Shown here: piece after piece, positions 1 to 36,303 of the stretch
How the letters are laid out: each line of letters starts with the position of its first letter
Numbering within the stretch: position 1 is the stretch's first letter
DNA from: Victivallales bacterium
Lineage (GTDB): Bacteria; Verrucomicrobiota; Lentisphaeria; Victivallales; SZUA-371
DNA: 36,303 bases
Assembly (NCBI GenBank): GCA_016936495.1
Contig: JAFGXT010000089.1
Coordinates: 1-36,303 of the forward strand
Direction: 5' to 3'
The notes under the pieces: generated by a model
What the model was told of the DNA's origin: nothing
Databases searched by the model: none
Seen by the model: only the letters and a program-made list of their open reading frames with translations
Position numbers and translations under genes: made by a program

Positions 1-402
1 ATTGGCCGAGGTTACACAGAGCTCGCATTCGGCTTTGACCGCGGCGGTACTGTTGACGTAGCATACGGCAATGGCATCAGGGTTTGCCGCCTTGAGTTTT
101 TTCAATTCTTCTGCGTCGGCCATGTCCGCCATCAGGCAACCCGATTGTTTTACAGGCAGCAGGACAGTTTTTCCCGGAGAGAGGATATATGCGGTTTCGG
201 CCATGAAGTGGACGCCGCAGAACACAATTACATCGGCGTCGTTTTGGGCGGCGATGACGCTGAGTTCCAATGAATCTCCGGTGAAATCGGCAATATCCTG
301 GACTTCCGCCAGCTGGTAATTATGCGCCAGAATTATGGCGTTGTGTTTTTTGCGTAAAGTGTCTATTCTCGCGATCATTTCGCCGTCGGTCAAAAAAGCC
401 AT
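1..402 (-). CDS. nadA: Quinolinate synthase NadA, N-terminal part (truncated by window edge)
   Basis: Reverse-strand translation [83 protein letters not shown]...[13 protein letters not shown] contains the NadA hallmarks [43 protein letters not shown] at 402. Confidence 0.9.
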
Positions 403-500
403 CTGCTTAAGTCCCTATATGTTCAGTGAAAATTATAATACAGCACATTCCAAGTAATTTAGCTTGATTGAAAACCATTATCAAGCGGGGAATGTGCCGT

Positions 501-527
501 CGGCGTGATTTTTTTACCTTCACGCCG
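501..527. repeat. Perfect 8-bp inverted repeat (CGGCGTGA / TCACGCCG) between nadA and the phosphomannomutase gene
   Basis: CGGCGTGA (501-508), loop TTTTTTTACCT, TCACGCCG (520-527). A T-rich run follows on the + strand, but flanking genes are on the - strand. Confidence 0.6.
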
Positions 528-543
528 ATTTTTTCAGCGTTGG

Positions 544-1860
544 TTATTTTCTGATAATGGCGAGCAGTTCATCTCGTTTTGCTTCCATCATCTCTTTGCT
601 CTCTGCTTCCACGATCAGACGTAGCAGGGGCTCGGTATTTGAGCTGCGAACATTGAACCACCATTTATCGTATTCGACGGAAACACCATCGAGTTCAAAC
701 ATTTTGCCATCGCTGTATTTATTTTTTATTTCTTTGATGACTTGAGTCACATCTTTCACTTTTGAATTGATTTCACCGCTGGCGTGATATTTCCTCAGCG
801 GGGCGACCAATTCGCTGGCAGTCTTGCCGGTTTTGCATATGAGGTTGGCGAATTTCATAAATGCCAGCGCCTGCGACTCGGCGGTGGAATTTTCTTTGAA
901 ATAATAGTGTCCGGAGAGTTCTCCGGCAAAGACAGCGTCATGTTCGCGCATCTGGTTTTTGATAAAAGCGTGTCCAACGCGGGACATTATGGCGATTCCT
1001 CCGTTTGCTTCGATGCATTCTTTTACCGCCCAGCTGCTGCGCAGATCATAGAGGATAGTCGCCGGACCTTCAGAAAGAATATCTTGCGCGATAAGAGCGG
1101 TGAACAAGTCCATGGGGATGATTTCGCCTTGATCATCGACAAAACCGCAACGGTCGGCGTCACCATCGAATCCCGCGCCGAAGTCGGCGCCGGTTTCTTT
1201 TACTTTTGCACAGAGTGCGTCGAGGGTATCAAGTTGAAGGGGATTAGCTTCATGATTCGGGAAGGTGCCATCCAGTTCCTTGTACATGGGGATGATCTCA
1301 AAGAGGTCTTCGATTCCGGCGATTTCCAGCGAGCCCATGGCATTGGCATAATCCACTACAACTTTGAGTTTGCGGTCAAGCTTAGCTTTGGAACGGACAA
1401 AATTGCCATATTCCGGGGCTATATTGTAAGGGGTTACAGTGCCGGGGGTATTGCATTCCGACCACAGTCCCTGCATGGCGATTTTTTCAATATCGGCTAT
1501 GCCGGTGGCGCCGGAAATGGGGATGGCATCATGAATACACATTTTCATGCCGTTCCATTCGCCTGGGTTGTGTGAGGCTGTTATGATAACGCTGCCATCG
1601 GCTTTAAGGTGTGCGTTGGCGAAGTAAGACATAGGTGTGGAGCACAAACCCAGGTCAATGACTTGGGCTCCCTGGGCAGTCATGCCTTTGGCGAGCGCGT
1701 TGAAAAGAGGAGTTGAATGCGGGCGCATATCATGTCCGACCACGACCTTTTTCGCTCCGGTGAATTCTATGTAGGCGCGTCCGATTCTTTCGACTATTTC
1801 TTCATTGATCTGTTCAGGGTATATTCCTCTGACGTCGTATGCTTTAAAAATACCGGCCAT
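544..1860 (-). CDS. Phosphomannomutase/phosphoglucomutase (alpha-D-phosphohexomutase family)
   Basis: MAGIFKAYDVRGIYPEQINEE start; catalytic loop ITASHNPGEWNGMK; metal loop GFDGDADRCGF; sugar loop GELSGHYYF; phosphate loop RSSNTEPLLR. The ORF track extends upstream to 1956, but MAGIFKAYDVRG is the natural family start. Confidence 0.92.
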   Translation of the reverse strand: MAGIFKAYDVRGIYPEQINEEIVERIGRAYIEFTGAKKVVVGHDMRPHSTPLFNALAKGMTAQGAQVIDLGLCSTPMSYFANAHLKADGSVIITASHNPGEWNGMKMCIHDAIPISGATGIADIEKIAMQGLWSECNTPGTVTPYNIAPEYGNFVRSKAKLDRKLKVVVDYANAMGSLEIAGIEDLFEIIPMYKELDGTFPNHEANPLQLDTLDALCAKVKETGADFGAGFDGDADRCGFVDDQGEIIPMDLFTALIAQDILSEGPATILYDLRSSWAVKECIEANGGIAIMSRVGHAFIKNQMREHDAVFAGELSGHYYFKENSTAESQALAFMKFANLICKTGKTASELVAPLRKYHASGEINSKVKDVTQVIKEIKNKYSDGKMFELDGVSVEYDKWWFNVRSSNTEPLLRLIVEAESKEMMEAKRDELLAIIRK

Positions 1861-1991
1861 GTTTTTTCTCTCCTGCGCTGACGTGTTATTGTTTTCTTTT
1901 TGAAAGTCGCAGTACCTGCGAGTTGCTAATATACCACTATCAAAGGCTTTTTCCAAACTTGATTTTTGGCGAAAGCGCGTTATTTTTCATC

Positions 1992-2396
1992 ATGTTAAGC
2001 AATGTATGTGAGAAAATAACAGTACAGGAAGTATCGGTGTCAGAGATTAAATTCACTTTAACAGATGTTGAATACCTGATAGACCTGCGGGAAGACCATT
2101 CCATGGTTCTTATTACTCCGCAACTTAAGGTCTATTCTCTGATAAATCAGGCGCTGATTGGTGAAGTCCTGCTTGATGGCATGGATATGATACCTTCATT
2201 CAAGGTGAATGTAAAAGTGGGGGACAACTCTTTTAAGTTGCGACCCATTAAGGTATTTAATCCGCTTATACGCCATCCGGAAGACGATGATAAGATAAAA
2301 TTTTATAATATGGAACTGATGCTCTTCGCTGATTATTGTCCTCCACAGAAACACCAGCGCTCTATCTGCATCACCACTGAGCACGTTACGAAATAG
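1992..2396 (+). CDS. Hypothetical protein (134 aa)
   Basis: ORF from internal ATG MLSNVCEKITVQEVSVSEIKFTLTDVEYLIDL..., divergent from the phosphomannomutase gene. No family recognised. Confidence 0.55.
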   Translation: MLSNVCEKITVQEVSVSEIKFTLTDVEYLIDLREDHSMVLITPQLKVYSLINQALIGEVLLDGMDMIPSFKVNVKVGDNSFKLRPIKVFNPLIRHPEDDDKIKFYNMELMLFADYCPPQKHQRSICITTEHVTK

Positions 2397-2400
2397 TGGT

Positions 2401-2985
2401 TCACATGAACGATAGTTTGATTCCTTTTACCAGCATTTCTATGGATATGGCGGTTAGAAGCAATCCCATAAGACTTTGACCGGCTTCGAGTATTCTGTTT
2501 CCTCCGATCAGTTCCGCGATTGTAGAGGAGAACACTAAAATGACGGTAGCCGGCAGCCAGGCGATAAACATGGCTGCGGCGCAATATGGCAGCGTGGCGT
2601 CAGGGGCGCCCTGAACCAGTATGATCGTTGCCAGCGATGAAGGACCGGCAAGCATTGGAATCGCCAGCGGTACAATGAACGGTTCTCTTTTTTCCTTCTC
2701 CGGAGCCTTGTCGGATGAAAAAATCATTTTCAACGCGATGAGAAACAGTACAACGCCTCCGGCTATCCCGATAGACCCTTGCGAAATATGAAATATTTTA
2801 AGCATATACTTGCCGCATAGGAGAAATACCGTAAGCGCAGCCAATGCAATCAAAGCTTCTCTAAAGATGATTTTTCTGCGGCGTGACTGCGGGACACCGG
2901 ACAGGGTGGAGATAAAAAAAGGCATATTGCCTAGTGGATCCATTACTAGAAAGATGATTATCGCCGTTGATAAGATGAATTCCAT
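2401..2985 (-). CDS. MarC-family (UPF0056) integral membrane protein
   Basis: MEFILSTAIIIFLVMDPLGNMPFFISTLSG...GIAGGVVLFLIALKMIF...PLAIPMLAGPSSLATIIL: typical MarC/YhgN motifs. Confidence 0.88.
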   Translation of the reverse strand: MEFILSTAIIIFLVMDPLGNMPFFISTLSGVPQSRRRKIIFREALIALAALTVFLLCGKYMLKIFHISQGSIGIAGGVVLFLIALKMIFSSDKAPEKEKREPFIVPLAIPMLAGPSSLATIILVQGAPDATLPYCAAAMFIAWLPATVILVFSSTIAELIGGNRILEAGQSLMGLLLTAISIEMLVKGIKLSFM

Positions 2986-3210
2986 TTTCCCCTTCCTTTA
3001 GTTATGTTCATACAAACAATAACCGCTCAATGGAGTTTTGTCGAGTTCGCGTTTACTGAATCTTGTCCAATCACGGAAATTTCTTCCTGCATATAACGTT
3101 TTTTTGATGCCATTGCCGACATTTGTTGTTTTTACCGTCATTCATATTTATCGGTAAGAGAAGTGTTTTTTCTGCTTATATATCTGATTTGCGGTGATTT
3201 GTGAAGTATT

Positions 3211-3226
3211 TGGCACGTTCTTTGCT
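3211..3226 (+). promoter_or_regulatory. Sigma-54 (RpoN) promoter upstream of flagellin
   Basis: TGGCACG-TTCT-TTGCT; GG (3212-3213) and GC (3224-3225) are exactly 12 nt apart; matches the -24/-12 consensus. Confidence 0.88.
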
Positions 3227-3348
3227 TGTTAATTATTAGCGACATAAAAATATAGATTTTAAGTCTGACGGCCAGTTGAATAAATTATTCAATGGAGAAA
3301 CATACTGGCATGGACAGCCAAATAATTAAAACACGGAGGTTGGTTATC

Positions 3349-4242
3349 ATGAGAATTCAAAACAATGTAATAGCGGCGAATATATGGAGCAGCTATAGTG
3401 GCAATATGAGTAAGTTGCAGGCTTCGATGAGCAGATTGTCCACCGGAGTTATCAAAAGTACCGACGATCCTGCAGGCTTCGGCGTGGGCGCACGCATGGG
3501 AACTCAGATCAGCGATGTAGCCAAAGCTCGTCAAAATACCGATAATAGCATATCCCTGGTTCAGACCGCTGATGGCTGGCTCAGTGAGATGACTACTATT
3601 CTTGCCCGTATGCAGGAGCTGGCGGTCGAGGCGGGTGGCGGCTTGCTTGCCGAATCCGATAACGCCAATGTGCAAAAAGAATTTACAGAACTGCAAAGCG
3701 AAATACTCCGTGTTACTTCTGGAAACAACGCTGCGGGAACGTTCAATGGCGTCAGCCTTTTTCAAGGCGGTGATCTGACCGTTCAGATCGGGGAAGACAC
3801 TGACCAGACCATTGATCTTACGCTTGTCGATTTAAGTGTTACCAACACCAATTCAATTGGTACTGTAAGTTCTTATGAGTACGACAGCTCCGGTAATGTT
3901 ACCGGTTCATCCCATACTTCTGTGGCATGGTCCAGCATAATCGATACTTCTATGATGAGCGTGGGTAGCGAAAACGTTATCGGCGCGCTCTCTCTGGCCA
4001 TTGATTATGTGTCCAACTCAATAGCCATATTGTCTGCTCAGCAGACTCGTCTGGAAAGTACCAATAGTGCGTTGCTGACTTATCAAGACAATTTGAATGC
4101 TGCGCAAAGCCAGATAATGGATATTGACATGGCTCAAGAAACAACACGATACAGTTCTTATGAAGTGCTTTCACAGGTTGCCAGTGCAATGCTGGCACAG
4201 GCTAACAAGTTGCCGAGCCAGATACTTGAACAGTTGAAATAG
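3349..4242 (+). CDS. Flagellin (297 aa)
   Basis: N-terminus MRIQNNVIAANIWSSYSGNMSKLQASMSRLSTGVIKSTDDPAGFG; C-terminus SQIMDIDMAQETTRYSSYEVLSQVASAMLAQANKLPSQILEQLK. SD ACGGAGG upstream of ATG 3349 (the ORF track's 3292 start is 5' of this). Confidence 0.93.
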   Translation: MRIQNNVIAANIWSSYSGNMSKLQASMSRLSTGVIKSTDDPAGFGVGARMGTQISDVAKARQNTDNSISLVQTADGWLSEMTTILARMQELAVEAGGGLLAESDNANVQKEFTELQSEILRVTSGNNAAGTFNGVSLFQGGDLTVQIGEDTDQTIDLTLVDLSVTNTNSIGTVSSYEYDSSGNVTGSSHTSVAWSSIIDTSMMSVGSENVIGALSLAIDYVSNSIAILSAQQTRLESTNSALLTYQDNLNAAQSQIMDIDMAQETTRYSSYEVLSQVASAMLAQANKLPSQILEQLK

Positions 4243-4277
4243 TTTTATAATACGGGCAGGAGGAGTTCGTATTTGGG

Positions 4278-4301
4278 CCGGGACTCAGGTTCCGGTCATT
4301 T
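4278..4301 (+). terminator. Possible terminator after flagellin
   Basis: CCGGGAC TCAG GTTCCGG stem (one G-U) followed by TCATTTTCT, between convergent genes. Confidence 0.45.
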
Positions 4302-4302
4302 T

Positions 4303-4782
4303 CTATTGCTGTGTATCGGGATCAGTATGTATTTCCAGCACTTCGGCGAGCTTTTCCGGCGGGGTGCGGTAAGGGGAGCCTTTGCCCTGATAGAAACCAT
4401 GTTGACCGATGAAGTGAATAGACATATCGGTATAATCAATACTGGTGTTGTTTTTTAGATTTTTCACCTGAATATTGGATTTTGGTATCATGCCGTGATC
4501 TTCAAAGGGGCATCTGAGACCGCCGCGCACTGTGCTTACCCGCACTTCAAAATGTGGGGGCACGTGGATGAATTCGTCCAGTCCTTTCAGCCCTGCCTCT
4601 TTGAATTCGCGCATTTTACCGGCGATCTGACGGTGAGTCAGCCCGAATTTTTTTACGGTATTGGCGTCTTCATCAAGGATTTCTATGAGGTCTCTGTGGT
4701 CAGTGCCTATAAAGCCCTGCACGGTAATGACGCCCGGTTGCATATTGTCCTGAGCCTTTTTTATTTCAGGTGATTGCTTCAT
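4303..4782 (-). CDS. Uncharacterised protein (159 aa) at the 3' end of the nqr-like cluster
   Basis: Co-directional, 12 nt downstream of nqrF; MKQSPEIKKAQDNMQPGVITVQGFIGTDHRDLIEILDEDANTVKKFGLTHRQIAGKMREF... No recognised family. Confidence 0.75.
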   Translation of the reverse strand: MKQSPEIKKAQDNMQPGVITVQGFIGTDHRDLIEILDEDANTVKKFGLTHRQIAGKMREFKEAGLKGLDEFIHVPPHFEVRVSTVRGGLRCPFEDHGMIPKSNIQVKNLKNNTSIDYTDMSIHFIGQHGFYQGKGSPYRTPPEKLAEVLEIHTDPDTQQ

Positions 4783-4794
4783 ACTGGTGTTCTC

Positions 4795-5898
4795 CTACGC
4801 GAATTTATCGAAATAGATGAGTTCTTCCGGGACGCCTTTGGCTTTGAGCACTTCTACGCAGGCGTTGATCATGCCGGGACTGCCGCAAAGATAGGCTTCG
4901 GTATTGTCCCCGCTGCTCATGTGCCGGGCGAGTATTTCGGTGATTAGCCCGGTTTCCCCATCCCAGTCGTCTTCTGGCAACGCTCCCGAAAGTCCGGGAA
5001 TAAAAGTGAAGTCGTCCAGCTCCTTTTCCAGTTGGCGCATGGTATCTACGTGAAACAGGTCGCGCTTGGATACCGCACCGAAGAAGTATCGCGCCCGGCG
5101 TTTGTTCTGTTTTTCTTTCATATCAAACAGTATGGATTTGATCGGAGCCATTCCGGAGCCTCCGGCGATGAAGACGATTTCACGTTCCGTGTCCCTGAGA
5201 AAAAAATCACCGTAAGGACCGTTGACAGTCAGTTTATCCCCTTCCTTGAGGTATTTGTGAACGAAAGTAGTGCAGATACCATTGGGAACCAATCGTATTT
5301 CAAATTCAACGCTGTCGTGTTGTGAGGGTGGCGAGGACAACGAATAAGCGCGGTAAACTTCTTCTTTGCTGAGTTCATATTCCGGCACCATGATCTGCAT
5401 GAATTGTCCGGCGCGGAAGTCAATGTTTGAGGGTTCAAGCAACTTCAAGGTAACTTCCTTGATGTCGTGGGTCATGTCTTTTATGGATATGACTTCGGTT
5501 TTGAATTCTTTGACCAGAAAATATTCTTCCGGGATTTGCAGCTTGAGGTCGTTTTTGACCTTTAACTGGCAGCTCAGACGGATGCCGTTGTTCTGCTCGT
5601 CATCGGTGAGCCAGCCGCGTTCGGTTGGCAGTATTTCCCCGCCTCCGGCGGTAACTTTGAGTTTGCACAGTCCACATGAACCCTTGCCGCCGCAGGCGGA
5701 GGGAATGAATATGCCTTCAGATTTCAAGGTGGAGAGTAAGGATTGTCCGCCTTCGACTTTGAGCTTTTTTGCGCCGTCATTGACATCTATCTCACATTCG
5801 CCGTAGTTGCCGATGGTGGCGTCGACAATAAGAATAAGTATCGCCAGCCCCGTGGAAATGGCGCAACAGACTATTAATGCTGTAAGTATTTCCTGCAT
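4795..5898 (-). CDS. nqrF: Na+-translocating NADH:quinone reductase subunit F-like protein
   Basis: N-terminal TM helix; 2Fe-2S ferredoxin motif SACGGKGSCGLC...LSCQLKV; FAD/NAD domain RAYSLSSPPSQ, FIAGGSGMAPIKSI, AYLCGSPGMINACVEVLKAKGVPEELIYFDKFA. Confidence 0.92.
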   Translation of the reverse strand: MQEILTALIVCCAISTGLAILILIVDATIGNYGECEIDVNDGAKKLKVEGGQSLLSTLKSEGIFIPSACGGKGSCGLCKLKVTAGGGEILPTERGWLTDDEQNNGIRLSCQLKVKNDLKLQIPEEYFLVKEFKTEVISIKDMTHDIKEVTLKLLEPSNIDFRAGQFMQIMVPEYELSKEEVYRAYSLSSPPSQHDSVEFEIRLVPNGICTTFVHKYLKEGDKLTVNGPYGDFFLRDTEREIVFIAGGSGMAPIKSILFDMKEKQNKRRARYFFGAVSKRDLFHVDTMRQLEKELDDFTFIPGLSGALPEDDWDGETGLITEILARHMSSGDNTEAYLCGSPGMINACVEVLKAKGVPEELIYFDKFA

Positions 5899-5900
5899 GT

Positions 5901-6494
5901 TTATCCTTTTATGACTCCTGAAAATCCCATAAACGCTATAGCCATTATCCCGGCGATAATCAGCGCGATGCCGGTGCCAGCCAAAGGTCCCGGAACCCGG
6001 GATTTAGTCATTTTCTGCCTTATTCCCGCCATTGCCAGGATTGCCAGCATCCAGCCCAGACCGCTGCCCAGTCCGTAAAAGAAACTCAAGCCGAGAGTGT
6101 ATTCGCGGATGACCATAAACAAACTCACTCCCAAAATCGCGCAATTAACCGTTATCAGCGGTAGAAATATCCCCAGCGCGTTGTATAATTTTTCCGATAG
6201 GCGTTCAATGACTATTTCCGCCACCTGTACAAAGGCTGCTATCACAATGATAAAAACAATAAAACGCAGATATTCCAGATCATATGGCACGATTAGATAC
6301 TTGTACACTATGTAGTTGAGTACCGTCGTGCAGGTCATGACCAGCGTAACCGCCGTGCCCAGCCCCGCCGCCGTTTTTACCTCGCGCGATGCTCCCAGAA
6401 ATGGACACATGCCCAGATAATATGTCAGCAGTACGTTCTGCGTAAATATCGCCGAAAAGAAGATCGCGAAATATCCCATGTATTCATTGCTCAT
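5901..6494 (-). CDS. nqrE: Na+-NQR subunit E-like membrane protein
   Basis: FSAIFTQNVLLTYYLGMCPFLGASREVKTAAGLGTAVTLVMT, as in the NqrE/RnfA family; gene order. Confidence 0.88.
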   Translation of the reverse strand: MSNEYMGYFAIFFSAIFTQNVLLTYYLGMCPFLGASREVKTAAGLGTAVTLVMTCTTVLNYIVYKYLIVPYDLEYLRFIVFIIVIAAFVQVAEIVIERLSEKLYNALGIFLPLITVNCAILGVSLFMVIREYTLGLSFFYGLGSGLGWMLAILAMAGIRQKMTKSRVPGPLAGTGIALIIAGIMAIAFMGFSGVIKG

Positions 6495-7099
6495 TTTTCA
6501 GCCTCCCTGCTGTATAAGCCCTTTACTACCCAGAGCAGTATCGCCAGAACGAAAAATCCGCCCGGCGCCATTACCATTATAGACCAGTTGTCCCACCACG
6601 CTCCGAGTATCTTCACGCCCCAGACTGAACCCGATCCCAGCAGCTCGCGGATGAATGCTATGACCACCAGCACCAATGCGTAACCTGTTGCATTTGAGGC
6701 ACCGTCAATTAGAGATGCCACCGGAGGGTTGCTTAGCGCAAAAGCCTCACAACGTCCCATTACTATACAGTTGGTGATGATTAATCCGACATAGGGCCCG
6801 AGTTGCCTTGACACATCCGGAAGATGCGCCTTGAGCACTATGTCTACTAGAATGACCCCGGTGGCGGCAATAAGTATTTCCATCATCATTCTTATTCGCG
6901 AAGGTATCAGTTTGCGCAGCAGTGATACGAAAAAGTTAGAGAATGCGCAGACAAATATCATTGCCACTCCCATCACCACTGTATTCTTCAATACATTGGT
7001 AACCGCCAGCGTGGAACATATTCCCAGCACCTGGATCAGAATCGGATTGTTTCTGAAAATGCCGTCCAGCATAATGTCTTTTGTTTTTGCCTGCGCCAT
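6491..7099 (-). CDS. nqrD: Na+-NQR subunit D-like membrane protein
   Basis: NPILIQVLGICSTLAVTNVLKNTVVMG...SNFFVSLLRKLIPSRIRMM...QLGPYVGLIITNCIVMGRCEAFA: NqrD/RnfE family motifs. Confidence 0.88.
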   Translation of the reverse strand: MAQAKTKDIMLDGIFRNNPILIQVLGICSTLAVTNVLKNTVVMGVAMIFVCAFSNFFVSLLRKLIPSRIRMMMEILIAATGVILVDIVLKAHLPDVSRQLGPYVGLIITNCIVMGRCEAFALSNPPVASLIDGASNATGYALVLVVIAFIRELLGSGSVWGVKILGAWWDNWSIMVMAPGGFFVLAILLWVVKGLYSREAEK

Positions 7100-7100
7100 G

Positions 7101-7700
7101 TTATTTGCCGCTCCAGACCATGCCTGGAGCCTCCTTTGCTGTTTTGTTGACCATGTCTCTCACTGCTGAAGTGGTGATGGTTGCGCCGGTAATGGCGTCA
7201 AATTGGTTGTCTTTGTCGCTTTTGGTGCCTTCGGCTACAAAGCTGAGCGGGGATTTTTTATCTCTGAATTGTTCGCAGAACCATTTTTCGGTGATTCTGG
7301 CGCCCAGCCCGGGAGTTTCGTTGTTGGCGGTGAAGCTTATACCGGTGATGGTCTTGAATGTTTTGTCAAAGCCTATGACCGCGTCGATCTTGCCCCATAA
7401 TCCGGTTCCGGTTACAGGAATGACGTAATCGCCGGTTTTTGTACGATACCATTCTTTGTCGCCGTGCTTGCTGACGGTGATGTTTTCGGCATACGTCTTT
7501 GCTATTTCCTCCGGTGAGCCTTCCGCTGGTATATTCGCGGCACTCAGCACCGCGCGCTTGGTGAACAGTTCGCTGTTAAGTTTGATTCCGGCTTTGCTTT
7601 GCTGGTAGGCAAATGATACGCCTAGAATACATATCGCGGTCATTACAACCGTGAACGCCAGAGTATAAATGTATTCATTGATTTTTGAACGTTTTTTCAT
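7101..7700 (-). CDS. nqrC: Na+-NQR subunit C-like FMN-binding protein
   Basis: YVIPVTGTGLWGKIDAVIGFD...ETPGLGARITEKWF...DAITGATITTSAVRDMV; the flavinylation motif D-x-x-T-G-A-T is present. Confidence 0.87.
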   Translation of the reverse strand: MKKRSKINEYIYTLAFTVVMTAICILGVSFAYQQSKAGIKLNSELFTKRAVLSAANIPAEGSPEEIAKTYAENITVSKHGDKEWYRTKTGDYVIPVTGTGLWGKIDAVIGFDKTFKTITGISFTANNETPGLGARITEKWFCEQFRDKKSPLSFVAEGTKSDKDNQFDAITGATITTSAVRDMVNKTAKEAPGMVWSGK

Positions 7701-8635
7701 GCCGCTTTTTTCTTCTTTGATTTGATCTCATTTACCGCATAATCTATCAGCGGAGCAAACATATTGCCCAGGAGAATGGCAAACATTGCTCCCTCCGCCC
7801 AGATCGAAAAAGTTCTTATCACTACTGTGAGAACGCCGATAAGAGCCCCGTATATCCATCTGGATATGTCGCTTTTCGGCGCGCTTACCGGATCGGTCAC
7901 CATGAATATCGCCGCAAGAACAAAGCCGCCGCTTAACAGTGCGTGCAAAGGCGGCAGGGCTCCCTGTACTCCGCCGTAATAGAGCGCCGCTTGTAGGCCC
8001 GCCGCGGCAAGTACACAGGATAGGGTCAGACGGTAGTTTGCCGTTTTCGTGAAGAATAAATATAAGCCGCCGATAATGAGCAGAGCCGCGCAGGTCTCGC
8101 CGAAACAGCCCGCGGTATTGCCCACCAGCAGGTCAAGCAGTGATACCTCGCCGCCGCTTTTGAGCACCTGCATCGGAGTCGCCCCGCATACCGCGTCAGT
8201 GGTATAGGAACTCAGTCCGCCGAGCTTGTCTCTGAACGGCTCAAACCATCGCCCGGTCATCTCCGTGCTGAAATTTATATAAATGAACGCCCGCCCGGCG
8301 ATGGCCGGGTTGAATACGTTTTTCCCGAAACCGCCAAATACCATTTTGCCGAAGACTATCCCGAATATAATCCCGATCACCGCCATGGAAAAAGGTATGT
8401 TGGGAGGAAGCGACAAGGCGAACAACGTGGCGGATACAAATACCGCCGATGTTACCTGGTCTTTGTAATATCTGGCAAAACAATATTCACTTGCATACGC
8501 CGCCAGATTTGCCGCCGCCAGCACCGCGAGACTGCGCCATCCGAAAAAATAAACCGACGCCAGTACGGCCGGAGTCAGGGCGTAAAGCACCTTCTGCATC
8601 GGTTTCTGCCACTTGATGATTCCTTTGTCCGCCAC
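7697..8635 (-). CDS. nqrB: Na+-NQR subunit B / RnfD-like membrane protein (GTG start)
   Basis: FGKMVFGGFGKNVFNPAIAGRAFIYINFS; DAVCGATPM; AAIFMVTDPVSAP: NqrB/RnfD family; 312 aa. Start codon is GTG. Confidence 0.82.
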   Translation of the reverse strand: MADKGIIKWQKPMQKVLYALTPAVLASVYFFGWRSLAVLAAANLAAYASEYCFARYYKDQVTSAVFVSATLFALSLPPNIPFSMAVIGIIFGIVFGKMVFGGFGKNVFNPAIAGRAFIYINFSTEMTGRWFEPFRDKLGGLSSYTTDAVCGATPMQVLKSGGEVSLLDLLVGNTAGCFGETCAALLIIGGLYLFFTKTANYRLTLSCVLAAAGLQAALYYGGVQGALPPLHALLSGGFVLAAIFMVTDPVSAPKSDISRWIYGALIGVLTVVIRTFSIWAEGAMFAILLGNMFAPLIDYAVNEIKSKKKKAA

Positions 8636-8871
8636 TGTTCCCCCGGAATTTTATGGAAATTCCTTCCCGTTTATTTTTTGACACAATATAGTGCCTCAAT
8701 TACCTGCGCTATGACTAATACAATAATATTTGCCGGTAACTTGTCAAGTCTTTTTTGCTTTTAAGCTCAAGTAAAAACGCAGTAAGCAGATAAAATCACT
8801 TGAATAGTTAAATATTAATTCTATATTAGGGGATTTTGATAATAGATTAACTGTATTTACGAGGAATTAGG

Positions 8872-10392
8872 ATGAAAAATATATTGCAGACAGCTTCCGG
8901 TTTAATTGATTCTCATGAAGATCATATCAGAGAGAACATTGCCCGGGAGGAAAGCTCCGTTTCATTCTATAAACGGTCGATTCATAAAACCGATGGAGCG
9001 ATTGTCTCAATGGGACGCGATCAGAAAGAACGTTTTCTTATGGTCGTCTCCGCCAAAGAAACCGGATTGATTTCAGAGTTTTCCGGTGAGCAGATCGGCG
9101 ATGGCGGTATTTTCGCCAGAAAATGTCCACTCAATCATCACAACGCCAAGATCATCCGGAAATATTTTCCCTGGACTGTGCCGACCTCCGCTGCCGGACA
9201 TGACCTTACTGTGGGATTCGGCGACCGTATCGGTCTAGCCACTTTGGGGCATGTCGCCGCCGCCAATAGTTTCAAGATCTTCCCGGTGCTGGCTCAGCAG
9301 TCGGTAAGGGAATTGCAGATGACCGGAAGGACTTTTTTTGACGTTATCGACGATGTTACTTTTCAGGTTTTTGAGGCTGGGTACAAGGATGGCTATGGAG
9401 CCGACGCCGATCATCTCAAGACCATTGGCGATATTGAGATTGCTTATGCTGCCGGTATGACTTTTTTTACTATTGATATTTCCGACCGTATAAAAGTGGC
9501 GGCGCTGGAATATGATGATAAACAGCTTGAAACCGCTTTTGCGCAACTCGACAAGGATGCACAGGGCAGGGCTCTTGATAAATATTCCGGCAAAGAATTC
9601 AAAGTAGGCGGTAAAAAGATCGCTTTTACTGAAAAGATGGCGAAACTCTGTGCTGTTTTGTATGCCGACGCCATTACTTTTGGTATTGACGCCGCGGCGC
9701 ATCTGAAATCTCTTGATTCCAGAAATCATGACTTGGAAATATGTTTTGATGAGGTGAACTTTTCCACTCCCGTGGAACATCATTTTTATATAGCCAGGGA
9801 ATTGCACGATAACGGCGTTGATTTCGCCACTATCGCGCCTTCTTTCAGCAAGGATTTTGAGCAGGCTATAGCTTTTAACAGCACGCCGGAGGAATTCGGC
9901 AAGATATTCGCCTTGCATAATGTCGTGGCTGAATTCTTCAATAGCAGACTTTCGATTCATTCAGGCAGCGGCAAAGAAGCGTTGTTCGCGATCATCGCCA
10001 AGCTTACCGGTGGAAAATTCCATATCAAAATTTCCGGCACCAGCTGGCTGGAGGCGGTCAGACTTATCGCCGTCAAAGACCCGGTGCTCTTTAAAATAAT
10101 GTACAGTTGCGCCAGAGATAATGTTGAGAGGCTTAAGAAATTTTATAATGTGTCTCCGGATATAGACAGCATTCCCGAGGTCTCAGGTATATATGATGAT
10201 CAGTTGACCGCTCTGCTTGAGCGTCCTTCGGTAACACAGATGATGCATGTCGGTTATGGCGCTATCCTCAAGGACAAGGCGATACACCCGATGCTCATCG
10301 CTATCCTGCACAAGACCGAAAAGGAATATGTGGAAGGTTTGAAAAATATTTATACTGGATATCTTGAACTTATGGGGGCGGTAAGGAAATAG
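8872..10392 (+). CDS. uxaE: Tagaturonate epimerase-like protein (UxaE family)
   Basis: GFGDRIGLATLGHVAAANSFKIFPVLAQQSVRELQMTGRTFFDVIDDVTFQVFEAGYKDGYGADADHLK...FFTIDISDRI resembles the UxaE family as recalled. Confidence 0.72.
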   Translation: MKNILQTASGLIDSHEDHIRENIAREESSVSFYKRSIHKTDGAIVSMGRDQKERFLMVVSAKETGLISEFSGEQIGDGGIFARKCPLNHHNAKIIRKYFPWTVPTSAAGHDLTVGFGDRIGLATLGHVAAANSFKIFPVLAQQSVRELQMTGRTFFDVIDDVTFQVFEAGYKDGYGADADHLKTIGDIEIAYAAGMTFFTIDISDRIKVAALEYDDKQLETAFAQLDKDAQGRALDKYSGKEFKVGGKKIAFTEKMAKLCAVLYADAITFGIDAAAHLKSLDSRNHDLEICFDEVNFSTPVEHHFYIARELHDNGVDFATIAPSFSKDFEQAIAFNSTPEEFGKIFALHNVVAEFFNSRLSIHSGSGKEALFAIIAKLTGGKFHIKISGTSWLEAVRLIAVKDPVLFKIMYSCARDNVERLKKFYNVSPDIDSIPEVSGIYDDQLTALLERPSVTQMMHVGYGAILKDKAIHPMLIAILHKTEKEYVEGLKNIYTGYLELMGAVRK

Positions 10393-10415
10393 TCAGTTTT
10401 GTGTAAGGCTCAGAG

Positions 10416-10461
10416 CTTTTCCGGAAAACAAGCACTAAAACAACTTGTCATTGCGGAAAAG
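10416..10461. other. Bipartite inverted-repeat structure in the uxaE-yajC intergenic region
   Basis: Outer stem CTTTTCCG (10416-10423)/CGGAAAAG (10454-10461); inner stem ACAAG (10428-10432)/CTTGT (10444-10448). Confidence 0.45.
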
Positions 10462-10561
10462 TGATGTAACTTTTTATTTTATCTGTCTTTGCGGATAAAT
10501 ATTATTAAACGGTTTTTAGAATTTTTTAAATAAATAATACAAGAACGAAAGGTACAACTTA

Positions 10562-10930
10562 ATGATGAATTCATTTTTTATCATCGGTCAGGCGGCAACT
10601 AATGTCGCGTCTCCCGCATCTGGAACCGGAACTGCCGGAGCACCGCAAACTCAGGGCGGTTTGCTCAGCATGGTTCCTTTTCTGGTCATCATGGGAGTGA
10701 TGATCTTTTTTATGTTCAGAAATCAGCGTAAACAAGCAAAGCAGCGTCAGGAGATGCTTAACGCCATCAAGGCTGGAGACCGGGTTGTTACTGCCGGAGG
10801 TATTATGGGCACTGTGAAAAAAGTGCATGATAAGACCTTTATCATCGAAATCGCTGAAAAGGTTGAGATCGAAGTAACCAAAGGTGGCGTCAGCGGCATT
10901 GCCGGCGGAACTGAACAGGAAAGTAAGTAA
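10562..10930 (+). CDS. yajC: Preprotein translocase subunit YajC
   Basis: Single TM, MFRNQRKQAKQRQEMLNAIKAGDRVVTAGGIMGTVKKV; directly upstream of secDF. Confidence 0.93.
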   Translation: MMNSFFIIGQAATNVASPASGTGTAGAPQTQGGLLSMVPFLVIMGVMIFFMFRNQRKQAKQRQEMLNAIKAGDRVVTAGGIMGTVKKVHDKTFIIEIAEKVEIEVTKGGVSGIAGGTEQESK

Positions 10931-10951
10931 TCTCGGGAGGGTTGCAGGGAT

Positions 10952-13507
10952 ATGAATAAAAAACCGGTGATGCTCAGATTGATATTTGTGCTGGTGGTGA
11001 TCGCGGTGTTCGGCGTGTCGATGTATCCGCTTTATCAGCGTGATATATACAGTACTTTTGAAAGCATGCTTAAGGAAAAAGACGCCACTATTGAGAACGT
11101 CATTAAAAATGCCAGGGCGGCACAGGATAAAGACGCCAATCTTTATCCGTCACGCGCCTTACAGCAATCGGCCGACACTATGGGCGTCGATTTGACTAAA
11201 TACATCAATGGTAAGAATATATCTAATAATTCCGATGTCATAAGTCAGGTGATGCGTCAGGCTTCCGGTTCCATTCGTCTGGGACTTGACCTTAATGGCG
11301 GAGTGGAATTTATTCTCAAGCTGGTGGAAGATGAACGCGGTAGTTTCGGCGAAGGGGAAAAGGGACGCAAGGAGCTTTCCAGTGATTTCGAGACTTACCG
11401 CGATCAGGCTATTGAAATCCTGCGTAAACGCATGGAAACTCAAAATATTTATGAATCGGAGATATCTCCTTTCGGCACTCAGTTCATCTCTTTGCGCGCT
11501 CCTATCGTCGCTAAAGATGAAAAACTGAAGCTGGAAAAACTTATCCGTATGTCTGCCAGTTTGGAATTCCGTCTGGTCAGTGAGGACAATGACCGTCTGG
11601 TTCGCGAATATCTGGCTGATCCTCAGGGATTCATCCCTCCGGTCGGTTATCAGTATATGACATATACTGATGTGGATAGCAAAGGTACTCCGACTGTGCG
11701 TCATTTCTTTGTCGAAATCAAACCGCAGATGACCGGAGATAATATCGTCGAGGCATTCCCTCAGACTGACCAGTTCGGACAACGTAAGATTCTGTTGCGT
11801 TTCAATCGTGCCGGAGGACAGGAGTTTGGCGAGGTTACTAAAAACAACGTTGGCAGACTGCTGGCAATCGTGCTTGACGGTCAGCTTTACAGTGCACCTA
11901 GAATCAATGGAGCCATTACTGACGGAGCCGCCGAGATAACCGGTAACTTCTCCCGCGAGGAAGCGGAAAGCATTTCCAATGCTCTGGTAAGTGGCAGTAT
12001 TCCGGTTAAAATCGACGTTGAAGCGGTATTTGACACTGACCCGACTTTGGGTAAAGAAAATATCCAAAGTGGTATTCATGCGGGTATCATCGCCTTGATA
12101 GCGGTGATGGTGTTTATGTTTATATATTATCGTCGTGCCGGGCTTATCGCCGATCTGGCTTTGGCGGTTAATGTTATTCTGGTTCTTGGCGCTATGGCTA
12201 CTTTCTCCGCCACGTTGACGCTGCCGGGTATTGCCGGTATTATCCTTACCATAGGTATGGCGGTGGATGCGAATGTGTTGATCTTCGAGCGTATCCGCGA
12301 GGAGTTGGCTAAAGGCAAAGGGTTGGCGAGTGCGATAGATCTGGGATATTCCAAAGCTTTCAGCACGATTTTGGACGCGAACGTAACTACTTTGATAACC
12401 GCGCTTATCCTGGTTTATCTAGGCACCGGTCCGGTAAAAGGTTTCGCAGTTACATTGAGTATCGGTATTGCCACAAGTATGTTTACCGCGCTGTTTATGA
12501 CGCGTCTGGTGTTTGATGTTCTGGGGCGCATCTTTAATTTCAAGGAAATGAAATTTGCGGCATGGTTCTGCTTCAAGCAAAGTTTCGATTTTCTGGGTAA
12601 GAGCAAGGTTGCGTTGACTATATCGGCGGTGCTTATGATCTTATCGCTGGTGGTTATTGGTATTCGCGGGCGCAGTCTGCTTGGCGTTGACTTCACCGGA
12701 GGTACTGAAATATCCATGAATTATACGGAAAATATTCCGCAGCAGGATATTGCTGATGTGCTGGTTGGAGCCGGATTCAAAGAGCCTAAAGTCAATTACA
12801 AGACTTCCATGGATGAGACAGATCGCAAACTGGCTATTCTTATCCGTGAGAAAGACATGGGTGAGTTGACGCGTAATACCGAGCAGAGTCCAAAAGAAGT
12901 GATCATCGGTATTCTTAACAAGGCGTTTCCGCAGGCGAATTACAAGGAAGGCAGCGAGACTTCAGTCGGCGGTCTTATCGGTATGGAATTTACTAAGTCG
13001 GCGGTTCTGGCGATATTCCTGGCTATATTGGGCATCGTCGTTTATGTCTCGATCCGTTTCGAGTTTGCGTTTGCGATTGCGGGTATAGTTGCGCTGGCGC
13101 ATGACGTTCTTATCGCCATCGGTATTTTTGCCTGCATAGGTCTGTTCTTTGGCGGGCGTGAGATAACGCTCCCGGTAATCGCGGCGCTACTGACGATCAT
13201 CGGTTATTCTCTGAACGATACTATTGTGGTATTTGACCGTATTCGTGAGGATCTCGGTCTGGAGAAGGGGGCCGGATTCAAGCAGATCATTAATTTGAGT
13301 ATCAATCAGACGCTCAGCCGTACGCTGTTGACTTCCATAACTACCGCGCTGGTGTTGGTGGTGTTGTTGATCAGTGGTGGCGTTGCGATCAATGACTTTG
13401 TGCTGGTGATGCTAATAGGAGTGATCGTCGGTACGTATTCTTCGGTATTTGTCGCCAGTCCGATTGTGTCTGTATGGCATAAGCGTATTGGTAAAAACGT
13501 TCAGTAA
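10952..13507 (+). CDS. secDF: Fused protein translocase subunit SecDF
   Basis: SecD motif GLDLNGGVEFIL and SecF motif GVDFTGGTEI in one 851-aa ORF; repeated motifs GMAVDANVLIFERIREE and GYSLNDTIVVFDRIRED. Confidence 0.95.
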   Translation: MNKKPVMLRLIFVLVVIAVFGVSMYPLYQRDIYSTFESMLKEKDATIENVIKNARAAQDKDANLYPSRALQQSADTMGVDLTKYINGKNISNNSDVISQVMRQASGSIRLGLDLNGGVEFILKLVEDERGSFGEGEKGRKELSSDFETYRDQAIEILRKRMETQNIYESEISPFGTQFISLRAPIVAKDEKLKLEKLIRMSASLEFRLVSEDNDRLVREYLADPQGFIPPVGYQYMTYTDVDSKGTPTVRHFFVEIKPQMTGDNIVEAFPQTDQFGQRKILLRFNRAGGQEFGEVTKNNVGRLLAIVLDGQLYSAPRINGAITDGAAEITGNFSREEAESISNALVSGSIPVKIDVEAVFDTDPTLGKENIQSGIHAGIIALIAVMVFMFIYYRRAGLIADLALAVNVILVLGAMATFSATLTLPGIAGIILTIGMAVDANVLIFERIREELAKGKGLASAIDLGYSKAFSTILDANVTTLITALILVYLGTGPVKGFAVTLSIGIATSMFTALFMTRLVFDVLGRIFNFKEMKFAAWFCFKQSFDFLGKSKVALTISAVLMILSLVVIGIRGRSLLGVDFTGGTEISMNYTENIPQQDIADVLVGAGFKEPKVNYKTSMDETDRKLAILIREKDMGELTRNTEQSPKEVIIGILNKAFPQANYKEGSETSVGGLIGMEFTKSAVLAIFLAILGIVVYVSIRFEFAFAIAGIVALAHDVLIAIGIFACIGLFFGGREITLPVIAALLTIIGYSLNDTIVVFDRIREDLGLEKGAGFKQIINLSINQTLSRTLLTSITTALVLVVLLISGGVAINDFVLVMLIGVIVGTYSSVFVASPIVSVWHKRIGKNVQ

Positions 13508-13544
13508 TAGTTTTTTGCTACATCTGTAGTCAAAATCAATATAT

Positions 13545-13571
13545 GGCCTGTCTGCGGACAGGCCTTTTTTT
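13545..13571 (+). terminator. Rho-independent terminator after secDF
   Basis: GGCCTGTC TGCG GACAGGCC perfect 8-bp stem, followed by a T-tract. Confidence 0.9.
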
Positions 13572-13721
13572 ATTGTCCGCGCAGGCACGGAATATGAGCA
13601 AAGGTGTCTTGTCAACACTGACGGCGCGGAAGTTGTTGAAAGTGCTTTTCTGTTGAATTTCAGAGCCTTGTGATGTGTTTTTACAATTGATCTTAAAAAA
13701 AATGCAGATTTTTGTCTAAAG

Positions 13722-13737
13722 TGGTCTGTAACTTGCG
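13722..13737 (+). promoter_or_regulatory. Sigma-54 promoter upstream of fliF
   Basis: TGGTCTG-TAAC-TTGCG; GG (13723-13724) and GC (13735-13736) 12 nt apart. Confidence 0.75.
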
Positions 13738-13788
13738 TTGTTGTGTTGTTGTGAATTAACTTTTAACACAAAACAAAGGTGTGCGACT

Positions 13789-15399
13789 ATGAATGGTGTG
13801 TTTGGCAACTTGCTGGGTGCTCTGGTGGATATATGGAAAAATATCGGAGTCGGTCAGAAGGTAAGTATAATCCTTATCGGGCTGGTGAGCCTGGGAGTGA
13901 TCGGAGGCGTGTTGTATTTCGGATCGCGTCCGGATTGGAGGATACTGTATGCCGATTTGGATTCTAAGACCGCTGCGAGGGTGAGCGATATTATCCGCGA
14001 CAATAATGTGGCGATGAAGCTGACCAATGGTGGACGTACCGTCATGGTTCCGGGCAAGGACATTTACAATATGCGTCTGCGTATTGCCAATGAGGGCATC
14101 GCGGTTGACAGTAAGGGTGAAGGTTTTGAGCTGTTTGACAACATGCAGCTGGGGCTGACCGACCGTCAACAGCAAGTTGCGTATCAGCGTGCCATTCAGG
14201 GCGAATTACAGCGTATGATAACCGAGGTGCCGGGCATAGTCGGCAGTAAAGTGATGGTAACGCTTCCGCCTAAAAGTATTTTCAAGAAAGAAGGTGACAG
14301 TCCTACGGCTTCAGTAATGCTGGTGATGGATCGCGGTACTCAGCTTTCCAGCGAGCAGATCAACAGTATACGTTATATGGTTGCCAGCGCGGTACCGGGA
14401 ATGACTCCTGATCATGTTACTATAACCGACAATCGCGGTCGTTTATTGCGACGTCAGATAAGTGCTGATGGCGCGGGTGGTTCAGACTCCGGTTCCAGAA
14501 TTGAATTTCAGCAGCGCGCTGAAGCTGATCTTAAGGAAAAAGCTGAGGCGATATTGCGTCCGATAGTGGGAATGGACAAGGTCGTGGCTATGGTCTCCTG
14601 TGATGTTGATTTTGAAAAGATTGACCGTGTCATAGAGTCTCTGAATACTGAACAGTCGGCGGTTATCTCCGAAAAGCTTATAACAGACGATGCTCAGCGC
14701 AACTCCAATTCTCAGGGCGGAGCTGCCGGAGTAGCCGCAAACCGTCCTTCTGAAGTGCCGGTGAATAATCCCGGCGGAGACGATCCCAACCGGACTATGT
14801 CCGAGCAGCGTAAGACGGTCGAAAGAAAGTTCATGATACCTAAATCAATGGAAAAGGTATCTATCAATGGTGGTCGTATCAGGCAGATGACTGTAGCGGT
14901 TACCGTCGCCTACAAGGGTGAAAATAAGCCATGGAGCGATGAAGAGATGGCCAATTTTGAGAAACTGGTGGTTGCGGCGGTCGGAGCTGAAAATTATAAA
15001 AGAGACAGAAGTTCACGTCCGGTAACCGTTAGACAGATGCCCTTTGCGCCAGTGGATGTGGCAGATGTATTCAAGGTTCCGGTAACGGATCAGATTATTA
15101 ATCAGATTGAACGTTTCAGTTCCTCTGGTCTGATCAGACCGGTGGCGGGAATGTTGGTGCTGATGGTGCTTTATGGAGTGTTCCGCAAATATTTCAATCG
15201 CGCTCAGGTCAGAGGGGCAGATTTTGGCGGTGGTTTTGATGATGACATCTACAGTGAGGATTATTCTCAGCTTGATAGTGGTGGTCGCGATGCGCAGGCA
15301 AAGGCTTTGGAAAGCGCGGCAGACGCTTTGGCGAGCAAGGTTGAAGCTACACCGCAGTCTATAGCTGAATTTATGGAAAGCTGGATGACTCAGGGATAA
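13789..15399 (+). CDS. fliF: Flagellar M-ring protein FliF
   Basis: WRILYADLDSKTAARVSDII..., AYQRAIQGELQRMITEVPGIVGSKVMVTLP..., PVDVADVFKVPV; ATG 13789 preferred over the ORF-track start. Confidence 0.94.
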   Translation: MNGVFGNLLGALVDIWKNIGVGQKVSIILIGLVSLGVIGGVLYFGSRPDWRILYADLDSKTAARVSDIIRDNNVAMKLTNGGRTVMVPGKDIYNMRLRIANEGIAVDSKGEGFELFDNMQLGLTDRQQQVAYQRAIQGELQRMITEVPGIVGSKVMVTLPPKSIFKKEGDSPTASVMLVMDRGTQLSSEQINSIRYMVASAVPGMTPDHVTITDNRGRLLRRQISADGAGGSDSGSRIEFQQRAEADLKEKAEAILRPIVGMDKVVAMVSCDVDFEKIDRVIESLNTEQSAVISEKLITDDAQRNSNSQGGAAGVAANRPSEVPVNNPGGDDPNRTMSEQRKTVERKFMIPKSMEKVSINGGRIRQMTVAVTVAYKGENKPWSDEEMANFEKLVVAAVGAENYKRDRSSRPVTVRQMPFAPVDVADVFKVPVTDQIINQIERFSSSGLIRPVAGMLVLMVLYGVFRKYFNRAQVRGADFGGGFDDDIYSEDYSQLDSGGRDAQAKALESAADALASKVEATPQSIAEFMESWMTQG

Positions 15400-15446
15400 T
15401 CGGGCAAGAATTTCAGATAAGTTTAAAATACAGGTAAGAGAGTATT

Positions 15447-16475
15447 ATGGTAGACAAATCAAAAATCCAGAAGATGCGTACGGCAAGGAAGCTCGCTATC
15501 TTTTTTGCGTCGATTCCTACAGATAAAGCTATTGAAGTGATGAAATATTTCAGGGTGTCCACCATGGAGGCTTTGACCGCCGAGATTAGAAGTCTTGGCG
15601 CGATAGACCAGGAAGTACAGGAAGCGGTCTTCAGTGAGATATCCGAGAAGATATCTCAAGGAGTGAAGCATTCTGCCGGTGGAGATGAAGTAGCTAAGGC
15701 TATTCTTGCCGGAGTTGTCGGTGAAGAAGAAGCCGCTAAAATGTTGGAGCGCGCCAAACCGAAGCGGCCGAAACCGTTTTCGACTTTGACCGGAGTGGGT
15801 GCGCAGGATCTGGCGACTATTCTGTCAAACGAACAACCGGCGACGGTGGCGATCGTATTGAGTTTCTTTCCGCCCAAGAAAAGCGGGGAGATCATGTCGT
15901 ATCTGGATGAAAATATGCGTGATGAGATAATCGTGCGTCTGGCTAAAGACAGCGAGGCGGATCTTGATATCGTTGAGCGTATAGAGCGTATGCTGGTGGA
16001 GAAGGTGTCTTCATCGATCAACACCAATGAGGAAGAGGAAAGAAGCAACCTTGGGGGACCGAGCTTTGTGGCTGAATTGTTCCAGGGGGTGGATAAGAGT
16101 TTGGAAGAGGAATTGATGACTTCGCTTCAGGAAGATACTCCCGAACTTGCGGATCAGGTGCGTGATCTGATGTTTACTTTCGAGGATCTGGGCAAGCTTG
16201 GCGATCAGGATATACAGAAAGTTTTGCGCGAGGTTTCCACCAGTCAGCTGGTCATTGCGTTGCGCGGCGCAGATCCGGAAGTGCTCGAGCGTATCACTTC
16301 GAACTTGTCAAAGCGTGCGCGTGAAAATCTTGAAGAGGAAATGGAACTTACCGGCAAGCTTAAGAAGAGTGAGGTGGAAGCGGAGCGTAAGGCGATTGTC
16401 GCCGTCGTACGTACACTCGAAGCCTCAGGCGAGTTGCAACTGAACGCGACCGAAGAAGAGGACGTTTATGTCTAA
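15447..16475 (+). CDS. fliG: Flagellar motor switch protein FliG
   Basis: LSNEQPATVAIVLSFFPPKKSGEIMSYL; LMFTFEDLGKLGDQDIQKVLREV...ALRGADPEVLERITSNLSKRARENLEEEM. Confidence 0.95.
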   Translation: MVDKSKIQKMRTARKLAIFFASIPTDKAIEVMKYFRVSTMEALTAEIRSLGAIDQEVQEAVFSEISEKISQGVKHSAGGDEVAKAILAGVVGEEEAAKMLERAKPKRPKPFSTLTGVGAQDLATILSNEQPATVAIVLSFFPPKKSGEIMSYLDENMRDEIIVRLAKDSEADLDIVERIERMLVEKVSSSINTNEEEERSNLGGPSFVAELFQGVDKSLEEELMTSLQEDTPELADQVRDLMFTFEDLGKLGDQDIQKVLREVSTSQLVIALRGADPEVLERITSNLSKRARENLEEEMELTGKLKKSEVEAERKAIVAVVRTLEASGELQLNATEEEDVYV

Positions 16476-17121
16476 TAATAAATTCAGGTTTTCAAATCGC
16501 CTGTCCTTTGTTACCGAGCACGGAGACAATGTGTTTATCAATGACACTCCGCTTGAGAATGAGGAGAATCTCCGCAAAGATCAGGACAAGAAAAAAGAGC
16601 TTGAGCAATCTTATCAGCATGGCTGGAAAGCCTGTGCGCTGGAAAAAGACAAGGAAATACAACGTCTGTCCGCGCAGCTGGATAATGTGAGTCGTGCTCT
16701 GCCTGAAGCGGTTAATTCGTATCTGGAGGAGTTTGAGAACCAGGTCAAAGGCGAGATCGTCAAGCTGGCGTTGAAGATAGCCGAAGACATTATCAGCCGG
16801 GAATTGGAGGATAGTGCATCCTGGCAGGCGGTGATCGACCGGGTTTTGGGACATGTGATAAAAGCGGAAAATTTCACTCTGCATCTTAATCCGGCGATGG
16901 CTAAGCTGGTAAGCAGCGGAGAGATCAAGGTCAAATCAGGTATTGAAGTGTTGAGCGATAATAGTCTGGAGATCGGCGACGTGCGTCTTGCCGGTTCCAA
17001 CGGTATCATCGATGGTACCGTTGCGGGACGTATACATTCGCTCAGAAATGAGTTAAATAAGGCTTTTTCGCATGTTGATGAAGAAGATATAGAAGAATCA
17101 GAACAGGAAGAAGATATATAA
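16468..17121 (+). CDS. fliH: Flagellar assembly protein FliH
   Basis: Position between fliG and fliI; coiled coil then FENQVKGEIVKLALKIAEDIISREL...LHLNPAMAKLV. Confidence 0.88.
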   Translation: MSNNKFRFSNRLSFVTEHGDNVFINDTPLENEENLRKDQDKKKELEQSYQHGWKACALEKDKEIQRLSAQLDNVSRALPEAVNSYLEEFENQVKGEIVKLALKIAEDIISRELEDSASWQAVIDRVLGHVIKAENFTLHLNPAMAKLVSSGEIKVKSGIEVLSDNSLEIGDVRLAGSNGIIDGTVAGRIHSLRNELNKAFSHVDEEDIEESEQEEDI

Positions 17122-18446
17122 TGTTAAGAACTCCGCAAATAGCAGGTTTTGCCGATGCAGTGGAAGTCGACAGAATCAATACTTTCCGTTCGGTGGGGTA
17201 TATCAGCAAGGTGGTGGGAATGGCCATCGAATCGAACGGACCTCTGTGTTCCATCGGTGATCTGGTGGAGATTTCTTCCAATATGGATAATAAGAGATCA
17301 TCTTTCGCAGAGGTCGTAGGCTTTCGCGATGAAAAGGTGTTGTTGTTTCCGCTGGAGGGCATGGAAGGTATCAGGAGTGGAGATAACGTGGTCAGAGTGA
17401 GTAAGGGGTTGCGGGTGAATGTCAGTGATGATATGCTCGGAAGAGTGTTCGACGGGCTGGGCAGGCCGGTAGATGGTAAGCCTTCGGTGAAAGGCGGCAG
17501 GTCATGGAGTATTCGTCGTCCGGCACCGAATTCGATGTTGCGTTCCAGGATAAAAGAAAAATTTGCGACCGGAGTACGTTGTATTGATGCGCTGCTGACT
17601 TGCGGCAAGGGACAACGTATGGGTGTTTTTGCAGGTAGCGGAGTGGGCAAAAGTTCACTTATAGGTATGATCTGTCGTAATTGCAAGGCTGACGTGAATG
17701 TTATTTCACTGATAGGTGAGCGCGGTAAAGAGGTATTGGATTTTATTGAGGATTCGCTGGGCGAGGAGGGGATGAAAAACTCTGTGCTGATCGTATCGAC
17801 TTCAGACAAGTCGCCGATGCAGCGCGTGAAGGGCGCTGAGACCGCTATGGCCATAGCCGAATATTTCCGGGATCAGGGAAAGGATGTATTGTTTGTGATG
17901 GATTCGGTTACGCGTTATGCTATGGCACAGCGCGAGATCGGACTTGCCATCGGCGAACCGCCTGCCACCAGGGGATATCCGCCTTCGGTTTTCGGGCTTA
18001 TGCCGGCGTTGCTGGAGCGTGCCGGTACCAATCAGCATGGCAGTATAACCGGATTTTTTACCGTGCTGGTGGAGGGTGATGACATGAACGATCCGATAGC
18101 GGATACTGCCAGAGGGATACTTGATGGTCATATCGAGTTATCGCGTAGCATTGCCGCTATGGGGCATTATCCCGCCGTGGATGTGTTACCGAGCGTCAGC
18201 CGCGTGATGTCAAGCGTGGTGTCCAGAGAGCATATGGTGTATGCGCAGAAAATCCGTTCACTGATGGCCACCTATCACAAGGCCGAAGATATGATAAATA
18301 TCGGTGCTTACAGCAAAGGCAGCAATCCGCAAATCGATGAAGCTATACGTAAAATTGGCGCGATCCGTGCTATGTTGGTGCAGGATATGTATAACCGGAC
18401 TGAATATGAAGAGACCTTTGAGATGATGAAAGAGGTATCGGCCTGA
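17121..18446 (+). CDS. fliI: Flagellum-specific ATPase FliI
   Basis: Walker A GVFAGSGVGKSSLIGMI; LIGERGKEVLDFIED; DVLFVMDSVTRYAMAQREIGLAIGEPPATRGYPPSVF. Confidence 0.96.
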   Translation: MLRTPQIAGFADAVEVDRINTFRSVGYISKVVGMAIESNGPLCSIGDLVEISSNMDNKRSSFAEVVGFRDEKVLLFPLEGMEGIRSGDNVVRVSKGLRVNVSDDMLGRVFDGLGRPVDGKPSVKGGRSWSIRRPAPNSMLRSRIKEKFATGVRCIDALLTCGKGQRMGVFAGSGVGKSSLIGMICRNCKADVNVISLIGERGKEVLDFIEDSLGEEGMKNSVLIVSTSDKSPMQRVKGAETAMAIAEYFRDQGKDVLFVMDSVTRYAMAQREIGLAIGEPPATRGYPPSVFGLMPALLERAGTNQHGSITGFFTVLVEGDDMNDPIADTARGILDGHIELSRSIAAMGHYPAVDVLPSVSRVMSSVVSREHMVYAQKIRSLMATYHKAEDMINIGAYSKGSNPQIDEAIRKIGAIRAMLVQDMYNRTEYEETFEMMKEVSA

Positions 18447-18889
18447 TGAAAAAATTCAGCTTTTCCATGGTGAGTATTCTCAATGCCAGAGTGGCTCAGA
18501 AAGAGGCACGCGAACATGAGCTTGTCGCAGCGCAACGGAACTTGCGTGAGGAAGAGGAGCGTTTGAATGGCATTGTTGCTAAAATTAATTCCGCTTTGTA
18601 TGCGGAAGTGCCCTCGAATCCGGATGGAAGGTATTTTGTACAGAAACAGAAATATGTCTCCATGCTCAAAAGGCTCAGACGTCAGCAACAGACCGTGGTC
18701 AATAAAGCTATGGTGGCGGTGCAGTTGTGTCTGAATAAATTGCGTGAGGCGGATATTGAGCTTAAAAAAATGGAAAAACTTCAGGAGCGTGAATCAGCTT
18801 CATGGACACTTGCTACTCAGCGTGAAGATCAGAAACAGAGTGATGAAATAGGCACAACGCTTGCGTTTTTCAATAAAATGAAAATATAA
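18446..18889 (+). CDS. fliJ: Flagellar protein FliJ
   Basis: 147-aa coiled-coil protein overlapping the fliI stop (ATGA); canonical position. Confidence 0.82.
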   Translation: MKKFSFSMVSILNARVAQKEAREHELVAAQRNLREEEERLNGIVAKINSALYAEVPSNPDGRYFVQKQKYVSMLKRLRRQQQTVVNKAMVAVQLCLNKLREADIELKKMEKLQERESASWTLATQREDQKQSDEIGTTLAFFNKMKI

Positions 18890-18910
18890 ATAAAACAGGA
18901 TATACTTGAA

Positions 18911-19549
18911 ATGGAAAAATTACTGGCATTTTTGGTGTTGATAAGTTCCGCCGTCGCGGCGGCGTGTGTGAGTATGCTCGCTTATGCGTATTCGACCGGG
19001 ACTATTCCTTTTATAGATTATCCGGTATATCAACAGGTCGCCGACAGGGCGTATCAGGAGAAGTTGCGGCAAGCTGAAAAAAGCCGTAGTCTGGATATAT
19101 CCAAAGAACGCATAGCGGAAAATTTCCTGTACACTTTTTATGTCGAGCTCAGCGAGGAACGGAAAAAACTTGACGTCGAACGGGAAAATATTGCCGAGAA
19201 GAAGCGTAGTGTCGAGGAAATCCTCAATCAGGCAAGATTGATGCAGGAAAAAATAACCAAAGCCGAAGCCAAGGTCAACCGCATACTTATTTTTATTGAT
19301 GAAAAACAGCAGGAAAACCTCAAACGTACCGCTAAGATGATTTCTGGCATGGATGTTGCTGCTGCAAGTCAGTTGGTGATGCAGTGGGACGAGGACAGAG
19401 CTGCTCAGATACTGTATTTCATGAACGAGAAGCAGGCCGGGCAGATCATTGCCGACGTCGTACAGTCCGGCGTAGAGGCGAATGTGACCAAAATGAAGCG
19501 GATAGTGGCGAAGGTTGAACAGATATCCGAGCCGCCCGCAGAAATATAA
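18911..19549 (+). CDS. MotE/YlxF-like flagellar protein (TM, coiled coil, MgtE-N-like domain)
   Basis: N-terminal TM, coiled coil, then ENLKRTAKMISGMDVAAASQLVMQWDEDRAAQILYFMNEKQAGQIIADV; located between fliJ and fliK like ylxF of Bacillus. Confidence 0.75.
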   Translation: MEKLLAFLVLISSAVAAACVSMLAYAYSTGTIPFIDYPVYQQVADRAYQEKLRQAEKSRSLDISKERIAENFLYTFYVELSEERKKLDVERENIAEKKRSVEEILNQARLMQEKITKAEAKVNRILIFIDEKQQENLKRTAKMISGMDVAAASQLVMQWDEDRAAQILYFMNEKQAGQIIADVVQSGVEANVTKMKRIVAKVEQISEPPAEI

Positions 19550-19597
19550 TATGAATTTTTTTATGATATTAACATAAAAACAGAACCAGGAGCTGAA

Positions 19598-21079
19598 ATG
19601 AATTTGATAGACAGTCTTCGAGGGTATGATAATGCTTCTCAGTCCAATGCGTTGCCCGGGACTGAACGTGAATCCGTACAGGGGAATACAAAAGATTCCG
19701 CTTTTAGCTCTGCGTTGATCAAAGAGAATAACGGCGGAGTTGCGGATGAAAAAGGTAAACATGGTAAAGACGGACAGGGAAATACGCTTATGTCCATTGC
19801 CGGGATACTTGTCGCAGACGAATGTGTCGGAGAGTTAAATCCGCTTGACCTGTCGGGAACCGGAGGTTTTTTTGTTGGCGAAGATATGCCGGATGGTGAG
19901 CTGGAAAGCTTTAATTTGTATGCGTTTGAAAAAATCGATGAACAGATTAAATCAGTTAGCGAAGTTCGTGAAGATGTAGTGAGTCAGGCGTTGCAGGGCA
20001 CAACTCCCGTTGCCGTGCCGGAAGATAAAGTTTCCGCCAGCCCGCTCGTTGTGCCGCAGACCACGCTTAGCTCGGAAACGAGCGGGATGGGAAAAAGCTT
20101 TGCGGCGCAGTCGCAGTCCGCTCCAGTCGGGGACAACCCTGAATCTGCCTTGCATGGTGTACAGGAGATGTTCATACAGACTAAACCCGAAATGGTCAGT
20201 GATGCTATTACGGTTAGAGCTGACCAGGCGGCATCTGAAACCGATGGCGGATTCCGCCAGGTTTCTACCGGTCAGGGCCGGCATGAGTCTATTGACGCTT
20301 ACAAGATGGAAAATACCGACGGAATTAAGATATTGGACGTCAAATATGATAAGAAAGGTCGCCAGGATAGTGGCGCAGGAGCAAAACAAGAATCCGGCGG
20401 TTTGTTGAAATCGCTCGCGGGCAAAATCAGTGCGGGTATGCAGCGTTTGCAAAGTCAGCCGCAGTCCGGAGCTGCCGACGTTTCTTTGAAAGTTATGACT
20501 TCCGCCGCCATTGCTGCACAAACCATGAAAACAGCTCCGCAGACCGGAAATATACAAAATACCGATAATGTTCAGAATATTGTGTTCGGCAATAATATGG
20601 ACTTGAGCCAGAGCGTGAATAATATTTCTGCTACCAATACCGGTGCCAGTCCGGAGCTTGGCGGTGGAGCGATTCCCGACAAAGTCGAAGCTGTTCAGCA
20701 GATAATTTATAAACTTCAGGATATGCTTCCGCTTCAGGATACCGGACGTGGCAACCGTATCAGCGTGAGTTTCGAAGTTGCAAATCTCGGTAAGATGCAG
20801 ATGTTTCTGGAACAGAAAGAAAATTCTCTGAAAGTGGTAATCGAATCCGATACCAATTCCGGCAGACAGGAATTGATGAGTCAACGCGAGGGCATGACGC
20901 AACAGCTCCGGGCAATGGGGTATAAAGATGTAACTCTTGACTTCAGTAGTAGCAATTCAGAGCATAAGTTCGCGCAACAGCAGGAAAAAAATTCCCCGAC
21001 CGGAAATGAAGATATTGATAATGTTAAACTCGCGGGCAGCGATAAACTTGATCTGGAGGCGATATTGGCGATGAAATAA
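19598..21079 (+). CDS. fliK: Flagellar hook-length control protein FliK
   Basis: C-terminal RISVSFEVANLGKMQMFLEQKENSLKVVIESDTNSGRQELMSQREGMTQQLRAMGYKDVTLDF; precedes flgD. Confidence 0.85.
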   Translation: MNLIDSLRGYDNASQSNALPGTERESVQGNTKDSAFSSALIKENNGGVADEKGKHGKDGQGNTLMSIAGILVADECVGELNPLDLSGTGGFFVGEDMPDGELESFNLYAFEKIDEQIKSVSEVREDVVSQALQGTTPVAVPEDKVSASPLVVPQTTLSSETSGMGKSFAAQSQSAPVGDNPESALHGVQEMFIQTKPEMVSDAITVRADQAASETDGGFRQVSTGQGRHESIDAYKMENTDGIKILDVKYDKKGRQDSGAGAKQESGGLLKSLAGKISAGMQRLQSQPQSGAADVSLKVMTSAAIAAQTMKTAPQTGNIQNTDNVQNIVFGNNMDLSQSVNNISATNTGASPELGGGAIPDKVEAVQQIIYKLQDMLPLQDTGRGNRISVSFEVANLGKMQMFLEQKENSLKVVIESDTNSGRQELMSQREGMTQQLRAMGYKDVTLDFSSSNSEHKFAQQQEKNSPTGNEDIDNVKLAGSDKLDLEAILAMK

Positions 21080-21112
21080 GTTTTTGCCCGCTCAAAAGAG
21101 CCGTAGGATTGG

Positions 21113-21150
21113 AAAAAGGTTTCTTCTGAGCAAAGAAGAAACCTTTTTTT
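21113..21150 (+). terminator. Rho-independent terminator between fliK and flgD
   Basis: AAAAAGGTTTCTTCT GAGCAA AGAAGAAACCTTTTT: about 15-bp perfect stem with T-tract. Confidence 0.9.
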
Positions 21151-21179
21151 ATGAGTGTAATGTGAAAATGTTTTATTGC

Positions 21180-21195
21180 TGGCATATATCATGCG
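21180..21195 (+). promoter_or_regulatory. Sigma-54 promoter upstream of flgD
   Basis: TGGCATA-TATC-ATGCG; GG (21181-21182) and GC (21193-21194) 12 nt apart; lies just after the fliK terminator. Confidence 0.72.
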
Positions 21196-21254
21196 TTAAA
21201 ATATCTCGTAAAGTATATGGTTGCAGAATTAATGAGTAAATCAGGAGATGTAAG

Positions 21255-21728
21255 ATGGCAGATAATACTATAAGTGATTATTTAAACACTGTAGGTTCGA
21301 GCAGCAATGATATGCAGATTGGATCTTCCAATCAGTCCCTTAATGACGTTGGTGCGTTTTACAAACTTCTGGTCGCGGAAATCGGCAACCAGGATCCAAC
21401 TAATCCTATGGATAATAAAGAGTTGGTGCTTCAGCTCTCCCAGTTCAGTACGCTTGAGGCAACTAAGGAACTCAATACTAATATGAATACCTTCATTGAG
21501 CAGAATGCGCTGACCAGCGCGGCCGCGCTTATCGGTAAAGAAGTAACATACATGGATATGGATGGTACGGGAGAACGTATTACCGGTTCGGCCACCGGCG
21601 TAGCGCGTACCGGTGATGATTCTTTCGCGGTGATCGTCAACGGGGTTCAAGTTCCGGTTGATTATGTGCTTAATTTGGCTGAGGCTCCGGTGAGCGAAGC
21701 CGTCGTGGCAGATGATACATCCGCTTAA
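21255..21728 (+). CDS. flgD: Flagellar hook capping/assembly protein FlgD (short form)
   Basis: FYKLLVAEIGNQDPTNPMDNKELVLQLSQFSTLEATKELN...LIGKEV. Confidence 0.92.
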   Translation: MADNTISDYLNTVGSSSNDMQIGSSNQSLNDVGAFYKLLVAEIGNQDPTNPMDNKELVLQLSQFSTLEATKELNTNMNTFIEQNALTSAAALIGKEVTYMDMDGTGERITGSATGVARTGDDSFAVIVNGVQVPVDYVLNLAEAPVSEAVVADDTSA

Positions 21729-21787
21729 ACGCTGATAATGCGACAATGTGAATAAAAAAGCAACGATAAATACAAGGAGACAGTAAG

Positions 21788-22585
21788 ATGAGTGGAGTAA
21801 TGAATATTGCCGTGAGTGGTATGAGCGCCCAGGCTGACAAGCTTTCAGTAATCGCCAACAATATCGCCAACAGTGGAACTCTTGCTTATAAATCACAAAC
21901 AGCCCAGTTTGCTGAGGCGTTTGTGGCCAGCGGCAGGACTACCGCCTCCGGTACTACCATTCAATATGGTACAGGCGCTGAAGTCGCCAGTATCACTGCC
22001 GACTGGGATACCGGTTCGGCTCAGGTTACCAATGACCAGGCGGATATATTGATTTCCGGCGACGGTTTTCTGCCAGTGTCGCTCGGAGGCTCGACCTATT
22101 ATACCCGTGCCTGCGATTTCAGCCTGACCTATGATAACACCACATCTGAATATGTGCTGATGCGCTCTGATGGCTCGGTGCTGAGTGGTTATACCGATGC
22201 TACTTTGGCTACTCCGGCGTTGGTGTCTTTCGCTACTCAACCTACCGCCATTGAGATAAAGGCCGATGGTTCGGTAACTGCCATCGACAGTACCGGCGCA
22301 GTTATTGGCACCTTCAATCTCGGCGTAACCACTTTCGTCAACAACGATTCTCTTGAGTCAATGGGACAAGGGCTTTATCGTGCCACTACTTCTTCCGGCG
22401 CGGGAACCATAAATATGCCAGGTACCGGCGGTTCCGGTTCTCTGACCCAGGGCGCGTTGGAGGAATCCAATACCGATCTGGTTACCGAATTCACCAATAT
22501 GATTGTAACTCAGCGCGCTTTCCAGGCTAACTCGAAAGTGATCACCACTCAGGATGAGTTGCTGAATACTATCATCAACATGTAA
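21788..22585 (+). CDS. Flagellar hook/rod protein (FlgE/FlgF/FlgG family; hook position)
   Basis: N-terminus MNIAVSGMSAQADKLSVIANNIANSGTLAYKSQ; C-terminus GALEESNTDLVTEFTNMIVTQRAFQANSKVITTQDELLNTIINM; only 265 aa. Confidence 0.85.
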   Translation: MSGVMNIAVSGMSAQADKLSVIANNIANSGTLAYKSQTAQFAEAFVASGRTTASGTTIQYGTGAEVASITADWDTGSAQVTNDQADILISGDGFLPVSLGGSTYYTRACDFSLTYDNTTSEYVLMRSDGSVLSGYTDATLATPALVSFATQPTAIEIKADGSVTAIDSTGAVIGTFNLGVTTFVNNDSLESMGQGLYRATTSSGAGTINMPGTGGSGSLTQGALEESNTDLVTEFTNMIVTQRAFQANSKVITTQDELLNTIINM

Positions 22586-22609
22586 CAACACTAACATTGA
22601 GAGGTTATT

Positions 22610-22792
22610 ATGATCTGGGTAACTGATTTAAGAGGACAGAAAACTAAGTTGCATACCTCCCTTATCAGAGAAATCAGAAAGTCTCCGGACACTATTCTGA
22701 TTTTGTCCAACGGTAACAGCCTGATCGTTCAGGAAAGCGTGGACAAGGTAATTGATATGATATCCGGTAAACTCGAATCGGTCAGCAGCTGA
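22610..22792 (+). CDS. flbD: Small FlbD/SwrD-family flagellar protein, copy 1 (60 aa)
   Basis: MIWVTDLRGQKTKLHTSLIREIRKSPDTILILSNGNSLIVQESVDKVIDMI; typical FlbD family, between hook gene and motA. Confidence 0.85.
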   Translation: MIWVTDLRGQKTKLHTSLIREIRKSPDTILILSNGNSLIVQESVDKVIDMISGKLESVSS

Positions 22793-22813
22793 TTCCTAAC
22801 GGAGGGTAATGTT

Positions 22814-23068
22814 TTGATTAAGGTTACAGATGTTGCCGGTAATGTCAAGTACATTAACTGTGAACTGATAGAGAAGATCGAGGTCATCCCTGATACTCTG
22901 CTGGTGCTCACTAACGGACATAATTTTATCGTCAGTGAGGAGCCGGAGGAGATTATCAATAAGATCGTCGAATTCAAACAGCAGTGCTACAGGTACCGCA
23001 ATACCGGAGTTATGACGGTGGAGCACAAGGTTTCCGGGGATGAACCCGGAGATGTGACCGGTAATTGA
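22814..23068 (+). CDS. flbD: Small FlbD/SwrD-family flagellar protein, copy 2 (84 aa, TTG start)
   Basis: MIKVTDVAGNVKYINCELIEKIEVIPDTLLVLTNGHNFIVSEEPEEIINKIVEFKQQ plus C-terminal extension; SD GGAGG at 22801; TTG start at 22814. Confidence 0.8.
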   Translation: MIKVTDVAGNVKYINCELIEKIEVIPDTLLVLTNGHNFIVSEEPEEIINKIVEFKQQCYRYRNTGVMTVEHKVSGDEPGDVTGN

Positions 23069-23105
23069 TAATATAATCTGAACAATACAATAACACAGGT
23101 AAGTT

Positions 23106-23879
23106 ATGGATATTGGAACTATTATAGGAATAATACTGGGAATTGTACTGGTTACTTTCCCGATTATCAGCGGAGGAGCAGCCGGCGCGTTTATTGACGT
23201 CGGCTCAATGATGATCACAATGGGCGGAACACTTGCCGCTCTGTTAATCTCTTTTCCGCTGCCTAAAGTCAAATCTGTGCTGGTGGTAACCAAAAAGACC
23301 CTTAATTCCGGCAGCCTTGAGATCGTGCCGTGGTATTCCACGTTGATAGATCTTGCCACCATCGCCCGTCGTGATGGTATTCTGGCGCTGGAGGAACGGC
23401 TTGATGGTATCAGTGATGATTTTCTTAAACGCGGTCTGCAGATGATTGTTGACGGCAGCCCGGCGGACGCCGTGAACCAGATTATGGAGATGGAAATAGA
23501 AAACATGGAAATGCGCCATGCCATCGGACACAGTATCTGGAAAGGTATGGGCAGTTTTGCTCCCGCTTTCGGTATGATCGGTACACTCATCGGACTGGTG
23601 AACATGCTGCAGAACTTATCTGACCCGTCCAAGCTTGGCGGAGGTATGGCTATCGCATTGATTACCACTTTCTACGGCGCTTTATTCGCTAACCTGTTTT
23701 GCATCCCGCTGCAAAATAAACTTGAACAGAGAACCCAGGAGGAAGTACACCTTAAAAGGATGCTTCTTGCCGGTATCCTTTCCGTACAGTCCGGCGACAG
23801 TCCGCGTATGGTGGGAGAAAAGTTGGAGGTCTATCTGACCCCTGCGGAAAGAGCTGCAAATCTCCAGAAAGGCGAATAG
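23106..23879 (+). CDS. motA: Flagellar stator protein MotA
   Basis: MDIGTIIGIILGIVLV...FIDVGSMMITMGGTLAALLISFP...PAFGMIGTLIGLVNMLQNLSDPSKLGGGMAIALITTFYGALFANLFCIPL. Confidence 0.95.
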   Translation: MDIGTIIGIILGIVLVTFPIISGGAAGAFIDVGSMMITMGGTLAALLISFPLPKVKSVLVVTKKTLNSGSLEIVPWYSTLIDLATIARRDGILALEERLDGISDDFLKRGLQMIVDGSPADAVNQIMEMEIENMEMRHAIGHSIWKGMGSFAPAFGMIGTLIGLVNMLQNLSDPSKLGGGMAIALITTFYGALFANLFCIPLQNKLEQRTQEEVHLKRMLLAGILSVQSGDSPRMVGEKLEVYLTPAERAANLQKGE

Positions 23880-23896
23880 TTTTGTACCGATTAAAC

Positions 23897-23918
23897 GATC
23901 ACGCGCTTCAGCGTGATC
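23897..23918 (+). repeat. Intercistronic hairpin between motA and motB1
   Basis: GATCACGC (23897-23904) GCTTCA GCGTGATC (23911-23918): perfect 8-bp stem, no T-tract. Confidence 0.7.
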
Positions 23919-23934
23919 CGGCAGAGAGTTGATA

Positions 23935-24729
23935 ATGGGCAAAAAAGATGATAATATTATATATGTGGATGGATGTCCTGATTGGATGTTGACCCTGGGC
24001 GACTGTATGTCGTTGCTGGTTACATTCTTTGTCATGCTGTTGTCCTTCTCCACTCCCAATAAGGACAAGTTGCAGGACGCGCTTGAGGGGATGAAGGGCG
24101 CGTTGAGCGTGATGAGCTTCGGTGATACGGCCTCTCAAACACAGGATGCCAAACGTTCCCGGCAGCATAGCACTACTAAGGTGGATACTTTCGGCGACGA
24201 CGGCGGTAAAAGCGAATCCGTAATCAGTGATGATAAGCTCGCAGTGGTGAATCTCAAGTCGAATGTTGTAACCAACCGATTCAATGACTTCAAGGAAAGA
24301 GTTCTGGAACTTGGGTTTCATAAGTTTGTAATGGCAAAACAACTTGACCGGGGAATCTGTATTGAGATTCCTTTCGATACTTTGTTCGAAAGAGATTCCA
24401 GTGTGCTTATTCCCGACAGTTTTAAATTGTTGCAGTCATTCGCCAACCTTGCCAGTTCGATTGATAATGAAATATGTATGACCGCTGTGTTCAATCCCAA
24501 CTTCGGAAATGGCAGTGTTGTGCAGAAATGGAATCATGCCAGGGAGATGACCTTTGCCGTAGGCAATGTCTTTATCAATAAGTACAGTATACAACCCCAG
24601 CGGTTTACCTATGCTTATGAAATATCTGTTGACATTCAAAAGCCTTTCTTACGGCTCATGCTGGCGGAAAAAATCGGAGTCAGCAGAATTACCATAGATG
24701 AACTTATAAGTTTTCAGCAGGAGATATAA
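23935..24729 (+). CDS. motB: MotB-like stator protein 1 (retains ion-binding Asp; degenerate OmpA-like domain)
   Basis: PDWMLTLGDCMSLLVTFFVMLLSFS matches the MotB TM/plug region (P-W-M-T-GD-M-LL-TFF); C-terminal domain only loosely OmpA-like. Confidence 0.85.
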   Translation: MGKKDDNIIYVDGCPDWMLTLGDCMSLLVTFFVMLLSFSTPNKDKLQDALEGMKGALSVMSFGDTASQTQDAKRSRQHSTTKVDTFGDDGGKSESVISDDKLAVVNLKSNVVTNRFNDFKERVLELGFHKFVMAKQLDRGICIEIPFDTLFERDSSVLIPDSFKLLQSFANLASSIDNEICMTAVFNPNFGNGSVVQKWNHAREMTFAVGNVFINKYSIQPQRFTYAYEISVDIQKPFLRLMLAEKIGVSRITIDELISFQQEI

Positions 24730-24732
24730 AAC

Positions 24733-25419
24733 ATGAAGAAAACAGTACTCGTCGGCCAACCGGCCTACATGGGGCAGTACACCTCGCTGATGATTATTAT
24801 TCTCGCGTTTTTTATCCTGCTTCAATCCATGTCCACCACCCAGGAGTCTGGATTTCAGAAAGGAATAGGACAGGTTAAAAACGCCTTCGGTCTTACCGGG
24901 GGAATGGGATTGTTTCAATTCATCTCATCCGGCTCCGGCGGCGCCGATGTGCCCAACCCGCATGGAACAGGGGATAAAAGCAGACAGGGTACCCATGAAA
25001 ATATTATTCGCGGAGAAGGCGGCGTCGGTAACACCAGCGCCGATGTCGAGGATTCCGACAAAGGACGCTACCTCCAAGTCGACGTTCCGATAGAATTTCC
25101 CGAATTTAAGACATTTCTCACTCCTGAAATCAAAAGAACACTTGATAAATTCAAAGTTGGCTTCATCTTGTATGATTATAAACTTATGATCAAGTGTTAC
25201 AGCAGTGAGTATAATGATTTTGAAAAGGATAATCATCTGGCGCTTCAGCGTTCGGCTAATATCATGAGGTATATTCATGAGACCGCCGGGATTCCTTATT
25301 CTCGTATGGAGGCGCTGGGCAATTCCAGCACCAGATATTATAATGTTAACGGAAGTGAAAAAATGTCTCCTCAGGAGACTTTTTTCTATATATTTGAAAA
25401 AAATCGCAGGAGGAAATGA
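24733..25419 (+). CDS. MotB-like stator protein 2 (Ser in place of the ion-binding Asp)
   Basis: PAYMGQYTSLMIIILAFFILLQSMS aligns without gaps to the MotB1 TM; C-terminal LALQRSANIMRYIHETAGIPYSRMEALGNSSTRYYNVNGSEKMSPQETFFYIFEKNRRRK is OmpA-like. Confidence 0.75.
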   Translation: MKKTVLVGQPAYMGQYTSLMIIILAFFILLQSMSTTQESGFQKGIGQVKNAFGLTGGMGLFQFISSGSGGADVPNPHGTGDKSRQGTHENIIRGEGGVGNTSADVEDSDKGRYLQVDVPIEFPEFKTFLTPEIKRTLDKFKVGFILYDYKLMIKCYSSEYNDFEKDNHLALQRSANIMRYIHETAGIPYSRMEALGNSSTRYYNVNGSEKMSPQETFFYIFEKNRRRK

Positions 25420-25421
25420 TT

Positions 25422-25934
25422 ATGGCAGAGAACAGAGAAAAAGCAGTGGAAGTTAATGCGGATAAATCCAAACCGGTAGTTATCATGCTGATCGTACTGG
25501 CGATCCTGGTACTGGTTTTTACCCCCATTGTAACTATCCTTGCCCTGAACGCTTTTATGCCTCAGGATACTACTAATCCTGAAGCCCAGAACCGTAAATA
25601 TACGGAAATCGCACTGGAGGCTTTCAAATTCAACGTCGCCGGAACTCAGGCAACGCGTTTCGCCCAGGTCGAGGTTGTTCTTGAACTCAGCGACGAAGCC
25701 ATGCTTGAATATTTTAAGGATAGAAGTTCCACTAATTCTCATGGTATGCTAAGTATGATCAGAGCGGAGATACTGGATATCCTTGCCGAACGTGATCTGG
25801 ATAACCTGCTATCGAAGAGCGCACGCGTTTCATTGCGCAAAGAAATTCAGACTAAACTCAACGGCATGCTCAGCGACAGAAAAGTCAAAGGCGTGGTTAC
25901 CGAAGTGTATTTCCCGAGCTTCCTCGTACAATAA
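25422..25934 (+). CDS. fliL: Flagellar basal body-associated protein FliL
   Basis: Single TM then YTEIALEAFKFNVAGTQATRFAQVEVVLELSD...RAEILDILAERDLDNLLSKSARVSLRKEIQTKLNGML...VYFPSFLVQ; ATG 25422 better spaced from the AGGAGG than 25416. Confidence 0.87.
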   Translation: MAENREKAVEVNADKSKPVVIMLIVLAILVLVFTPIVTILALNAFMPQDTTNPEAQNRKYTEIALEAFKFNVAGTQATRFAQVEVVLELSDEAMLEYFKDRSSTNSHGMLSMIRAEILDILAERDLDNLLSKSARVSLRKEIQTKLNGMLSDRKVKGVVTEVYFPSFLVQ

Positions 25935-25955
25935 ACTCTTGCAAGGAATCATATA

Positions 25956-26990
25956 ATGGCCAATGTACTTAATCAGGACGAGATCAATTCCCTGCTGGGG
26001 GCGATGGAGGATGGTTCCATTGATCTTAATGAGTCCGAAGGAAATAAGAAAGGCGAAGATTCGCCTATCGAGGATTACGACTTTCACCGTCCTAATCTGA
26101 TCACCAAGGATCAGTTGCGCAGTTTTCAGGACGTTCATGAGGGCTTTACCCGGGAAATGGTGTCGAGTCTTTCGCTCTTCCTGCGTACCGGTGTGGAATT
26201 CGAGCTTGTAGCGACCGAACAGCTTCAGTATGGCGAGTTTATCAAGACCCTGCCGGGCGTAACTCATAGCGTGGTGTTTACCGCCGATCCGCTACCCGGA
26301 GTGTCGGTGTTCGACGTCAATCTTTCGCTTATCTTTGGCGTTCTGGATATGCTCCTGGGCGGCAAAGGCGACATCGAGATCGAACTCAGAGTTCCTACCG
26401 ATATTGAGATCGCTATTATCACCCCCTTTATAGAAAGAATTATTGATAAGCTTCAGACTTCATGGCGTACGGTTATGAAGGATATTGTCCTGACCCAGGT
26501 CAATTCCGAATCCGACCCGGAATACATCCAGGCGGCTCCGGTGGATGCCCCTGTGGTAGTTCTCACTTTCGATGTGAAAATCGGCTTTGTCAACGGCACT
26601 ATAAATATCTGTTATCCGCTCCCCCTGATCCAGGCGGTGAACGAATATCTGGCAAGCGCCGCTAGCCAGATGGAGTCTTACTACGGTCAGAAAACTGACC
26701 GCGAGACTAAACAGAATCTGCTCAATTCGCTCATGGAAGTGGAATTGCCCGTGTCCGCCAGGCTGGGTGAGGCTATTATAAGTGGCTCCGAACTGCTGCG
26801 GCTTAAGGCAGGCGATGTTTTGGTGCTCAATTCTTCAGTGATGGATCCGTTGCCGCTCAACGTTGCCGGTAAGGAGATGTTTCTTGGCAAACCCGGTAGA
26901 ATAAAACAGAACCTTTATTTGAAAATATTCGACCGTCCGCAGAAAAATAGCGAGGGACCCGATATTAATCTTGACTGGCACAACGGTTGA
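25956..26990 (+). CDS. fliM: Flagellar motor switch protein FliM
   Basis: MANVLNQDEINSLLGAM...YDFHRPNLITKDQLRSFQDVHEGFTREMVSSLSLFLR. Confidence 0.95.
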   Translation: MANVLNQDEINSLLGAMEDGSIDLNESEGNKKGEDSPIEDYDFHRPNLITKDQLRSFQDVHEGFTREMVSSLSLFLRTGVEFELVATEQLQYGEFIKTLPGVTHSVVFTADPLPGVSVFDVNLSLIFGVLDMLLGGKGDIEIELRVPTDIEIAIITPFIERIIDKLQTSWRTVMKDIVLTQVNSESDPEYIQAAPVDAPVVVLTFDVKIGFVNGTINICYPLPLIQAVNEYLASAASQMESYYGQKTDRETKQNLLNSLMEVELPVSARLGEAIISGSELLRLKAGDVLVLNSSVMDPLPLNVAGKEMFLGKPGRIKQNLYLKIFDRPQKNSEGPDINLDWHNG

Positions 26991-27032
26991 AATTATATTA
27001 TAACGGAAATTAATTATTAATGAGGTGTATAA

Positions 27033-27401
27033 ATGGCTGAAAAAAATAAAGAATCGAATATCGCTGATGCTGAATTTGGAAGACTTAGCGATACTCAGGT
27101 TGTCGGTTCCGATGAGGACGTTCACCGCAATCTGGAAATGATTTTTGACGTTCCCGTGAGCATCAGTGCCGAGCTGGGGCGCTCTGTGATAAAAATTAAA
27201 GATCTGCTTAGCCTGGGAAAAGGTTCGGTGGTGGAACTTGAACGGGTAGCCGGCGAACCGGTGGATCTGCTGGTTAACGGGGTGCTGGTCGGGAAAGGCG
27301 ACGTGGTGGTAGTTAATGATAATTTCGGATTGCGCATCACTGAGGTCGTATGTACTGAAGAACGAATCAAAAAACTTTCTTCTTCCAAAGATGATGAATA
27401 A
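27033..27401 (+). CDS. fliN: Flagellar motor switch protein FliN
   Basis: NLEMIFDVPVSISAELGRSVIKIKDLLSLGKGSVVELERVAGEPVDLLVNGVLVGKGDVVVVNDNFGLRITEV. Confidence 0.95.
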   Translation: MAEKNKESNIADAEFGRLSDTQVVGSDEDVHRNLEMIFDVPVSISAELGRSVIKIKDLLSLGKGSVVELERVAGEPVDLLVNGVLVGKGDVVVVNDNFGLRITEVVCTEERIKKLSSSKDDE

Positions 27402-27407
27402 TTAATT

Positions 27408-28769
27408 ATGCGTTTTCTCAGGTTGGGAACAGCCGGGTTGCGAGGAGAGACGGGCTCCGGTCTGAACCCTCAATATGCCATAAATTTCTCCTCCGCTTTC
27501 GGTACTTATACTGATGGCGGAGTTGTTGTTGTCGGCCGGGACACTAGAATCTCTTCCGGCATGCTCTATCACGCGGTAATAAGTTCCCTGCTCAGTTGCG
27601 GCTGCAAGGTTTTCGACGCCGGTATATGCCCTGCACCGATGCTTCAATTTTTGATCCCTTACCTTGATGCCCAAGGCGGGATAATGATTGGTGCCGGACA
27701 TCATCCCGCCAACTGGAACGCTTTGGTACCGCTTGATTCCTGCGGAGCATACCTCAATTCTGTTCAGGTGCAGGAACTGCTTGACATCTATCATTCCAAT
27801 AAATACGCTTGCCAGCCATGGAACAAAACTGGCTCGGTGGAAATGGTGGGTTCTGACGCTGCCGATGCTTATCTTGACGCCATTTGCGCGAATATCAATA
27901 CCGGATTAATCGCTTCGGGTAATTATACCGTCATCGCCGATTTTTGCAATGGCTCCGGCAGTCTCCTCGCGGATAAGCTCAGCGCCAGACTTGGCATCCG
28001 TCTGATTTCGCTCAATAATGAGCTTTCCGGTGTGTTGCCGCACGATCCCGAACCCCGTCCCCGGAGCAGTACTCAGGTGCGTTCCATTATGGAACCGCTT
28101 AAGGGCGACGTCGGCTTTGTTTTCAATAGTGATATGAGCCGCCTGGCGGTGGTCAGCGATAATGGCGAGACTTTGTCTGAAGAACTTTCCTTCCCCCTCG
28201 TTGCCGATCATGTGCTGGAAAAAGCCGGATCTGGACAGACCGTGGTTACTAACACCTGCACTACCAGAACGCTTGATGATATTGTCAAACACCACAACTG
28301 CCACTTGGTCAAAACCCGTGTCGGGCAGGCTTACGTTTTAGATTCTATGCTGGAACATGACGCTATCATGGGGGGCGACGGCAGCGGCAGTGTCGTCTTG
28401 CGTGGTTCCGTCAACGGCTATGACGGTTTTGCCGCCATGGCGCTTATTCTTGAGTCTATGGCGGAACATCAATGCTCTTCTTCCGGTCTGGTGAAACGGC
28501 TGCCGCGTTACTGGATCAATAAAAAGAAAATTTCCTGTATGGCGGTCAACGCCTATTCCCGCATTCGCGAATTACGTAATTTTTATCCTGACGCGCGTGT
28601 GTCCGAAGAAGATGGATTCCGGTTTGACTGGGATGACGGCTGGGTGCATCTGCGCAGCTCCGCCACCGAACCGGTTATAAGAATGATCGTCGCGTGGAAG
28701 ACCCGCGAAGAAGCCGAAGACCGTGCGGTGGAAATACGCGGCGCTATGGAACGACGGGGGGGCTCATGA
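27408..28769 (+). CDS. Alpha-D-phosphohexomutase family protein, predicted catalytically inactive
   Basis: Family fold motifs LGTAGLRGETGSGLNP, VVVGRDTRISSGMLYHAV, RSSATEPVIRMIV; catalytic loop reads GAGHHP and metal loop NSDMSR. Confidence 0.85.
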   Translation: MRFLRLGTAGLRGETGSGLNPQYAINFSSAFGTYTDGGVVVVGRDTRISSGMLYHAVISSLLSCGCKVFDAGICPAPMLQFLIPYLDAQGGIMIGAGHHPANWNALVPLDSCGAYLNSVQVQELLDIYHSNKYACQPWNKTGSVEMVGSDAADAYLDAICANINTGLIASGNYTVIADFCNGSGSLLADKLSARLGIRLISLNNELSGVLPHDPEPRPRSSTQVRSIMEPLKGDVGFVFNSDMSRLAVVSDNGETLSEELSFPLVADHVLEKAGSGQTVVTNTCTTRTLDDIVKHHNCHLVKTRVGQAYVLDSMLEHDAIMGGDGSGSVVLRGSVNGYDGFAAMALILESMAEHQCSSSGLVKRLPRYWINKKKISCMAVNAYSRIRELRNFYPDARVSEEDGFRFDWDDGWVHLRSSATEPVIRMIVAWKTREEAEDRAVEIRGAMERRGGS

Positions 28770-30148
28770 GCCGTAAAAAACATAATATAACCGGAGATCT
28801 GAAGGTAAGCGTAAGCGGCGTGCGCGGTATCGTCGGTGAATCGCTTACCCCTGGACTTGTCGCCGGATTTACGACCGCGTTCGGACAGTATGTCGGTGGC
28901 GGCAAGGTCATTGTCGGACGTGACACCAGACCCAGTGGAGCCATGCTCGAACACGCCGTCATCGCCAGCTTGCTGGCGGTTGGTTGTCAGCCGGTGCTTG
29001 CCGGTGTGGTACCAACCCCCACGGTGCAGATGCTGGTGGATAAGTATCGCGCCAGTGGCGGTGTCGTTATCAGTGCCAGCCATAACCCGGTGGAATGGAA
29101 TGCGCTTAAATTTATCGGCGCGTCCGGTACCTTTCTTAATTACAACGAGGCGGCGGAGCTTCAGGATATCTATAATCAGCCGGACAATATTTACGTGGCG
29201 GAACACGATTATCGTAATATCCGTTATGTGGAAGATCCTTTTGAGGTACATCGCAAACGCATTTTCAGCAAGATCGATGTGGACGCGATACGCAATGCCC
29301 GCTTTAAGGTCGCGGTGGACTGCTGCAACGGCGCCGGAGCTCTATTTGCCCGTTCGTTTCTGGAGGCGCTTGGCTGTGAGGTCTTCACAATCAACGATCA
29401 GCCCGACGGCATTTTTCGTCGGAATCCGGAACCTGTTCCTGAAAATATGCAGGAGCTGTCCCGGACTGTTCTGGAATATCATTGTGATATAGGTTTCGCG
29501 CAAGATCCGGACGCCGACCGTATCGGCGTGGTCAGAAGCAATGGTGAAGCCTTGTCAGAGCAGAGTGTACTGGTGCTGGCGGTCGATCATGTGTTGTCCG
29601 GTACCAATGGTAATGTAGTGGTCAACATCCAGACCACCAAGGCGGTGGAGGACGTTGCCGCCAGTTATAACTGCGCTACTTACTATTCCAAAGTCGGCGA
29701 GATCAACGTAAGTGGATTGATGCGACAGAAACATGCGGTCATTGGTGGCGAGGGCAGTAGCGGCGGCGTGATCTATCCTGACGTGTATCCCTGCCGCGAC
29801 AGCTTTACTGCAATGGCGTTGATGCTTGAAATGCTTGCCATGAGCGGAGCGTCTATTGATGATATTGTCGAATCCCTGCCGATGTATGTGAGTGTGTCCA
29901 GGAAATTCAAATGTGACGTTGGAAACGCCAGAAATATTGTACGCAAGCTCAAAGTCCGTTATCGTGAATTGAATCCTATTACAATTGACGGCATAAGAAT
30001 TAATTTCAGCCGGGACGCGTGGATATTGGTGCGGCCTTCCAATACTGAACCGGTCATACGTCTGTATGTTGAGGCGCGGACGCAGGAACAGGCGCATGAA
30101 CTGTTGGAGAATTTTGTAGCCGAACTCGAAGAACTTCGCAAAGCGTGA
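28766..30148 (+). CDS. Phosphohexomutase (phosphoglucosamine/phosphomannomutase-type), active-site motifs intact
   Basis: VSGVRGIVGESLTPGL, ISASHNPVEWNALK, QDPDADRIGVV, GGEGSSGGVIYP, RPSNTEPVIRLYVEA; ATGA overlap with upstream paralog. Confidence 0.88.
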   Translation: MSRKKHNITGDLKVSVSGVRGIVGESLTPGLVAGFTTAFGQYVGGGKVIVGRDTRPSGAMLEHAVIASLLAVGCQPVLAGVVPTPTVQMLVDKYRASGGVVISASHNPVEWNALKFIGASGTFLNYNEAAELQDIYNQPDNIYVAEHDYRNIRYVEDPFEVHRKRIFSKIDVDAIRNARFKVAVDCCNGAGALFARSFLEALGCEVFTINDQPDGIFRRNPEPVPENMQELSRTVLEYHCDIGFAQDPDADRIGVVRSNGEALSEQSVLVLAVDHVLSGTNGNVVVNIQTTKAVEDVAASYNCATYYSKVGEINVSGLMRQKHAVIGGEGSSGGVIYPDVYPCRDSFTAMALMLEMLAMSGASIDDIVESLPMYVSVSRKFKCDVGNARNIVRKLKVRYRELNPITIDGIRINFSRDAWILVRPSNTEPVIRLYVEARTQEQAHELLENFVAELEELRKA

Positions 30149-30155
30149 GACGCCG

Positions 30156-30965
30156 ATGCATATAATTGTAACAGTCAAACAGGTGCCCGAGACCCGCACA
30201 TTGCGGATGGACGAAGCCACCGGTACACTTGTCCGCGATAGCGGCACCGCCATAGTAAACCCGCTTGACTTGTATGCAGTGGAATTGGCTTTGCAACTGA
30301 AAGAGTTGCACAACGCGCACGTCACCGCCATATCAATGGGGCCGCCGCATGCGGAAAAAGCCTTGCGGGAAGTAATGTCCATGGGGGTTGATGACGCAGT
30401 TCTGGTCAGCGATCGTGCTTATGCCGGGAGCGATGCCTGGTCTACCGCCTGGATACTTGCCGCCGCCATAAACACGGTGAAAGATTTTGACCTGATAATA
30501 TGCGGAGAACGCGCCACCGATGGCGATACTGGTCAGGTAGGTCCGGAGCTGGCTGCGGCTTTGAACATCAATGCTCTTACTTATGTGAATCATTTTGAGC
30601 TTGCTTCTGCAGGAGATTTTACCGCTTCACGCCTGGTTGAAGATGGAGAAGAACAGCTTGCCGGAAAGCTTCCGATGTTGTTGACGGTGGTAAAAGAAAT
30701 AGCCGTCCCGCGTCTGCCTGTGCTCGAAGGCAAGATCCGCGCCCGGCGCGCGCCGGTGAAGACGCTGGGGCAGAATGAACTCAAGCTCGATGAGCGACTG
30801 GTGGGATTGCAGGGGGCTCCAACCAGAGTTGATAAGATATTCCGTCCGCAGATAATGCGTGATTGCATCATGGCATCCGCTACGCAAGGGCAGGGGGCGC
30901 TTGCCGCTGTAAAACAGCTAAATGAATTTTTGTTGACGCGTAGAATTGGCGGAGGGGGGGTATGA
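30156..30965 (+). CDS. etfB: Electron transfer flavoprotein subunit beta
   Basis: MHIIVTVKQVPETRTLRMDEATGTLVR...NPLDLYAVELALQLKE...GERATDGDTGQVGPELAAAL. Confidence 0.93.
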   Translation: MHIIVTVKQVPETRTLRMDEATGTLVRDSGTAIVNPLDLYAVELALQLKELHNAHVTAISMGPPHAEKALREVMSMGVDDAVLVSDRAYAGSDAWSTAWILAAAINTVKDFDLIICGERATDGDTGQVGPELAAALNINALTYVNHFELASAGDFTASRLVEDGEEQLAGKLPMLLTVVKEIAVPRLPVLEGKIRARRAPVKTLGQNELKLDERLVGLQGAPTRVDKIFRPQIMRDCIMASATQGQGALAAVKQLNEFLLTRRIGGGGV

Positions 30966-31990
30966 AAGAGGCTTTTTCTGGAATATGGATAATTGCCGGA
31001 CAACGTGACGGCGAGCTTTTACGCATTTCATTCGAGCTGATTGCGCGTGGTCTTGAGTTGGCACGTAAACGTAATACCAGTTTGACCGCGGTTGTGTTCG
31101 GCGCGGGCATGACCAATAAGGAACTATACCGTCTGATCCGGTGCGGAGCCGACCGGGTGATAGTGGCGGATTTCCCGGAGCTGGATAAATTTGATCTTGA
31201 ATTGCATGCCGCGTGCTTGACGGCGTTGATAAATGAATATAAACCGGAGGTGGTATTGGCTGGAGCCACCACTACCGGCAGGTCATTGGCTCCTTATGCC
31301 GCGATGAATGTCCATGCCGGACTTACCGCCGATTGTACCGGGCTGGATATAGACCCGGAAAGTGGTCTGCTTATTCAGACCCGTCCCGCCGCTGGCGGTA
31401 ATATCATGGCAAGTATAAAGAGTCCATCGTGCCGTCCGCAGATGGCGACGTTGAGACCGCATTCATGCCTTCCGGCGGAACCGCTTAAGGGCAGGGGAGA
31501 GAGTTCCGGTGTGATTTTGCGTATGAAACAACTTCCGCCGTCGCCTGAGGGACGTAATACGGTCAAACATATCGGCTTTTGTCCCTTGAGCGAGGATTTT
31601 GGTATTCAGGACGCGGAAAAAGTGGTAGTGGTGGGCAGAGGGATAAAAAAGGCTGACAACCTCAAGCTCGTATTTGACTTTGCCAAACGGATTGGCGCGG
31701 CAGTCGGCGCCACGCGTGAGGTGGTAGATCGTGGCTGGATGAGCTATCCGCATCAGATCGGTTTGAGCGGTAAGACTATAAGTCCGCGGCTGTATATGGC
31801 GTTCGGCGTGTCAGGTTCCATTCAGCACCTGGCGGGTATGCGTACGGCCGAGACTGTGGTGGCGGTCAATACTGATCCAGAAGCACAAATATTCAGTATC
31901 GCCGATTTTGGTATTACAGGTAGTTTGTTTGATGTTATTCCGGCTCTGATCGGGGAAATCAACGCGGGGAATGCAACATGGATAAAGTAA
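30962..31990 (+). CDS. etfA: Electron transfer flavoprotein subunit alpha
   Basis: VVVVGRGIKKADNLKLVFDFAKRIGAAVGATREVVDRGWMSYPHQIGLSGKTISPRLYMAFGVSGSIQHLAGM...VNTDPEAQIFSIADFGITG. Confidence 0.93.
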   Translation: MKEAFSGIWIIAGQRDGELLRISFELIARGLELARKRNTSLTAVVFGAGMTNKELYRLIRCGADRVIVADFPELDKFDLELHAACLTALINEYKPEVVLAGATTTGRSLAPYAAMNVHAGLTADCTGLDIDPESGLLIQTRPAAGGNIMASIKSPSCRPQMATLRPHSCLPAEPLKGRGESSGVILRMKQLPPSPEGRNTVKHIGFCPLSEDFGIQDAEKVVVVGRGIKKADNLKLVFDFAKRIGAAVGATREVVDRGWMSYPHQIGLSGKTISPRLYMAFGVSGSIQHLAGMRTAETVVAVNTDPEAQIFSIADFGITGSLFDVIPALIGEINAGNATWIK

Positions 31991-33405
31991 AATACAGAAC
32001 TCTGACACCGGAGATCGCGGCGGAATTAAAGCGTATCGTCGGAGACGCTTATGTTATTTATGGAGATAAGGAACGGCTTGAGGTGTTTTCTCACGATGAG
32101 ATACCGGGTACGGAATACCGGGGGATGCCGGAAGCGGTCGTGCGTCCGGATTCCGCCGCGCAGATATCCGCGATTATGAAACTTGCGAATCTTGAAAAAA
32201 TTCCAGTAACGCCGCGCGGCGCCGGCTCCGGTTTGTCCGGCGGTGCGGTGCCGGTTTCCGGCGGAATAGTCTTGTGTCTGGACAGAATGAACCGAATACT
32301 GGATATTGATGTTGAGAATATGATGGTTGAAGTCGAGCCCGGAGTCGTTACTAATGAGATAAATGAGGCGTTGAGGAAACATAAACTCTTTTACGCCGGG
32401 TATCCGATGAGTTTGGAGACTTGTTTTATCGGAGGTAATGTCGCGGAGAACGCGGGCGGCGGCAAGGCGGTAAAATACGGTGTTACCTCCCGTTATGTGT
32501 TAGGTCTGGAAGTGGTTACCCCTACTGGAGAAATTGTTGAGCTGGGGGGGAAGCTGGTCAAGGACGTTACCGGATATAATATGGTACAGCTCATGGTCGG
32601 TTCCGAAGGTACTTTGGGGATATTTACCCGTATTGTGTTGAAACTGATCCCGTTGCCTGAATTCCAGGTTGACCTGTTGTGTATGTTCAGAAATACGGAG
32701 GAGGCTGTTGGAGCCGTGCCACGTTTGATGACTGTATCGGGAATTATTCCTGCTTCGATCGAGTACATGAATCGTATTGCGGTCAAGGGCGCGTGTGAAT
32801 ATCTTAATGAGAGCATTCCTTATGAGGATTGTGGCGCAATGTTGCTGGTTTCGCTTGACGGCACGGATCAGGAACGGCTGGCGGATGAATACGAAGCAGT
32901 GGGGCTTCTGTGTCGCGAACATGGCGCGTATGAGGTTTATGTGGCGGATAACCCTTCTATCTCCGAGCGTTTGTGGCGTATCCGGCGTAATATAGGTGAG
33001 GCGTTCAATGTTTTTTCAAAGCGTCAAAGCGGCGAGGATATGGTTGTTCCGCCTGCGTCGCTCCCCGCCATGGTGGCAGGGCTTGAGCGTATCGCTGAGC
33101 GTTACGGTATTTCCGTTCCCTGTTTTGGACACGCCGGCGACGGCAATGTTCACGCCCGTTTGGTATGTCCGCCGGAGTGGAGTGATGATAAGTGGAATTC
33201 GGAATTGCCTATGATTCTGGATGAATGTTATCGCGATGTTGCGGCGTTGGGCGGCAGGATTTCCGGTGAACATGGTATTGGTTGCAAGCGGAAAAAGTAT
33301 ATGGACAAAGTGGTATCGCCCGAATACATCAGTATGCTTCGAGCTGTTAAAAAAGCTTTTGACCCTAATTGGATTATGAATCCCGGCAAGATATTTGATC
33401 TGTAA
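31978..33405 (+). CDS. FAD-linked oxidase, GlcD/LctD-type 2-hydroxyacid (probable lactate/glycolate) dehydrogenase
   Basis: PVTPRGAGSGLSGGAVPVSGGIVLCLDRMNRILDID; GGNVAENAGGGKAVKYGVT; GEHGIGCKRKKYM; FDPNWIMNPGKIFDL. Confidence 0.9.
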   Translation: MDKVKYRTLTPEIAAELKRIVGDAYVIYGDKERLEVFSHDEIPGTEYRGMPEAVVRPDSAAQISAIMKLANLEKIPVTPRGAGSGLSGGAVPVSGGIVLCLDRMNRILDIDVENMMVEVEPGVVTNEINEALRKHKLFYAGYPMSLETCFIGGNVAENAGGGKAVKYGVTSRYVLGLEVVTPTGEIVELGGKLVKDVTGYNMVQLMVGSEGTLGIFTRIVLKLIPLPEFQVDLLCMFRNTEEAVGAVPRLMTVSGIIPASIEYMNRIAVKGACEYLNESIPYEDCGAMLLVSLDGTDQERLADEYEAVGLLCREHGAYEVYVADNPSISERLWRIRRNIGEAFNVFSKRQSGEDMVVPPASLPAMVAGLERIAERYGISVPCFGHAGDGNVHARLVCPPEWSDDKWNSELPMILDECYRDVAALGGRISGEHGIGCKRKKYMDKVVSPEYISMLRAVKKAFDPNWIMNPGKIFDL

Positions 33406-33429
33406 AGCCCATGCCGGGTTATGCGTTTT

Positions 33430-35028
33430 TTATATTTGCTGATGTTGCTGTTTGGGTAATTCCATGATGAAGGTGCAACCTTTGTCCGGGTTTGATTCTA
33501 CCATGATGCTGCCGTTGTGCAGATCCATTACACGGTGAACGATCGCCAGTCCAAGACCTTCCCCTTCGGTATTGCCGGGGTTGACCTGAAAAAATGGCTG
33601 GAATACTTTCTCTTTGAATTTTTCATCAAATCCCAGACCATTGTCGCTGATCTTGTATCGCACCATGGTGATGTCCACTTCCGAGGATATTTCTATTTTG
33701 CAATCGCGTTCCGGCGAGCGGAATTTGATGGCGTTTTCGACCAGTTTGACAAAAGCTTGTTCAATCATGGAGCCATCGCCCTGGCAATCCGCCAGATTGT
33801 CGGATATATCCAGTTCCGCGCCCGCCATGCCTAGATGGAATTTAAGGTGTTCGGATATGTTTTTCAGTACCGCGTTCATGGGCAGGTGCTGGATGTGCAT
33901 GGTTTCTGCACTGATGCTGGCGAGCATGGAGAGTTGTTGTGACATGGATTGTATTTTTTTCAATCCTTTAGTCATTACTTTGAGCTCGCTGTTGAACTTT
34001 TCGTCAGAGGATTCGGCATTTTCTTCGAGTTCATAGAAGTATTCGCTGCATTTATTGAGTTCGACCAGGCGTTGACGGAGTTCTTCTGACATCATGTGGA
34101 GGGTGTGATCCATTTCCTCATTTTTGCGGGACAGGGTTTCTTCCTGTTGTTCGATGGTGCGGTTGCAGCTTATGACTTTTTGTTCGAGGAATTCGTTGAT
34201 CTTTTTAATGTCCTCGGCATCCTCGTGGATTTTTCCATCGCGCAGTTTGATGGTGTTTTGCATATTATTGAAGGAGTTGGCGAGGAAAGAGAATTCCTGC
34301 GGGTTGGCTATTTTTACGCTGGAGGTGAAGTTGCCGCTGCTGATGCGTTTGGTGGCGAGGTCGATTTTATTGATGCTGCTGATGATATTACGATATATGC
34401 CGGTACCGGAGATGATGATCAGCGCCAGCGCGAACAGGCATCCGACGGTCATGATCAGGAAGAAGTTGCGCAAAGTCTTGATGCTTTTTTCCTGCCGCAG
34501 TTCCATTTTGCTGTTTATCATCAATATGGTGTCGTGCACGGAATGGCTGAAACGTGATTCTATATTCATAATATGCTGGGCTTCGGCGGGTTGATTTTCG
34601 CGGCAGCACTGTACTGCGCGTTTGTAGGCGTTTGCCTGGCGTTTTTTGTTGAACATGAAGGTTTTGGAAAATACGGAGTTTTCTAAACTGCCGCTGTCTT
34701 CGGATATCTGCCAGGTGGCCATTTTCTGTTTCCAGAATTCTATTCTGGCGTACCATTTGCCGATATCTTCGTCGAGTTTGTCTAATTCACTTATGTTGTT
34801 CTTGTTGACCGGATTGGCGATGAAGTTGCGGATGCGGTAGGTCAGGTTTAGTTCTTCGTCCTCAAGTTTAAGGTATTCGTTGATGGTAGTATGGGTTTGA
34901 CGCATTTCATTGATGTCGGTTTGGGCTCGTCTATAGACGAAAAACATCTCCAGAATGAGCATTAGTGCGAAAAAAACATATAGGATGCCGATGACCGCGA
35001 ATTGAAATCTGATACTTTTACCTGGCAT
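33430..35028 (-). CDS. Membrane sensor histidine kinase-like protein (two TM, HAMP-like, HATPase; atypical H-box)
   Basis: HATPase motifs LVENAIKF, DNGLGFD, VFQPFF, GEGLGLAIVHRVMDLHNGSIMVES; N-terminal TM-sensor-TM followed by SSINKIDLATKRISSGNFTSSVKIANPQEFSFLANSFNNM. Confidence 0.87.
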   Translation of the reverse strand: MPGKSIRFQFAVIGILYVFFALMLILEMFFVYRRAQTDINEMRQTHTTINEYLKLEDEELNLTYRIRNFIANPVNKNNISELDKLDEDIGKWYARIEFWKQKMATWQISEDSGSLENSVFSKTFMFNKKRQANAYKRAVQCCRENQPAEAQHIMNIESRFSHSVHDTILMINSKMELRQEKSIKTLRNFFLIMTVGCLFALALIIISGTGIYRNIISSINKIDLATKRISSGNFTSSVKIANPQEFSFLANSFNNMQNTIKLRDGKIHEDAEDIKKINEFLEQKVISCNRTIEQQEETLSRKNEEMDHTLHMMSEELRQRLVELNKCSEYFYELEENAESSDEKFNSELKVMTKGLKKIQSMSQQLSMLASISAETMHIQHLPMNAVLKNISEHLKFHLGMAGAELDISDNLADCQGDGSMIEQAFVKLVENAIKFRSPERDCKIEISSEVDITMVRYKISDNGLGFDEKFKEKVFQPFFQVNPGNTEGEGLGLAIVHRVMDLHNGSIMVESNPDKGCTFIMELPKQQHQQI

Positions 35029-35078
35029 ATTCTTATTAACTCCTGCAAATTATATTATCATTATTATTGTGTTATGGT

Positions 35079-35978
35079 TTAATTGGGAAACAGGAACTTT
35101 TCCAGTTTGTCCAGTTCTTTCATGTATTCAAAATGAGGGGGCTCAAAATTCATGGAATTGCGGTTGTAGAGGGTTTCGCGTCTGGAGAGCTGCCAGAGAG
35201 AATTGCCTAGTTCCACGAGAGATTTTCTGTTGTAAAAATCGCTTTCCATACTTTTCGCGCTTACGCAGATGAGGGATTCGGGGAGTTTTTGAGATATCCA
35301 CATCAGGTGTAATTTTCTGGCGTTCTTTTTGTAGGTGGTGTTGTGTATCAGGCTGAGAAGGTCGCAGGCGATGATATCGGTTTCGCCTTTCAACAGAGCA
35401 TCAAGTGAATACTGATCTGATCCGCTGAAATCAATCTTGGAAAACCAGGTTTCCAGTGGTTCGGTTATATTATTGCGTAGATGCCGTTCCGGCACCAGAT
35501 ATCCGCACATGGAGTATTTATTGGTAAAGGATATGCGTTTACCGCGGGTCTCGGCGAGGTGTCCAAAGGGTTTTATGGAAAGCAGAACAGCGTGATTATA
35601 TTCCATTTCCTGTTTTGAATAGAGCTGGAAAGCGACGACGTCGGCGTTATAGTTTTTTTTCAGGTACAAGTAATAGGCGGGGTTGATATAGAGCAGGTCT
35701 AGCGAACCGTGGATAAATCCGGAAATGGCTTCATTGTAGCTGGCGGTGTAGCAGGGCTCCAGTTCAAAGCTGCCGTGTTTTCCCGCTACTTTGAAAAAAT
35801 TCTCAATGGTCTTGGGGGTTTCGAGCCTGTCCGGGTTGGGGGTTATGCCCAGTCTGATGTTGTCTATGTTGTTTATAGCTTCATTTTTATTGTCGAAAAA
35901 CACAACAATGCCGAAAGCTATCAGATCCACCGCCAGAAGTATGCTTAGTGTTATCAGGAGCTTATTAGTTGTCTTCAT
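35079..35978 (-). CDS. PhnD-like periplasmic substrate-binding protein, membrane anchored
   Basis: Single N-terminal TM; IRLGITPNPDRLETPKTIENFF...YNEAISGFIHGSLDLLYINPAYYLYLKKNYNADVVAF...KRISFTNKYSMCGYLVPERHL, similar to PhnD/phosphonate-binding proteins. Confidence 0.75.
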   Translation of the reverse strand: MKTTNKLLITLSILLAVDLIAFGIVVFFDNKNEAINNIDNIRLGITPNPDRLETPKTIENFFKVAGKHGSFELEPCYTASYNEAISGFIHGSLDLLYINPAYYLYLKKNYNADVVAFQLYSKQEMEYNHAVLLSIKPFGHLAETRGKRISFTNKYSMCGYLVPERHLRNNITEPLETWFSKIDFSGSDQYSLDALLKGETDIIACDLLSLIHNTTYKKNARKLHLMWISQKLPESLICVSAKSMESDFYNRKSLVELGNSLWQLSRRETLYNRNSMNFEPPHFEYMKELDKLEKFLFPN

Positions 35979-36224
35979 TACTATATTTCTTTGCCGGATT
36001 TAGATTTGTTTATATTTTTTATGTGTAAAACAGCAGAAAGCATACCAGAATGACGGTATTGCCGATTTTTTACAGCTATGATCTTAAAATCCTTTTGTTA
36101 TAGTGTTGCAGGTGTAATATAATTACTGTATGGGAGCGCAATATTCAAGTATTTTATTTTAAAGATTGTGTTTAAGAAGGTTTTTTGTGTCGCGGGAGCT
36201 GATGGCGAGGGCCTGTGGCGTCTT

Positions 36225-36240
36225 TGGCATGTATATTGCG
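36225..36240 (+). promoter_or_regulatory. Sigma-54 promoter directed out of the right edge
   Basis: TGGCATG-TATA-TTGCG; GG (36226-36227) and GC (36238-36239) 12 nt apart; GGAGAA at about 36282 and possible starts at 36293/36299. Confidence 0.78.
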
Positions 36241-36303
36241 AAAATTATCCCGTGACTAATTGACTATGATATAAAAAATAATGGAGAATATATTGCAAAT
36301 GAA

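Follow-up and report, generated by a model that had tools for sequence, protein, structure and literature searches.

A single motA gene in the flagellar operon of the window (36,303 nucleotides of contig JAFGXT010000089.1 from a Victivallales bacterium) is followed by two different motB genes, of which only the first encodes the aspartate of the ion site. This asymmetry between an Asp-bearing MotB1 and a non-acidic MotB2 is, at the sequence level, far beyond chance, because 76 of 77 other pairs show the same split. We consider it probable, based on these comparisons, that such genes encode an unequal stator, MotA5-MotB(Asp)-MotB(non-acidic), with an obligate heterodimer as its axle and one ion site per dimer.

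The operon encodes FliF, FliG, FliH, a FliI-type ATPase, FliJ, a FliK-like protein, FlgD, a FlgE/F/G protein, two FlbD-like proteins, MotA, MotB1, MotB2, FliL, FliM, and FliN, and includes the gene order flbD-motA-motB1-motB2-fliL-fliM-fliN (Table 1); motA adjoins the motB pair in relatives as well. Both motB reading frames are intact: motB1 has its ATG at 23935 and its stop at 24729, and motB2 lies in the same frame, starting one codon past that stop. The original prediction had described two tandem MotB paralogs, and both reading frames and every peptide quoted there were found. The best NCBIfam resemblance of MotA is to MotP/PomA, with a score below the cut-off, and, as judged only from this resemblance, the stator may prefer sodium.

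Table 1. Features of the stator gene region in the window
Feature	Coordinates	Strand	Evidence
motA, flagellar PomA/MotP-like MotA, single MotA partner	23106..23879	+	PF01618, 1.5e-32
motB1, Asp-bearing MotB paralog, 264 aa	23935..24729	+	MotB_plug, 9.6e-11
motB1, transmembrane helix, residues 16-38	23980..24048	+	Secondary structure of AlphaFold2 model
motB1, codon of Asp23, ion-carrying position	24001..24003	+	PF13677 position 24
motB1, OmpA-like periplasmic domain	24331..24666	+	AlphaFold2 model, fold match, profile columns
motB2, Asp-less MotB paralog, 228 aa	24733..25419	+	MotB_plug, 4.4e-7; orthologs adjoin motB1 in relatives
motB2, transmembrane helix, residues 11-37, core without charge	24763..24843	+	AlphaFold2 model and TM conservation table
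motB2, codon of Ser18, ion-site position	24784..24786	+	PF13677 position 24
motB2, OmpA-like periplasmic domain	25039..25398	+	AlphaFold2 model, fold match, profile columns
fliL	25416..25934	+	PF03748, 1.2e-16; 4-base overlap with motB2 stop
fliM	25956..26990	+	PF02154, 4e-41
fliN	27033..27401	+	PF01052, 6.3e-24

MotB1 and MotB2 both match the MotB_plug profile (PF13677) above the cut-off. Residues 16 to 56 of MotB1 correspond to profile positions 17 to 57 and residues 10 to 52 of MotB2 to positions 16 to 58, an independent alignment that assigns both MotB1 Asp23 and MotB2 Ser18 to position 24 and bears out the earlier claim that the two proteins align without gaps, with Asp opposite Ser. The transmembrane core of MotB2 contains no acidic residue. 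On this profile evidence, MotB2 is a MotB homologue, yet not a full MotB by itself, the ion-site Asp being absent. The available genome (4.5 Mb in 401 contigs, 88.8% complete) contains exactly two MotB_plug matches, which are the window MotB1 and MotB2, and six MotA_ExbB matches, among which only the window MotA is of the flagellar type (E value of 2.5e-132; the next best match has 3e-5). The single motA noted before for the window is also the only flagellar one in the available genome.

Among 100 genomes searched, comprising this one and its relatives, eight encode MotB2; this count includes the genome of the window. The motA-motB1-motB2-fliL-fliM order is kept in all of those relatives with enough contig in this order-level set; the MotB1 Asp is invariant among them, and the MotB2 residue is Ser or Ala except in L009/L074, where it is Asp. 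The 388 genomes of the phylum yielded more tandem pairs, in other families. A scan of genome contigs with a MotB2 profile, a query biased toward MotB2-like pairs, returned 41 loci from Lentisphaerota, Kiritimatiellae, Planctomycetota (Scalindua and Brocadiaceae), Desulfobacterales, Myxococcota/Deltaproteobacteria, and two alphaproteobacteria, nearly all of them located between motA and fliL. The Asp-bearing member precedes the Asp-less one (B1-B2) in Lentisphaerota, Kiritimatiellae, and Brocadiae, whereas outside the PVC group, in Desulfobacterota, Myxococcota, and Alphaproteobacteria, the order is reversed (B2-B1). Both members are retained in spite of this reversal, which counts in favor of a heterodimer.

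Two less biased sets were assembled with tandem MotB_plug matches as the sole criterion. The class of the Desulfobacteraceae genome has 147 genomes, 82 of them with a MotB_plug match, and the 14 tandems read from it (L123 to L136) comprise 13 pairs of the Asp/Gly type and a single Asp/Asp pair (L136). Of the 75 genomes in the class to which the Scalindua genome belongs, 40 have a match, and 36 of these 40 have exactly two, in tandem; 20 tandems were taken, and all 19 that were readable are of the Asp/non-acidic type. The Asp-bearing frame is short at L148, a locus from the same class. After removal of duplicates, 77 distinct linked pairs were available beyond the window, from Lentisphaerota, Kiritimatiellota, Brocadiae, Desulfobacterota, Myxococcota, and Alphaproteobacteria. 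The Asp-bearing member, a label set by the ion-site residue itself with L074 retained manually as a pair, has D in 77 of 77, and its partner has S in 36 pairs, A in 20, G in 15, T in 3, and V, I, and D in one each; the set leaves out D/D tandems outside the clade (L136), and these figures give the partner's residue when a partner is present, not the frequency of D/D tandems. That the pair and its Asp/Ser split are conserved together in related genomes, which had been proposed as a check, is strongly borne out across several phyla, with Ser, Ala, Gly, Thr, Val, or Ile in the partner, and this counts in favor of a heterodimer. The pair is found in many anaerobic and environmental bacteria, whose motor units, as read from these genes, may be unequal, with one working ion site and not two.

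The transmembrane helix of the Asp-less member is, by its conservation, not decaying. L(+6) is found in 76, F(+8) in 76, and F(+9) in all of the 77 pairs, and charge is absent from -4 to +12 throughout, apart from the Asp of L074. W(-6), which is invariant in the Asp-bearing member, and T(-3), which is conserved there, are both released in the Asp-less helix. The near-invariance of these in-membrane residues therefore favors contacts inside the MotA ring.

Tandem motB genes do not always encode just one Asp per pair, because both members have Asp at L074 and L136, and this counts against a heterodimer. L074 (positions 3161 to 3850) encodes the sole MotB2 ortholog with an ion-site Asp (PAYMASYTDMMM), either retained or regained, and offers a natural two-site comparison; an acid in the MotB2 ion site, named earlier as a potential objection to the split, is thus absent from the window protein and present in one relative. 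L136 (positions 1612 to 3248, Desulfobacteria) is an Aquifex-like MotB tandem with near-identical transmembrane segments, both with Asp. Two Lentisphaerales genomes have the operon in the form motA-motB2-fliL (L076 and L077). In the first of these (G408), a MotB1 ortholog with Asp is encoded on another contig (E value of 7e-60), which was counted in favor of a heterodimer. The relocated gene (L116, positions 877 to 1680 of G408:C112) adjoins genes for an HDOD-like protein and a hybrid sensor kinase, both named by translation alone. In the second (G273), motB1 was looked for and none was found, while motA-motB2-fliL is intact; this would count against a heterodimer, in an assembly that is only 86% complete. 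With MotB1 unlinked in G408 and G273 incomplete, no relative clearly has one paralog alone, a situation that the original prediction had regarded as contrary to its proposal. A truncated motB1 frame of 91 aa, with TMRDAMS in place of TMGDAMS, is present at L059 (positions 2390 to 2662) in a 2.0-Mb genome (G130) in which MotB2 was undetected; the stator of this organism is probably decaying, and the frame appears to be a decayed motB1 remnant.

In a tree of 89 strongly diverged rows with moderate support, all Ser/Ala-type partners fall to the same side of a single branch (93/89). Within the Gly-type pair of Desulfobacteria, the two proteins are sisters (96/91), and because of this placement, the best tree suggests a second, independent origin for that pair. 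The one-origin topology was seen in 0 of 200 bootstrap trees; the AU test does not reject one origin for the Asp-less members as a whole (p = 0.24). A separate Gly-type origin would count in favor of a heterodimer, and the AU result counts against it.

AlphaFold2 models of both window proteins combine a MotB-like transmembrane helix with an OmpA-like fold, with mean pLDDT values of 75.2 for MotB1 and 70.5 for MotB2 that are high in the domains. The top fold match of MotB1 is the periplasmic domain of Salmonella MotB (2zov; E value of 1.3e-8); that of MotB2 is 6jfw, with the MotB-like 3khn close behind, and its OmpA profile score (2.4e-4) is below the cut-off. MotB1 has N and M at the canonical D and R columns, its contact residues are replaced, and NRR is absent; MotB2 has S at the canonical TD Asp column, keeps Arg173 of LSxxRA, and also lacks NRR. 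The earlier view that the C-terminal region of MotB1 lacks a clear OmpA-like signature and an NRR end holds for NRR and fails for the fold, which is present. The NRRRK end of MotB2, previously read as closer to the canonical domain, is rejected as an NRR motif: no relative has NRRRK, the tail lies past the last strand, and the NRR columns align with "ETF", so that this unconserved, non-homologous tail is a coincidental likeness.

Peptidoglycan residues, as read from profile columns, are all kept by both members in the Gly-type pairs of Desulfobacteria, by the Asp-bearing member only in two alphaproteobacterial pairs, by the Asp-less member only in 5 of 10 pairs from Myxococcota/Deltaproteobacteria, and by neither member in 14 of 24 pairs from Brocadiae, the window pair likewise keeping them in neither. 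L097 and L100, one of them from Rickettsiales, are alphaproteobacterial MotB tandems whose Asp-less member lacks the peptidoglycan-binding signature. Because the residue-keeping member differs by lineage, wall contact is not divided in one fixed way. The earlier proposal for wall anchoring is only partly right, and its division between the two proteins, both OmpA-like in fold, is unsupported as stated; a split of ion conduction from anchoring to the wall does not hold as a general rule.

In the stator that we consider probable, motA, motB1, and motB2 would encode one flagellar stator type, with five MotA subunits around one Asp-bearing and one Asp-less MotB, and heterodimers would assemble to the exclusion of homodimers. 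The ion site of the Asp-less MotB (Ser, Ala, or Gly) would be permanently neutral, ion pickup and release would be left to the Asp-bearing MotB alone, and the Asp-less one would complete the axle as its other half and contribute the plug and, in a lineage-dependent manner, wall contact. With its partner neutral, only one site would gate rotation; each MotA subunit would meet the working site once per turn, and the ion count would be halved, to five per stator revolution (72 degree periodicity) versus ten (36 degrees).

A partner in contact with the outside of the stator, or one that forms a separate dimer, would likewise be consistent with the operon pairing and the transmembrane constraint, and this counts against a heterodimer. 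In the former case, the Asp-bearing MotB would form a homodimer in MotA5, and the Asp-less MotB would be an outside accessory that places, anchors, or activates the stator, binding it through the plug or the OmpA-like domain, next to FliL. Stator accessories do exist, examples being the MotB2-binding proteins MotE and MotK of Cereibacter (PMC10954123); the MotB-class OmpA-like domains in both members and the differences between lineages in the member that keeps the peptidoglycan residues are also in line with such a role. We nevertheless regard it as rather unlikely: a mere anchor would drift, whereas in the Asp-less helix the LAFF core of MotB is conserved across phyla and uncharged, the Asp-less protein has a MotB_plug match and a gap-free alignment to MotB, and its 1:1 tandem pairing with the Asp-bearing member is nearly strict.

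A separate dimer would mean two homodimeric stators on one MotA, a conducting MotA5-MotB1(2) and a non-conducting MotA5-MotB2(2) that would serve as a brake, an idle spare, or a static anchor and would set the number of engaged active units. The genome has only one flagellar motA, and stator exchange with different B subunits is known for MotAB/MotPS of B. subtilis (PMC7595845). However, torque would be lost to a non-conducting unit. The scheme, which we view as distinctly improbable, also leaves unexplained why several phyla retain the pair and why, in the best tree, it has a second origin. An ordinary tandem duplication, with one copy decaying after loss of the aspartate, would be in keeping with the degenerate peptidoglycan residues of both window proteins and with the existence of D/D tandems (L136; Aquifex, PMC4525482), but is contradicted by conservation, the split being common to 76 of the 77 pairs in several phyla, the core of the Asp-less helix near-invariant, and the reading frames intact; we give it hardly any credence.

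The MotAB/PomAB 5:2 motor shares with the window system a motA beside motB and fliL, a single N-terminal transmembrane segment with MotB_plug, and OmpA-like domains; it differs in that here, there are two different B subunits per motA, with the ion-site Asp in one only. In the turnstile model of the 5:2 motor, the two MotB sites alternate and each ion corresponds to 36 degrees, and the 10-fold symmetry has been called "almost certain to be a universal feature" (PMC9389320). If the stator proposed here is real, its one-sited axle would be an exception to models with two alternating MotB aspartates and a natural test of the need for alternation, of the number of ions per revolution, and of whether the axle halves can have separable jobs. 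Half the ions per turn would lower both torque and energy cost, and many of the carriers (sulfate reducers, anammox bacteria, and Lentisphaerota) are, by lineage, probably anaerobes with a limited energy supply, a link that we infer. To the broader proposition that obligate MotB heterodimer stators with one neutral site are widespread, evolved at least twice, and work in a five-fold and not ten-fold manner, with alternating aspartates dispensable, we assign an even chance.

One motA followed by two motB genes is also found in Aquifex aeolicus (PMC4525482). The N-terminal/transmembrane regions of the Aquifex MotB proteins share 97% identity, the one difference being Gly/Ser at residue 20, each MotB chimera alone drove motility with MotA, and an Asp split is undescribed there (PMC4525482). 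The window pair is not of this type: its transmembrane segments differ, with Asp in one and Ser in the other. The AglR-AglQ-AglS gliding motor of Myxococcus likewise combines one MotA-like with two MotB-like proteins; AglQ and AglS, both predicted to have Asp and TolR-like domains, drive gliding, and their heterodimer is unproven (PMC9389320). Unlike AglQ/AglS, the window pair is encoded in a flagellar operon and has Asp in one member only. Two B-type subunits are also named beside ExbB in some bacteria, in the ExbB-ExbD1-ExbD2 Ton systems, which are Ton energizers and non-flagellar. MotK/MotE of Cereibacter were considered as a prior report and rejected, as they are not MotB-like (PMC10954123). 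A 2025 MotAB survey took the B gene adjoining motA, and a word search of it found Lentisphaerota, Kiritimatiellota, two MotB proteins, and heterodimers unmentioned (PMC12505986). No earlier description of an Asp-less MotB partner was found in the open-access papers searched; both genes of such pairs probably carry a plain "motB" annotation and go unnoticed.

Two further gene pairs lie near the stator genes of the window. Upstream of motA are two FlbD-like genes (22610-22792 and 22814-23068), the second of which matches FlbD (9.7e-22) and is 39% identical to the first over 51 residues. Directly after fliN come two overlapping phosphoglucomutase/phosphomannomutase-like genes, one (27408-28769) confirmed by Pfam and the other (28694-30148) assigned by translation alone.
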